Shown here: positions 1 through 64,000 of the stretch, in pieces
Position numbering within the stretch: position 1 is the first letter of the stretch
How the letters are laid out: the number at the start of each line of letters is the position of its first letter
Assembly (NCBI RefSeq): GCF_018881575.1
Contig: NZ_JACVQB010000001.1
Coordinates: 730,986 to 794,985 of the forward strand
DNA from: Polynucleobacter sp. UK-Kesae-W10
GTDB taxonomy: Bacteria > Pseudomonadota > Gammaproteobacteria > Burkholderiales > Burkholderiaceae
Direction: 5' to 3'
Length of the DNA: 64,000 bases
Position numbers and translations under genes: made by a program
Notes under the pieces: generated by a model
Seen by the model: the letters and a program-made list of their open reading frames with translations, nothing else
Database searches by the model: none
What the model was told of the DNA's origin: nothing

Positions 1-1
1 T

Positions 2-2449
2 TTATTAGCAGACCTCAATGGCTTGCAAGAGCAAATGCCTAGCCGTGAAGAGGGTTATCAAACAGCATCACGCGAACTGAATCATGCTCGCGAGAGTTTG
101 GCTTCGATTGAGCAGCGTCTCGCTAGTTTGGGTGAGCGTATTCGTGCAATCTCTGCGCAGGCAGATGAATTAAAGGGTCGTGAATCACGTCTCACCAGTG
201 AGCTTGATGGGATGCGTAGACCGGATGCTGAAGCATTGCAGATGGCGGTTGATCGTCATGCTATGGCGCAGCGCAAAGTGGAAGAGGCAAGACAGCGTGC
301 AGGTGAAACACAACAGCGCGTTCCTGCTGCTGATGAGGCTCGCAATGCAGCTCAGCAAAAGATTCAGACTGCCAATCAGGATCTCGCTCAAACCGAGGCC
401 AAGTTAACGGCCTTAACCGCATTACAGGCAAGCGTTCAAGCCCAGGGCAAGATTGGCCCATGGTTAGAGAGTAAGGGCCTCAAAGAGAGCAAGCGTCTCT
501 GGCAAGAACTCAAAGTAGAGAGTGGTTGGGAAGCTGCGCTAGAGTCTGTATTACGTGAGCGTTTGGCTGCAGTGACAGCGAAGAGCGTGCAAGAGACATT
601 AGCCTTAGCAAATGATGCGCCTCCAAGTCGTTTGGCAATTTTGCTGACCGAAGAAATTACCCCAGCGCATACGTCTGCACCAGCAGATTTCACACCTTTG
701 CTTAGTCGCGTACAAAGCGCTGGTGCACCAAGGCTGACTTCAGTATTGCAAGAGTGGCTAGATAACATTTACATCGCTTCCAGCTTAGAAGATGCTTTAC
801 ATCGTCGCGAGAAATTACCTGCGGGTGGTGCATTTGTTACCCAACAAGGCCACTTAGTAAGTCGTGTTGGTGTGCAGTTATATGCAGCGGACTCTGAGCA
901 AGCGGGCATGTTGGCGCGCGCTCAAGAGATGGAAAGTCTCGAGAAGCAATTGCGTGCTCAAAAACTCATGCAGAGTGAATTGCAGGGTGAACTAGATCAG
1001 TGTGTAGCGAATTACCAAGCTGCGCACCAGGCTGCAGAGCAAGCACGCTTGAATGCTGAGCATGCCGTTCAAGAGGCACATGGTTTTGAAGTGGAAAGAA
1101 TGCAGTTGACTCAGGCCGAAGAGCAATACAGTCAACGTGCAGCTCAAATTCAAAATGAACTGGGTGAATTGCGTCAGCAAATGGAGCAATTGACGCAAAC
1201 TCAAGAGCAGTCAGCTACTGAGTTGGCTCAATCTGAGGAATCAAAGCAAGGCCTACAAGAAGCTTTGGCTTTGGCGCAAGAAAAATTAGAGTTGGCTACG
1301 CAAGAGCGTGATCGTTTGCGTGAATCATTACGAGCGGCTGAAATGGCTGCGCAAGAAGCTGCATTTGCTACTCGTTCATTACAGCAACGCATTGCAGATT
1401 TACAGCGTGATCAGAGTACGGCACGTACCCAGATCATGGAGATTCAAGATAAGCATGATGTAGCCAGCCAAGAGCTAGAGACCTTGAGCGACGAAGAGGC
1501 TCAAGAAAAATTACAAGGTTTGTTATTGGCTCGTAGCGCACGTGAAGCTGCTTTGGCTAATGCGCGTACAGAGCAAGACGCTCTCTTGCATCAGTTGCGG
1601 GAAGCGGATGAGGCACGTTTACAAGTTGAACGTAGCTTGCAACCGATGCGTGACAAAGTAGTAGATTTGCAATTGCGTGAACAGGCTGCTCGTTTGAACT
1701 ATGAGCAATTTGCTACCTTATTGTCTGATGCAGAAGCGGATTTAAGTGCGCTAGAAGCCAACTTCAGTCCTGATCTCAAGGTGGGCGCGCTGCAAAGTGA
1801 AGTCAATCGCTTGAACTCCGAAATTCAGTCTTTAGGTCCTGTCAATATGGCTGCTTTAGATGAGCTAGCTAGCTCACGTGAACGCAAGCAGTTCTTGGAT
1901 GCCCAATCAGCTGACTTAAATGAAGCGATGCAAACATTGACCGATGCGATTGCGAAGATTGATGCTGAAACACGCGACTTGTTGCAAGGCACCTTCGATC
2001 AGGTGAACAGCCACTTTGGCAAACTCTTCCCTGAGTTGTTTGGTGGTGGTCATGCTGAGTTGGTGATGACTGGTGAAGAGATTTTGGATGCTGGCGTTCA
2101 GGTAATGGCTCAGCCACCAGGTAAGAAGAACAGCAGTATCTACTTGCTCTCCGGTGGTGAGAAAGCCCTGACTGCTATTGCACTGGTCTTCTCACTCTTC
2201 CTCCTCAATCCAGCGCCTTTCTGCTTGCTGGACGAGGTCGATGCACCTTTGGATGATGCAAATACCTTGCGCTATGCCCAGATGGTTGCCAAAATGTCAG
2301 ATAAGACACAGTTTGTGTTTATCTCACATAACAAGATCACTATGGAAATCGCTCATCAACTCATTGGTGTCACGATGCAAGAGCAGGGTGTATCCCGAAT
2401 TGTGGCAGTGGATATTTCATCTGCCGTTTCGATGGTGGAGGCTGCCTAA
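2..2449 (+). CDS. smc: Chromosome segregation ATPase SMC, C-terminal part (cut by window edge)
   Basis: SMC dimers are ABC-type ATPases that organise and condense chromosomal DNA. The reading frame enters from the left edge, so the N-terminal head with Walker A is outside the window and about 815 residues are visible. They read as a Gln/Glu/Ala-rich coiled coil, a globular hinge encoded at about 450-900, a second coiled coil, and the C-terminal head. The head carries the ABC signature LLSGGEKALTAIAL (about 2140-2185) and Walker B CLLDEVDAPLDD (about 2222-2257). The stop is directly followed by the zipA start, so the two are probably co-transcribed, as in other Burkholderiales. The only incompleteness is the window cut; the frame is otherwise intact. 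Confidence 0.95.
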   Translation, partial: LLADLNGLQEQMPSREEGYQTASRELNHARESLASIEQRLASLGERIRAISAQADELKGRESRLTSELDGMRRPDAEALQMAVDRHAMAQRKVEEARQRAGETQQRVPAADEARNAAQQKIQTANQDLAQTEAKLTALTALQASVQAQGKIGPWLESKGLKESKRLWQELKVESGWEAALESVLRERLAAVTAKSVQETLALANDAPPSRLAILLTEEITPAHTSAPADFTPLLSRVQSAGAPRLTSVLQEWLDNIYIASSLEDALHRREKLPAGGAFVTQQGHLVSRVGVQLYAADSEQAGMLARAQEMESLEKQLRAQKLMQSELQGELDQCVANYQAAHQAAEQARLNAEHAVQEAHGFEVERMQLTQAEEQYSQRAAQIQNELGELRQQMEQLTQTQEQSATELAQSEESKQGLQEALALAQEKLELATQERDRLRESLRAAEMAAQEAAFATRSLQQRIADLQRDQSTARTQIMEIQDKHDVASQELETLSDEEAQEKLQGLLLARSAREAALANARTEQDALLHQLREADEARLQVERSLQPMRDKVVDLQLREQAARLNYEQFATLLSDAEADLSALEANFSPDLKVGALQSEVNRLNSEIQSLGPVNMAALDELASSRERKQFLDAQSADLNEAMQTLTDAIAKIDAETRDLLQGTFDQVNSHFGKLFPELFGGGHAELVMTGEEILDAGVQVMAQPPGKKNSSIYLLSGGEKALTAIALVFSLFLLNPAPFCLLDEVDAPLDDANTLRYAQMVAKMSDKTQFVFISHNKITMEIAHQLIGVTMQEQGVSRIVAVDISSAVSMVEAA

Positions 2450-3520
2450 GTGTACGTAGAACAAATCATGACGATGTTGGGTTTGTCTGATTTGCAATTC
2501 GCTTTGGCTGCAATCGGGCTGCTGATACTCGTTTCAGTGGCCGTCCTGAATTTTAAATACTCCCGCGCAAGACGCAGAGCAAGAGAGCAAGTCGAATTTG
2601 CTGGCGATCGTTTCGGAGGTGAGCCTAGCTTCAGCTCGGGCTTTGCTGATCCTGATGCTGCTCGCGCTGAACCTAGTTTTGGTGCCCCACTTTCTGAAAC
2701 CATATCTGCGCCAGAAAAATTTGCCATTGACCCTCGTATTGATTGCGTCATTACATTGCGTTTTGATGAGGGCATCAGTGGCGCCGAAATTCTTGAAGAG
2801 ATTGAGGCGTGGACTGACCTGCAAGCCACTTCTTCTGCACGGTGGATGTGCGAAGGATTGAATGCTGATATTGATGCGGCTGAAGATTGGGAAGAATTAA
2901 AGCCTGAGGCGAAATATTCAGAGCTGCAATTGGCTGTTCAGTTGGCAAGCCGTCGTGGCGCTATTGGTGTGCTTGAGCTTTCTGACTTCTGCTCCCGTGC
3001 TCAAGCTCTTGCAGATACCTTGGGTTCACAGATCGATATGCCTAGTGTCAATACGATGCTGGAAAGTGCCAAAGAATTAGACGCCATGGCTGCTGAGAGT
3101 GACATTCAGCTAAGTATTAATGTACTTTTTGATGAACCATGTCCTTGGGGTAACTTTGATGCCCTCATGCGTCAGCGTGGTTTTAGACTGGCGCGCAATG
3201 GTCGAGGATATGAGTTCTACAGTAATGGATCGCTCATTTTTAATAGCGCCCAATTGGATCCTAATCAAGCTGTCAAACAAGTTACATTGCTCTTAGAGGT
3301 TCCTTTGGTTTCTCAAGAAGAACGTGCATTTGAAAGAATGTTAGGTGAAGGTGTTGAGATTGCACAAGCGGCCCATGGCCGACTGGTTGACGATAATGGC
3401 ATTAATCTGAGCGAAGCTGCAGTAATCAGTATTCGTCAGCATTTAGATGTTCTCTACGCCAATCTTGAGAAATCTGGCGTAGCAGCTGGCTCCTCAACTG
3501 CTAGCAGACTCTTTAGCTAG
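2450..3520 (+). CDS. zipA: Cell division protein ZipA (FtsZ-binding)
   Basis: ZipA anchors FtsZ to the inner membrane during division. The 356-residue product has one N-terminal membrane segment (about residues 10-31, LQFALAAIGLLILVSVAVL) followed by an Arg-rich stretch (RARRRAREQ), a variable linker, and a C-terminal region from about residue 210 that fits the ZipA FtsZ-binding domain. The frame opens with GTG immediately after the smc stop; an ATG seven codons in (2468) is an alternative. The position between smc and ligA is the usual one in betaproteobacteria and is a large part of the assignment, because the linker is poorly conserved. Confidence 0.85.
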   Translation: MYVEQIMTMLGLSDLQFALAAIGLLILVSVAVLNFKYSRARRRAREQVEFAGDRFGGEPSFSSGFADPDAARAEPSFGAPLSETISAPEKFAIDPRIDCVITLRFDEGISGAEILEEIEAWTDLQATSSARWMCEGLNADIDAAEDWEELKPEAKYSELQLAVQLASRRGAIGVLELSDFCSRAQALADTLGSQIDMPSVNTMLESAKELDAMAAESDIQLSINVLFDEPCPWGNFDALMRQRGFRLARNGRGYEFYSNGSLIFNSAQLDPNQAVKQVTLLLEVPLVSQEERAFERMLGEGVEIAQAAHGRLVDDNGINLSEAAVISIRQHLDVLYANLEKSGVAAGSSTASRLFS

Positions 3521-5545
<2,025 letters not shown>

Positions 5546-5563
5546 GCCAAACCATTTGAAGCT

Positions 5564-8161
5564 TTAAGCCCCCAAAGCCTCAAGTAACTCTGTTTCTAAT
5601 TGAATTTGCAGCTTGGGATTCTTGCCTAAGTTAGCTGCATCCAACAGCAGAATATCTTCCACGCGTTCACCTAAGGTGTTGATTCTTGCGGTGTGAATCG
5701 AAACCTGATGTTTAGCTAATACTCTGGATATTGTGTACAACAGTCCAGTCCTATCGCTGGCTGAAAGCGCAAGGGTGTAATAGCGACCGCGGTCATCCGG
5801 AACCATATGGACACGTGGTTGAATTGGGAAGGTGCGCGACTGTCTCGAGAGTCGACCCATGCTGGGTGCTGGTAGCGGCTCAATATTGGTGAGGGCTGCG
5901 GTTAATTCAAACTCTACCAATTGAATGATGTCGCGATAGCTGCCGCCTTCATCCACCAAGTTGCTGCCAGAGATTTGGAACGTGTCGAGTGCGTAGCCAT
6001 GGCGAGTGGTGTGAATGCGGGCGTCCCAGATCGAGAATCCATGTCTTTCAAAATAGGCGCAGATTCTGGCAAAGAGATCTTCTTGGTCTTTGACATAGAC
6101 TGCAACTTGCAACCCTTCTCCGACTGGTGACAATCTTGCTCTTACAACAGGTTGATCGCTATTGACTTTGTTGTAAAGGTGACGTGTTAGCCATGCAATA
6201 TCGGATGAATCTTGTCTTAAGAAGAAAGCAACGTCTAGTTGCTTCCAAAATTCTTCATAGAAGTCATCGTTGATGCCATAGAGGCGTAACTTTGCTCGAG
6301 ACTCTTCTTGATGTTGCGCCAATTCGGAGGAAGCATCTGGTTTGGCGCCACCCAATACTCTGAGAGTTGCACGATAGAGATCTTCCAGCAACTTCCCTTT
6401 CCAGGCATTCCACACTTTAGGGCTGGTGCCGCGCACGTCAGCAACCGTCAGTAGGTATAGGGCGGTGAGATGGCGTTCATCACCCATCTTCTTTGCAAAT
6501 GCGCGAATAACATCGGGGTCGGTAATATCCTGTTTTTGTGCAACCTGACTCATATTGAGATGCTCGGCAACTAGCCATACCAATAACTCAGTATCTTTTT
6601 TGTCTAATCCATGGTCTTTGGCGAACTTGCGCATATCCGCTCTGCCTAATTGGGAGTGATCGCCCCCACGTCCTTTGGCGATATCGTGGAATAAGGCAGC
6701 AATCACAAGCAGCCAAGGCTTTTCAAAATGGGCAATGAGACTGCTACAAAACGGGAACTCATGGGTATGCTCGACCACCATAAAGCGGCGCACGTTACGT
6801 AAGACCATCAAAATGTGTTGATCAACGGTATACACATGAAATAAATCATGCTGCATCTGACCAACAATTTTTCTAAAGGCGGGGAGGTAACGGCCAAGTA
6901 CACTGCTGCGGTTCATTAGCTGAAATGCGCGACTTACACCTTCCGGTTGTTTCAGAATCTCAATAAAGAGCGCGCGATTGATTGGGTTGGCGCGCCACTT
7001 ACTATCCATTTTTTGACGTGCGTTATACAGCGCTCTAAAAATGGTCGCTGACAGACTCTTGACGTTGGCAGTTTGAGCAAACACCAAGAAAGTTCTCAGT
7101 ATTTGTTCAGGATGCTTTTGAAATAGCTGGGGATCTGTGATATCCAGCACACCTTGCCGCTCGATGAAGTGCTCATTGCCTTCACCTGGAATGGGGAGGA
7201 TTGTTTTGGATTCTTGTGGAAAGAGCAGCGCTTCAATATTTTGTAAAAGTACATCATTTAATTGAGTAACCGCTTTGGCTGCCCAGTAATAGCGACGCAT
7301 GATGGCTTCGCTTGCTTGGCGTGAGGAGTCGGTCTCAATGCCCATGGCTTTGGCCAAGGGGGCTTGCAAGTCAAAGGCAATTACATCTTGGCGTCGACCA
7401 GCGAGCAAATGAAGGTTTGCCCTTAAGGTTTCCAAAAAACGTTGGTTGCGGTTTAGCTCGGTTAACTCACGTTGAGTGACTAGACCGGCTTGGTTTAGAT
7501 CTTTAAAGGTATCACCCAACAACGCTGCCTTACTCACCCAAGAAATGACCTGCAAATCCCGTAAGCCGCCGGGGCTTTCTTTGCAGTTGGGTTCCAAGGA
7601 GTAGGGCGTATTTTGATATTTGTAATGACGCTGTATTTGTTCGGCCTGCTTGGCCTGAAAGAAAGCCTTGGGTTCCATGGCTTCTTCAAATGCTTTTGCA
7701 AAGTCTTTAAAAAGGGTTTTCTTGCCGCAGATGAGTCGTGACTCGAGAAGGGATGTGCGGACGGTAATATCTTGCTCAGATTCTGAAATGCACTCTGCTA
7801 CCGTTCTAACGGAGGAACCAATTTCTAATCCAGTATCCCAACAGCTTGCAACAAATTGTTCGACTTTTTTTGATAAGGCTTGCGCTTGTTTTTCATCTGC
7901 CGGTAGCAAGATCAAGATATCGATATCGGAATAGGGGAATAAAGCACCTCGACCAAATCCACCAACCGCAATTAATGCAGCATCCGTATCTAGGCCGCAA
8001 CTAGCCCACAAATGCGCTAGTAAAGAATCGCTCAGCTTGCTCAGTTGTTTGGTTAGCTTGCCAACCGCCTGAGTTTCTTTAAATTCGGTATATGCAATTT
8101 CGCGAGCGGCGCGCAGGCTGGCTGCATCAGTAATCTTGCTCGCGGTTTGCGACTTGTTCAT
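5564..8161 (-). CDS. glnD: [Protein-PII] uridylyltransferase / uridylyl-removing enzyme GlnD
   Basis: GlnD is the nitrogen sensor that uridylylates and deuridylylates PII in response to glutamine. The 865-residue protein has the nucleotidyltransferase motif GGFGRG (67-72) with SDID (78-81), a central HD hydrolase domain ([13 protein letters not shown], about residue 488), and two C-terminal ACT domains (about 690-770 and 795-865) for glutamine sensing. Both catalytic domains appear complete, so both activities should be present. It lies four bases downstream of map on the same strand and probably shares its transcript. Confidence 0.96.
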
Positions 8162-8165
8162 GAGA

Positions 8166-9002
8166 TTAGATCTTGGCTGCTGTGGGTCTAAAGTTGAGGC
8201 CTTTAACGCAATCTGGCGGTGGGTTGCTACCCTCAGACCAGGTCAGCACTTCAACACCAGTTTGGGTTACCAACAAAGTGTGCTCCCACTGCGCTGAGAG
8301 ACTACGATCTTTGGTTTTAACAGTCCACTGATCTGGCATGGTGCGAATGTCGCGTTTACCTGCGTTAATCATGGGCTCGATGGTGAAGGTCATGCCAGCT
8401 TCTAATTTCTCGCCTGTGCCTGGTCGGCCATAGTGAAGAATCTGTGGGTCTTGATGAAAGACTTTTCCAATACCGTGACCGCAATATTCGCGCACCACTG
8501 AGTAGCCTGCGTTTTCAGCATGCGTTTGAATGACGTGACCAATGTCACCTAGTGATGCACCGGGCTTTACTTGAGCAATGCCAAGCCACATGCATTCAAA
8601 AGTGATTTGTGTAAGACGCTTTGCCATGACAGAAACTTCACCCACCATAAACATGCGGCTAGTGTCGCCGTAATATCCGTCAGGCGTAATCACGGTGATG
8701 TCTAGATTGACGACGTCACCATTTTTCAGCACCTTTTCTCCGGGAATACCGTGGCAAATCACATCATTGACTGAGGTGCAAATCGATGCCGGAAAGGGTG
8801 GATAACCTGGTGGCTGATAGTTCAGTGGTGCTGGGATTGTTTTTTGGACATCGCGCATGTACTCATGGCAAATGCGATCCAATTCACCAGTGGTAACGCC
8901 AGCCAGAACATGGGGCGCCACATGGTCCAACACTTCGCTGGCCAGGCGACCAGCTTCACGCATCCCTTGGATGTCTTTTTCTGCAGTAAATACACTATTC
9001 AT
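8166..9002 (-). CDS. map: Methionine aminopeptidase, type I
   Basis: Removes the initiator methionine from nascent proteins using a dinuclear metal centre. The 278-residue product shows the metal-ligand motifs in order: LDITVI (Asp), GDTSRMF (Asp), HGIGKVFH (His), FTIEPMI (Glu) and QWEHTLLV (Glu). It is divergent from rpsB, an arrangement seen in many proteobacteria that links a translation-maturation enzyme to ribosomal protein S2. The 268-base region in front contains a perfect 9-bp dyad 42 bases before this start, listed separately. Confidence 0.95.
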
Positions 9003-9043
9003 GCCTTGATTATCAACGACTTGGAGAGTTTTGGTTGAGGCAG

Positions 9044-9064
9044 TTTGCCTAATATTTAGGCAAA
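9044..9064. promoter_or_regulatory. Perfect 9-bp inverted repeat between map and rpsB
   Basis: The arms TTTGCCTAA (9044-9052) and TTAGGCAAA (9056-9064) are exact reverse complements with a 3-base centre (TAT). The dyad lies 42 bases upstream of the map start and about 90 bases upstream of the presumed rpsB -10 box. It could be a protein operator or a hairpin in the map 5' leader. I do not recognise the regulator. Confidence 0.45.
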
Positions 9065-9134
9065 TATCCCATTTTTGGCGCTTCTAAGGGCTATTTTGAT
9101 GCCTGGCACCTGTGTTCGGATTGGGGTGGGGGTG

Positions 9135-9162
9135 TCTAGAGCATTGATATTTAAGCTATAAT
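9135..9162 (+). promoter_or_regulatory. Putative promoter of rpsB-tsf
   Basis: A perfect TATAAT lies at 9157-9162. The best upstream hexamer at a 16-base spacing is TCTAGA (9135-9140), only a weak match to TTGACA. Transcription would begin near 9169 and leave about 100 bases of untranslated leader before rpsB. Confidence 0.5.
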
Positions 9163-9196
9163 TTCGGTCTCAGGTCTATTTTGGACTTGAAATCGC

Positions 9197-9245
9197 GAGT
9201 TGAGCCTTCCAGGGTGGCGTTTTTTAGCGCAGCTAGGACTCAACT
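9197..9245 (+). promoter_or_regulatory. Structured 5' leader of rpsB
   Basis: GTTGAGCC (9199-9206) pairs with GGACTCAAC (9236-9244) with one bulged base, enclosing an inner G/C-rich stem around 9216-9230. The hairpin ends about 15 bases before the Shine-Dalgarno of rpsB. In many bacteria S2 represses its own operon through leader RNA; assigning that role here is inference from position. Confidence 0.4.
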
Positions 9246-9270
9246 TTAGAACCAACCCTTAGGAGAAGTT

Positions 9271-10020
9271 ATGTCAGTAACTATGCGTCAAATGCTGGAA
9301 GCCGGTTGCCATTTTGGTCACCAAACACGCTTCTGGTCCCCAAAGATGGCCCCATTCATTTTCGGTCATCGCAACAAGATCCACATCATCAACTTGGAAA
9401 AAACATTGCCAATGTTTCAGGACGCCCTGAAATTTGCAAAACAAGTTGCTGCTAATCGTGGCACGATTTTATTTGTTGGTACTAAGCGTCAATCACGCGA
9501 GATCATTGCTGAAGAAGCTGCTCGTGCTGGTATGCCTTATATCGACAGCCGTTGGTTGGGTGGCACACTCACCAACTTCAAAACTGTTAAAGGTTCTTTG
9601 AAGCGTTTGAAAGATATGGAAGTTGCTAAAGAAGCTGGCGACTGGGAAAAGCTTTCCAAGAAAGAAGCTTTGACAAACGACCGCGATCTCGACAAATTGC
9701 AAAAAGCACTCGGCGGTATCAAAGATTTGAACGGCGTTCCAGATGCAATTTTTGTAGTGGACGTCGGTTACCACAAGATTGCTATTACTGAAGCGAACAA
9801 GCTTGGTATTCCAGTAATCGCTGTTGTGGATACCAACCACTCACCAGAAGGTGTTGATTACATCATCCCTGGTAACGATGACTCCAGCAAGGCTGTAACC
9901 CTCTACGCACGTGGCATTGCCGATGCAATCCTCGAAGGCAAAGCAAACTCTGTTCAAGAAATCTTGACAGCAGTTAAAGAAGGTGAAGAAGAGTTTGTTG
10001 AAGAAGGGAAAGCTGAATAA
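9271..10020 (+). CDS. rpsB: 30S ribosomal protein S2
   Basis: S2 binds late to the head of the 30S subunit and is needed to recruit S1. The 249-residue product begins [20 protein letters not shown], a hallmark S2 N-terminus, followed by the conserved [15 protein letters not shown] and later the [18 protein letters not shown] region. A strong Shine-Dalgarno (AGGAG, about 9262) precedes the ATG. The stop overlaps the tsf start by one base (TAATG), so the two are translationally coupled. Confidence 0.98.
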
Positions 10021-10904
10021 TGGCCGCTATTACCGCTGCAATGGTTGGCGAGTTACGCGCCAAAACTGATGCTCCGATGATGGAGTGCAAAAAAGCTTTG
10101 ACTGAGGCTGATGGTGATATGGCTCGTGCAGAAGAAATTCTGCGCGTTAAGCTTGGTAGCAAAGCTGGTAAAGCTGCATCACGCGTTACTGCTGAAGGTA
10201 TCGTTGCTACTGCAATCAATGGCACTACTGGTGCATTACTGGAAGTGAACTGCGAAACTGACTTCGTTTCTAAGAATGATGACTTCTTGGCGTTTGTAAA
10301 TGAGTGCGTGAAGTTGGTTGCTGAAAAGAACCCAGCTGACGTTGCTGCATTGCTCGCATTGCCATTGAATGGTCAAACTGTTGATGAAGTTCGTAGCGCA
10401 TTGATCGGTAAGATCGGCGAGAACATCATGCCGCGTCGCTTTAAGCGTTTTTCAGGTAGCAATAAGTTGGTTTCTTACCTCCATGGCACCCGTATTGGTG
10501 TGGTAGTGGAGTTTGAGGGTGACGAGACTGCTGCTAAGGACGTTGCTATGCACGTTGCTGCGATGAAGCCTGTGGCTTTGTCTATGGCTGATGTGCCAGC
10601 GGAATCCATTGCGATTGAGCGTAGCGTGGCGGTTCAAAAAGCGGCTGAATCTGGCAAACCACCAGAAATCGTTGAGAAGATGGTTGAAGGTTCTATTCAG
10701 AAGTACCTCAAAGAGGTTTCTTTGTTGAACCAAACCTTCGTTAAAAACGACAAGCAAACCGTTGAGCAAATGCTCAAAGCTGCCAACACCACGGTGAAGG
10801 GTTTCACCATGTTTGTTGTAGGTGAAGGCATTGAGAAGCGTCAAGACGACTTTGCGGCTGAAGTGGCTGCTCAGGTGGCTGCCGCCTCTAAAGCTAGCGC
10901 TTAA
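10020..10904 (+). CDS. tsf: Translation elongation factor Ts
   Basis: EF-Ts exchanges GDP for GTP on EF-Tu. The 294-residue protein has the UBA-like N-terminus with the signature [17 protein letters not shown], then [12 protein letters not shown] (the TDFV motif contacts EF-Tu) and the two-subdomain core, with [11 protein letters not shown] in the second half. The coding sequence starts within the rpsB stop. Two hairpins follow immediately; the second looks like a terminator or attenuator before pyrH. Confidence 0.98.
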
Positions 10905-10915
10905 TACGCGAATCG

Positions 10916-10940
10916 CCAGTTTGGGGTCTCCCCAACTGGT
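10916..10940 (+). terminator. First hairpin downstream of tsf
   Basis: TTGGGG (10921-10926) pairs exactly with CCCCAA (10930-10935) around a TCT loop, and the stem extends with CCAGT / ACTGG and one bulge. No T-run follows it, so it may protect the rpsB-tsf mRNA or form the first part of a double terminator with the hairpin at 10952. Confidence 0.5.
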
Positions 10941-10951
10941 TGGTAATACCC

Positions 10952-10990
10952 AAAAGGGCATAGAAACCTTAGTTTCTGTGCCCTTTTCTT
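10952..10990 (+). terminator. Rho-independent terminator or attenuator after tsf
   Basis: AAAAGGGCATAGAAA (10952-10966) pairs with TTTCTGTGCCCTTTT (about 10973-10987) with a single G-T wobble and a 6-base loop; the stem itself ends in T-rich sequence. It separates the rpsB-tsf unit from pyrH, and an AT-rich candidate promoter follows directly. Confidence 0.75.
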
Positions 10991-11009
10991 TGATCTTTCC
11001 CAAGCCCTT

Positions 11010-11015
11010 TATAAT
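11010..11015 (+). promoter_or_regulatory. Candidate -10 box for the pyrH-frr-uppS unit
   Basis: A perfect TATAAT sits just downstream of the tsf terminator and 80 bases upstream of pyrH. I could not find a good -35 at standard spacing (the TTGATC at 10990 is too close). The leader also contains AAGTAA-A-TTACTT (11059-11071), a short dyad of unknown meaning. Confidence 0.4.
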
Positions 11016-11094
11016 TTGCTGCAGATATTAAAAGCGCTTAAAGATCAATAAGCTAAGTAAGTAAATTACTTGGCAAATTACGGAAAATAAAAAC

Positions 11095-11805
11095 ATGCCA
11101 GGCTACAAACGCGTCCTCCTCAAATTATCTGGTGAAGCCCTTATGGGAGATGATGCTTTTGGCATCAATCCGGTCACCATTGATTCCATGGTTTCTGAAA
11201 TTGCCCAAGTTGTTAATAGTGGGGTAGAGCTAGCGATCGTAATCGGCGGCGGAAACATTTTCCGCGGAGTTGCTGGTGGTGCAGCCGGCATGGATCGTGC
11301 TACTGCTGACTACATGGGTATGTTAGCGACGATGATGAATTCCTTGGCGCTGCAAGATGCTTTGCGCCAAAAAGGCGTTGAAGCGCGTGTGCAATCAGCG
11401 CTGCGAATGGACCAAGTCGTTGAACCCTATATTCGTCCACGTGCAATTCGCGCAATGGGCGAAGGTAAGGTAGTGATTTTTGCGGCAGGCACTGGCAACC
11501 CCTTCTTTACTACCGATACTGCAGCTGCTTTGCGAGGTGCGGAGATGGGGGTTGAGGTGATGCTCAAAGCGACTAAGGTAGATGGCATTTACAGTGCTGA
11601 TCCAGTCAAGGATCCGAGCGCCACTCTATATAAGACCATTACATTTGATGAGTGCCTGATCAAAAATCTACAAGTCATGGATGCCACAGCATTTGCATTA
11701 TGTCGTGACCGCAAATTACCAATCAAAGTATTTTCAATTCTCAAGCCAGGCGCATTGATGCGTGTAGTGCAAGGTGAACCTGAAGGTACTTTGGTGCACG
11801 TTTAA
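11095..11805 (+). CDS. pyrH: UMP kinase
   Basis: Phosphorylates UMP to UDP, a committed step toward UTP and CTP. The 236-residue protein belongs to the amino-acid-kinase fold: it starts [15 protein letters not shown], has the glycine-rich [11 protein letters not shown] nucleotide/substrate motif, and the [16 protein letters not shown] segment typical of bacterial hexameric UMP kinases. It precedes frr by 11 bases, the usual tsf-pyrH-frr order. Confidence 0.97.
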
Positions 11806-11816
11806 TAGGAGACCTG

Positions 11817-12377
11817 ATGTCAGCAGCAGAAATTAAAACCAATACCAATCAAAAGATGGAAAAGTCTCTCGAAGCTTTGAAGTCTAATTTGGCAAAGATT
11901 CGTTCCGGTCGAGCTAACCCCGGAATCTTGGAGCATATTCAAGTGGAGTACTACGGTAATCCAACGCCATTGAGTCAAGTAGCTAGTTTGGGCCTTGCGG
12001 ATGCTCGCACAATCAATGTCCAGCCATTCGAAAAAACCATGGTTGCTGTGGTTGAGAAGGCAATTCGTGATTCTGATTTGGGATTGAATCCTGCTTCGCA
12101 AGGAACTGTCATTCGCGTACCAATGCCCGCTCTGACTGAAGAGCGTCGACGCGAGCTCACCAAGGTGGTTAAGAGCGAAGGTGAAGATGCCAAGATTGCT
12201 GTGCGCAATTTACGTCGCGATGCTAATGAGCATCTCAAGCGTTTGACTAAGGATAAAGAAATCTCTGAGGATGAAGAGCGTCGCGCAACTGATGAAATTC
12301 AGAAAATGACCGATAAAGCAGTAGTGGATATTGACAAAATCATTTCTGAAAAAGAAAAAGAGATCATGACGGTTTAA
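11817..12377 (+). CDS. frr: Ribosome recycling factor
   Basis: RRF splits post-termination ribosomes together with EF-G. The 186-residue length is normal for the family. Diagnostic segments are [28 protein letters not shown], and the long C-terminal helical bundle with [21 protein letters not shown] Shine-Dalgarno (TAGGAGA) lies between the pyrH stop and the ATG, and uppS follows after 24 bases. Confidence 0.98.
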
Positions 12378-12401
12378 GGCCTGATTGCGTTTGATTCTTT
12401 T

Positions 12402-13175
12402 ATGACCCAACACCTAAGCTCCACTCAGGCAATTCCAGAGGTAAGCGCTATTCCTCGCCATGTGGCGATCATCATGGATGGCAATGGACGTTGGGCCAGT
12501 AAGCGCATGATGCCCAGAGTGGCAGGGCACTCAGAAGGCTTGGGTGCTGTGCGAAAAATTGTGCAAGAGTGTCGTCGTCTGGGCGTGGAGTACTTAACAG
12601 TCTTTGCTTTTAGCTCTGAGAATTGGCGTCGCCCACCAGAAGAGGTGGGTTTCTTGATGAAGTTATTTCTGAAATCTCTCAAGGGTGAAGTATCCCGTCT
12701 TGCTGAGAATGATATTTCTCTACGCTTAATTGGTGACCTCAGTCGTTTTGATACAGCGATTCAGGAGATGGTCCAATTTTCCGAAGAGAAGACAAAGGGT
12801 TGCAAGGCTCTGACTTTTACGATTGCCGCTAACTATGGTGGTCGTTGGGATATTTTGCAGGCGATGAGCCGTTGCCTTGCGGCAAATCCAAATTTAAAGC
12901 CAGAGGACGTCAGCGAGAATTTGCTTCAGCCCCATCTCTCCATGGCTTATGCGCCAGAGCCCGATCTATTTATTCGTACTGGTGGTGAGCAGCGCATTAG
13001 TAATTTCTTATTGTGGCAGTTAGCGTATACCGAGCTGTATTTCACTGATGTCTTGTGGCCAGATTTTGATGAGGTGCAATTGCATAAAGCCTTTGATTGG
13101 TTCAGTCAACGCGAACGTCGCTTTGGACGCACAAGTGCTCAGCTTGCATCGCAAGCCATGAGCGACACGGTTTGA
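12402..13175 (+). CDS. uppS: Undecaprenyl diphosphate synthase (cis-prenyltransferase)
   Basis: Condenses isopentenyl diphosphate with farnesyl diphosphate to make the C55 carrier lipid of peptidoglycan and LPS O-antigen. The 257-residue product has the invariant [13 protein letters not shown] (catalytic Asp26), GHSEG, the [11 protein letters not shown] loop and the C-terminal [20 protein letters not shown] motif. It stands between frr and cdsA in an envelope-lipid run. Confidence 0.97.
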
Positions 13176-13194
13176 TTTTTAAAGTCCATACTTC

Positions 13195-14022
13195 ATGTTA
13201 AAGACCCGCGTGATTACTGCCCTTGTTTTATTGGCAGTGCTGCTCCCAATACTGTTTTTATTGCCGATTGTGTATGTCGGCGCATTCTTTTTGCTTGCTC
13301 TGGTCTTAGCTGCTTGGGAATGGAGTCGTTTGCTAGCACCACAGGCTAGCCGTGCAGCATGGCTATACGCATTGTTTTGTTTTGCTGTCATCATGCTGTT
13401 ATTGGGAATGCAAAACACAGCATGGCAGTTTTCAATATTATTTTTAGCCGTGCTCTTTTGGTTTTTTGTGGCGCCATTCATATTGGCGCGAGGAATGAAT
13501 CTCTCTTTAGAGAAGCTACGTCCATTTTATGTGGTGCTTGGACTTATTATTTTGCCGGCCACCTGGTTTGCTTTGGTTTTCTTGCGAGAGCTGGGCCTGA
13601 TCTTTTTGCTATCAACGATGGCCTTGGTATGGGTTGCCGATATTGGCGCTTACTTTGTTGGCAAAGCATTCGGTAAGCATAAGCTGGCTCTACAAATTAG
13701 CCCAGGTAAGTCGGTTGAGGGTGCATTTGGTGGTCTTGTACTCTGCTACGTCTACGCTTTCCTTTGCGTCTATTACCTCCCATTTGAATCCACTTTGTTT
13801 GGTGCGTGGGCAATTCGTTTCGGTTGGGTACCCATGTTCTTGATGGTGACCGTACTTACCGCGTTTAGTATTTTTGGTGATCTTTTTGAGTCGCAGTTAA
13901 AACGATTAGCGGGTGTTAAAGATAGCAGCCATCTTTTACCAGGTCATGGGGGCATTCTGGACCGAGTCGATGCCTTGATTCCAACCATGCCCATTGCCGC
14001 ATTGCTTGCAGGACTGGTGTAA
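13195..14022 (+). CDS. cdsA: Phosphatidate cytidylyltransferase (CDP-diacylglycerol synthase)
   Basis: Makes CDP-diacylglycerol from phosphatidate and CTP in the inner membrane. The 275-residue protein is almost entirely hydrophobic helices, about seven or eight segments. The CDS signature is at the C-terminus: [11 protein letters not shown] followed by [20 protein letters not shown], with the metal-binding acidic residues. The stop overlaps the dxr start by one base. Confidence 0.96.
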
Positions 14023-15203
14023 TGACAAAGCAGGTTGCCATCTTAGGTTCAACAGGTTCTATCGGCGTCAATACACTAGATGTCATTCGCGCACACCCTG
14101 ACCGCTTCAAAGTGGTGGCGCTCACGGCCGGTAAACAAGTGGAACGCTTGGCCGAACAATGTATTGAATTTCAGCCAGAAATTGCTGTAGTCACAGAGGT
14201 GCAAGATGCAGCTCGCCTAGAAAAGTTTCTCCTAGCAAAAGGGCTGCGTACAAAAGTCTTATATGGACCGCAAGCCTTGGTAACTGCCGTTACCGAATCC
14301 GGGTGCGATACAGTCATGGCAGCTATTGTCGGTGCGGCGGGTTTGGTTCCTACCTTAGCGGCCGCCCAAGCCGGTAAGCGGGTGCTTTTGGCAAATAAAG
14401 AAGCGCTGGTCATGTCCGGTAATTTATTTATGCAGGCAATGCAGCGGGGTGGTGGTGAACTGCTCCCGATTGATAGCGAGCACAATGCCATTTTTCAATG
14501 TTTGCCAAATGGATTTGCTAAGGTGCCTCAGTCGAGTTTGGGAGTTGAAGAGCTTTGGTTGACTGCATCTGGCGGCCCATTTAGAGATACCCCGCTTGAG
14601 CAGCTCGCCGGTATTACGCCTGCACAAGCTTGTGCTCATCCGAATTGGGTGATGGGAAAAAAGATTTCCGTGGACTCTGCCACCATGATGAATAAAGGTC
14701 TTGAAGTCATTGAGGCCTTCTGGTTATTTGGCTTGCCTTTAGAGAAAATCAAAGTATTGATTCATCCACAAAGCGTAGTGCATTCCATGGTGCGCTATCG
14801 CGATGGTTCGGTCTTGGCGCAAATGGGCCAACCAGATATGCGTACGCCGATTGCTTACGGACTTTCATGGCCAGAGCGGGTTGATGCGGGTGTTGCTCCT
14901 TTGAATTTAGCGCAACTGGCTGCCTTGAGTTTTGCGGAGCCAGACTTGGCGCGCTTTCCTTGCCTCTCTTTAGCCTTTGCGGCCGCAAAAGCTGGAGGGA
15001 CTAGTCCTGCGATCTTAAATGCAGCCAATGAAATCGCAGTGGCGGCATTTCTAGATGAGGGTCTGCCGTACTTGCAGATCGCTAAGGTAGTAGAGCAAGT
15101 CCTAAATGCCATTCCTTCAAGTAATGCCGATTCATTGGAAACGATTTTGTCTGTTGATGCGCAGGCAAGAAAACTCGCACAGGATTTTATTTGCAAGCAT
15201 TGA
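14022..15203 (+). CDS. dxr: 1-deoxy-D-xylulose 5-phosphate reductoisomerase
   Basis: Second enzyme of the non-mevalonate isoprenoid pathway, converting DXP to MEP with NADPH. The 393-residue protein shows the dinucleotide motif GSTGSIG (9-15), the KEALV helix, the metal/substrate motif [10 protein letters not shown], and the flexible loop with WLTASGGPF. It supplies precursors for the neighbouring uppS product. It overlaps rseP by 13 bases. Confidence 0.97.
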
Positions 15204-16324
15204 TTACCCTTGCCTCCTTTTTGCTGACGCTAGGAGTGCTTGTAAGCTTTCATGAGTTTGGGCATTTTGTAGCGGCTCGTGCCTGCGGGGTGCGTGTATT
15301 ACGTTTTGCCATTGGCTTTGGAAAACCGCTGTATACCTATCGCGCTAAAAATCAAACGGAGTGGGTGATTGCCGCCATTCCTTTAGGGGGATATGTAAAG
15401 TTATTAGATGGGCGTGATCGCAATCAGCAGATTGCAGCGGCTGAGAGTGGTCTTGCGTTTGATTCAAAACCGCTGTGGCAACGTTCTTTGATTGTGGCGG
15501 CTGGACCATTCGCCAACTTTTTCCTGGCGATGACTCTTTTTTCCGTAATTTATGTTTCTGGGGTGCCTCAATTACCGGCAGTGTTACAGGCGCCACCCGA
15601 GCGCTCTGTCGCTGCTAATTTGGGTATTGAGGCGGGGGATAGGGTGATTGGATGGCAAGCAATGAGGGCGGACTTGGGCTCTGTGCCCATTTTTGGTGAA
15701 TTTGACCGAGTTCCCAGTTGGAATGCCTTGCGCTGGAGCTTGATGGACTCTCTGAGCGGGGAGAATGGTTTTGCGCTGGAGTTGGAGGATGCCGCCGGGC
15801 AGCGCCTGGTAAAGGCCTTTCCTAGTGAGATCTTGCCAAAAATCCGCCCAGATAGTGATCCAATGATGCAGTTGGGGATATTGCCTAAATTAACCCCTTT
15901 AGATAACTGGGAGACCTTGCAGCTGGGCCCCATTGATGCCATGGTTTTTGCCTCCCAAAGGGTGTGGCTCATCAGCAAGGTTTCCCTGAGGCTCATGGTG
16001 GGCATGTTTACGGGTCACACCTCCATTAAGCAGCTGGGTGGCCCCCTCAGTATTGCTGATATGGCCGGTAAGTCAGCCAGGGTTGGCTGGCAGCCTTTTT
16101 TGGCATTTTTGGCACTAATCAGCATCAGCATTGGATTGTTAAATCTACTCCCTTTTCCCATGCTTGATGGGGGTCAGCTCCTGTATGATGCATGGGAGTT
16201 AGTTACCGGTAAACGGATTTCAATCTCAGCGCAGGAGCAGCTCCAAAAAGTGGGCTTCCTGATACTGATTTTTGTGTCTTTACTGGCCTTGTTTAATGAT
16301 TTACAACGCTATTTGTCGCCTTGA
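15191..16324 (+). CDS. rseP: RseP-type intramembrane site-2 zinc protease
   Basis: RseP cuts anti-sigma factors and leftover signal peptides within the inner membrane. The 377-residue product has the zinc motif HEFGH (21-25) in the first membrane helix and the second catalytic motif [15 protein letters not shown] near the C-terminus, flanked by hydrophobic helices, with PDZ-like sequence between. It is clearly shorter than the roughly 450-residue E. coli enzyme, the loss being in the periplasmic PDZ region. The frame starts with TTG at 15191 inside the dxr end. The dxr-rseP-bamA order is the standard envelope-stress arrangement. Confidence 0.93.
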
Positions 16325-18660
16325 ATTTTTTAATCCCTTCTTCCTCTCTTTTGATGCGTTTTGTCTTGCGACTGCTCATGATTTTGGGTCTTGCTTTAAG
16401 CGCTCAGGTTCACGCGGCTGATTCTTTTGTCGTAAAAGATATTCGAGTAGAGGGTTTGCAGCGCGTTGAGCCAGGAACCGTTTTTAGTTATTTGCCTGTT
16501 CAAGTTGGAGATACTTTTACTGAAGAAAAAGGTGCAGAAGCTATTAAGGCTTTGTACAGCACAGGCTTCTTTAGAGATGTGCAAATTCAAGCACAAGGCG
16601 ACGTTCTGATCGTCATTATTGAAGAGCGCCCAACGATCTCCCGCATTGAATTTACCGGGATGAAAGAGTTTGATCCCGAGATCGTGCGTAAATCGCTTAA
16701 AGCAGTTGGTGTAGCAGAAGCACGCTTTTACGATAAAGCCTTAATTGATAAAGCAGAACAAGAATTAAAACGTCAATATGTCGGTAAAGGCATGTTCGCG
16801 GCTGAGGTTGTGGCAACAGTTACCCCAGTTGAGCGCAACCAAGTAGCGATTTACTTCAATATTGACGAAGGCCCTGTTGCCAAAATTCAAGAAATTAACT
16901 TTATTGGTAACGAAGCGTTTAGCGAGGGCGCCCTCAGGGGTGAGATGCAGTTAAAGACTGGCGGTTGGTTATCTTGGTATAGCAAAGACAATCTTTACTC
17001 TAAGCAGAAATTAACTGCCGACTTGGAGACCATTCGTTCTTACTATTTAAATCGTGGCTATCTTGAGTTTGTGATTGAGTCCACTCAAGTATCGATTACC
17101 CCAGATAAAAAAGGTATTTACCTCACCATCAGCATCCGTGAGGGTAAGAAATTTACCGTTAAGGATGTTCGTTTAGCTGGCGAGTTACTCGGTAAAGAAG
17201 CTGAGTTCATGCAGCTGATCACACTCAAGCCTGGTGACACCTTCTCCTCAGCACGTTTAACTGAGAGTACTAAGGCAATTGCGGAGGTCTTGGGCTCATA
17301 TGGATATGCTTTTGCAACCATCAATCCACAGCCTGATATTCGACGTGAATTGTCAGAGGTCGATTTAACTTTGGTAGTAGATCCAGGGCGACGTATTTAT
17401 GTTCGTCAAGTGGCTATCTCCGGTAATGCCAAGACGCGTGATATGGTGATTCGTCGCGAGATGCGCCAATTTGAGAGCTCATGGTTTGATAGCGACAAAA
17501 TCGACTTATCCAAAAAGCGTCTCAATCGCTTAGGCTACTTCAATGAGACAGACGTTACAACTGAAGATGTTCCAGGAACATCTGACCAGGTTGACGTGAA
17601 TGTGAAGGTCACTGAAAAGCCAACAGGTGCAGTTACATTGGGAGCTGGTTATTCCTCAACTGAGAAAGTGATCTTATCTGCCGGTATTAACCAAGATAAT
17701 GCGTTTGGTACCGGTACGGCCGTGGGCTTGAATGCTTCCTTAGGTAAGGTTAACCAAAACTTAACCCTCTCTAACTATGATCCTTACTTTACTGAGGATG
17801 GCATTAGTCGTTATACCGACCTGTACTATCGTCAATCGAAGCCGCTGTACTACGTTGGTGACCCAGACTACGCCATTAAATCAGTAGGCTCTAATATTAA
17901 ATTTGGCGTGCCATACACTGAGGTAGACCGCGTATTCTTCGGAACTGGTATTGAGGTGTTTAGTATTTACGCAACTTCGAACACTCCAATTCCGTATCAA
18001 AATTACGTAACCAGTTATGGTGGTCAAGTTCCTGGCCGTTTACAAACGTATAACGTACCTTTGACAGTCGGTTGGTCACGCGATGGACGCGATAGCGCTT
18101 TGATTCCATCTGACGGATCTTTGCAGCAATTGTCTGCCGAGGTTGGCACACCTGTAGGTGACTTAACCTTCTATCGTTTGTACGGTCAGTATCAGAAATA
18201 CCACTCATTCTCTAAAGGCAATATTTTGTCCTTTAACGGTGAGGTAGGTTACGGCGAAGCTTATGGTAACAAGCCCTTCCCGATTACCAAAAACTACTAT
18301 GTGGGTGGTATCGGATCGGTTCGTGGTTATGCCCCGGGTTCGTTGGGTCCCCAGTACTACAACAGCATTATTGGAGCGAACCAGCCCACCGGCGGTCAGT
18401 CTAAGATTGTGGGTAACGTGGAATATACCGTTCCAGTGCCTGGATCCGGAATTGATAAAACCTTGCGCGTCTTTACCTTCGTGGACGGCGGTAATGCGTT
18501 TGGGGAAAATATCAACTTGGTCTTAAAATACTCCTACGGCTTGGGAGTATCATGGATATCACCGTTGGGGCCGTTGAAGTTTAGTTATGGTATTCCGTAC
18601 AAATCTGCACCGACCGATAATATTCAGCGTTTGCAGTTCCAGGTGGGTACAGCGTTCTAA
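16321..18660 (+). CDS. bamA: Outer membrane protein assembly factor BamA
   Basis: BamA folds and inserts beta-barrel proteins into the outer membrane. The 779-residue protein has a signal peptide (LMILGLALSAQVHA), five POTRA repeats (about residues 35-430, each with an I-x-F-x-G-N-type strand such as INFIGNEAFSEG and VAISGNAKTRD), and a C-terminal 16-strand barrel containing GGIGSVRGYAPGSLGP and ending in a terminal Phe. The frame opens with TTG at 16321, overlapping the rseP stop; the ATG at 16354, twelve codons in, is an equally plausible start that leaves a normal signal peptide. Confidence 0.97.
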   Translation: MNFLIPSSSLLMRFVLRLLMILGLALSAQVHAADSFVVKDIRVEGLQRVEPGTVFSYLPVQVGDTFTEEKGAEAIKALYSTGFFRDVQIQAQGDVLIVIIEERPTISRIEFTGMKEFDPEIVRKSLKAVGVAEARFYDKALIDKAEQELKRQYVGKGMFAAEVVATVTPVERNQVAIYFNIDEGPVAKIQEINFIGNEAFSEGALRGEMQLKTGGWLSWYSKDNLYSKQKLTADLETIRSYYLNRGYLEFVIESTQVSITPDKKGIYLTISIREGKKFTVKDVRLAGELLGKEAEFMQLITLKPGDTFSSARLTESTKAIAEVLGSYGYAFATINPQPDIRRELSEVDLTLVVDPGRRIYVRQVAISGNAKTRDMVIRREMRQFESSWFDSDKIDLSKKRLNRLGYFNETDVTTEDVPGTSDQVDVNVKVTEKPTGAVTLGAGYSSTEKVILSAGINQDNAFGTGTAVGLNASLGKVNQNLTLSNYDPYFTEDGISRYTDLYYRQSKPLYYVGDPDYAIKSVGSNIKFGVPYTEVDRVFFGTGIEVFSIYATSNTPIPYQNYVTSYGGQVPGRLQTYNVPLTVGWSRDGRDSALIPSDGSLQQLSAEVGTPVGDLTFYRLYGQYQKYHSFSKGNILSFNGEVGYGEAYGNKPFPITKNYYVGGIGSVRGYAPGSLGPQYYNSIIGANQPTGGQSKIVGNVEYTVPVPGSGIDKTLRVFTFVDGGNAFGENINLVLKYSYGLGVSWISPLGPLKFSYGIPYKSAPTDNIQRLQFQVGTAF

Positions 18661-18678
18661 TTGTTTAAGGAAAGTTTT

Positions 18679-19206
18679 ATGAAGTTTTCTCTATCTTCTA
18701 AATGGATTCAAGTAGGATTGGTTGCCGCCGCAATCGCAGTTGTTGCGCCACAGGCTTTTGCCCAGGATGCGGGTACCCGCGTTGCTGTTGTGAACTCTGA
18801 AAAAGTATTTAATGAGTCAAATTTGGCAAAAGCAATGCAAACCCGTTTGCAAAATGAATTTACTAAGCGCCAGAATGATTTGCGTGACAGTGCTCAAAAA
18901 ATCAAAACTGCTGCAGAAAAATTGGATCGCGATGCAGCCGTGATGAACGAAGCTGAGCGTATTCGTCGTCAGCGTGAGTTGGCCGATCAAGATCGCGAAT
19001 TGCAACGTAAGCAGCGTGAATTTACTGAAGATCTCAATCAGCGCACATTTGAAGAGCGCGCCAAGATTGCTGAAAAAGCGAACTTAGTTCTGCGTCAAAT
19101 TGCTGAACAAAGAAAGCTCGATGTCATCGTTCAGGAAGCGGCTTATGTAAGTCCTAAAGCTGATATTACCGATGATGTCATCAAGGCTTTAAATAGTCAG
19201 AAGTAA
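18679..19206 (+). CDS. skp: Periplasmic chaperone Skp/OmpH
   Basis: Skp holds unfolded outer-membrane proteins in the periplasm and hands them to BamA, its upstream neighbour. I choose the ATG at 18679, preceded by AAGGAAAG (about 18667-18674), rather than the TTG directly after the bamA stop. The 175-residue product has a clear signal peptide ending AFAQ, then RVAVVNSEKVFNESN and a long charged Arg/Gln-rich helical hairpin typical of the tentacle-shaped trimer. Confidence 0.93.
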   Translation: MKFSLSSKWIQVGLVAAAIAVVAPQAFAQDAGTRVAVVNSEKVFNESNLAKAMQTRLQNEFTKRQNDLRDSAQKIKTAAEKLDRDAAVMNEAERIRRQRELADQDRELQRKQREFTEDLNQRTFEERAKIAEKANLVLRQIAEQRKLDVIVQEAAYVSPKADITDDVIKALNSQK

Positions 19207-19211
19207 GTTTT

Positions 19212-20279
19212 ATGCCTACCGCCATTGAGCTGGCCGAACAGTTTCATGCAAGCTTGGTGGGGGATGGCTCTCCTGCGTTCACTGGCCTCGCTCCTCTAGA
19301 GCGGGCCCAGTCGGATCAAATATCCTTTCTATCTAACCCCCTATATCGTCAACAGGCGAGCAATAGCTCTGCAGGGGCGTTGATTCTGAGTCAGGCCGAT
19401 TACGACTATTTGCAGGCAAACCCCAGCCCGCAATCAGCCAAGCGCGTTTACTTTGTAGCAAAAAATCCCTATGCCATATTTGCAAGAATGGCGCAGCACT
19501 TTGCAAGCCAGGCGGCACCTGTGTACGCCCCAGGAATTCATGCAAGCGCAGTGATTGACCCAACTGCAGTTGTTCCAAGTTCATGCCATATCGGCCCATT
19601 TGTAAATATTGGTGCTGGAGTGAAGTTGGGGGAGCGGGTCAGCATCTTAGGTAATAGCAGCATTGCAAGAAATAGCAGTATTGCTGGTGACACCTTGATC
19701 TATCCTTCAGTATCCATTTATAACGGTACCCAAATCGGTCAACGTTGCATCATTCATAGCGGTGCTGTGATTGGTGCAGATGGCTTTGGATTTGCTCCTG
19801 ACTTTTCTGCAACAACTGCTGAGTGGGTGAAGATTCCCCAAACAGGTAATGTTGTTATTGGTGATGATGTTGAGATTGGCGCCTCCACAACGATTGATCG
19901 CGGTGCTATGAGTGATACAGTGATTGGCGCTGGAACCAAGATCGATAATCAAGTTCAAATTGCGCACAATGTGATTGTTGGGAATTGCTGTGTGATTGCC
20001 GGATGTGCTGCTATCTCTGGTAGTACCAAGATTGGTAATTTCTGCATCATTGGAGGCGCCGCTAATTTTGCAGGCCATCTCACTATCGCTGATAGAACGA
20101 CGGTTTCTGGTAATACCTCCATTATTCGTTCAATTACTGAGCCTGGTCAGCATTTCACTGGGGTATACCCATCTATGCTCCATGCAGCATGGGAAAAGAA
20201 TGCAGCGATTTTGCGCGGGCTAGATAAAATACGCCAACGCTTGCGTTTATTGGATAAAAACAAAAATAACGAGTCATAG
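19212..20279 (+). CDS. lpxD: UDP-3-O-(3-hydroxyacyl)glucosamine N-acyltransferase LpxD
   Basis: Third step of lipid A synthesis: adds the amide-linked hydroxyacyl chain. The 355-residue protein has an N-terminal uridine-binding domain followed by many left-handed beta-helix hexapeptide repeats (for example VVIGDDVEIGASTTIDRGAM) and the catalytic His in QIAHNVIVG. It lies five bases after skp; fabZ and lpxA follow, giving the conserved lipid A cluster. Confidence 0.97.
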   Translation: MPTAIELAEQFHASLVGDGSPAFTGLAPLERAQSDQISFLSNPLYRQQASNSSAGALILSQADYDYLQANPSPQSAKRVYFVAKNPYAIFARMAQHFASQAAPVYAPGIHASAVIDPTAVVPSSCHIGPFVNIGAGVKLGERVSILGNSSIARNSSIAGDTLIYPSVSIYNGTQIGQRCIIHSGAVIGADGFGFAPDFSATTAEWVKIPQTGNVVIGDDVEIGASTTIDRGAMSDTVIGAGTKIDNQVQIAHNVIVGNCCVIAGCAAISGSTKIGNFCIIGGAANFAGHLTIADRTTVSGNTSIIRSITEPGQHFTGVYPSMLHAAWEKNAAILRGLDKIRQRLRLLDKNKNNES

Positions 20280-20325
20280 GCTCGGCAGCAATGCTATTCA
20301 TCATTAACTATTAGGCAGGTAATTT

Positions 20326-20775
20326 ATGAGCAAACCTATTGCGATCGATATCAACAAGATTTTGCAGCTATTGCCACATCGCTACCCATTTTTATTGGTA
20401 GACCGTGTATTGGAAATCGAGCCGCGTGTCAGTATTACTGCCCTGAAGAATGTCACGATGAATGAACCTTTTTTCCAAGGCCATTTTCCGGATTTTCCAG
20501 TAATGCCTGGCGTGCTCATTATTGAAGCGTTGGCTCAAACAGCCGCCTTACTCACATTCTCAGAAGAGCGTGCAGAAGATGCGATTTATTACTTTGCTGG
20601 TATTGATGGCGCGCGTTTCAAAAAGCCAGTATTGCCTGGTGATCAATTGATCATGACTGCTAAGCTGGAGCGTGGGCGTGCTGGCATCTATAAGTTTGCT
20701 GTTCAAGCTACAGTGGATGGTGAGATTGCTGCAGAGGCCAATATTACTTGTGCGGTACGTACGAAAGGCGCGTAA
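20326..20775 (+). CDS. fabZ: (3R)-hydroxyacyl-ACP dehydratase FabZ
   Basis: Dehydrates 3-hydroxyacyl-ACP in fatty-acid elongation and so competes with LpxA and LpxD for the same substrate pool, which explains its fixed place between them. The 149-residue hot-dog-fold protein has the catalytic [14 protein letters not shown] (His) and [18 protein letters not shown] (with the active-site acid later in the helix). The stop overlaps the lpxA start by one base. Confidence 0.97.
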
Positions 20776-21572
20776 TGACTCGGATTCATGCATCTGCAGT
20801 TGTTGATAGCAAGGCTGAACTTGCGAGCGACGTGGAAATTGGGCCGTATTCAGTGATTGGACCAAAGGTCAAAATCGGTGCCGGAACAAAGGTAGGCTCA
20901 CATACCGTCATAGAGGGTTACACCACGATTGGTAAGGAAAACAATTTTGCTCACTTTGCTGCTATTGGGGGCCCTCCTCAAGATATGAAGTATCGCGGTG
21001 AGCCAACTCAACTCATTATTGGTGATCGTAATACGATTCGCGAGTTCACCACAATTCATACGGGTACATCGCAGGATGAAGGTATTACCCGTATTGGCAA
21101 TGACAACTGGATCATGGCTTATGTGCATATTGCACATGATTGCCAAGTTGGTAATCACACCATTTTTTCAAGCAATGCTCAAATCGCTGGTCACGTACAA
21201 GTAGATGACTGGGCAATTATGGGTGGAATGTCTGGGGTACATCAGTTTGTTCGTATTGGCCAGCACGCTATGCTGGGTGGTGCTTCAGCCTTGGTGCAAG
21301 ATATTCCTCCTTTTGTCATTGCTGCTGGTGATAAGGCCTCACCTCATGGTATTAACGTTGAGGGCTTGAAGCGACGGGGATTCTCTAGTGAAACGATTTC
21401 CGCATTACGTCAGGCGTATAAAGTTCTCTATAAGGATGGACTGAGTTTCGAAGAAGCAAAGCTAGCCATACAAAAGATGGTCGCAGAGCATGCTGCTGAT
21501 GCACCTACTGCCGAAAAGCTTGCCCAGTTCCATGACTTTATTGCCGCCTCTACCCGCGGCATTATTCGCTAA
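20775..21572 (+). CDS. lpxA: UDP-N-acetylglucosamine O-acyltransferase LpxA
   Basis: First step of lipid A synthesis. The frame is open upstream, but the ATG at 20775 (TAATG overlap with fabZ) gives the proper N-terminus [16 protein letters not shown] and a 265-residue protein, the usual family size. Hexapeptide repeats fill the first two thirds; the catalytic His is in [11 protein letters not shown] and the C-terminal helical domain starts near [12 protein letters not shown]. Confidence 0.97.
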
Positions 21573-21585
21573 CGATAGGAATACT

Positions 21586-22782
21586 TTGCCAAAGTTAGCC
21601 TGTGTCGCGGGCGAACCCTCTGGTGATTTATTAGCCGCACCGGTATTAAGTGCTTTAAATCAAATTCCGGATATGGCCGGCCTTGAGGTGTATGGCATCG
21701 GCGGGCCTCGTATGCAGGCTGAAGGGTTGCGCTCTGATTGGCCAATGGAAACCTTGAGTGTCCGCGGCTATGTAGAGGCGATTCGGCAACTCCCCGCTAT
21801 TTTGAAATTACGCAAAGAGTTAATTTCGAATCTATTGGGAGAGGGCCGACCTGATGTGTATTTGGGAGTAGATGCGCCTGACTTTAATCTGGGGGTAGAG
21901 CTGCAATTACGCAAGGCCGGCATTCCAACTTTGCATTTGGTATCTCCATCCATTTGGGCGTGGAGAGCAGGGCGCATCAAAAAGATCGCACAAGCAGTGG
22001 ATCGGATGCTCTGCATTTTCCCTTTTGAGACTGAAATCTATGATCGTGCTGGCGTAGCCTCTACTTATGTAGGTCATCCACTTGCCAGTGAAATTCCGCT
22101 CGAGCCCAATAGCAAGCAAGCAAGACTAAAGCTAGAAGGCTGCCTCAATATTCCGGCATCCTCTCTTGATGGCGTCCTGGTTGCTGTATTGCCTGGAAGT
22201 CGCGGTTCAGAAATTGAACTCATTGCCCCTGTATTTTTTGAGACGATGCAATTATTGGCTGAGCGACTAAAAGGGCAGAAACTGCACTTTTTAATTCCGG
22301 TAGCGACGCCTCGCTTACGCGCACCCCTCGAGCAACTCTTGCTTAAAGCAAAAAGCCACCATCCTGATATTCAGATTCATTTACTCGATGGTATGGCCGA
22401 TGAAGTGCTTGAGGCGGCCGATGTGGTCTTGATTGCGAGCGGCACTGCAACTTTGCAAGCAGCCTTATGGAAAAAGCCAATGGTGATTTCTTATAAGGTG
22501 CCTTGGTTAACTGCCCAGATCATGAAGCGCCAGGGTTATTTGCCCTATGTGGGGCTACCTAATATTCTCTGCGGAGAATTTGTGGTGCCAGAGTTATTGC
22601 AAGATGATGCTACACCAGAGAAATTAGCCAATGCATTACAGGAGTGGTTAGATCGCCCGAATAAGGTTGCAGAGCTAAAAGCGCGTTTTTCTGAAATGCA
22701 TGAGACTCTACGTCGTCCAACTGGGCTGCTGGTTGCCCAGGCTGTAGCGCAAACAATTGCTAATCAGCGAGTCACTGCATGA
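21586..22782 (+). CDS. lpxB: Lipid-A-disaccharide synthase LpxB
   Basis: A GT19 transferase that joins UDP-diacylglucosamine to lipid X. The frame is open back to 21490, overlapping lpxA, but the protein family begins at [19 protein letters not shown] therefore place the start at TTG 21586, nine bases after an AGGA Shine-Dalgarno (about 21577), giving 398 residues. Characteristic segments are [11 protein letters not shown], the [10 protein letters not shown] turn, [11 protein letters not shown] and [12 protein letters not shown]. The stop overlaps rnhB by four bases. Confidence 0.95.
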
Positions 22783-23372
22783 GCATGATTTGGGTCTGCG
22801 GTGTTGATGAGGCAGGGCGTGGTCCATTGGTTGGCTCTGTAGTGGCGGGTGCAGTAGTGCTCGATCCTAATCATCCGATTGATGGACTGAAAGACTCTAA
22901 AAAACTAAGTGCTACACGTCGTGAATTTTTGTACGAGCAAATTATTGAAAAGGCGAAAGCCTGGGGTATTGGCGAAGCCAGCCCCGCAGAAATCGATGAG
23001 ATCAATATTTTGCAAGCCACTATGCTGGCGATGCGCCGCGCAGTCGAAGATTTAACTACGCGCCTGGGCGGCTGGCCTGATAAAGCCTTGATCGATGGCA
23101 ATCGTTGCCCGGAGTTGCCTATTGCTGCCGAGGCTATTATTAAAGGCGATGCAAAAGAGCCGGCAATTTCTGCGGCATCGATCTTGGCAAAAGTTACGCG
23201 GGATCGTCAGATGATGTCTTTGCATGAGCGTCACCCAGAATACGGATTTGCACAACACATGGGCTATCCAACCGAGTTTCATTTTGCGGCGCTCAAGCAG
23301 TATGGAGCCTGCTCTGAACACCGCCGTAGTTTTTCTCCGGTACGCAAAGTGCTAGAAATGCTGGGTCATTGA
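22779..23372 (+). CDS. rnhB: Ribonuclease HII
   Basis: Cleaves RNA in RNA-DNA hybrids and removes single misincorporated ribonucleotides. The 197-residue protein has the catalytic Asp-Glu in [14 protein letters not shown] (Asp10, Glu11), a further Asp in [10 protein letters not shown], and [21 protein letters not shown]. The start ATG at 22779 overlaps the lpxB stop; an internal ATG two codons on is possible. It closes the lipid A operon, as in E. coli. Confidence 0.96.
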
Positions 23373-23373
23373 T

Positions 23374-24204
23374 ATGTCACTGAATATGGACCTCATTAGC
23401 TCTAAAGAAAATCCACTCTTTAAAGAGTTGCGCCTCTTGCAGGCAACAGGATCAAAAGGGCAAAAAGCCAGAGTGGCTAGTGGGTGCGCTTTATTAGAGG
23501 GCATTCATCTGGTCCAGACTTGGGTTGGTGCCCCCGCTTTAAAAACACTTTTTACTTCTGAAGTTGGAATGCGCAATGGTGAAATCGCCCAAGCGGTATA
23601 TGCCCATTTGGAAATTTGTCCAGAAACCCGAATTTATCAATTGGATAGTGCGTTGTGGGATTTGCTTAGCGAGCTAGTCAATGCGCCGCATATCGCGGGT
23701 TTATTAGAGCTACCAAAATCCTCTCTCCAGTCTGCCCAGTCCATTGCCACCCTAGCTGGTGATGTAGTGATTTTGGATCGCATTCAGGATGCCGGTAATG
23801 TGGGTGCTATTTTGCGTACTGCCGCTGCTGCTGGTTTTACACAGATCATTGCCTTATCGGGTTGCGCCCATCTTTGGTCTACAAAGGTACTTCGCGCTGG
23901 TATGGGCGCACATCGTTTACTGGACTTGTATGAGGGTTGGTCGAGCCAACAAGTATTAAGTGCAGTGACAGCGCCACTACTTGCCGCGACTGCCGATGCT
24001 CAGCAAGATCTTTTCGCTATGAAGAATGAATTAATGCATCCAGTGGCCTGGGTCATGGGTAGCGAAGGTCAGGGCGTATCTGAGGAATTCTTGGCCCAAG
24101 CCAAGGGAGTCTCTATTCCAATCGATCCCCGCGTGGAGTCTTTAAATGTAGCTACAGCAGCAGCCGTCTGTTTATTCGAGACGGTCAGAGTGCGGCGAAG
24201 TTAA
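23374..24204 (+). CDS. SpoU/TrmH-family RNA 2'-O-ribose methyltransferase
   Basis: A SPOUT-class methyltransferase that uses S-adenosylmethionine and probably modifies rRNA. The 276-residue protein has an N-terminal substrate-binding region (FKELRLLQATGSKGQK) and the three SpoU motifs: DRIQDAGNVGAILRTAAAAG, VMGSEGQGVSEEF, and IPIDPRVESLNVATAAAVCL, which form the trefoil-knot cofactor site. The start is one base after the rnhB stop. The target nucleotide cannot be read from the sequence. Confidence 0.88.
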   Translation: MSLNMDLISSKENPLFKELRLLQATGSKGQKARVASGCALLEGIHLVQTWVGAPALKTLFTSEVGMRNGEIAQAVYAHLEICPETRIYQLDSALWDLLSELVNAPHIAGLLELPKSSLQSAQSIATLAGDVVILDRIQDAGNVGAILRTAAAAGFTQIIALSGCAHLWSTKVLRAGMGAHRLLDLYEGWSSQQVLSAVTAPLLAATADAQQDLFAMKNELMHPVAWVMGSEGQGVSEEFLAQAKGVSIPIDPRVESLNVATAAAVCLFETVRVRRS

Positions 24205-24213
24205 GCCTGGCTA

Positions 24214-25041
24214 CTAGCCTAAGATTGTTTTATCCGACTTGATGGCTTGTAAGACGGTAGTTGCAATCTCTTCAATCGATTTGCTAGTCGTTAAGACCCA
24301 AGGAATCGATTGTTTTTTCATCATCGCGGTAGCCTCATTAATTTCATAGCGACAATTTTCGAGTTTGGCGTAGTTGCTTCCAGGTCTGCGCTCATTGCGA
24401 ATTTCTGAAAGTCGCTCAGCATCGATCATGAGACCAAAGATCTTTTGGCGATAAGGGACTAGATCTTTAGGTAGCTGGCCACGTTCAAAATCTTCTGGGA
24501 TGAGTGGGTAGTTTGCTGCTTTGAGACCATATTGCATTGCTAAGTACAAACTAGTCGGTGTTTTGCCGACACGGGAAATGCCAATGAGGATGACATCGGC
24601 TTCTGCTAAATTTTGGTTGGACTGGCCGTCGTCGTGGGCGAGGGAGTAGTTGATGGCCTCAATTCGGTTTTTATAGGCCTCCGTATCCGCATTGTGGTGA
24701 AGGCGGTTCATGGCATGCGTGGATTTCATGCCTAGGGCGGCTTCAAGCGGGGCCACGAAGGTCTGAAACATGTCCAAAATGAGGCCGTTTGCCTTACCTA
24801 CGATCTGGTTTAGCTCGGAATTGACTAGGGTTGTAAAAACAATGGGTTGAACCCCGTATTTGCTAGCTGCCTGGTTAATGCTGCTGACGGCTTCATGGGC
24901 CTTATCGACGCTATCTACAAAAGGGATGCGGATATGCTTAAAAGTAGCCTCAAATTGGGCCAAAATCGACTGGCTGAAGTTCTCGGCGGTAATGCCGGTT
25001 CCGTCAGAAACAATAAAAACAATGCGGGTTTCGGTAGACAT
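24214..25041 (-). CDS. ppsR: PEP synthase regulatory protein (bifunctional kinase/pyrophosphorylase, DUF299)
   Basis: Switches PEP synthase off by ADP-dependent phosphorylation and on again by phosphate-dependent removal. The 275-residue product starts ETRIVFIVSDGTGITAENF and contains the P-loop-like GISRVGKTPTSLYLA near residue 154, both DUF299 hallmarks. It is divergent from its presumed target ppsA, with 106 bases between the starts, and converges on the SpoU gene with nine bases between stops. Confidence 0.95.
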   Translation of the reverse strand: MSTETRIVFIVSDGTGITAENFSQSILAQFEATFKHIRIPFVDSVDKAHEAVSSINQAASKYGVQPIVFTTLVNSELNQIVGKANGLILDMFQTFVAPLEAALGMKSTHAMNRLHHNADTEAYKNRIEAINYSLAHDDGQSNQNLAEADVILIGISRVGKTPTSLYLAMQYGLKAANYPLIPEDFERGQLPKDLVPYRQKIFGLMIDAERLSEIRNERRPGSNYAKLENCRYEINEATAMMKKQSIPWVLTTSKSIEEIATTVLQAIKSDKTILG

Positions 25042-25147
25042 CGATTTGGCCTAAAAGTTGGGGTCAGCACTACAATAGAATCATATTAAAGTATGCCGCA
25101 TTTTGGGCGGCCGCTAGACCAGTTTTCCTATCCTTTGAGAGTATTTT

Positions 25148-27544
25148 ATGTCCAACCAACAGCAACAAAATAGCAGTGTGGCAGATGCCTATGTATTGCC
25201 TTTTGAACAACTCCGCATGACCGATGTTGAGTCAGTCGGCGGAAAGAACGCTTCTTTGGGAGAGATGATTTCTCAATTGGCTTCTACCGGTGTTCGAGTG
25301 CCAACCGGTTTTGCAACCACCGCATTAGCCTTTCGTGATTTCCTAAAGCACAATAATCTGACTGAGCGCATTCAACAGCGTTTAGAAGGTTTAAATATTG
25401 ATGATGTTCGGGCATTGGCTCAGGCTGGTGCAGAGATTCGTCAATGGATCGAAACAGCGCCATTTCAACCTAAGTTGGAAGAAGAAATTCGCAAAGCATT
25501 TGCAGTGCTAGATGATTCTGGCAAAGGTTCGTTTGCTGTGCGCTCATCTGCTACGGCTGAAGATTTACCAGACGCCTCTTTTGCTGGTCAGCAAGAGACC
25601 TTTTTGAACGTTGAAGGCATTGAGGATGTTCTAAAGAAGATCCGTGAAGTATTTGCCTCGCTTTATAACGATCGTGCGATCTCGTATCGTGTTCACAAGG
25701 GCTTTGCCCATGCCGAAGTGGCCTTATCTGCCGGTATTCAGCGCATGGTGCGCTCAGATCTGGGCGCCGCTGGCGTGATGTTTACCTTGGATACCGAATC
25801 CGGTTTTGAGGATGTTGTGTTTATTACTTCAAGCTATGGCTTGGGTGAAACCGTGGTTCAGGGCGCTGTTAATCCAGATGAGTTTTATGTATTCAAGACA
25901 ACATTGGCTAAAGATAAAAAGGCGATCATTCGTCGCTCTTTAGGTTCCAAGTTGATTCAGATGCAGTTTGCACCGAAGGGATCTGCTGAGAAAGTGCAAA
26001 CGGTGGATGTGGCTCCAGAAAAGCGCAATCGCTTTTCTTTGGAAGATGCCGACATTACAGAATTAGCAAAGTATGCCGTGATCATTGAGAAGCACTACGG
26101 ACGTCCAATGGATATCGAGTGGGGTAAAGATGGTCAAGATGGCCGTATCTATATCTTGCAAGCTCGTCCAGAGACTGTGAAGAGCCAATCTGCTGGTCAA
26201 GTAGAAATGCGCTACAAGCTCAAGGGCAGCTCTAAGGTATTGGCCAAAGGCCGTGCGATTGGTCAAAAGATTGGTGCTGGTCCCGTACGTATTATTCGTG
26301 ACCCTAGTGAGATGGATCGCGTGCAGCCGGGCGATGTGCTGGTAGCCGATATGACTGACCCGAACTGGGAGCCGGTAATGAAGCGCGCCTCTGCCATCGT
26401 GACCAATCGTGGTGGACGTACTTGCCATGCGGCGATTATTGCCCGTGAATTAGGCGTTCCAGCAGTAGTGGGTTGTGGTGATGCGACTGAGCAATTGCAA
26501 GACGGCATGATGGTCACGGTTTCTTGTGCTGAAGGTGATGAAGGCCATATTTATGATGGCTTGATTGAGACTGAAGTGACTGAAGTTTCTCGTGGTGTAT
26601 TGCCAGAGATCCCAGTGAAGATCACCATGAATATTGGTAATCCTCAATTGGCATTTGATTTCTGCCAGATTCCGAATGCCGGTGTTGGTTTAGCCCGTCT
26701 CGAGTTCATCATCAACAACTATATTGGTGTTCATCCCCGCGCAGTTTTGGAGTACCCAAATATTGATCCTGATCTTAAGCGTGCCGTGGAAAGTGTGGCT
26801 CGTGGTTATGCAAGCCCACGTCAATTCTATGAAGACAAGTTGGTAGAGGGTGTTGCAACCATTGCAGCGGCTTTCTATCCAAAGCCTGTCATTGTTCGCC
26901 TCTCTGACTTTAAATCCAACGAGTACAAGAAACTCATTGGTGGTTCACGTTATGAGCCAGATGAAGAAAACCCAATGTTAGGCTTCCGTGGCGCATCACG
27001 TTATGTGTCTGAGGATTTTGGTGAGGCCTTTGCTCTTGAATGCGCAGCAATGAAGCGGGTGCGTGAAGAAATGGGCTTAGACAACGTTGAGATCATGGTT
27101 CCGTTTGTGCGTACGATCAAGCAAGCAGAGCGCGTGATTAATATGATGGAAAAATTCGGCCTTAAGCGTGGTGTCAATGGTTTGCGCTTGATCATGATGT
27201 GCGAGATTCCATCCAATGCGATCTTGGCTGATCAGTTCCTTGAGTACTTCGATGGCTTCTCTATCGGTTCTAACGACATGACCCAGCTCACTTTGGGTCT
27301 GGATCGTGACTCTGGCATGGAATTGCTTGCCATTGATTTTGATGAGCGTGATCCAGCAGTGGAATTCATGATTGCTCGCTCGATTGAGGCTTGCCGCAAG
27401 CAAAACAAGTATGTGGGCATTTGCGGTCAAGGCCCTTCTGATCACCCTGACTTTGCGCGTTGGTTAGTAGAGAAAGGTATTACTTCGATCTCACTCAATC
27501 CAGATAGCGTAGTAGAGACTTGGGAAATGTTGGGTAAGAAGTAA
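25148..27544 (+). CDS. ppsA: Phosphoenolpyruvate synthase
   Basis: Makes PEP from pyruvate and ATP for gluconeogenesis. The 798-residue protein has the N-terminal ATP-binding domain ([33 protein letters not shown]), the swivelling phosphohistidine domain with [17 protein letters not shown] (His427), and the C-terminal PEP/pyruvate barrel ([30 protein letters not shown]). A Shine-Dalgarno-like GAGAG precedes the ATG. I found no convincing -35/-10 pair in the shared 106-base region with ppsR. A strong bidirectional terminator follows. Confidence 0.97.
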
Positions 27545-27563
27545 TCTCAAAGCAATCTGCAGT

Positions 27564-27602
27564 AAAACAATAAAGCGCAATTCATTTGCGCTTTATTGTT
27601 TT
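27564..27602. terminator. Bidirectional Rho-independent terminator after ppsA
   Basis: A perfect 17-bp stem: AAAACAATAAAGCGCAA (27564-27580) pairs with its exact complement at 27586-27602 around a TTCAT loop. A/T-rich flanks supply T-runs for both directions, so it can end both ppsA and the convergent LysR gene, whose last codons lie inside the stem. Confidence 0.88.
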
Positions 27603-28510
27603 GTAGACTCGTGAATGAGGTGTGCGCTTAACAAGGCAGTGGCTGGAGAGGGGTTCGTGTTTGCTTTGGTGGCTAGGATGAGTTTGCGTTGTGCCCATGA
27701 ATCGGTTAGTCGAATAAATCCCAGATCCATCGCCTTCAGCTGGGCAGCGCAGGCTTGCAGTGGTAGAACCCCAATGCCCAGATTAACCCCAATCATTTGG
27801 CACATGGCATCATAACTTCTCACTTGAATACGAAGCCGCATTTGCTTTTCTAATCTTTCGGCTGATCGCGAGGTGAGCTCCAGTAATGAGCTGCCGCGAT
27901 TAAGGCCGACAATATCGTAATCTAGACACTCATCAAAAGAAATCTTTTTTCTTGTCGCAAGCGGGTGGGATTTACTGCAGGCGATGACCAGTTCATCTTT
28001 GCCGATGACTCTGGTATCTAAGCCAGCAGTAGGTGTTCCTTCTGCGAAGATGCCAATATCGGCGATACCATCTAACAAAGATTTAACGATATCTCCGCTG
28101 AGTTGTTCTTCAATCTCGACTTGAATTTCTGGGTGAGCTTTCAAAAAGCTGGCCAAGGACGATGGCAAAAATTCTGTTAGTGCAGACATATTCGCCCAAA
28201 GACGAACGTGCCCTTTGATACCGGTAGCGTATTCACTTAACTCATCACTAAATTGTTCAAAGCCTTGAAAAAGGCGTAGGGCGTGTTGCATGACTGCATG
28301 ACCTGCATGTGTGAGGGTGACGCCTTTTGCTGAGCGCTCAAGCAGGGTAATGCCAACGGTTTCTTCTAATTCGGAAATCCTTCTGCTGGCAGCCGAGAGG
28401 GCGAGATTACATTGGGTAGCGCCTTTCGTAATACTCCCGGATTGGGCTGTGGCGCAAAATAGCTTGAGGGTGACAAAGTCGATCCTGGCTGGGTTAATTT
28501 GTGGTTTCAT
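27593..28510 (-). CDS. LysR-family transcriptional regulator
   Basis: A LysR-type regulator of 305 residues: N-terminal winged helix-turn-helix (FVTLKLFCATAQSGSITKGA ... LALSAASRRISELEE) and a two-lobed effector domain (about residues 90-300). It is divergent from a CoA-transferase / lyase / VOC trio with a 121-base intergenic region, so it most likely controls that trio in response to its substrate or a CoA ester. The final codons overlap the bidirectional terminator, so transcription could end before the stop codon clears the ribosome. Confidence 0.92.
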   Translation of the reverse strand: MKPQINPARIDFVTLKLFCATAQSGSITKGATQCNLALSAASRRISELEETVGITLLERSAKGVTLTHAGHAVMQHALRLFQGFEQFSDELSEYATGIKGHVRLWANMSALTEFLPSSLASFLKAHPEIQVEIEEQLSGDIVKSLLDGIADIGIFAEGTPTAGLDTRVIGKDELVIACSKSHPLATRKKISFDECLDYDIVGLNRGSSLLELTSRSAERLEKQMRLRIQVRSYDAMCQMIGVNLGIGVLPLQACAAQLKAMDLGFIRLTDSWAQRKLILATKANTNPSPATALLSAHLIHESTKQ

Positions 28511-28526
28511 GAGCTTATTCTAGCCA

Positions 28527-28549
28527 AGCCTTCGCAAAATGAGAAGGCT
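28527..28549. promoter_or_regulatory. Inverted repeat between LysR gene and CoA-transferase operon
   Basis: AGCCTTC (28527-28533) and GAAGGCT (28543-28549) are exact reverse complements with a 9-base centre, a size and geometry compatible with a LysR binding site. It lies just 16 bases upstream of the LysR start, where autoregulation sites usually sit. A GCAATTT direct repeat (28563 and 28605) is also present in the same region. Confidence 0.45.
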
Positions 28550-28631
28550 ACCCCACGGGAAAGCAATTTACAGGCCTTTATGAGCCCTTTATTTTCTTGG
28601 TATTGCAATTTGAGAAGTCTAGGAAAGTCTT

Positions 28632-29825
28632 ATGGAGCCATTATCCGGATTAAAGGTGATTGAAATGGGGCAGCTGATTGCTGGTCCATTCGCTGCCAAA
28701 ACATTGGCTGATTTTGGGGCCGATGTTGTCAAAATTGAACCGCCTAAAGTCGGTGATGCTTTGCGTAAATGGCGTTTACTGAAAGATGGCACTTCTATTT
28801 GGTGGCAAGTGCAATCACGCAATAAGCGCTCGCTCTCTTTAGACTTGCGACAGGTTGAAGCGCAGGACATCGTACGCACACTCGCCAAAGAAGCCGACAT
28901 TCTGATTGAAAATTTTCGTCCCGGTACTTTGGAGGGATGGGGGCTTGACCCGAATGAGCTACTCAAAATTAATCCACGTTTAATTGTGCTGCGTATTAGC
29001 GGCTATGGACAGACAGGCCCCTATCGAGATAAACCGGGATTTGGCGTTGTTGCCGAAGCCATGGGCGGTTTACGTCATTTGACTGCTGAACCAGGAAGAG
29101 TGCCGGTGCGAGTGGGAGTTAGCATTGGCGATACCTTGGCATCGTTACATGGCGTCATTGGAATTTTGCTGGCGTTACAAGAGCGTCATCAAAGCGGTAA
29201 GGGTCAGGTTATTGATATTGCCTTGTATGAGGCGGTATTTAATTGCATGGAGAGCTTATTGCCGGAGTACAGTGCATTTGGAGAGGTAAGGCAGGCCGCT
29301 GGCAGCGCTTTGCCTGGCATTGCTCCTACGAACGCGTATCTTTGTGCCGATGGAGGCTATGTGTTGGTTGCCGGTAATGGCGATAGCATCTTTAAGCGTC
29401 TCATGAAGTTAATCGGCAGGGATGATTTGGGTAATGACCCAGAGCTAGAAAATAATGATGGACGCGTCAAGCGAGTAGTGGAGCTTGATCAAGCCATTGG
29501 TACTTGGGCGAAGGATCTCACTGCCGACCAAGCTTTAGAGGCTTTAGATTCAGTGGCGGTACCGGCTGGCAGAATTTATACCGTAGCCGATATTGCGAAG
29601 GATCCGCATTACAAAGCAAGAGGCAATATCGAAACGATTCAAATGCGAGATGGCACTAGCGTAGAGGTTCCTGGAGTATTTCCAAAGCTATCCCGCACAC
29701 CTGGCTCCATCAAAACATTAGCTCCGGACATTGGACAAAATACGGAAGAAATATTACGCAGTATCGGCTTAAATGAATCACAGGTAGCCTCCTTAAAAGA
29801 ACGCGGCATTGCCTTCACTAAATAA
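28632..29825 (+). CDS. CaiB/BaiF family (family III) CoA-transferase
   Basis: Family III transferases move CoA between carboxylic acids. The 397-residue protein has the family N-terminus LKVIEMGQLIAGPFAAKTLADFGADVVKIE, the NKRSLSLDLR segment, ENFRPGTLEGWGLD, ISGYGQTGPYRDKPGF, and IAPTNAYLCADGGYV. The position that matches the catalytic Asp of formyl-CoA transferase appears to be Glu200 (ALYEAVFN), which may mark a subfamily. It is followed after 16 bases by an HMG-CoA-lyase-like gene, so it probably activates a branched hydroxy-dicarboxylic acid that the lyase then splits. Substrate is not readable from the sequence. Confidence 0.9.
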   Translation: MEPLSGLKVIEMGQLIAGPFAAKTLADFGADVVKIEPPKVGDALRKWRLLKDGTSIWWQVQSRNKRSLSLDLRQVEAQDIVRTLAKEADILIENFRPGTLEGWGLDPNELLKINPRLIVLRISGYGQTGPYRDKPGFGVVAEAMGGLRHLTAEPGRVPVRVGVSIGDTLASLHGVIGILLALQERHQSGKGQVIDIALYEAVFNCMESLLPEYSAFGEVRQAAGSALPGIAPTNAYLCADGGYVLVAGNGDSIFKRLMKLIGRDDLGNDPELENNDGRVKRVVELDQAIGTWAKDLTADQALEALDSVAVPAGRIYTVADIAKDPHYKARGNIETIQMRDGTSVEVPGVFPKLSRTPGSIKTLAPDIGQNTEEILRSIGLNESQVASLKERGIAFTK

Positions 29826-29841
29826 GTAAGCAAAGATAAAA

Positions 29842-30768
29842 ATGACCAGAATTTATTTCAATGATGTAGTGACCAGAGATGGTTTTCAGATTGAGCCCAA
29901 CTTTATTCCAACTGCCGATAAGGTGCGTCTGATTGATGAAATGAGTCAATGTGGCTTTGCCAAAATTGAAGTCACCTCATTTACCTCGCCTAAGGCTATT
30001 CCGATGCTGCGTGACGCCGAAGAGGTGATGGGAAAGATTCAACGGTTTCCAGGAGTTGAATACACCGTATTGGTGCCTAATCTTAGGGGTGCAGAACGCG
30101 CGCTGGAGTCTCGTGCTGATGAGTTCAATTTGGTGATGTCTACATCTGAAACGCACAATCTAGCGAACTTGCGAATGACCCGTGAAAAAAGCTTTGCAGG
30201 CTTGGCGGAGGTGATTCAGTTCGTGGATGGCAAAACGCCGATCAATGTATCGCTGTCAACCAGTTTTGGCTGCCCTATGGAGGGTGATGTGCCTCAAACA
30301 GTCGTTGAGGAATTTGCTAAGCGTTTTGCGGATTTAGGGGTAAGGGGCATAACCATTTGCGATACCACTGGCATGGCTAATCCAGCTCAAGTCAGTGCCA
30401 TGTCTGAATCCTTGCAAAAATTATTTCCCCATCTTCAGCTCACAATGCATTTTCACAACACGAGGGGAATGGGTTTAGCCAATGTATTGGCAGCAGTTCA
30501 ATCAGGCATCACGCGTTTCGATGGCTCTCTGGGTGGTTTGGGGGGTTGTCCGTATGCACCAGGAGCTAGCGGCAATATTTCTAGCGAAGATGCCATTCAC
30601 ATGCTCGATGCAATGGGTTACAACACCGGTATCGATATACCTAAATTACTCATCTTGGCTCGTGAGTTGCCGACCATCGTTGGGCATACGGTACCGGGGC
30701 AAGTGGCCAAGGCAGGGCGCTCCTGTGACTTGCACCCAGCACCCGAATATGTGGCTGACTTGCGTTAA
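29842..30768 (+). CDS. Hydroxymethylglutaryl-CoA lyase family protein
   Basis: HMG-CoA lyases cleave a 3-hydroxy-3-methylacyl-CoA into acetyl-CoA and a keto acid with a divalent metal. In the 308-residue product the metal ligands and catalytic residues are visible: TRDGFQ (Arg12, Asp13), HFH (His203, His205), the active-site loop GGCPYAPGASGN (Cys236, Asn245). The family usually has HxHDT at the histidine pair; here it reads HFHNTRG. Pairing with a CoA-transferase and a VOC protein suggests meglutol-, citramalate- or similar acid breakdown; which one is inference. Confidence 0.88.
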   Translation: MTRIYFNDVVTRDGFQIEPNFIPTADKVRLIDEMSQCGFAKIEVTSFTSPKAIPMLRDAEEVMGKIQRFPGVEYTVLVPNLRGAERALESRADEFNLVMSTSETHNLANLRMTREKSFAGLAEVIQFVDGKTPINVSLSTSFGCPMEGDVPQTVVEEFAKRFADLGVRGITICDTTGMANPAQVSAMSESLQKLFPHLQLTMHFHNTRGMGLANVLAAVQSGITRFDGSLGGLGGCPYAPGASGNISSEDAIHMLDAMGYNTGIDIPKLLILARELPTIVGHTVPGQVAKAGRSCDLHPAPEYVADLR

Positions 30769-30788
30769 TTCACCTACTTGGAGCGCTC

Positions 30789-31187
30789 ATGATTGATCAC
30801 CTAGACCATCTTGTTTTAACGACTGCCAATGAAGCTGCTTGCGTTGATTTTTATACTCGCGTACTGGGGATGAATTTAGAGTCATTTATTGGCGGCACGC
30901 CGCCGGTTGAGCGCAAGGCATTTAAGTTTGGTAATCAAAAAATCAATTTGCACATCAAGGGTAAGGAATTTGAGCCCAAGGCAAATATTCCTACCCCTGG
31001 TTCTTTAGACTTATGCTTTATTGCGGACTGCCCGCTCACCGAAGTCATTGCGAAACTAGAGAAGGCAGCCTGGCCCATTATTGAAGGGCCAGTCATGCGC
31101 ACGGGTGCGACTGCAAAAATTCATTCAGTCTATGTGCGTGATCCTGATTTCAATTTAATTGAGATCAGTGAAATTTGCCGCAGCTGA
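30789..31187 (+). CDS. VOC-family (glyoxalase/dioxygenase fold) protein
   Basis: A single-domain 132-residue vicinal-oxygen-chelate protein with two beta-alpha-beta-beta-beta modules. Likely metal ligands are in IDHLDHLVLTT (first module) and in the second half NLIEISE. The start lies 20 bases after the lyase stop with a good Shine-Dalgarno (GGAGCG). As third gene of the trio it may be an epimerase or isomerase for the CoA ester or a thioester-processing enzyme; the exact reaction is unknown. The stop is one base away from the convergent Anbu stop. Confidence 0.8.
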   Translation: MIDHLDHLVLTTANEAACVDFYTRVLGMNLESFIGGTPPVERKAFKFGNQKINLHIKGKEFEPKANIPTPGSLDLCFIADCPLTEVIAKLEKAAWPIIEGPVMRTGATAKIHSVYVRDPDFNLIEISEICRS

Positions 31188-31188
31188 C

Positions 31189-32073
31189 TTAGGCTTTTCT
31201 GACGACCTTCTTCTTAGAGCCAGCAGTCTTTTTTGCGGCTGGCTTTGACTTGGTCGCCGGAGTCGCTTTGGGTTTTGGAGGCTGACGGTGAATCGGCACA
31301 GGACCCATCTTTTTGGCTGGTGCAGAGATTGCGCTCGATTTATGGGCGCCGCTCCAGCTAGGTTCTGAAATGGAATTAAAAGCAGCGCGCAGTTTTTCGC
31401 CCCAAAGCTGGTGAATCATCTGGAAATAAGGGTTGGATTCATCCATGGTGACGAGCTTGCTGGCTGTAAGTGAGTTCTTTTCATAAACGAGCAAATCCAA
31501 GGGAAGACCAACCGAGATATTGCTGTTCAGGGTAGAGTCCATCGAAATCAATGCGCATTTGGTTGCTAGATTTAATGGTGTGACGTAGTTCAGTACGCGA
31601 TCCAAGATGGGTTTGCCATATTTAGATTCACCAATTTGGAAATAGCAAGTTTCAGGAGTTGCTTCGATGAAGTTCCCGGCTGAATAAATATTAAATAGCC
31701 TTGGACGCTCATCCTTTACTTGCCCACCAAAAATCAAATTGCAATTGAAATCGATTCCGGCTTTCTCAAGCGCTTTGTTATCGCGATCGAAGACTTGCTT
31801 AATGGCATCACCAACAACTACCGCAGCATCATGGGCGTTATCAACAGTCCACAGATTTTTGCCATTCAAAAGCTGACCTTGTAACAGGATTTCTTTAACG
31901 GCTTGAGTAATTGCCAAGTTACCCGCACTCATGAGGGTGAAAAAACGATCTTGATCCTTTTGAAACAAGGTCATTTTTCTAAAGGTGCCTATCTGGTCTA
32001 CCCCAGCATTTGTTCTGGTGTCTGATAAGAATACGAGACCGTCTTTAAGGCAAATTCCAACGCAATAAGTCAT
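31189..32073 (-). CDS. Proteasome-type peptidase Anbu (COG3484) with a basic C-terminal tail
   Basis: Anbu is a bacterial relative of HslV and of proteasome beta subunits. After removal of Met the protein begins with Thr1, the nucleophile of the family; Asp17 (FLSDTRTN) and a lysine at position 32 (TFRKM) stand where the proteasomal Asp17 and Lys33 are expected. The 294-residue length exceeds the roughly 240-250 residues I expect; the extra about 50 residues are a Lys/Pro/Ala/Ser-rich low-complexity tail (PPKPKATPATKSKPAAKK and on). It is the last gene of a four-gene minus-strand cluster. AAGGAT about eight bases before the ATG serves as ribosome site, and a 6-bp hairpin lies just upstream. 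Confidence 0.88.
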   Translation of the reverse strand: MTYCVGICLKDGLVFLSDTRTNAGVDQIGTFRKMTLFQKDQDRFFTLMSAGNLAITQAVKEILLQGQLLNGKNLWTVDNAHDAAVVVGDAIKQVFDRDNKALEKAGIDFNCNLIFGGQVKDERPRLFNIYSAGNFIEATPETCYFQIGESKYGKPILDRVLNYVTPLNLATKCALISMDSTLNSNISVGLPLDLLVYEKNSLTASKLVTMDESNPYFQMIHQLWGEKLRAAFNSISEPSWSGAHKSSAISAPAKKMGPVPIHRQPPKPKATPATKSKPAAKKTAGSKKKVVRKA

Positions 32074-32090
32074 TCCAAAGATCCTTGGTT

Positions 32091-32127
32091 ATATTTCAGG
32101 AGAATTATCTCCTAATAGCCGAAATAT
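32091..32127 (-). promoter_or_regulatory. Nested inverted repeats in the leader of the Anbu gene
   Basis: AGGAGA (32098-32103) pairs exactly with TCTCCT (32108-32113) around ATTA, and outer arms ATATTTC (32091-32097) and GAAATAT (32121-32127) also match exactly. The structure fills the 61-base gap between the transglutaminase stop and the Anbu start. It has no T-run, so an mRNA-processing, stability or operator role is more likely than termination. Confidence 0.5.
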
Positions 32128-32134
32128 AGAGAAA

Positions 32135-32932
32135 TTAAGCCAATTGTTGGATCGCAATACTGGCGCTGAGCTCTTCTCCGCCGCCGCCAGAGCGCACCCC
32201 TTTGACGGGTGCTGCGGAATAGTAATCGCGGCCAATGGCCAAGCGAATATGGCGTGCATCAATGAGGCAAGCATGCGTGATATCCACACTTACCCAGGTG
32301 CCTTTTTCTATGTCGCTGCAAAAATCAATCCAGGCATGGCTCGCTAGATTAGGAGATTCTTCTGCAAAGAAATAGCCGCTGACGTACCTAGCGGGAATAT
32401 TGGAAGCACGGCAAAGACTGAGCATAATGTGCGCATGGTCTTGGCAGACGCCAGATTTCATGGCAAACGACTGGGCCGCAGTCGTTGCAAAGTTGGTTTG
32501 ACCAGGGGAGTACACAATTAAACCTTGCACTGCTTCAGCGAGTTTTAGTACTTGATCTACTGAATTTTTCTTTGGAATGCTATAAGAAAAATATTCCAAC
32601 ATTTCATCGGTAGGCTCAGTCAGATTGGTTTGTTGCAAAAGATAGTAGGGTGAAACTGCTTTGGCATCATCAGAAAACTCAAATGCGTCATGAGTTTGCA
32701 CCTCGCCCTCAGCCTCAATCATCATCGAGGTGTAAGGAGTCTCTTGAACAAATACACTGCAGTTATTGCCAAATGCGTCAATTGAGCTTGACGCCTTAAT
32801 GGGTGTGCTAATTTTCCATTTATCAATTTGCTGCCCAGCAGTACTGGGCGGGGTCAAGCGCAACTCCTGGATGGAGTAGCGGACCGGTGTTTCATAACGG
32901 TATTCAGTGCGATGGCGGATCTTCAGATGCAT
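32135..32932 (-). CDS. Transglutaminase-like cysteine peptidase family protein
   Basis: A 265-residue protein with an N-terminal beta-rich domain (LKIRHRTEYRYETPVRYSIQ, the family opening) and a transglutaminase core. The Cys-His-Asp triad is visible: Cys in SGVCQDHAHIM, His in LASHAWIDF, Asp a little downstream in SVDITHAC. Relatives act as amidases or peptidases rather than cross-linkers. It sits 17 bases after the alpha-E gene and upstream of Anbu; the conserved grouping suggests it trims or hydrolyses a peptide made by the ATP-grasp protein, which is inference from published comparative genomics of these families. Confidence 0.88.
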   Translation of the reverse strand: MHLKIRHRTEYRYETPVRYSIQELRLTPPSTAGQQIDKWKISTPIKASSSIDAFGNNCSVFVQETPYTSMMIEAEGEVQTHDAFEFSDDAKAVSPYYLLQQTNLTEPTDEMLEYFSYSIPKKNSVDQVLKLAEAVQGLIVYSPGQTNFATTAAQSFAMKSGVCQDHAHIMLSLCRASNIPARYVSGYFFAEESPNLASHAWIDFCSDIEKGTWVSVDITHACLIDARHIRLAIGRDYYSAAPVKGVRSGGGGEELSASIAIQQLA

Positions 32933-32949
32933 ATATTTTTCGTAATACT

Positions 32950-33927
32950 TTAGGCTACTGCCAGTGGAATGAGATAAGCGCTACTGAACTCATCGGCAAT
33001 GTGATTGATCCGTTCTAAAAAGGCTTCAATAAATTCTTCTAAGCCCTGTTCAAACACTTCATCAATGTCGGAATAGTCTAAGCTCGCTTTGAGTTTTCCA
33101 AGTAGGCGCTCAATTTCTTTAGATTGCTGATTCTTCACTTCAGAGATGAGTGGGATGAGTTCATTTACACAGCACACTAAAGAGCGTGGCATTTGCTTAT
33201 TGAAAATCAAGAGCTGCGCAACCTGTTTTGGTGTTACCTGATCTGAATAAATTTGGCGGTAAATCTCAAAGGCGGAAACGGAGCGCAGCAGGGCGGCCCA
33301 GTGATAGAAGTCAAAGAACTCACCATCGGTGCCTTCTTCGGAAGATTTATGAGCGCCCAGCACTTTGAGTGCAGCCTGATCTTCATACTTCGTTTCTAAA
33401 ATTCGGGCGGTGTTATCGGCGCGCTCTAGGAGAGTGCCTACATTGATGAAGTAGAAAGCCTCATTCTTAAGCATCGTGCCGTAGAGAACGCCTCTAAAAA
33501 GGTGGCAACGGTGCTTTACCCACTCCAGAAGTCTGCTGGGATCAGCTTGATGTCGTGCTTCTAAAATGCGTTGCAGTTCAAGCCAGGTCGTATTTTGGGT
33601 TTCCCATACTTCTGAAGTAATTTTGCCGCGAATGACCCGGGCGTTTTCGCGGGCAGCAAACAGACAAGAAACAATGCTGGAAGGATTGCTGGTTTCATAA
33701 ATCATGAAATCCAAGACATTCTCGCGATTAATCACATCATATTTACTGAGAAACGCATCCTCTAGCTTAGAAATGGTTAATAACTTTTTCCAGCTCTGTT
33801 CCAGGAACTCCGCAGGCTGTGGCAGGAGTGAGGTTTGGTGGTTGACATCGAGCATGCGGGCAGTATTTTCTGCACGCTCGGTATAGCGAGCCATCCAATA
33901 TAAGCAATCAGCGGTACGACTTAACAT
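32950..33927 (-). CDS. Alpha-E domain protein (COG2307)
   Basis: An all-alpha protein of 325 residues that begins LSRTADCLYWMARYTERAENTARMLDV, the diagnostic alpha-E opening, with a second copy-like motif later (NVGTLLERADNTARILETKYED). It has no recognisable catalytic residues and is always found with the circularly permuted ATP-grasp gene, here 13 bases upstream. The internal similarity of the two ERAENTARML/ERADNTARIL segments suggests an ancient internal duplication. Biochemical role unknown. Confidence 0.88.
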   Translation of the reverse strand: MLSRTADCLYWMARYTERAENTARMLDVNHQTSLLPQPAEFLEQSWKKLLTISKLEDAFLSKYDVINRENVLDFMIYETSNPSSIVSCLFAARENARVIRGKITSEVWETQNTTWLELQRILEARHQADPSRLLEWVKHRCHLFRGVLYGTMLKNEAFYFINVGTLLERADNTARILETKYEDQAALKVLGAHKSSEEGTDGEFFDFYHWAALLRSVSAFEIYRQIYSDQVTPKQVAQLLIFNKQMPRSLVCCVNELIPLISEVKNQQSKEIERLLGKLKASLDYSDIDEVFEQGLEEFIEAFLERINHIADEFSSAYLIPLAVA

Positions 33928-33940
33928 ATTTACTCTTCCC

Positions 33941-35359
33941 TTATTCCTCTAATACCCAGGTATCTTTAGTGCCGCCACCTTGGGAGGAGTTCACGACTAA
34001 AGAACCTTCTTTAAGGGCAACCCTAGTTAGGCCACCTGGAACCATCTTGATGGTTTTTCCTGAGAGCACAAAGGGGCGTAAATCAATATGTCTTGGGGCA
34101 ACACCAGACTCCACAAATGTTGGGCATGTAGAGAGTGCAAGGGTTGGTTGCGCAATGTACTTATCAGGATTGGCAACTAGATGTGTGCGGAACTCTTCAA
34201 TCTCTGCTTTCGTAGAAGCGGGGCCGACCAACATGCCATAACCGCCAGCGCCATGAGTAAGCTTTACTACCAGCTTCTCTAAGTTGGCTAATGTGTATGC
34301 CAAATCATCGGGCTTACGACATTGGAAGGTGGGCACATTATTGAGAATCGGCTTTTCACCGAGATAAAACTCGATCATCTCTGGAACATATGGATAGATG
34401 GATTTGTCATCTGCAATGCCCGTTCCAATGGCATTGGCTAAGGTCACATTACCAGCACGATGCGCAGATAAAAGTCCGGCTACTCCGAGGGTCGAATCAG
34501 AGCGAAACGCCAATGGATCCAAGAAGTCATCATCAACACGACGATAGATCACATCTACTCGCTCAGGTCCTTGGGTGGTTCGCATAAATACTTGTTCATT
34601 TTTGACAAACAAATCCTTGCCCTCAACCAATTCCACACCCATTTGTTGTGCTAGATAGCTATGCTCAAAGTAAGCGGAGTTATACATGCCTGGAGTGAGC
34701 ACAACAACGTTAGGTTTCTTGACATCATCTGGCTTAACAGACTTGAGGCATTCTAGTAATAAGTCTGGGTAGTGTTCAACCGGAGCAATACGATATTTCT
34801 GAAAGAGATCGGGAAAGAGTCGCATCATCATCTTGCGATCTTCCACCATGTATGACACGCCAGATGGAACCCGTAGGTTATCTTCTAGTACATAGAATTC
34901 ACCTTCGCCGGCGCGCACAATATCAATACCGGCAATTTGCGCATAGATATCGCGCGGCACACTCACATTACGCATCTCAGGACGATATTGCGCATTGTTA
35001 TAAATTTGTTCAGCAGGGACAATGCCTGCTTTGATAATTTCTTCATCGTGATACACGTCATAGATGAAGCGATTGAGCGCTTTTACGCGTTGACGTAAGC
35101 CAGCCTCCAGTTGCTCCCATTCTTTGGCGGTAAAAATGCGTGGTACCTGATCGAAGGGAATAGTCCGCTCGGATCCCAGGTCGTCACCATAGACTGCGAA
35201 GGTGATGCCCACGCGTCTAAAGATGAGGTCCGCTTCAGCGCGCTTCAGTCCCATGAGGGTGTCGCTCTGTTGCTTTAACCAGTTATGAAAAATTTGGTAG
35301 TGGGGTCGCGCCTTACCTGAGGCGTCGAGCATTTCGTCAAAAGGCAATTTCATACTCAT
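33941..35359 (-). CDS. Circularly permuted type 2 ATP-grasp protein (COG2308)
   Basis: Predicted carboxylate-amine ligase, expected to form a peptide or amide bond with ATP. The frame is open to 35425, but I place the start at 35359 (MSMKLPFDEML), eleven bases after AAAGG on the minus strand; the product is then 472 residues. Features: PHYQIFHNWL near the N-terminus, VLEDNLRVPSGVSYMVEDR (conserved core), VDVIYRRVDDDFLDP, and VVKLTHGAGGYGMLVGP towards the C-terminus. It heads the cluster with alpha-E, transglutaminase and Anbu, which together look like a make-and-degrade system for a peptide tag or small peptide. Confidence 0.9.
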   Translation of the reverse strand: MSMKLPFDEMLDASGKARPHYQIFHNWLKQQSDTLMGLKRAEADLIFRRVGITFAVYGDDLGSERTIPFDQVPRIFTAKEWEQLEAGLRQRVKALNRFIYDVYHDEEIIKAGIVPAEQIYNNAQYRPEMRNVSVPRDIYAQIAGIDIVRAGEGEFYVLEDNLRVPSGVSYMVEDRKMMMRLFPDLFQKYRIAPVEHYPDLLLECLKSVKPDDVKKPNVVVLTPGMYNSAYFEHSYLAQQMGVELVEGKDLFVKNEQVFMRTTQGPERVDVIYRRVDDDFLDPLAFRSDSTLGVAGLLSAHRAGNVTLANAIGTGIADDKSIYPYVPEMIEFYLGEKPILNNVPTFQCRKPDDLAYTLANLEKLVVKLTHGAGGYGMLVGPASTKAEIEEFRTHLVANPDKYIAQPTLALSTCPTFVESGVAPRHIDLRPFVLSGKTIKMVPGGLTRVALKEGSLVVNSSQGGGTKDTWVLEE

Positions 35360-35462
35360 CAAACTAATGCCTTTAAGAAGACTGCTTGGAGTGATTTGAA
35401 GCAGCTTGGTGCTGCAATGCACCATAATAGTGCATAAATACTGAACTTAGGCTTTTTACGCC

Positions 35463-35915
35463 TCAGGCGTTCAAATCGCCTCTCGCGATTCTGCCTTTTT
35501 GGACCTCCCACTCACGTTCCTTAGTGGCAGCGCGTTTATCGTGTTGCTTCTTGCCGCGGGCCAAGCCAATTTCGCACTTCACATTTCCTTTGGAAAAGTG
35601 CAAATTTAAGGGAACCAGGGTGTAGCCTTTTTGCTCTACTTTGCCAATTAACTTGCGGATTTCAATGGCATTGAGAAGGAGCTTGCGCGTGCGGGTGCTA
35701 TCGGGGACGATATGAGTGGAGGCTGAAAGTAGGGGGGTGATATGGCAGCCGATGAGAAAAAGCTCCGCCTTGCGTATGACTACATACGCTTCTTTGATGT
35801 GCACGCGACCAGCACGAATGGCTTTTACTTCCCAGCCCTCCAGCACTAATCCGGCCTCAAAACGCTCCTCGATAAAATAATCAAAGAAGGCTTTTTTGTT
35901 ATCGACGATACTCAT
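35463..35915 (-). CDS. smpB: SsrA-binding protein SmpB
   Basis: Delivers tmRNA to stalled ribosomes. The 150-residue protein has the OB-fold core [21 protein letters not shown] and the basic C-terminal tail ending in [10 protein letters not shown] that reads the empty mRNA channel ([15 protein letters not shown]). It is divergent from ratA with only 25 bases between the starts, the conserved smpB / ratA-rnfH arrangement. tmRNA itself is not in the window. Confidence 0.97.
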
Positions 35916-35940
35916 ATTTATTTAGCTTCCAAGATCGATT

Positions 35941-36372
35941 ATGGCAGACGTCTACAAGACCGTTTTAATTGGCCAATCAGCCGACCGCATGTATGGTTTG
36001 GTGACTGATGTAGCGCGCTACCCTGAGTTTTTGCCTTGGTGTGGTGGGGTAGAAATATTTGAGCAGACCGAAACCGTCCTAGACGCCAAAATTAATATCA
36101 GCTTTAAGGGCATTAATCAGTACTTTCATACGCGTAACGTGAACCATCGCCCAGAGACTATTGATATGGTTTTTGTGGATGGCCCGTTTAAGCACTTCTC
36201 TGGCCAGTGGAACTTCATTCCCTTGCGTGAGGATGCTTGCAAGGTCGAATTTAAACTCCATTGGGAATTCAAGAGCGTCATTTTGGACAAGATTATTGGT
36301 CCTGTCTTCGGCCATATTGCCGGTACCTTTGTAGATTGTTTTGTAAAGCGTGCTGAAGAGTTGTATGGCTGA
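35941..36372 (+). CDS. ratA: RatA-type START/COQ10-fold protein
   Basis: A 143-residue helix-grip (SRPBCC) protein. The N-terminus YKTVLIGQSADRMYGLVTDVARYPEFLPWCGG is the classic opening of this family, and the long C-terminal helix carries AGTFVDCFVKRAEEL. The name RatA comes from the E. coli protein that blocks 70S assembly, but homologues (COQ10) bind ubiquinone and assist respiration, so a toxin role should not be assumed. It overlaps the rnfH gene by eight bases. Confidence 0.9.
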   Translation: MADVYKTVLIGQSADRMYGLVTDVARYPEFLPWCGGVEIFEQTETVLDAKINISFKGINQYFHTRNVNHRPETIDMVFVDGPFKHFSGQWNFIPLREDACKVEFKLHWEFKSVILDKIIGPVFGHIAGTFVDCFVKRAEELYG

Positions 36373-36715
36373 TCCAACTTTGGATATTTGGATCTGCGAT
36401 GCGCGGCAGAGTGAGCCGGTGCTCAGGCCTTTTCAGCTGAGCGTTGCCCCTGGTGAACAGTCTACTGTTGGTTTAGCCATCGTGAGGGCGGGTCTGGCCT
36501 CTGGTCAGGATGATCCCGTTTTGGCTAGAAAGGGCTGTTTTGGCGTCTTTGGCAAACGTAAAGATTGGGATAGCCCGATTTATCAAGGTGACCGGCTAGA
36601 GCTCTATGCACCGCTCTTGATAGACCCAAAGGCGGTTAGGCGTAAAAAGGCCAATCAGAACCTGGATGCCAAATTCCAGGCTGCCGCAGCCAAAAGGAAG
36701 GCTAGGAGGCTATAA
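36365..36715 (+). CDS. rnfH: RnfH-family ubiquitin-like protein (RatB)
   Basis: A small beta-grasp-fold protein of 116 residues starting MADPTLDIWICDARQ, overlapping the ratA end; the frame is open a further five codons but this ATG matches the family start. Conserved GKRKDWDSPIYQGDRLELYAPLLIDPKAVRRKKA is typical for RnfH. Role is not established; the name reflects its presence near rnf genes in other bacteria. The stop TAA lies inside a TATAAT (36711-36716) that may be the -10 box of guaB. Confidence 0.9.
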   Translation: MADPTLDIWICDARQSEPVLRPFQLSVAPGEQSTVGLAIVRAGLASGQDDPVLARKGCFGVFGKRKDWDSPIYQGDRLELYAPLLIDPKAVRRKKANQNLDAKFQAAAAKRKARRL

Positions 36716-36732
36716 TCTGTTTTTGCGACTAG

Positions 36733-38205
<1,473 letters not shown>

Positions 38206-38242
38206 CAACTAAATAAAAGCTGAAATTAAGGCTGCTCTTTTC

Positions 38243-39850
<1,608 letters not shown>

Positions 39851-40012
39851 AAAATCTTACGTAAGCTATTGATTTATATAGATTTTGTAGTTACACAAAA
39901 CAGACGTACTCCCAACTAAGTTGTTGATTTGGTTGGGCTTTGGCATTAAAGTTCACAACGCTATATTGAATCGCGTCTAGCTATGTTTAAAGCGGCAGTT
40001 GAGTTGGTTTGA

Positions 40013-41338
40013 TTAGATGTGAAAGAACTGAAGTCCTGTGTGTAAATCAGGCTCATATTTGTTTGGTGAACGATTTAAGCTGACGTGCGCACCTATTTCT
40101 GCGTTATTCCAGTGCGATTTTCTATCTAGAATATTTCTTAGCAATCGTTCATCAAGTTTACATTCCAGCTTGTCCCCAACTTCTTCGTCCATTTGTAAAT
40201 GTTTGAATGTTGGATATATTGAATATCTTTCGCCGAACACATCCAATACAACATTGAATGTTGATGATACTCCAAATCTTCCCATTCTTTCTTTCATACC
40301 TTTCGCTGCTTTTTCAATGTCAGCAATTAGTTGTTCTTTGTTTGGCGTAGGCTCAAGTTGGTGAGGATATTTTATTTTCGATAAATCATCTTTTATGTAG
40401 CGCCTCATTTCCTCTAAGTTTATGGGCTCATACTTTTTGTCAGCAACCCCATATTCAATATCAAGCGTATCATTTTCACGAAGCAAAATAACTTTAGTGG
40501 GTTCAATGTTTTTTGTTTCGAGCCATTTCGCACACTCATCCCAAGTGGTTGTCCCCAAATATTTATTTTTGTAATGTAAATCTCCTCCAAGAACATAAGC
40601 CCCTGCGAAAGGTAGCATATATTTTGGCTTCATTGCGTCAATAATACTTTTTACGTGATTAAAGTTTCGTTCAAGCACCCTATCATTTTCAGCAATTTTT
40701 TCTTCTTCTGTTAGGTTATCAAAACAGCTTGGATATGGACCTGCTGCGTTGTAGTTAAGCATAGCAAGTGTTATTGGTCCATATTTTTCGCGTAGCATAC
40801 TTGCTGATTCTATTGTTGGTGTATTGTCGTTAGCATTGATGGCCGATACACCGTCACAGGAAATAAGTAAAGCTGAATCAATAAGATTTCCAATGGTTGC
40901 GTCGTGAAAGTTGTGCTTGGCAAACGGCGAAAACATAGTCAACTTAAACTCTCTGAAGTTTATGGTTTCTTCATTTTTTATTTTTATTAGATTTTTGTAA
41001 CCAAGCGCCGTTAGTTTTTTTATCAAAAAGTTTGGACCGTGGTCTAAAACGATTAGAGGCATTGACTTTTCAAAGTCAAAGTTTCGTTCGTCAAAGTGGT
41101 CTGGATGTAAGTGAGAAATATATATTGCGTCAACATTTTTAACATCGTTGATTGTTGTCTTTAGTTTCGGAAAGTGGCACCAGCTTCCGTCAAATACACC
41201 ATCAACCAACCAGGGGTCACATAATATTTGAGTGCCATTCTTGCCGATAAATATTCCGCAAGCATTTGCTATGAACTTAAAGGAAAGTTTGTGTTTGTCT
41301 AGAGTCATTGACATCATCTTCAGTGTGTAGTGCTTCAT
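40013..41338 (-). CDS. Metallo-beta-lactamase-fold hydrolase (UlaG/CMAH-like), horizontally acquired
   Basis: A 441-residue protein (counting from the ATG at 41338; the frame is open to a TTG at 41389, and ATGs at 41317, 41314 and 41308 are alternatives, none with a good Shine-Dalgarno). The MBL metal motif HLHPDHFD is clear (His76, His78, Asp80, His81), preceded by LCDPWLVDGVF and followed by LDHGP and SPFAKHNFHD. The long C-terminal region, with HWNNAEIGAHVSLNRSPNKY and a final FFHI, resembles CMP-Neu5Ac-hydroxylase-like MBL proteins of surface-polysaccharide loci, but the Rieske part is absent. It is Lys/Asn/Ile-rich with AT-rich codons, unlike its neighbours. Function unknown. Confidence 0.8.
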   Translation of the reverse strand: MKHYTLKMMSMTLDKHKLSFKFIANACGIFIGKNGTQILCDPWLVDGVFDGSWCHFPKLKTTINDVKNVDAIYISHLHPDHFDERNFDFEKSMPLIVLDHGPNFLIKKLTALGYKNLIKIKNEETINFREFKLTMFSPFAKHNFHDATIGNLIDSALLISCDGVSAINANDNTPTIESASMLREKYGPITLAMLNYNAAGPYPSCFDNLTEEEKIAENDRVLERNFNHVKSIIDAMKPKYMLPFAGAYVLGGDLHYKNKYLGTTTWDECAKWLETKNIEPTKVILLRENDTLDIEYGVADKKYEPINLEEMRRYIKDDLSKIKYPHQLEPTPNKEQLIADIEKAAKGMKERMGRFGVSSTFNVVLDVFGERYSIYPTFKHLQMDEEVGDKLECKLDERLLRNILDRKSHWNNAEIGAHVSLNRSPNKYEPDLHTGLQFFHI

Positions 41339-41544
41339 TTTACGTGTGCGTCGTAGCTGCGTAAAGTGCTTTTTCTTTTTGTAGCGCAACGTTTAACCAT
41401 AAGCGTGTAAAATCCAACAAACACAATGGGTTACGCAAAGGTATGTTGCTACTAGAACGAGCAAAAAAGTCACGAAAAACTTACGCACAGAAAATTTGGC
41501 GTGCTGAAAGCCGCTTAAATTCTGGGTTTTTTACCAGAGTAACT

Positions 41545-41559
41545 ATTGAGTGGGAGTAG
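41545..41559 (+). repeat. Right attachment-type repeat (second copy of guaA 3' end)
   Basis: ATTGAGTGGGAGTAG matches the guaA terminus with one mismatch. Read in frame, it and the bases before it encode VTIEWE-stop, so it is a displaced guaA C-terminus. It is followed by a weak hairpin (AGTAggCGTT / AACGTACT, 41556-41577) that may have been the original sequence downstream of guaA. Confidence 0.75.
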
Positions 41560-41594
41560 GCGTTTTAATAACGTACTAATCCCATTTTGCGCAA

Positions 41595-42395
41595 ATGATC
41601 GAGTTACGCCAAACTGCTCTCGAAATCCTGTTGATGACAGATGCGCAAATTAAGGTAAATCGAGTTCATCAATTATTCGATACTTATCAACAGAACCAAA
41701 TTTCATTGAACTCTGATGTGCGGTTGGAATGCTTGGATTCGAATCTACCGGGTAGACCACCAAAACCGGAATTAATTCCCCCCTTACAAGTGCCCAAACG
41801 ACGGATGGATACGGTTGAGGGTAGAGTCTCTTTGTTGCATTCTTTGGCGCATATTGAATTTAATGCGATTAACCTTGCCTTAGATGCTATTTGGCGCTTC
41901 CAAGGTATGCCTGACCAATACTATGGGGATTGGCTTCGAGTTGCAAAAGAAGAGGCCTATCACTTTACTTTGGTAAATGAATATATCGAGTCTCTAGGCT
42001 TTGCTTATGGCGACTTTCCAGCGCACAACAGCCTTTGGGAGATGGTAGAAAGAACCAGTGATGCAGTGATTGCCAGAATGGCATTGGTTCCTAGGACGAT
42101 GGAGGCAAGAGGCCTGGATGCGGTACCGTCGATTCGGGATCGCTTTAAGCAAATCAAAGAAGTGCGTGCAGTGGAGATACTGGAAATTATTTTGCGCGAT
42201 GAGGTTGGGCATGTTGCGATTGGCAATCATTGGTTTAACTATCTATGCAATCAAACCAATGTCTCTCCAATAAGCACCTATCGAGAGTTGGCTCAACAAT
42301 ATTCCGCTCCACGTTTGCGGGGGCCATTTAATATAGAAGCGCGTAGGCGAGCAGGTTTCACCGATGAAGAGCTCAGCTTGCTCGAGGCAACATAG
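41595..42395 (+). CDS. DUF455 ferritin-like protein
   Basis: A 266-residue helical protein with the ferritin-like di-iron ligand pattern: LAHIEFNAI, KEEAYHFTLV (ExxH) and RDEVGHVAIGNHWF (ExxH). The family is related to the tRNA-hydroxylase MiaE but its substrate is unknown. The ATG at 41595 lies 35 bases after the right att repeat; without the insert the gene would follow guaA directly. It is upstream of two exported paralogues on the same strand. Confidence 0.82.
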   Translation: MIELRQTALEILLMTDAQIKVNRVHQLFDTYQQNQISLNSDVRLECLDSNLPGRPPKPELIPPLQVPKRRMDTVEGRVSLLHSLAHIEFNAINLALDAIWRFQGMPDQYYGDWLRVAKEEAYHFTLVNEYIESLGFAYGDFPAHNSLWEMVERTSDAVIARMALVPRTMEARGLDAVPSIRDRFKQIKEVRAVEILEIILRDEVGHVAIGNHWFNYLCNQTNVSPISTYRELAQQYSAPRLRGPFNIEARRRAGFTDEELSLLEAT

Positions 42396-42419
42396 ACATT
42401 AATCTTTTAAGGGGGTTTT

Positions 42420-43118
42420 ATGAATTTATCGCGTCGCACCTTTATTGCATCTGCTGCTTTAATGCCGGTTGCATGTGGCATCCCTCTGTCTTATGAAAAA
42501 GGCGTTTCTGTTCCGGCCCCAAGCCCATTGCCAACGGTAAGGCCTCCCCAAGTAGGTCAGGAATGGTCCTATATCAAGAAAGATGTTTTCAATGGAAAGA
42601 CATTGGGCATCATTACTGAAAGGGTTGCGAATATAGGCTCTAGTATTACGATCGCCCGAACCGAAGATGGCAATATGCTGCCAAACGAAGTTCAATCTTC
42701 ATGGGGGTATGTCAGTGTGGATTCGCAATGGCCGAAGGTGATGCACTTTAGTCCAGCTCTCCCGCTTTGGCCCCTCGAGCTCTCCAGCTCTTGGAGTAAG
42801 CAATTTAATACCAAGTACACCATTGCTGGCTATCCGGATGGCAGGCTGAATTGGCAAGAATATATGAGTGCCCAGGGGTGGGAAAAGATTACCGTTCCAG
42901 CAGGGGAGTTCGTGACTTTGCGCTTTAGCAACCTCATCAACTATGAGAGTGAAGATGCCAACAAAATTGCTTGCATGCACAAAGAGACTATTTGGTTTGC
43001 TCCGCAAATCGGACGCTGGGTTGCTCGCGAGACCTCAGGGTCTTATGAGATTCAAGCGGATGGTGGCGCAACGATTTCTGAGGGTAGTTTTCAATGGCAA
43101 TTAACTTCATACAAGTAA
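42420..43118 (+). CDS. Exported protein of unknown function, first of a tandem pair
   Basis: I do not recognise a named family. The 232-residue product starts NLSRRTFIASAALMPVACG: a twin-arginine motif and a Cys that could be a lipidation site, although the residue at -3 is Pro rather than Leu. The mature part shares with the next gene the motifs VGQEW-Y, N-x-x-L-x-x-I/V-TERV, IAR...G..LP.E(V/I)QS.WG, and WFAP(Q/E)IGRW. Trp and aromatic residues are frequent, suggesting a beta-rich periplasmic or outer-membrane-facing fold. The stop overlaps the next start (TAATG). Confidence 0.75.
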   Translation: MNLSRRTFIASAALMPVACGIPLSYEKGVSVPAPSPLPTVRPPQVGQEWSYIKKDVFNGKTLGIITERVANIGSSITIARTEDGNMLPNEVQSSWGYVSVDSQWPKVMHFSPALPLWPLELSSSWSKQFNTKYTIAGYPDGRLNWQEYMSAQGWEKITVPAGEFVTLRFSNLINYESEDANKIACMHKETIWFAPQIGRWVARETSGSYEIQADGGATISEGSFQWQLTSYK

Positions 43119-43819
43119 TGCGTAGGGGCTTGCTAGCCCTCTTATTGCCATTGGGCTTGGCGGCCTGTATTGCTACGCAACCTTACCCACAAGGGGAGTT
43201 GGTTGCTCCACCGCATCCAACCCCTCCGATTCGTGCGCCTAAGGTAGGGCAAGAATGGGTCTATCAAATTCGAAACGTCTTTAATCAAGAGCTAGTTGAT
43301 ACGGTTACAGAGAGAGTTGTCTCAGTGGGGCGTGAAGTGCGCATCGCTCGGTCTGGAGCAAAAGCAGGGCAGCTGCCAGATGAGATTCAATCGCCCTGGG
43401 GATTTGCTTTGCAAGATCCTCACTGGAATCCCCCGCAACAGTTTCAGCAGGCAATGCCCCTATGGCCTGAGCAATTAACACCAGGATGGAATCGTTTTTA
43501 TCAAACACGTTATGAGGTAGTGGGTTACCCCTCAAATAATTACTACTGGGCGCTGAACATTAGTGCTAATGATTGGGAGCGGGTGCAGGTACCAGCTGGT
43601 CAATTTTTGACCCTCAAATTTCATAATCAAATGCCTTATTTTGAGAGTAATGACCTATTCAGAATCGGCAATATACGCGATGAAGATGTCTGGTTTGCCC
43701 CAGAAATTGGACGCTGGGCGGTTCGAAGGGGTATGGGGCGATACATCACTGACGGGGTTTGGTGGGCAAATGCCTATTGGGAAGATTATTGGCAGTGGGA
43801 GTTGATCTCCTGGAAGTAG
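43118..43819 (+). CDS. Lipoprotein of unknown function, second of a tandem pair
   Basis: A 233-residue paralogue of the preceding protein. The ATG at 43118 overlaps the previous stop and gives a clean lipoprotein signal, RRGLLALLLPLGLAAC, with lipobox LAAC; the frame opens eight codons earlier, but that would spoil the signal. Shared motifs include KVGQEWVYQIRNVFN, TERVVSVG, LPDEIQSPWG and DVWFAPEIGRWAVRR. Divergence is high, so the duplication is old or fast-evolving. One copy appears Tat-routed and the other Sec-routed. Confidence 0.8.
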   Translation: MRRGLLALLLPLGLAACIATQPYPQGELVAPPHPTPPIRAPKVGQEWVYQIRNVFNQELVDTVTERVVSVGREVRIARSGAKAGQLPDEIQSPWGFALQDPHWNPPQQFQQAMPLWPEQLTPGWNRFYQTRYEVVGYPSNNYYWALNISANDWERVQVPAGQFLTLKFHNQMPYFESNDLFRIGNIRDEDVWFAPEIGRWAVRRGMGRYITDGVWWANAYWEDYWQWELISWK

Positions 43820-43847
43820 TCAAAGCGCTTAAAATGGGCGCATTGTT

Positions 43848-44501
43848 ATGTATACCGTAAAAGAACTATTTCCAACGCTTCAAGGTGAGGGCGCGCACGC
43901 AGGGCGTGCTGCTGTTTTTTGTCGCTTTGCTGGCTGCAACTTGTGGAGCGGGCGCGAAGAAGATCGCGAAACGGCTATCTGCCAATTTTGCGATACCGAT
44001 TTTGTGGGGAGCGATGGGGTAGGCGGCGGCAAATTTTTAACGGCCGAAGAACTTGCTAGTGCAATTGAGAGTGCATGGAGAAGTACCTTAGCTGGACCGC
44101 AGCAGCGCTACGTCGTGTTTACTGGTGGAGAGCCCCTGTTGCAATTGGATGAACCGCTCATCGGAGCCCTGCATCAAAAAGGTTTTGAAGTAGCGATTGA
44201 GACCAACGGTACTATCAAAGTGCCTAAAGGGGTTGATTGGGTTTGCGTAAGTCCGAAAGCCGGTTCAGAGTTGATCGTATTACAGGCACATGAATTAAAG
44301 CTCGTTGTGCCACAAGCAGGTCATGCTTCCCTGGAGTCTTTAATGGCACGATTTGAAAAAATGGATTATCGCAATCGCTTCTTGCAACCGATGGATGGCG
44401 CTAATCTCAAAAGCAATACTGAGCTTGCGGTAAGTCTGTGTCAAAAGCGCCCATTATGGAGATTGAGTATTCAATCTCACAAGCTAATTGGAATTCGTTA
44501 A
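43848..44501 (+). CDS. queE: 7-carboxy-7-deazaguanine synthase QueE
   Basis: Radical-SAM enzyme that contracts 6-carboxytetrahydropterin into the deazaguanine ring in queuosine synthesis. The 217-residue protein binds its 4Fe-4S cluster with a C-x14-C-x2-C motif (Cys30, Cys45, Cys48) rather than the usual Cx3Cx2C; this variant is known in Burkholderia QueE. FTGGEPLLQL is the SAM-binding GGE motif. It precedes queD, which makes its substrate. Confidence 0.96.
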   Translation: MYTVKELFPTLQGEGAHAGRAAVFCRFAGCNLWSGREEDRETAICQFCDTDFVGSDGVGGGKFLTAEELASAIESAWRSTLAGPQQRYVVFTGGEPLLQLDEPLIGALHQKGFEVAIETNGTIKVPKGVDWVCVSPKAGSELIVLQAHELKLVVPQAGHASLESLMARFEKMDYRNRFLQPMDGANLKSNTELAVSLCQKRPLWRLSIQSHKLIGIR

Positions 44502-44534
44502 AAGGGCTAAGCCCGCTTCTGAGTAAATGATTGA

Positions 44535-44999
44535 ATGACTATTAAACAACCCAATATCTCGATTACACGCCGACTGGAGTTTGACTCAGGTCACCGCATT
44601 CCAAATCATGATGGGCAGTGCCGGCATTTGCATGGCCATCGTTATGCCATTGAAGTTACTTTGACTGGTGAGGTCGCAGACCACCCTGGTAAAGCCGATG
44701 ACGGTATGGTCTTGGATTTTGGCGACATTAAGCGTTTAACGAATCAATACGTGGTGGAGCCCTGGGACCATGCATTTTTGGTGGCTAAAGAAGATGCTGG
44801 TTTAGTAGCATTTTTAGGTAGTCTGCCAAATCACAAGACAGTCATCATGGAGCACGTTCCTACTGTTGAAAATCTTGCAAATGCTGCATTCGCAATTTTG
44901 CAGCCTGTATTTAGTAAGGCATTTGGCGGGCGTTTGGAGCTATCCGCTATTCGCCTATACGAAACCCCCAACTGCTGGGCTGACGTTCATCATTCCTAA
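44535..44999 (+). CDS. queD: 6-carboxytetrahydropterin synthase QueD
   Basis: Makes 6-carboxytetrahydropterin from dihydroneopterin triphosphate. The 154-residue protein has the zinc site in FDSGHRIPNHDGQCRHLHGHRY (one His in the first segment, HLHGH in the second) and the catalytic Cys between them, with the late conserved Glu in VRL-type IRLYETPNCWA. It follows queE by 33 bases. The stop and the tadA start abut. Confidence 0.96.
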   Translation: MTIKQPNISITRRLEFDSGHRIPNHDGQCRHLHGHRYAIEVTLTGEVADHPGKADDGMVLDFGDIKRLTNQYVVEPWDHAFLVAKEDAGLVAFLGSLPNHKTVIMEHVPTVENLANAAFAILQPVFSKAFGGRLELSAIRLYETPNCWADVHHS

Positions 45000-46396
<1,397 letters not shown>

Positions 46397-46406
46397 GCGA
46401 AAAGTC

Positions 46407-47273
46407 TTAAGCTTCGAACGCTTTAAGTAAAAATTGGGCGCCATTGCCGATACCTAGGACTCTAGTAAGGGTCGGTAGGGCATCAGCCAGATGCTTCTCA
46501 AGAGTCCATGGGGGATTGATAATCAACATCCCACTAGTCTGAAGTCGACGCTCGCCTGGAGCATTTTCTACACGTAACTCAGCATGCAGCCAAGAGCGCT
46601 GATGGGTTGCTGCAATTTTCTTCATCCTATCAGGCAGTGCTGCTGACTCTCTTCTGGAGAGAATGGGGTACCAAATCGCATAACAACCCGTTGCAAAACG
46701 CTGTAATGCTTCTTCGATGGCGGTTTCAAGATGTCGATAATCTTGTTTGTCTTCGTAAGAAGGGTCGATTAATACGAGACCTCTTCTGCTGGGAGGCGGC
46801 AATAGCCCTTTGAGTCTTGAGAAACTATCTTCAGCATAAATATCAATTTGCTTTGACTGTTTTAGTTCGCCGATGTTGTGACGCAGGATGTCTATTTCTT
46901 TGGGGTGAAGTTCAAACAGTTTTAAGCGATCCTGGGGCCGTAAAAGTCGGGCTAGGATAAAGGGTGATCCTGGGTAGGTATCGATTGCATCCGAGGAATT
47001 TTCAGTCTGAATGCATTCTAGATATTTCTGAATACTCTCTGGGAGGGTATTGGACTTTGCATAGGCAAGTAGGCGAAAGATGCCGCCCTCAGCCTCCTTG
47101 CTAACCGCAGCAAAACCATCTTTTAGGCTATAAATTCCAGCTCCAGCATGGGTATCGACAATGGTGAGCGCACCGGGCTTTTCTTGGAGGTAGTCAACAA
47201 GATGAATCAGAGTGAGGTGCTTGAGGATGTCAGCATGACTGCCAGCATGAAAAGCATGTCGATAGCTAAACAT
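46407..47273 (-). CDS. rlmJ: 23S rRNA (adenine-2030-N6)-methyltransferase RlmJ
   Basis: Methylates A2030 in 23S rRNA. The 288-residue protein opens with MFSYRHAFHAGSHADILKHL, the signature N-terminus, with a SAM-binding DTHAGAGIYSL and the catalytic motif LIDPSYEDKQDY, where the usual DPPY is DPSY. The PAP2 gene lies directly upstream on the same strand with a six-base gap. Confidence 0.95.
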   Translation of the reverse strand: MFSYRHAFHAGSHADILKHLTLIHLVDYLQEKPGALTIVDTHAGAGIYSLKDGFAAVSKEAEGGIFRLLAYAKSNTLPESIQKYLECIQTENSSDAIDTYPGSPFILARLLRPQDRLKLFELHPKEIDILRHNIGELKQSKQIDIYAEDSFSRLKGLLPPPSRRGLVLIDPSYEDKQDYRHLETAIEEALQRFATGCYAIWYPILSRRESAALPDRMKKIAATHQRSWLHAELRVENAPGERRLQTSGMLIINPPWTLEKHLADALPTLTRVLGIGNGAQFLLKAFEA

Positions 47274-47279
47274 AGAAAA

Positions 47280-48071
47280 TTATTCTGAGATATTGGGTGA
47301 TTGCTTGAGCTGGGCTTTAGCAAAGAAAATTAAAGTGATGGCGATAATCGCAATTGAGGCGTACTGCAGCGGAAGATTGAGCTCCAAATCCATCATTTGA
47401 GTGTAGTGCGCATAGATTGCTACACAGCCACCCAAAGCCATTAAACGAGGCCAGAATTTTCTTGGGCTCAATTGATCCTCAGGGATTCTTAATGAGAGTA
47501 GGGCGCCGAGCATGCCACACCATAAGCCTATTCCCGCGCCTGCCAGAACATCTGTTAACCAATGGGCCCCAACAGCGTTGCGTGATAGTCCTACAAATAC
47601 TGCCAGCGCAAAAAGAATGATGAGATGTTTGCGCATCTCTTTGCTGGCTGAAAAATACAAAGCACTTGCTACTGCAAAAGCAGTCAATGTATGACCTGAC
47701 GGTAGTGCTCGCTGTGTGATAGCTTCACCAATCCGATAAAAGCTACCCTCTTCTAGAAGGCCTGCAGGCCTGGGAAGGTTAAAAATATTCTTGAGAAGGG
47801 TGCTTGCAAGCGCTGCAATAGCGCCCGCAAAGATTCCGGCGCTTAATAAACGGGGCGCTAGCAATATCAGCGGGAAAGTGAGTGCAAATACGCCCCAGCC
47901 ATTCCCTAGAAAAGTGAGCCAAGCCCAGAGGGTGTCTGGTAATAATTGGGTAAAGCGATTAATGAATAGAAAGCTAGCGCTTTGGAGTTCGCCAAAATAA
48001 ATGCCCAAGGCAAGCGCAATAGGAATGAGTGGAATAAACCATACGTAGTTAGAGATGGCTTTATTGCTCAT
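47280..48071 (-). CDS. PAP2-family membrane phosphatase
   Basis: A 263-residue membrane phosphatase. The frame is open further back, overlapping the GT9 gene, but MSNKAISNYVWF at 48071, six bases after that gene's stop, is the sensible start. The three PAP2 motifs are present: K-x6-RP (KNIFNLPRP), PSGHT (RALPSGHTLTAF), and SR-x5-H-x3-D (GLSRNAVGAHWLTD). About six membrane helices surround them. With the upstream glycosyltransferases it may dephosphorylate an undecaprenyl or lipid A phosphate; substrate not readable. Confidence 0.88.
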   Translation of the reverse strand: MSNKAISNYVWFIPLIPIALALGIYFGELQSASFLFINRFTQLLPDTLWAWLTFLGNGWGVFALTFPLILLAPRLLSAGIFAGAIAALASTLLKNIFNLPRPAGLLEEGSFYRIGEAITQRALPSGHTLTAFAVASALYFSASKEMRKHLIILFALAVFVGLSRNAVGAHWLTDVLAGAGIGLWCGMLGALLSLRIPEDQLSPRKFWPRLMALGGCVAIYAHYTQMMDLELNLPLQYASIAIIAITLIFFAKAQLKQSPNISE

Positions 48072-48076
48072 CCGGT

Positions 48077-49336
48077 TTAACGACCCTTGGCTTGATCTGC
48101 TGCTTGGAGTTGCACCTGAACTTTTTCCAAAACTTGCGCAACGGTAATGGCCTGCATACAAACATTGTCGTGACACGGTGTTTTGCGATGATTGGCAGCA
48201 CTAACGCAGGGTGAGCATGCCAAGTTGGCAGTGATCGCAATAGAGTTACCTACAGAGCCATAGAGTGCTGGAGTCTCTGGTCCAAAGAGCACTACTGTTC
48301 TCAAAGGGGTCACTGCAGAGAAATGACCGGGGCCTGAATCATTCGTCACCATGACATCAGAAAGCGTGTACAGGGGAGGTAGCTCGGCGAAACCAACCTG
48401 ACCAGCAAAATTCAAGGCATTCTTTACATTAGCAACAGAGCGAACCTTATCGACATAGACAAATTCAGCGGGGGAGCCGGTGATGAGAATGAGGTCGGTT
48501 GGATATTGTTGGTGGATTGCTTGAATCAATTCAGAAAAGCGTTGTTGCGACCAGCGACGTTGCGGCAAAAGATCGCTCGCATTCGGGTTGATCAAAATCA
48601 AACGATCTTTTCCGTACGTAAAGGGGATGCTGGCTTCTTTAGCGAGCTTCTCAATTCTAGTGCGCACTTTTTCTAGTGTCTCAGGATGAATCACTGCTTG
48701 CTCTAGCTTAACTTCGGAGTCAGAAATGTGGATTTTGCTGAAAGGAACTTCAATGTCTTTGGCAAAGGCTGCATGAATCAGGGACAAGAAGTTCTTGGTG
48801 ATATGAATATGTGGGTTGTAATGTACCTTGCGGGTCAACATAAAGCCGCGCCATAAACCTTCACCATGGAAGATGTGATAGCCGACTCGACGTCTTGCAC
48901 CACAAAGGCCGGTGAGTAGGGCAGTAAAGCGAGAGAAAAGCTCAAGATCAATGACGGTATCAATCCGGTGGTGACGTGCAAGCACCAGAAAGCGCAGCGT
49001 ATCTTTAATTAAGCCGCCCAAGCTTGAAGAGTCAATCGTGAAAATATTTTCCGGCTTGACGGTATTGAGAAGGGTTAGGCTTGCACGATTGCTTTTGAAG
49101 ATTAAGAAAAATATTTCAGCGCCACGTGCTTGCGCATTACGCATTGCTGGGTCTACTAAGATGGCGCTCCCCATTTCGGAGAGTTCAATGAAGAGTAATT
49201 TTTTAGGGTTTTGAGGCCCGCGAGAAAAGACGTTTTTAATGCGATCAATTAGAGCCACTATTGGACTGGCGATTGCGCACAGCGGAACCCCAACCCAATG
49301 ATCAATGGCACGCATGGTATTGACGCTAATAGACAT
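48077..49336 (-). CDS. Glycosyltransferase family 9 (heptosyltransferase-like)
   Basis: A 419-residue GT-B transferase that likely adds a heptose or related sugar to a lipid-linked or LPS glycan. Features: KKLLFIELSEMGSAILVDPAM at the N-terminus, LINPNASDLLPQRRWSQQRF (acceptor/nucleotide loop), VTNDSGPGHFSAV (donor-binding motif), and CSPCVSAANHRKTPCHDNVCM at the C-terminus, typical of WaaF-like proteins. It is the second of four minus-strand genes after the GT39 and UPF0104 genes. Confidence 0.87.
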   Translation of the reverse strand: MSISVNTMRAIDHWVGVPLCAIASPIVALIDRIKNVFSRGPQNPKKLLFIELSEMGSAILVDPAMRNAQARGAEIFFLIFKSNRASLTLLNTVKPENIFTIDSSSLGGLIKDTLRFLVLARHHRIDTVIDLELFSRFTALLTGLCGARRRVGYHIFHGEGLWRGFMLTRKVHYNPHIHITKNFLSLIHAAFAKDIEVPFSKIHISDSEVKLEQAVIHPETLEKVRTRIEKLAKEASIPFTYGKDRLILINPNASDLLPQRRWSQQRFSELIQAIHQQYPTDLILITGSPAEFVYVDKVRSVANVKNALNFAGQVGFAELPPLYTLSDVMVTNDSGPGHFSAVTPLRTVVLFGPETPALYGSVGNSIAITANLACSPCVSAANHRKTPCHDNVCMQAITVAQVLEKVQVQLQAADQAKGR

Positions 49337-49354
49337 AGTTTTGCTTTAAGTGGA

Positions 49355-50398
49355 TTATTTTCGTTTGAGTAAAAAGTATGCGCCAGGGAGAACGGAGATC
49401 ACAGTGATGGCGCCATAACTAATCGAGGCTAATACTGTGAGCGAGGGATTAACGCCCCAGAGTGCCAATACAGAAGAGAGTGTGGCCTCGCGCAAACCCC
49501 AACCTGAAATACTAATGGGCAACATGAGTAGCAAGCTTAATGCTGGCAGACCAATCATGAGTCCCTCAATGGGTGCATTTACTCCATAGGCCTTCATGCA
49601 GAACAGCAGTGTCAGGATGGTTAAGCAGTGGATGCCAATGGCGAGTAGGGCTTGAGCAATATTCACCGGCCAGGAGAAGGCCAAACGGATACCTGGCATT
49701 GCTTGATTCATGCGCAGGCGATCAAGCAGTTTTTGTAAGAGATTGCGACTGGTAGACCAGGCAAGAATTGCGGAAGCAATCAGACCTGCCGAAATCATGA
49801 TGCCGATGACTGCATAGCCGAGATCTTGTCCCCAGGCGGCGAGGGTAGCACCACCTAAAACTAAACCAATTCCACCAAGTAAGTTATTTCCTGCCAAGCC
49901 TAATAGGCGATCAACCAATACCATCGCAAAGCTCAGGCGTAATTTTGGGTTTGCGTGCTCAAGGTCTACAGTGTGGTGAAGCTCCGCATTCAATTCTTTG
50001 GGATGGCTAAGATCACCGGTGTTGGTTAAGTGGGTTGCGGTGATAGCGCGATAGCTATCGCCTCCTAGGGTGCTTGGGAGTCCTTGGTTGATAAGACCGC
50101 CAGTGAAATACAAACCAATATAAGAATAAATGCGACGTGGAAATCCAACAGCCTGCATAAATAAGCCCCAGCGATAACCACCGCAAATAAAAGCCAACAT
50201 CATGCTTCCTAGTGCTGCCAAGAACCACAAAGGTTGCATTTGAATATCGGAGTTGAGTAAGGCTTTCCAGTCAATACCGCTAGTTGCCTTCCAGAGGAGT
50301 GCTACTGACAGTAGGATCCGAACTGTGGGCCACGCCCGCTTCAGAATAGATTTCCACCCAGAGGGAGCTTTTGGGGTGGATTGTGCTGATGAACTCAT
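49355..50398 (-). CDS. UPF0104/LPG-synthase-type membrane protein (putative flippase)
   Basis: A membrane protein of about 347 residues from the ATG at 50398; the open frame extends upstream into the GT39 gene, but that part is not hydrophobic or conserved. About eight hydrophobic helices are visible, with FTGGLINQGLPSTLGGDSYRA and SGWGLREATLSSVLALWG, the characteristic segments of this family. Relatives include the flippase domain of MprF; with the neighbouring transferases it may move a glycolipid intermediate. Confidence 0.82.
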   Translation of the reverse strand: MSSSAQSTPKAPSGWKSILKRAWPTVRILLSVALLWKATSGIDWKALLNSDIQMQPLWFLAALGSMMLAFICGGYRWGLFMQAVGFPRRIYSYIGLYFTGGLINQGLPSTLGGDSYRAITATHLTNTGDLSHPKELNAELHHTVDLEHANPKLRLSFAMVLVDRLLGLAGNNLLGGIGLVLGGATLAAWGQDLGYAVIGIMISAGLIASAILAWSTSRNLLQKLLDRLRMNQAMPGIRLAFSWPVNIAQALLAIGIHCLTILTLLFCMKAYGVNAPIEGLMIGLPALSLLLMLPISISGWGLREATLSSVLALWGVNPSLTVLASISYGAITVISVLPGAYFLLKRK

Positions 50399-50447
50399 AG
50401 GCGTAAGGATAATGCTTTGGGCGCCTAAGGTCTTGAATTTGGGCGAA

Positions 50448-51944
50448 TTAGTCCGTCCGACGGGGTCCTTGCCAATTGCTGCAAAGGCTAAAGTCAAATT
50501 TGGACAGAATTTGCCCAAATCGTTGAATTTCTAGGGTATCGAGCGCTTCACAGTGTTCAAACCCTACATTCTTGCCAATAGGGCTAGAAAACGACATGCC
50601 TGACCAGTTCAGTAGTAGAACGTTGGCGCCTTGAGGAAGTTGCCCAGACCAGAGATCAAATTGATCTTGACGGTCATCCAAGATAAACACGGGGATCGGT
50701 CTCGCATACCAAGCAGCTCGACTACCTAGCGTCCAGTTGTGTACTGCAATCCCGGTAACCTTTTTTGCTTGCGCTAGTTCTGCAGCTTTTTGTCCTGCCG
50801 CTTTCCAGCCATAGAGATCGGCGATGGGGTTGGACTTGACAGCTGCGGTGCTAATGCCACCAGAAAGTACGTAGGCAAAACCAAGGCAGCAAAGCACGAT
50901 TTGAGAAATCAGCAAGACTTGAATGAGGCGACGGTGTTGCGTTGACCACGCTTTTGCTAAACCGATTCCCGCAAATGGGGCAAGACAAAACCAAGCAGGT
51001 GTTGTCCAGTGTGGCAATCCACCGCCACCAGCAAGACTGGTGAAAATGGCAAAGGGTATGACAAAAAATCCAAGCAAAGCCAATAAAGAAAGCTTGGTGC
51101 CATGAATGCAATGCTTCACAAATAAATACGCACCTAGTACTAGAAGTGGCCCATAGACCAGGATCTGAATACCAACATAAGCTGCCAATCTGCGCCAGAG
51201 CCAGGCGCTACCAGAGCCATGTGCCAGTTGATATTTGAAGGATATCCAGTCATTAGCCCAATTCCAATACAGCACCGGTGAAATCATGAGTAATGCAACG
51301 ATCAAGGCGATCCAAAAGCCGAGCTTAGAAATCCAAGGTTTTCTGGGGGCGCTTAAAAATACAACTAGCACGGCAAGGGCTGTGAACGCTGCCGTGTATT
51401 TGCTCAGTCCTGCCAAACCTAGCAATACACCGGTAATGAGCCAATCGCTCAATTTAAAGTGATCATTACTCAACCAACGCAGCGTCATTAACATCAGTCC
51501 GAGGCTGAGGGGTGCTAGTAAGGTGTCAGGTAATAAGCCGATTGCCAGTACGTGCGGAATGGGCGCGGCAATAATAGTCAGTACCGCCATCAAGCCGCAA
51601 GTATTGGCCGATGGCAGTGCACTTGTGAGGTAGCCCGCGTTTCGTCCTTGTATGTAATGGTGTACTGCGATCGTGACTTGGTAGACCAAAAGACAAGAGA
51701 TGATCCACAGCAATTCGGGGATGAGGCGAATGACTCCCTCTGAGGAGGTGATCACTACGAGTGGCCACTGTAGCCAGCCCACTAAAGGTGGGTGATCAAA
51801 ATAACTCCAGGCTAAGTGTTGCGCGTATAGCGCGTAATGGGCTTCATCAACTGAAAATTCAATCGCAAATCCTAGGGCAAAGTGCACGACTGCGGCAATG
51901 CAGACAGAGATGATTGCCCAGCTTGTAGGGGATTGTTGACGCAT
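50448..51944 (-). CDS. ArnT/PMT-like glycosyltransferase family 39 membrane protein
   Basis: A 498-residue integral membrane protein of the GT-C fold that takes a sugar from a polyprenyl phosphate. The catalytic Asp-Glu region is near the N-terminus (FSVDEAHYALYAQHLAWSYFD, then HPPLVGWLQWPL), followed by about ten membrane helices and a soluble C-terminal domain. It heads a minus-strand group of GT39-UPF0104-GT9-PAP2, suggesting decoration of lipid A or another envelope glycolipid. It is divergent from the DUF3047 gene with 47 bases between the starts. Confidence 0.85.
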   Translation of the reverse strand: MRQQSPTSWAIISVCIAAVVHFALGFAIEFSVDEAHYALYAQHLAWSYFDHPPLVGWLQWPLVVITSSEGVIRLIPELLWIISCLLVYQVTIAVHHYIQGRNAGYLTSALPSANTCGLMAVLTIIAAPIPHVLAIGLLPDTLLAPLSLGLMLMTLRWLSNDHFKLSDWLITGVLLGLAGLSKYTAAFTALAVLVVFLSAPRKPWISKLGFWIALIVALLMISPVLYWNWANDWISFKYQLAHGSGSAWLWRRLAAYVGIQILVYGPLLVLGAYLFVKHCIHGTKLSLLALLGFFVIPFAIFTSLAGGGGLPHWTTPAWFCLAPFAGIGLAKAWSTQHRRLIQVLLISQIVLCCLGFAYVLSGGISTAAVKSNPIADLYGWKAAGQKAAELAQAKKVTGIAVHNWTLGSRAAWYARPIPVFILDDRQDQFDLWSGQLPQGANVLLLNWSGMSFSSPIGKNVGFEHCEALDTLEIQRFGQILSKFDFSLCSNWQGPRRTD

Positions 51945-51967
51945 ATCCGAATTTTAGACTCAGTTAA

Positions 51968-51988
51968 GCAATTCTTTGGGACAATTGC
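51968..51988. promoter_or_regulatory. Short inverted repeat before the DUF3047 lipoprotein gene
   Basis: GCAATT (51968-51973) and AATTGC (51983-51988) are exact complements around nine bases, ending only three bases before the ATG at 51992. It could fold over the ribosome site or be an operator for the divergent pair. Evidence is weak. Confidence 0.25.
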
Positions 51989-51991
51989 AGG

Positions 51992-52783
51992 ATGCGTATC
52001 CGCCCACTTCTCATATTTACCTGCCTGCTGATTGCTCTGACAGGATGCGCTGGCCCTGGCGGCTCGGTACAAAATGAATCTGGTCAGAATTTTCAGGTTG
52101 ACCAGCTACAAGCCCAAGATGAATTGCCCAAATTTTCGATGGAAACCGCCCGAGATGGCCTACCTACCGGCTGGAATTTTTATCGGATAGCGCCTTATAA
52201 AAAGAACACGGTATATCGCCTTGAAAACTATCAAGGTAGAACAGTCCTCAGCGCCAATGCAATTACTTCAGCCTCTGGATTGGCCGTGAAACTGCGGCCG
52301 CGTCAAACCAATAATTTATGGTTACAGTGGGAATGGAAGGCAACTGGCGCATTGCCGGATGCGGATAACGCCCAGTCACTTCAAGATGATGCTCCTCTCA
52401 GACTATTGGTTGCTTTTGATGGCAATAAATCAAAACTATCGCTGAAAGAAAAATTAAATTTTGAAATGGCTAATCTCATCAGCGGCCAAGAAATGCCCTA
52501 TGCAACCTTAATGTACATCTGGTCCGGCAAAACTCCAGTCGACACCATTATTACGAATGCGCATACTTCGCGCATCAAGATGATCGTGGTTGATTCCGGT
52601 AAAGAAGGTCTAGGAGAGTGGCGACGACATTCGCGGGACCTTGCTGCCGACTATAAGCGCGCCTATGGAGAAGCGCCTGGGGAAATTATTGGAGTGGCAT
52701 TATTAACGGATACCGACAATACAAAGTCAGAAACGCGTGCTTTCTACGGAGATATTGAGCTCGTCCGCAAGAACGCAAAATAA
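51992..52783 (+). CDS. DUF3047 lipoprotein
   Basis: A 263-residue protein with a lipoprotein signal (LLIFTCLLIALTGC, lipobox LTGC). The mature part is beta-rich, with GLPTGWNFYRIAPYKKNTVY, NNLWLQWEWKATGALPDADN and TDTDNTKSETRAFYGDIEL, which fit the DUF3047 family of periplasmic proteins found near envelope-polysaccharide loci. Function unknown. It is divergent from the GT39 gene and converges with the P-type ATPase (17 bases between stops). Confidence 0.82.
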   Translation: MRIRPLLIFTCLLIALTGCAGPGGSVQNESGQNFQVDQLQAQDELPKFSMETARDGLPTGWNFYRIAPYKKNTVYRLENYQGRTVLSANAITSASGLAVKLRPRQTNNLWLQWEWKATGALPDADNAQSLQDDAPLRLLVAFDGNKSKLSLKEKLNFEMANLISGQEMPYATLMYIWSGKTPVDTIITNAHTSRIKMIVVDSGKEGLGEWRRHSRDLAADYKRAYGEAPGEIIGVALLTDTDNTKSETRAFYGDIELVRKNAK

Positions 52784-52800
52784 AAATATACTGTTCTGGC

Positions 52801-55083
52801 TTAACTAAAGTGACGAGCAGGGCGCCAGCGTTTGAGCAGCAATGCATTACTCAGTACGCAGAAGCTGGAGAGAGCCATTGCACTACCAGCGAGCATCGGT
52901 GAAAGATAGCCAAGAGCGGCCAGTGGAATACCAGTGCAATTAAAGACAAACGCCCAGAATAAATTTTGTTGAATTTTTGCCCATGTCCGTTTAGAGATAT
53001 CAATGGCATCAGCAACCAAACTGGGATCGCCACGCATGAGTGTGATGCCAGCCGCTTGCATAGCCACATCGGTGCCAGTAGACATGGCCATGCCGACATC
53101 GGCGCTTGCTAGGGCAGGGGCATCATTGACGCCATCTCCCACCATAGCCACCCATTGGCGTTGATGGTTTTTGCCAGATGATTGGAGCGCGCGAATAATG
53201 TCCGCTTTATTGCTCGGCATAACTTGCCCAAATACTTGATCAATACCAATTGACTGTCCTACGCGATTGGCAGCTGCATTGTTATCGCCGGACAGCATCA
53301 CAGTACGTATATGGAGTTGATGTAAAGCGGTAATTGCATGCTGCGCACCTGCCTTAACATCATCACCAAAAGCAATCATGGCTAAGGGCTCGGGTGGATG
53401 GGTTTGTGTCATCAATACCGAAATAGTTTGTCCCGCATGAAGATGATCTTGTGCTTTTTCAAGAATAGCGGCGTGATGGATATTGCCTTCTAAAGAAGCA
53501 ATGCTTTGCAAAGACAGTGTTTGATTTTCCCAGGGACCAGAGCTGGGTATACCGCTGATCCCAATTCCAGGAAGCGCCTTGCTGTCTAGTGGACTGATTG
53601 GAGTTGCCCCTGCTGTCTTTGCTGCTTCGAGTAGCGCTTTTGCTAGCGGATGCTCGCTACCCATTTGCAGGCCAGCAGCACTAGCCAAAAGTGTCTTGGC
53701 ATCTGCGCTGTCAGAGATGGGAATTAAAGCGAGTACTTTGGGTTTGCCAATGGTGAGTGTTCCTGTTTTATCAAAGGCAACAATATCGAGGCGGTGCGCT
53801 AATTCAAGAACCTGGGGATCCTTAATCAGAATTCCAAAGCGCGCAGCCACTCCGGTGCCAGCCATGATGGCAGCAGGTGTTGCTAATCCTAATGCGCAAG
53901 GGCACGCGATCACCAATACGGATACTGCGCGCAAAATGGCGATCGATGCAGAATCTAAATAAAGCCAATTGAGGATGCCCGTTAAGAGGGCGATCGCAAT
54001 GACGCTTGGTACAAAAATGGCGCTGACTTGATCCACCAGTTTTTGAATCGGTGCCTTTTGTGTTTGGGCATCCTCAACCAAGGTGATTATTTTGGACAAT
54101 ACACTTTCAATCCCCACAGCCTGAGCATCAATCACCAAGACACCCTCGCCATTGAGGGAGCCGCCAATCACATAAGCGTCTAGTAGTTTCTTAACGGGCT
54201 GACTCTCACCGGTTAGAAGAGATTCATCTACATGACTACCGCCAAAAATAATCTTGCCGTCTACCGGAATGCGTTCACCTGGTAATACCAGGATCCGGTC
54301 ATGTGGAAATACTTGATCTAAAGGTAGCTCGCGATACTGATCCAGAAAAGCATTGCCATCAATTGCTGCATCCGGGAGTAATACCTTGGCGTTTTCTGGC
54401 CAGAGTTTTTGTAAGGCGCGTATTGCTTCACTGGTTTGTTGTTTTGCTCTAGCCTCCAACCATTTTCCTAAGAGCACCATACAAATGATGACTGCAGATC
54501 CTTCAAAGTACAGCTCATGATTCGCATGAGGCGAAGCTAGCATTTGGTAGACGCTAAGACCGTATGCAGCACTAGTGCCCAGTGCTACCAATAAATCCAT
54601 ATTTCCGGAACCGGCAAGAAGTGATTTGAATCCTGCGCGATAAAAGCGCCACCCCAAAAAGAATTGCACTGGAGTTGCTAGTAATAACTGCCATTTGGGC
54701 GATAAGGCCCAATCTATTCCAAAGGGCATGAGCAACATCGGCAAAAAGAGGGGGGCAGACAAGGCGAAGCTCAGTATTACTCGTCCTAAACCGTCAGAAC
54801 CCCAAAAAGAGTGACTCTTGTTATTTTGACTATTCCCGTGGGGAGTGCTCGCTTGAGCGGTGTATCCGGTTTTTTGGATAGCATCGATGATTTGCCCAAT
54901 GGTGGTGCTGGAATTTGCCTGGATGCGAACTTTGGCTTGCTCGGTTGCCAAATTCACGCTGGCTGCTTCAACCCCGGGAATGCGATCAAGCGCCTTCTCA
55001 ACCCGGCCAACGCAGGAGGCGCAAGTCATGCCGCCAATATCGAGGGTAAACAGCGAGGGAGAGGCGTCTTTTGGGGTGTCCAT
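52801..55083 (-). CDS. copA: Copper-type P1B ATPase
   Basis: Exports Cu(I) from the cytoplasm. The 760-residue protein has one N-terminal metal-binding domain (GGMTCASC, Cys21 and Cys24), the transmembrane CPC motif in [15 protein letters not shown], the phosphorylation site [14 protein letters not shown], the HP motif [10 protein letters not shown], and the hinge [19 protein letters not shown]. The CPC motif and the adjacent CopZ-like gene favour copper over zinc or cadmium. It is divergent from that small gene with 51 bases between the starts, in which I see no clear CueR-type operator. Confidence 0.93.
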
Positions 55084-55134
55084 ATGGAAGATAATCTACC
55101 CCATACCAAACAAATTCAATACAAAGGGGTGGAT

Positions 55135-55329
55135 ATGTTGAGCTTAAAGGTGTCGGGCATGACTTGTGGCGGCTGCATTAATGCCGTCACGCGGGCTGTA
55201 CAGGCCCAAGATCCCTTTGCCAAGGTTGAGGCGGATCTGGCCACCCAAACCGTGAATCTAGAAACAAGCCTTTCTCTGGCGCAAGCAAGTCAGTTGATCA
55301 CGGATGCTGGCTTTCCAGTTGTTCAATAG
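55135..55329 (+). CDS. CopZ-like heavy-metal-associated chaperone
   Basis: A single-domain HMA protein of 64 residues with VSGMTCGGCINAV (Cys11 and Cys14). The frame is open far upstream through the ATPase gene on the other strand, but the ATG at 55135, preceded by AAAGGGG (about 55122), is the real start. It is divergent from copA and probably hands copper to its metal-binding domain. Confidence 0.88.
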   Translation: MLSLKVSGMTCGGCINAVTRAVQAQDPFAKVEADLATQTVNLETSLSLAQASQLITDAGFPVVQ

Positions 55330-55393
55330 CAATTGTTTAGAATGTGGGCAAATCTAACAAAACCTGCATTTTGTTCCTAAAGGATCGGGATTT

Positions 55394-56041
55394 ATGTTCT
55401 TCAGCAAGTTGATGCCTCACGACGGTAATTTCTTTGAATTGTTCAATGAACATGCGGGAAATATTGTTGCTGCCTCAGAATCATTTCTTAAGTTCGTTGA
55501 GCACTATAACGATGAAGTATTGCGTGCTAAGTACACACAAGAAGTCGATAGAGCGGAACATGCTTGTGACGATGTTGTAAAGGAAGTACATCGCCGCCTC
55601 CACAAAACATTTATCACCCCGATTGATCGCGATCAGATCTTCTCCTTGATTAACACCATGGATGACGTTGCTGACTTATTGCAGAATGGTACTGAAGCAA
55701 TGCATTTGTATGACGTCAAGCAAATGACGCCAGAAATGATTCAAATGGCAGAGCTTTGCAACCAGTGCTGTATTAGCATGAAAAATGCAGTAGCTACCTT
55801 GAAAGACATTTCTGATCCTGATGTAGCTAAGGCTGCATTGAAGACCTGTGATGAAATTGATCATTTGGAGTCAAATGCTGACCGCCTCTTATCTACAGCG
55901 ATTACACGTCTATTTCGAGAAGACATTGAGGTGCGCGAACTTATCAAGTGTCAGCGTATTTATGAGCTTCTCGAGGAAGTAACCGATAAATGTGAGGACG
56001 TTGCCAATTTGGTTGAAGGCATCGTTCTTGAAAACTCTTAA
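55394..56041 (+). CDS. DUF47/PhoU-like phosphate transport accessory protein
   Basis: A 215-residue all-helical protein of the PhoU-like DUF47 family: it begins FFSKLMPHDGNFFELFNEHA and has the metal-binding EVDRAEHACDDV and KTCDEIDHLESNADRL motifs. The family is nearly always paired with a Pit phosphate transporter, here 11 bases downstream, and is thought to control it. A Shine-Dalgarno (AAAGGA) precedes the ATG. Confidence 0.92.
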   Translation: MFFSKLMPHDGNFFELFNEHAGNIVAASESFLKFVEHYNDEVLRAKYTQEVDRAEHACDDVVKEVHRRLHKTFITPIDRDQIFSLINTMDDVADLLQNGTEAMHLYDVKQMTPEMIQMAELCNQCCISMKNAVATLKDISDPDVAKAALKTCDEIDHLESNADRLLSTAITRLFREDIEVRELIKCQRIYELLEEVTDKCEDVANLVEGIVLENS

Positions 56042-56052
56042 GGCGAATTAAG

Positions 56053-57063
56053 TTGCCAGCGACAGAAGTAGCCTTTTGGGTAGTAGCGCTCTTAGTGGTG
56101 CTAGCACTGGGTTTCGATTTCATGAATGGTTTTCATGATGCGGCCAACTCTATTGCAACCGTTGTATCTACCGGTGTACTGAAGCCGCAACAAGCCGTTG
56201 TCTTTGCTGCCTTCTTTAACTTCTTAGCAGTCTTCATTTTTCATCTGAGTGTTGCTGCAACTGTTGGCAAGGGAATTGTTCATCCTAGCGCCGTTGATTT
56301 GCACGTGATTTTTGGTGCCTTGGTGGGCGCCATCATCTGGAATGTGATTACTTGGTATTACGGCATTCCCTCCAGTTCTTCTCATGCCTTGATCGGCGGC
56401 CTTGTTGGTGCTGCTTTGCCTAAGGCTGGTTTGGGTGGATTGGTATGGACCGGGATTTTTAAGACTGTTGCCTTTATCTTTATTTCGCCCTTGGTAGGCT
56501 TTTTGCTTGGCTCGCTCATGATGCTTTTGGTGTCTTGGGTTTGCCGCCATGCGACCCTGTCAAAAACTGACCGCTGGTTCCGTCGCCTGCAATTGTTATC
56601 GGCTAGTGCCTATAGTTTGGGTCACGGTGGTAATGATGCCCAAAAAACCATTGGCATTATTTGGCTGCTGTTGATCATTACAGGCTACGCTGAAGCGGGC
56701 GCGAGTATGCCGCCTACCTGGACCATCATTTGTTGTTATGTCGCGATTGCGATGGGCACGATGTTTGGTGGTTGGCGTATTGTGAAAACGATGGGTCAGA
56801 AGTTAACCAAGCTCAAGCCTGTGGGTGGCTTTTGCGCTGAAACGGGCGGTGCAATTACTTTATTTGCAGCTACCGCCTTAGGTGTGCCGGTTTCTACTAC
56901 CCACACTATTACTGGGGCTATTGTTGGTGTGGGCTCTACTCAGCGGGCAAGTGCTGTTCGTTGGGGTGTGGCTGGAAATATCGTCTGGGCCTGGATTTTT
57001 ACTATTCCGGCAACGGCAATCATGTCGATGTTGGTCTATTACCTAAGCTTAATGATCTTTTAA
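56053..57063 (+). CDS. pit: Inorganic phosphate transporter, Pit family
   Basis: Low-affinity proton-coupled phosphate (metal phosphate) carrier of the inner membrane. The 336-residue protein has about ten hydrophobic helices and the two internal repeats of the family: GFDFMNGFHDAANSIATVVS near the N-terminus and LGHGGNDAQKTIGII, with PVSTTHTITGAIVG in the second half. The start is TTG at 56053. Length is at the short end of the family, as for bacterial Pit proteins paired with DUF47. Confidence 0.94.
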   Translation: MPATEVAFWVVALLVVLALGFDFMNGFHDAANSIATVVSTGVLKPQQAVVFAAFFNFLAVFIFHLSVAATVGKGIVHPSAVDLHVIFGALVGAIIWNVITWYYGIPSSSSHALIGGLVGAALPKAGLGGLVWTGIFKTVAFIFISPLVGFLLGSLMMLLVSWVCRHATLSKTDRWFRRLQLLSASAYSLGHGGNDAQKTIGIIWLLLIITGYAEAGASMPPTWTIICCYVAIAMGTMFGGWRIVKTMGQKLTKLKPVGGFCAETGGAITLFAATALGVPVSTTHTITGAIVGVGSTQRASAVRWGVAGNIVWAWIFTIPATAIMSMLVYYLSLMIF

Positions 57064-57208
57064 TTCGATCTCACAAATCCACTCAATTGCATTTCAAGCA
57101 AGTTTTCGCGGGTGCGGTTAATCTACCTGCTATTCATTAGAACTTATATTTTTATGGCTCTGCCGCCTACTTCAGGTCGGATGAGCTTACGAACCACAGG
57201 AGAAGGTA

Positions 57209-58297
57209 GTGTCAGTTACTGTAGAAGCCGTTCAGGGCGCACTCAAGGGCTTAATTGATCCAAATACAAAGATCGATTTTGTTACCGCTAAAAATGTTAA
57301 GAATCTCAAGGTGGAAGAGGGCGACATCTCTTTGGATATCGTATTGGGTTATCCCGCAAAGAGTCAGTTTGATGCTATTCGTAAATTGGTTATCAATGCC
57401 CTGCGTGAATTGCCTGGCGTGAAAAATGTAAGTGTCAATATCACCAGTCAAATTGTTGCGCATGCCGTGCAACGCGGTGTTAAGTTATTACCAGGCGTTA
57501 AAAACATTATTGCAGTTGCCAGTGGTAAAGGTGGAGTTGGAAAGTCCACGACTGCTGTAAACCTGGCTTTAGCCTTAGCGGCTGAAGGTGCGCAAGTGGG
57601 TATTTTGGATGCTGATATTTATGGCCCAAGCCAGCCGATGATGTTGGGCATTACTGGCAGACCAGACTCGCTTGAAGAAAATACGATTGAGCCAATGGAA
57701 GGCCATGGATTGCAGGCGAGTTCCATTGGTTTCTTGATTGATGATGATGCACCGATGGTTTGGCGTGGACCAATGGTGACGTCTGCCTTAGAGCAGTTGT
57801 TGCGTCAAACCCGTTGGCGTGATTTAGATTATTTAATAGTGGATATGCCTCCGGGAACGGGTGATATTCAGTTGACGCTGTCACAAAAGGTACCCGTGAC
57901 CGGCTCAGTGATTGTTACTACACCGCAAGATATTGCATTGCTCGACGCCCGCAAGGGTTTGAAGATGTTTGAGAAGGTGGGCGTTCCGATTATTGGCATC
58001 ATTGAAAATATGAGCATCTATGTTTGCCCCAGCTGTGGACATGAGGAGCATGTATTTGGTGCGGGTGGCGGCGAGAAGATGTGTCAGGAATACGGCGTCG
58101 ACTTTCTGGGTGCTTTGCCGCTCAATCTTTCCATTCGTGAGCAAGCCGATGCTGGCCGTCCGACCGTGGTTGCTGATCCTGATGGTGCCATCAGCGCTAT
58201 TTATAAAAACATTGCTAGACAGGTTGCTATACGTGTTGCTACCCTGGCAAAAGATATGAGCAGTAAATTTCCCGATATTGTTGTTCAAAACACCTGA
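57209..58297 (+). CDS. apbC: Mrp/ApbC iron-sulfur cluster carrier ATPase
   Basis: A P-loop ATPase that binds and delivers 4Fe-4S clusters. The 362-residue protein has an N-terminal DUF59/MIP18-like domain, the Walker A motif SGKGGVGKSTTAVNLALAL near residue 110, ILDADIYGPSQP, DMPPGTGDIQL, and a C-terminal CPSCG pair for cluster binding. The start is GTG at 57209 after AGGAGAAGG. It lies six bases upstream of the formate dehydrogenase accessory genes, so it may supply clusters to them. Confidence 0.94.
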   Translation: MSVTVEAVQGALKGLIDPNTKIDFVTAKNVKNLKVEEGDISLDIVLGYPAKSQFDAIRKLVINALRELPGVKNVSVNITSQIVAHAVQRGVKLLPGVKNIIAVASGKGGVGKSTTAVNLALALAAEGAQVGILDADIYGPSQPMMLGITGRPDSLEENTIEPMEGHGLQASSIGFLIDDDAPMVWRGPMVTSALEQLLRQTRWRDLDYLIVDMPPGTGDIQLTLSQKVPVTGSVIVTTPQDIALLDARKGLKMFEKVGVPIIGIIENMSIYVCPSCGHEEHVFGAGGGEKMCQEYGVDFLGALPLNLSIREQADAGRPTVVADPDGAISAIYKNIARQVAIRVATLAKDMSSKFPDIVVQNT

Positions 58298-58303
58298 GGA
58301 TTT

Positions 58304-58843
58304 ATGCGCTTTGCAGTATTGATGCGTAAGCAACACATCGACAACCCATGGGTCTCATACCGCTGGGTTCCTCAGGAGGTATTGCCTGATTTTGGTCAAT
58401 ACAGCAAACAGGAACATGCTGTCAGCCGTATTGAAGGGCGTTTCCTAGAGCGCGATGAGGATGGTGAATCTTGGTTGTTCACAGGTTTTGAATTAAACCT
58501 CTTTCCTGATGAGGCAGAGGGCTACTACTTAAATGTCTCTGCTACCAAGCCTTGTTGGTTTGTGATGTGGCGCCTTGAGGAGGATATCGAGCGATACATT
58601 GAGCAGTCATCTCTCCCATTAGCGAGAACTGAATCTACTATTGCGGTGCCTCACCGTATCTGCGTGAGTTACAACGAAGCAGCGCGCTTACTAGATGGTG
58701 GTGAATCAGTCGACACTATTCCAATGAGCGAAGAACATGCGTCCTGGTTGCAGGAGTATGTCAATGATCAATACCGACCTGAACCGAAAAAGCGCAACAA
58801 ACCCGCATCATTCCAAGGTGCCCACCGTCCTGCGGAGGAATGA
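58304..58843 (+). CDS. DUF3305 protein of the formate dehydrogenase cluster
   Basis: A 179-residue soluble protein that I place in DUF3305 from its size, acidic character and position beside DUF3306, the multi-cluster ferredoxin and a TorD-type chaperone. Recognisable stretches are KQHIDNPWVSYRWVPQEV, FELNLFPDEAEGYYLN and KPCWFVMWRLEED. No catalytic motif is visible. Its stop overlaps the next start by four bases, so the pair is translationally coupled. Likely an assembly or maturation factor. Confidence 0.78.
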   Translation: MRFAVLMRKQHIDNPWVSYRWVPQEVLPDFGQYSKQEHAVSRIEGRFLERDEDGESWLFTGFELNLFPDEAEGYYLNVSATKPCWFVMWRLEEDIERYIEQSSLPLARTESTIAVPHRICVSYNEAARLLDGGESVDTIPMSEEHASWLQEYVNDQYRPEPKKRNKPASFQGAHRPAEE

Positions 58844-59406
58844 TGGCCGATGGTTTTCTCAGTCGCTGGTCGCGCCGTAAATTAAGCAAAGTCGATCAGG
58901 CTATCGAGCCAAGCAAAGAGCGGGAAGAGCTTACCCCTGCCCCACAGGGAGCTGTACCCTCAGCGGAAGATACCCCTCCTGCCGTAACGCTCGAGGATGT
59001 TGAAAAGATTGATCGTTTTGCCCCAGATTTTTCTGCTTTTATGCAAGCGGATGTGGATCCTGCCGTTCAGCAAGCGGCACTCAAGAAAATGTTTACCGAT
59101 CCCCACTTCAATGTGATGGATGGCCTGGATATCTACATTGATGATTACTCCAAGCCCGATCCAATGCCAAAAGGCATGTTAGAGCGCATGGTGCAAAGTG
59201 ACCTATTGGGCCTTTTCCGTAAAAATACCGATGGGCTTACTGAAGATGACAGAACCCTTGGCTCGAGATCAGCAGCACAAGACGCTACTCGCACGACTTT
59301 AGAGGCTCCCGCCCAAACTGATTTAACATCCTCAGCATTGCCATCGGAAGGTCAGTCTGGTGAATCGAATGCGACACCGATAGTGTCAGACAAGCAAAAA
59401 ACCTAA
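58840..59406 (+). CDS. DUF3306 protein of the formate dehydrogenase cluster
   Basis: A 188-residue soluble protein assigned to DUF3306. It opens GFLSRWSRRKLSKVD, with a disordered Pro/Glu/Ala-rich region, a conserved core (DRFAPDFSAFMQADVDPAVQ; KMFTDPHFNVMDGLDIYIDD) and a low-complexity C-terminal tail. It is translationally coupled to DUF3305. Exact role is unknown. Confidence 0.78.
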   Translation: MMADGFLSRWSRRKLSKVDQAIEPSKEREELTPAPQGAVPSAEDTPPAVTLEDVEKIDRFAPDFSAFMQADVDPAVQQAALKKMFTDPHFNVMDGLDIYIDDYSKPDPMPKGMLERMVQSDLLGLFRKNTDGLTEDDRTLGSRSAAQDATRTTLEAPAQTDLTSSALPSEGQSGESNATPIVSDKQKT

Positions 59407-59417
59407 AAAGGTTGTGA

Positions 59418-61508
59418 ATGAGTCAAAAATTAGTATGTAACTGCAATGGCACCATGCCTTTGGATGCAAAGGCGTTGGGTGTTCCAGTGCATCGCTCTTT
59501 GTGTAGACAAGAGGTTGGATCCTTTTTGAAAGCGCTCGATGGGTCGGATGCCTTAGTAGTGGCATGTACACAAGAGGGTGCTTTATTTTCTGAATTGGCA
59601 GAGCAATCTGAAAAGCCGTTGGTGGCACCGTTGCGTTTTGTCAATATTCGTGAGGTAGCGGGCTGGACTCAAGAAGCCAAAACTTCTGGCCCTAAGATCG
59701 CTGCATTATTAGCTTTGGCTGATGCGCCAGAAGCCGAGCCCGTGCCAGTGGTGAATTATGAAAGCCAGGGCCGTCTTTTAATTGTGGGTCCCGGCAATCA
59801 AGCATTGCCTTGGGCAGAAAAATTAAATGCTTCTTTGGATGTATCGGTGCTGTGCACTGAGCCAGGCGACTTGCCTTTGACGCGTGCATATCCGATTTAT
59901 AGCGGAGTAGTCACTAGGCTAGAGGGTTATCTTGGCAATTTCTCAGTGGATTGGGAATTACAAAATCCAATTGATCCCGAGATGTGTACCCGATGCGGCG
60001 CCTGTGTTGAGGTCTGCCCAGAGAATGCCATTGACCTCTCATTTCAAATTGATTTAAACAAATGCAAATCTCATCGATCTTGTGTAACTGCCTGTGCAAG
60101 CATTGGCGCTATTGCTTTTGATAGGGCGGATAGAAAGCGCAACGCTGAATTTGATTTGATTTTGGATTTACGGGTTGACCCATCAATGCGCATGAGTCAA
60201 ACACCGCAAGGTTACTTTGCCCCTGGTAAAGATCCCCTGGAGCAAGCGTTGGCTATCAACCAATTACAAGAGATGGTTGGTGAATTTGAGAAGCCGAAGT
60301 ATTTTGTCTATAACGAAAAAGTCTGCGCTCATGGGCGAAATGGAAAAGTAGGCTGCAGCTCCTGTATCGATGTTTGCTCTACTGGCGCAATCCAATCGCT
60401 ATTTAAAAATGGTCAAGGTAGTGTGGAAGTTAACCCCAATCTTTGTATGGGATGTGGAGCATGCGCCACTGTCTGTCCATCGGGTGCGATGCGATATAAC
60501 TATCCCAACGTGCCGCACCAGGGCAAAGAACTCAAGACTCTAGCGACAGTGTTTGGTGCTGAAGCAAAAAAAATCAATTTAGCATTAGCCCCTAGTTTGC
60601 TCTTGCATAGCTTGAAGGCTGGCACCCAAATGCTAGATGCTTTGGGCCGTTCTGCCCATGTGATGCCAAAGCGCTTTGAGGGTTTACCGGCGTTTATGCT
60701 GCCTTATGGCATTGAGCATATTGCTTCTACTGGCATTGATTTGTGGCTGGCTGCGCTCAGTTATGGTTTTGCTGAAGTCGTTTTGCTCTTGAGTGGTGAT
60801 GAAGATCCATCGTATCGTGCTGCTTTAGAGAGTCAGGCAAATTTAGCCAATACGATTTTGCAGGCTTATGGGTTTGACCAAAGGATTCGTTTGATCTTGG
60901 CTGACTCTGTAGAGGAATTGGGAGCGGTTTCGCAAGTGATGGGTCAATTACGTCAGCGCGGTGCGCTCAGCCCGCTTTGCCCGCCAGCGAGCTTCGCCTT
61001 ATCAAATCAAAAGCGTGAAACCTTAGAGGCCGCTCTTGAGCATCTGCAAAAGTATGCCAAGACATCATTACCCGAAACGGGCTTTGCTTTGCCGAAACCT
61101 TCATTGCTTGGTGGTCTAGCGATCAATCGAGATGCCTGCACACTTTGTATGTCTTGTGTCAGCAGCTGCCCTGAGGGCGCGCTTTTGGATAATCCGGATG
61201 AGCCTATCCTGTCATTTATTGAAAAGCAGTGTGTGCAATGTGGCATCTGTACGCAAACTTGCCCAGAGCAAGCTTTGGCATTGAATCCACGCTTACAAAC
61301 AGTGGAGCAGCGCAAACAAAAGGTCGTGCTCAATGAGACCCAAGCGTTTCATTGCATCAGCTGTGGAAAGCCATTTGGTACTACCAAAATGATCGATGTG
61401 ATGATGGCAAAGCTTGGTGCCCATAGCGCATTTGCGGGAGCGGCGATGGATAGATTGAAGATGTGCGGCGATTGCCGTGTAGTAGACATGGTGAAGAAAG
61501 AGCTATGA
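59418..61508 (+). CDS. Multi-cluster 4Fe-4S ferredoxin-like protein of the formate dehydrogenase locus
   Basis: A large 696-residue protein with many cysteine clusters: CNCNGTMP at the N-terminus, CTRCGACVEVCPENA (from Cys190), CKSHRSCVTACASIGA, CSSCIDVCSTGA, CMGCGACATVCPSGA (about 342), CTLCMSCVSSCPEGA (about 575), CVQCGICTQTCPEQA (about 603), and a C-terminal CISC...CGDC. At least five resemble bacterial ferredoxin clusters. It is soluble with no obvious signal peptide, so probably a cytoplasmic electron conduit or a cluster-insertion factor for formate dehydrogenase. The chaperone gene overlaps its end. Confidence 0.82.
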   Translation: MSQKLVCNCNGTMPLDAKALGVPVHRSLCRQEVGSFLKALDGSDALVVACTQEGALFSELAEQSEKPLVAPLRFVNIREVAGWTQEAKTSGPKIAALLALADAPEAEPVPVVNYESQGRLLIVGPGNQALPWAEKLNASLDVSVLCTEPGDLPLTRAYPIYSGVVTRLEGYLGNFSVDWELQNPIDPEMCTRCGACVEVCPENAIDLSFQIDLNKCKSHRSCVTACASIGAIAFDRADRKRNAEFDLILDLRVDPSMRMSQTPQGYFAPGKDPLEQALAINQLQEMVGEFEKPKYFVYNEKVCAHGRNGKVGCSSCIDVCSTGAIQSLFKNGQGSVEVNPNLCMGCGACATVCPSGAMRYNYPNVPHQGKELKTLATVFGAEAKKINLALAPSLLLHSLKAGTQMLDALGRSAHVMPKRFEGLPAFMLPYGIEHIASTGIDLWLAALSYGFAEVVLLLSGDEDPSYRAALESQANLANTILQAYGFDQRIRLILADSVEELGAVSQVMGQLRQRGALSPLCPPASFALSNQKRETLEAALEHLQKYAKTSLPETGFALPKPSLLGGLAINRDACTLCMSCVSSCPEGALLDNPDEPILSFIEKQCVQCGICTQTCPEQALALNPRLQTVEQRKQKVVLNETQAFHCISCGKPFGTTKMIDVMMAKLGAHSAFAGAAMDRLKMCGDCRVVDMVKKEL

Positions 61509-62155
61509 GCGAATTAGGAAATCAGGACGTATCAAACAACCCATCGACGGAAGTAGGGGATGTGGGCCTGCCGGAGGACTTGGCTAGAGCCGATCTCTAT
61601 GGTTTGATCGCACGTTTTTTTCATCTGCCGCCGGATCAGGAGTTGCTAGATCAAATCGCCGCCACAGCAGACCAGCAGGATGCCGCAGACGAAGCGCCCT
61701 TGGCAAAGGTTTGGATGGATGTGGTGGAGGTTGCAAAAAATAACCCTGCCAAGGCTTGGCATGATGAATTTGACTTGAATTTTATTAGTGTGGGCAAGCC
61801 CAATGTAGTCCTTAATGGTTCTTTTTATTTGGCAGGCCACCTCAATGAGCGGCCTTTAGTCAATATTCGTAGGGCGCTCGAGGAGTTTGGATTAGAGGCG
61901 GCTGAAGAAGTTACCGAAACCGAGGACCATATTTCAGCGCTATGCGAGGTGATGCGCTACCTGATCGCAGGTGATGATGTCGAGGTCTCTAACCTTACAA
62001 ATCAGAGGGTCTTTTTTAACCAACATATTCGTCCCTGGTACGACGAGTTGTGTGATGCGATTGAGGGCATTCCAGAAATGCACCTCTACCATCCAGTAGC
62101 AGCATTAACCCGAGAATTTCTGGCGATCGAAGGCCAAAGTTTTGACATGATTTAA
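61505..62155 (+). CDS. TorD-family molybdoenzyme chaperone
   Basis: TorD-type chaperones hold the catalytic subunit until cofactor insertion is complete and guard its Tat signal. The ATG at 61505 overlaps the previous stop and gives 216 residues. Features: DLARADLYGLIARFFHLPPD at the N-terminus, and an all-helical body with TEDHISALCEVMRYLIAG (the ExDHxxxxCExM-type family motif) and RVFFNQHIRPW, the family's HIxPW motif. Downstream are the Tat-signal protein and the catalytic subunit, its presumed client. Confidence 0.88.
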   Translation: MSELGNQDVSNNPSTEVGDVGLPEDLARADLYGLIARFFHLPPDQELLDQIAATADQQDAADEAPLAKVWMDVVEVAKNNPAKAWHDEFDLNFISVGKPNVVLNGSFYLAGHLNERPLVNIRRALEEFGLEAAEEVTETEDHISALCEVMRYLIAGDDVEVSNLTNQRVFFNQHIRPWYDELCDAIEGIPEMHLYHPVAALTREFLAIEGQSFDMI

Positions 62156-62231
62156 TGCTGCATTGCATCAAAAAATTCGATTAGCAGTTCGCCATTACGC
62201 CAATATGTCAAAAATGCGATTACGGATTACA

Positions 62232-62247
62232 CTTGACCTTAGTCAAG
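62232..62247. promoter_or_regulatory. FNR/CRP-like palindrome upstream of the fdh structural genes
   Basis: CTTGAC (62232-62237) and GTCAAG (62242-62247) are exact complements around CTTA. The core TTGAC-N4-GTCAA differs from the FNR consensus TTGAT-N4-ATCAA by one base per arm. It lies 23 bases before the GTG start, in the 115-base gap between the chaperone and the Tat-signal gene. Confidence 0.5.
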
Positions 62248-62258
62248 AATAATTACAT

Positions 62259-62263
62259 AGGAG
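62259..62263 (+). promoter_or_regulatory. Ribosome binding site that decides the Tat-signal protein start
   Basis: AGGAG is one base from the ATG at 62265 but seven bases from the GTG at 62271. Normal spacing therefore favours the GTG as the start. Confidence 0.7.
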
Positions 62264-62270
62264 CATGCTC

Positions 62271-62492
62271 GTGAGCACTAAATCCAAAGTTGCTATTAGC
62301 GAAGAAAATAAGCCATCACGCCGTAAGTTCTTTATTGGTGCAGGCGCTGCCGTTGGCGCAGTTGCTGTGGTGTCGCAAACCTCTGTCGGCAAAGCCGTTA
62401 TTCAGGAAATTGGCAGCACCGTCAAAGGCAAAGAAGAGGGCAAAACCATCACGGCCCACATGCGTAAGTATTACGAAAGCACCATGCTCTAA
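62271..62492 (+). CDS. Small Tat-signal protein of the formate dehydrogenase region
   Basis: A 73-residue protein from GTG 62271 (75 from the ATG). It carries a twin-arginine motif SRRKFFIGAG followed by a hydrophobic stretch (AAVGAVAVVSQTSVG) and a short polar tail. It fits the known short 'formate dehydrogenase region Tat target' group found directly upstream of the catalytic subunit. It has no cofactor motif of its own and may help targeting or assembly at the membrane. Confidence 0.85.
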   Translation: MSTKSKVAISEENKPSRRKFFIGAGAAVGAVAVVSQTSVGKAVIQEIGSTVKGKEEGKTITAHMRKYYESTML

Positions 62493-62555
62493 AACGGTAC
62501 CTCATTCTGAATTCATCACTAGTAAATAAATAAAAAACTTTTTCAGGGACAACAT

Positions 62556-64000
62556 ATGAGTCTGACTCGTAAATCCAATACCCCACAAAGCAGTCGTACG
62601 ACATCACGCCTCATTGGCAGTCTATCGCGCGGCTTAAAAGCGGCTGTTCCAACAATGGATCGTCGAACCTTCTTAAAGCGTTCTGGTGTTGGTGTTGGTG
62701 CCGGTATTGCTGCTAGTCAACTCAGTTTGGTACAAAAAGCAGTTGCAGAGCCAAGTAAAGCAATGTTGGATGGCAAGGGCAAGATTGAAGTGAAGCGCAC
62801 TATCTGTACGCATTGCTCGGTAGGTTGTGCGGTCGATGCCACTGTTGAAAATGGCGTGTGGGTTCGTCAGGATCCCGTCTTTGATTCTCCTATCAATATG
62901 GGTGCGCACTGCGCCAAAGGTGCTGCCCTGCGCGAGCATGGTCACGGTGACTACCGCTTGCGTTACCCAATGAAATTGGTTGACGGTAAATATCAGCGCA
63001 TCTCTTGGGATCAGGCATTAACCGAAATCACTGCGCAGATGAAGAGCATTCGTGAGAAATATTCTCCCGATGCGATGTTCTTTATTGGTTCATCAAAACA
63101 TAACAACGAACAGTCCTACTTACTCCGCAAGTGGGTCTCTTTCTTTGGTACTAACAATACAGACCATCAGGCGCGTATCTGTCACTCAACCACTGTTGCG
63201 GGTGTTGCTAACACCTGGGGCTATGGTGCGATGACCAATAGCTACAACGACATGATGAATGCCAAGGCTGCTTTGTACATTGGTTCCAATGCAGCAGAAG
63301 CGCATCCAGTTTCTATGTTGATGCTGTTGCATGCAAAAGAAAATGGCTGCAAGGTGATTGTGGTGGATCCACGTTACACCCGAACCGCAGCAAAGTCTGA
63401 TCAATACGTACGTATTCGCTCTGGTACTGACATTCCTTTCTTGTTTGGTGTTCTGTATCACATCTTTAAAAATGGTTGGGAAGACAAGAAGTACATCAAC
63501 GATCGCGTTTACGGAATGGATGAGATTCGTAAAGAGGTTATGGAGAAATGGACTCCTGCGGCCGTTGAAGAGGCTTGTGGTGTACCTGAAGCGCAGGTCT
63601 ATCAAGTGGCCAAAACCATGGCGACAAACAAGCCAAGTACTGTTGTTTGGTGTATGGGTCAAACCCAGCACACAATCGGTAACGCCATGGTACGTGCCTC
63701 CTGTATTTTGCAGTTAGCCTTAGGTAACGTTGGCAAGTCCGGCGGTGGTACTAATATTTTCCGTGGCCACGATAACGTTCAAGGCGCTACCGACGTTGGT
63801 CCTAATCCTGATTCATTGCCTGGCTATTACGGTCTTGCAGCAGGTTCATGGAAACACTTCGCTACCGTATGGGGTGTTGACTATGACTGGATTAAAGGTC
63901 GTTATGCCCCAGACATGATGGAGAAGTCGGGTACAACCGTATCCCGTTGGGTAGATGCCGTTCTAGAGAAGAACGACATGATTGATCAGCAGACGAACGT
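62556..64000 (+). CDS. Formate dehydrogenase catalytic subunit, Cys-type (cut by window edge)
   Basis: Molybdenum/tungsten bis-MGD enzyme oxidising formate in the periplasm. About 481 residues are visible; the gene runs off the right edge. The start ATG at 62556 follows CAGGG. Features: a twin-arginine signal, MDRRTFLKRSG; a 4Fe-4S site C-x2-C-x3-C-x27-C (Cys84, 87, 91, 119); and the active-site segment ARICHSTTVAGVANTWG, in which Cys209 (codon TGT) takes the place of the selenocysteine in E. coli FdnG. NAAEAHPVSM and the molybdopterin loops (VDPRYTRTAAKSD) follow. The assembly genes upstream support the assignment. Confidence 0.94.
   Translation, partial: MSLTRKSNTPQSSRTTSRLIGSLSRGLKAAVPTMDRRTFLKRSGVGVGAGIAASQLSLVQKAVAEPSKAMLDGKGKIEVKRTICTHCSVGCAVDATVENGVWVRQDPVFDSPINMGAHCAKGAALREHGHGDYRLRYPMKLVDGKYQRISWDQALTEITAQMKSIREKYSPDAMFFIGSSKHNNEQSYLLRKWVSFFGTNNTDHQARICHSTTVAGVANTWGYGAMTNSYNDMMNAKAALYIGSNAAEAHPVSMLMLLHAKENGCKVIVVDPRYTRTAAKSDQYVRIRSGTDIPFLFGVLYHIFKNGWEDKKYINDRVYGMDEIRKEVMEKWTPAAVEEACGVPEAQVYQVAKTMATNKPSTVVWCMGQTQHTIGNAMVRASCILQLALGNVGKSGGGTNIFRGHDNVQGATDVGPNPDSLPGYYGLAAGSWKHFATVWGVDYDWIKGRYAPDMMEKSGTTVSRWVDAVLEKNDMIDQQTN

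Follow-up and report, generated by a model that had tools for sequence, protein, structure and literature searches.

What is the long basic tail at the end of the Anbu protein of Polynucleobacter sp. UK-Kesae-W10, and what could such a tail do for the particle that carries it? The open reading frame at positions 31189-32073 (minus strand) of the window, by which we mean the whole stretch of 64,000 nucleotides analyzed here, translates into a 294-residue Anbu, a proteasome-like split-ring hydrolase. This identity, already proposed in an earlier sequence-only reading of the same DNA, is secured by matches to solved Anbu structures in the PDB, by the invariance of the candidate catalytic residues, and by the genes located upstream. 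The latter are an ATP-grasp, an Alpha-E and a transglutaminase-like gene on the same strand (32135-35425, minus strand), the arrangement of the four-gene Anbu operon described for Y. bercovieri and others.

31189..32073 (-): Anbu gene, 294 aa, stop included (PF00227, 22.3 bits; PDB Anbus, E down to 2.4e-81)
31354..32073 (-): Anbu core, residues 1-240, with candidate catalytic T2, D18 and K33 (invariant in 74 sequences)
31372..31431 (-): long C-terminal helix, predicted at residues 215-234
32135..32932 (-): transglutaminase-like gene of the Anbu operon (PF01841, PF08379)
32950..33927 (-): Alpha-E gene of the Anbu operon (PF04168)
33941..35425 (-): circularly permuted ATP-grasp gene of the Anbu operon (PF14403, PF04174)

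The PDB sequence matches at E ≤ 0.001 consist of five distinct solved Anbu sequences and nothing else, and the score against the Pfam proteasome model PF00227 falls just below the cut-off of 22.4 bits. No NCBIfam model matches the Anbu at E ≤ 0.001, and NCBIfam supplies no name for any of the five operon and junction proteins. Residues M1, T2, D18 and K33 are invariant across 74 aligned sequences, the query among them; the last three correspond to Thr1, Asp17 and Lys32 of the mature protein, whose catalytic roles are described in PMC6376114. The predicted structure and the fold comparison show the fold of proteasome beta subunits together with a long C-terminal helix. Nine Anbu entries are listed in the fold comparison, the best five with Z scores of 33.4-34.9 over 227-241 aligned residues (44-57% identity) and the other four with Z scores of 27.2-27.6, while the top proteasome subunit among the matches listed has a Z score of 22.5. 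According to the structural papers, the C-terminal helices of two Anbu subunits pair into an antiparallel coiled coil in the dimer (PMC5666114). The papers also describe this helix as longer than that of proteasome beta subunits (PMC5666114, PMC6376114), and a mutant with a shortened helix failed to assemble (PMC5666114). The best 20 matches in named genomes have 84-92% identity and come from Polynucleobacter species and from Burkholderiaceae or betaproteobacterial bins.

A length of about 240-250 residues, as in the solved members, is a usual trait that we did not take as defining, and the present protein departs from it. The five solved sequences, 240-251 residues long, align to query residues 1-240 only in the PDB sequence search, and they reach residue 243 at most in the fold comparison (50 rows listed). 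The solved Anbus of Yersinia bercovieri, Pseudomonas aeruginosa and Hyphomicrobium and the designed consensus (PDB 5nyw, 5lox, 5nyj/5nyg and 5loy) thus resemble the query in core fold, candidate catalytic residues and helix, whereas their sequences stop close to where the helix region ends and offer no aligned counterpart of residues 244-294. The 54 residues that follow W240 (241-294, counted on the translation) include 15 Lys or Arg and no Asp or Glu, with 12 of the basic residues among the 32 of segment 263-294. The earlier description of the last 50 or so residues as strongly basic is therefore accurate. The stretch to which it referred, 31189-31350, covers residues 242-294 and the stop. 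The label of low complexity, given at the same time to the whole tail, fits the far part (263-294) but not the near part (241-262), which is a conserved segment. No match to the 54-residue tail was found in Pfam or the PDB at E ≤ 1.

31288..31353 (-): near part of the tail, residues 241-262, gapless in 82 basic-tailed sequences, dN/dS about 0.06
31291..31320 (-): P-box, residues 252-261 (PAKKMGPVPI), predicted to be ordered (pLDDT)
31192..31287 (-): far part of the tail, residues 263-294, rich in Lys, Pro and Ala, with low predicted confidence from residue 271

The occurrence of the tail was surveyed in full Anbu proteins from 265 loci. After removal of identical sequences, the collection comprised 104 proteins from the genus, 23 from other genera of the family, 65 from the order, 27 from the class and 23 from further named relatives; the genus set includes the named loci L001-L051 and L053, which were placed by similarity and several of which are bins. 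A net tail charge of at least +8 was found in 82 of 104 genus proteins, in none of the 23 from other family genera, the 65 from the order or the 23 named relatives, and in one of 27 from the class (L166), where these are counts of proteins sampled rather than unbiased frequencies, as the loci lean to the best matches of each search. The basic tail is specific to the Polynucleobacter lineage, as had been surmised. In a phylum-wide draw of 37 Anbus, two of them from Burkholderiales, a charge of at least +8 occurs once (L319, +8).

Tails as such are more widespread than basic tails. At least 20 residues follow the tryptophan in 94 of 104 genus proteins, 23 of 23 from other family genera, 29 of 65 from the order, 4 of 27 from the class and 23 of 23 named relatives, and in four proteins of the phylum-wide draw, two of which (L306, L307) belong to the order or family itself. 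Most Anbus sampled outside the Burkholderiaceae- and Oxalobacteraceae-type groups end less than 20 residues past the W240 point. The protein is thus longer than expected in comparison with the solved Anbus but not in comparison with the other genera of its own family, and the notion of a tail added to a bare Anbu has to be given up, given that other Burkholderiales Anbus bear a neutral tail of similar length. An Anbu match was present in 119 of 151 genus genomes searched, so that the protein is common in the genus and not universal.

A further claim concerned a very compact junction with the convergent VOC gene downstream, and the two stops are indeed separated by exactly one base (31188).

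30789..31187 (+): convergent VOC/glyoxalase-type gene (PF00903)

A gene that ends one base before the next is what an accidental extension might look like, and the tail could in that case be an artefact of annotation or assembly, created by read-through past the true stop or by a frameshift. We regard this as scarcely credible, since 82 unique sequences, drawn from many genomes, share the frame, the near part is gapless, non-synonymous change lies well below synonymous change, and basic tails occur without a VOC gene downstream. The one-base gap is peculiar to this genome. Of 80 named loci, a single one (L028) has a VOC match next to Anbu; three of the 80 (L014, L018 and L050) have fewer than 200 bases downstream and could not show such a neighbour. 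Where 1500 or more bases follow a basic-tailed Anbu (44 loci), the distance to the next mechanically called open reading frame is 7-295 bases. The compact junction was also considered as the cause of the tail and rejected, because the tail is present in other genomes with different downstream sequence. In the window, the VOC gene is preceded by a putative CoA-transferase-like and a putative HMG-CoA-lyase-like gene (28632-31187, plus strand, VOC included). Matches to all three adjoin Anbu in the same single locus of the 80, and the block may represent a local insertion or replacement.

The two parts of the tail are conserved in different ways. Across the 82 basic-tailed genus sequences there is not a single gap in the near part, and its best kept positions are I249 (82 sequences), K254 (79), V259 and P260 (78 each), P252 and K255 (74 each) and G257 (73). 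The ratio dN/dS rises from about 0.015 in the core (residues 1-228) to about 0.06 in the near part and about 0.26 in the far part, values that come from a simple count over 271 close, mutually dependent pairs at dS of 1.1-1.5 and of which only the rank order is to be trusted. Judged from these substitutions, the near part appears to be under strong selection. The far part is 12-39 residues long in the same 82 sequences (whole basic tails, 34-61 residues) and consists of 32% Lys, 15% Ala and 10% Pro, where the count starts at position 23 of the tail. The charge of the far part amounts to 0.37 ± 0.05 per residue with a minimum of 0.24, and acidic residues account for 17 of 2399 positions. A neutral simulation of the far part gave a mean charge of 0.09 at 1.0 substitutions per site and 0.07 at 1.4; the observed minimum was reached by 31% of simulated tails at 0.3 substitutions per site, 5.1% at 1.0 and 2.8% at 1.4. 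Sequence and length of the far part vary, and its charge is kept.

An AlphaFold2 model of a single chain, built with 74 sequences, gives pLDDT values of 73, 82, 90, 67, 53 and 57 for successive blocks of ten residues over 241-294, including 82 at 251-260 and 90 at 261-270. Residues 251-270 are predicted to be ordered without regular secondary structure, like a peptide lying on the core, and the end of the tail beyond residue 270 is predicted to be disordered. The most confident block, 261-270, extends into the variable far part, where entropies of single columns reach up to 3 bits at 264-270, and for this reason the order predicted there should be viewed with caution as its confidence may be overstated. 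In addition, the model being that of a single chain, the ordered stretch might occupy a site that is filled by a neighbouring subunit in the particle. A model of the Anbu from an Oxalicibacterium bin (L062; 35 sequences) yields pLDDT values of 47, 48, 74, 56, 42 and 36 over the same blocks, so that block 261-270, which contains most of a PLRIQPP stretch, is the most confident tail block there as well (74 versus 36-56 for the others).

The far stronger constraint on the near part than on the far part, together with the high confidence predicted over residues 251-270, would fit a reading in which the near segment with its P-box is the working part, a lineage-specific clamp that stabilizes the subunit, the dimer or the surroundings of the active site. 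The basic end would then be a spacer, for solubility or of entropic nature, with its charge kept only against aggregation or self-cleavage. A subclade of the genus also speaks for such a clamp: the neutral-tailed Anbus of the P. rarus and P. kasalickyi type (12 rows of the tree described below) stop 24-30 residues beyond the helix region, immediately behind a motif like GPIP or EPIP. However, the charge of the far part is kept against neutral expectation, a spacer would not need the near-absence of acidic residues, and related genera keep a motif near the end of the arm. We consider the clamp possible but somewhat doubtful.

The motif in related genera became apparent in a set of long tails from outside the genus, made up of the 57 proteins with tails of at least 35 residues among 111 unique proteins of the family, order and named-relative sets. 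The pattern Q.[LVIF][AT][QGAEN], which resembles Q-x-L-A-Q, occurs in 52 of these 57 tails (mean 3.5 and maximum 10 in 500 shuffles) and P[VLIM][RVM][VIA] in 38 of 57 (mean 2.1, maximum 7), while the box [MLI][GSEV].[VI].[IVL] occurs in 89 of 94 tailed genus sequences (mean 1.8 and maximum 6 in 200 shuffles); all three patterns were picked after viewing the tails, and the shuffles therefore overstate the surprise. The Q motif, for which the tails of L062 (4721-4876), L130, L071 and L217 are examples, starts 10-17 residues from the C-terminal end in 43 of the 52 tails and was found in none of the 94 tailed genus sequences. The genus box aligns beside the P-box of other Burkholderiales Anbus, and its place and alignment make it likely that the two are homologous. 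The Q-x-L-A-Q-like motif is probably a docking motif for a hypothetical partner.

Anbus with neutral tails from Ralstonia, Herminiimonas, Undibacterium, Duganella and relatives resemble those of Polynucleobacter in that the same tryptophan is followed by an arm of about 50-65 residues. They have a P[VIL]R[VI]..PP-type box in place of the Polynucleobacter GxVPI, and they differ in having a net charge near 0, a Q-x-L-A-Q-like motif near the C-terminus and no lysine-rich end. On these sequence comparisons, the tail is most likely the Polynucleobacter version of a C-terminal arm common to Burkholderiaceae- and Oxalobacteraceae-type Anbus.

The history of the arm was followed on a tree of 153 core sequences, built without the tails. 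It includes 31 of the 82 basic-tailed genus sequences (30 chosen at random and that of the window) and about half of the further named relatives, and it was made by a quick method with a midpoint root for drawing, leaving 49 of 150 inner forks open. Basic- and neutral-tailed rows of the genus, 44 in all, form one clade with SH-aLRT support of 100. Within it, the subclade of 12 rows with neutral tails of 24-30 residues contains P. rarus, P. kasalickyi and bins, and the remainder is basic-tailed except for L119 (genome G103), where a TGA codon at the conserved tryptophan ends the protein ahead of the tail and the tail frame remains open beyond the stop. The Anbu of L119 may be a naturally tail-less variant or a gene beginning to decay. 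In eight other genus genomes (L186-L193) the Anbu belongs to another clade and ends exactly at the tryptophan before the tail; in a ninth (L194) it ends two residues after the tryptophan and is placed beside a row of another family. The fewest changes among short, long and basic states on the tree number 7, and the tree gives no direction of change.

Because of the stop at the base of the tail in one genome and the absence of the tail from other genomes of the genus, the tail would seem to be dispensable at least in the genomes without it, and to be modulatory rather than essential. As for the suggestion that it directs the oligomer, an essential role in assembly is unlikely, as the dimer helix precedes the tail and as Anbus known from the literature assemble in its absence. 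A docking site of the tail on the core was sought at the positions conserved in 161 tailed proteins, by checking them in two tail-less groups (8 and 2 rows) placed among these on the tree. Positions 182 (Leu to Ile) and 214 (Asn to Asp) were changed wholly or partly in both groups; the substitutions are conservative, the same letters are common in other tail-less Anbus, and no site is singled out.

Basic disordered tails are well known on bacterial proteins generally, and the question arises how far the Anbu tail stands out in its own genome. A net charge of at least +15 in the last 54 residues is found in 2 of 427 mechanically called proteins (464 kb of the same genome), namely Anbu and GlmU, an enzyme of cell-wall precursor synthesis. 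At least 8 lysines in the last 30 residues occur in 5 of 804 proteins (864 kb): GlmU, a 102-residue HC2 histone-like protein, Anbu, a 136-residue protein and an HU-type protein. The Anbu tail is not a chance composition. Topoisomerase I has 7 lysines in its last 30 residues. The ends of HC2 and topoisomerase I resemble the Anbu tail in being rich in Lys and Ala with few or no acidic residues, whereas the Anbu tail starts with a specific conserved near segment and has no family match. No match of the Anbu tail to an HC2 or histone H1-like profile was found in Pfam at E ≤ 1, while the HC2 protein of this genome matches PF07382 at 1.4e-10.

The GlmU of this genome (L273:9108-10628, minus strand, G000:C1) carries a lysine-rich C-terminal tail with a charge of +21 in the last 54 residues. 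The survey of GlmU covered 20 of 21 genus genomes searched, and in 16 of the 20 the charge of the last 45 residues is at least +10, with a tail rich in Lys, Ala and Val. The four GlmU proteins without a lysine tail (G003, G005, G006 and G015) have charges of +6 or +7 and end at residue 455-461. The Anbus from three of these four genomes (L205, L191, L192) also lack the basic tail: in G005 and G006 the protein has no tail at all, in G003 its tail is neutral and 30 residues long, and no Anbu match was found in G015. In G001, G010 and G018 the GlmU tail is present and no Anbu match was found. Both tails seem to follow lineage, which weakens the argument that the tail serves Anbu alone.

These data bear on the explanation that lysine-rich tails are a habit of the lineage, grown on a few proteins and tolerated, with no role specific to Anbu. 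The shared distribution in GlmU and Anbu, the range of 34-61 residues among the basic tails and the one genome in which a stop lies at the base of the tail are all consistent with it. On the other hand, such tails are rare in the part of this genome that was sampled, the five proteins that have them include HU-type and H1-like proteins, and the dN/dS of the far part and its kept charge indicate selection. We therefore hold a mere habit of the lineage to be unlikely.

The explanation that we find best, and put forward tentatively as plausible rather than secure, is that the tail works as a multivalent electrostatic tether built on the Polynucleobacter version of the Burkholderiales arm. The P-box stretch (residues ~251-270), predicted to be ordered in the manner of a peptide lying on the core, would let the arm leave the particle from a fixed point. 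A split ring of 12-14 subunits would carry 12-14 such arms with some 180-210 net positive charges, and jointly these could keep the particle at an acidic partner or at a polyanionic surface, be it nucleic acid, polyphosphate or membrane, or feed it from there. Nucleic acid, membranes and an acidic partner had been named in the earlier reading, and binding to any of them is possible. Where the arm of related genera would end in a docking motif of the Q-x-L-A-Q type, that of Polynucleobacter would end in a polycation instead. The tethering or addressing of the particle may accordingly differ between Polynucleobacter and its relatives. The occurrence of similar tails on HC2 and topoisomerase I speaks slightly for a nucleic acid target and that on GlmU speaks against it; the composition of the tail does not point to nucleic acid, since the tail of GlmU is just as basic. 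Polyphosphate, a membrane and an acidic partner are no less possible as putative targets.

An acidic partner of the tail was sought within the operon by comparing net charges of operon proteins between basic-tailed and other loci among the 80 named loci, leaving out proteins whose match starts after residue 15, and no consistent acid shift was found there. The median charges were -8 (48 proteins from basic-tailed loci) versus -7.5 (32 from other loci) for the transglutaminase-like protein, -10 (45) versus -8 (29) for Alpha-E and -2.5 (24) versus -12.5 (4) for ATP-grasp. The idea that the arms are transglutaminase substrates, with the Gln motif in relatives and the lysine-rich end here, was given little weight, as the Anbu of Y. 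bercovieri has the operon without such a tail and as the pull-down of the Y. bercovieri transglutaminase was attributed to bead binding (PMC6376114). According to the same paper, pull-downs with the Yersinia Anbu, the solved sequence of which lacks such a tail, revealed no specific partner in its operon.

The substrates and interactors of Anbu are named as an open task in PMC5666114. Among the matches listed from the open-licence literature, the titles and beginnings of abstracts contain no mention of Anbu tails. We also speculate, at longer odds than for the tether itself, that Burkholderiales Anbu particles carry exchangeable "address arms" composed of a P-box anchor and an end that names the target. 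The Q-x-L-A-Q motif would then serve a protein partner in most related genera sampled, and the polycation of Polynucleobacter would moor the particle to the nucleoid, ribosomes or polyphosphate. If this rather improbable scheme were true, the arm would be a first handle on the site of work and the substrate of Anbu. A short motif conserved in the tailed Anbus of Burkholderiales could serve as bait, the Q motif near the arm end in related genera may be a more useful lead than the lysine-rich tail, and a single genus provides natural Anbu forms with and without the basic tail.

According to PMC6376114, a Ralstonia eutropha Anbu with a C-terminal His tag did not assemble, and the P. aeruginosa and two Cytophaga Anbus also failed to assemble in the same hands. 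Other Ralstonia Anbus, those sampled here, are tailed, and this gives at most a hint that the null result may merit a second look.

In three genus genomes the Anbu match is in two pieces. In G017 and G106 the two are neighbours on one contig, like a broken gene; in G052 they are located at the ends of two contigs. Finally, one locus in the collection (L050, CALPOM020000191.1) is titled as a Thermoflexus bin and contains a Polynucleobacter-like Anbu operon (64% identity) that falls among the Polynucleobacter-like rows of the tree; the bin is probably contaminated.
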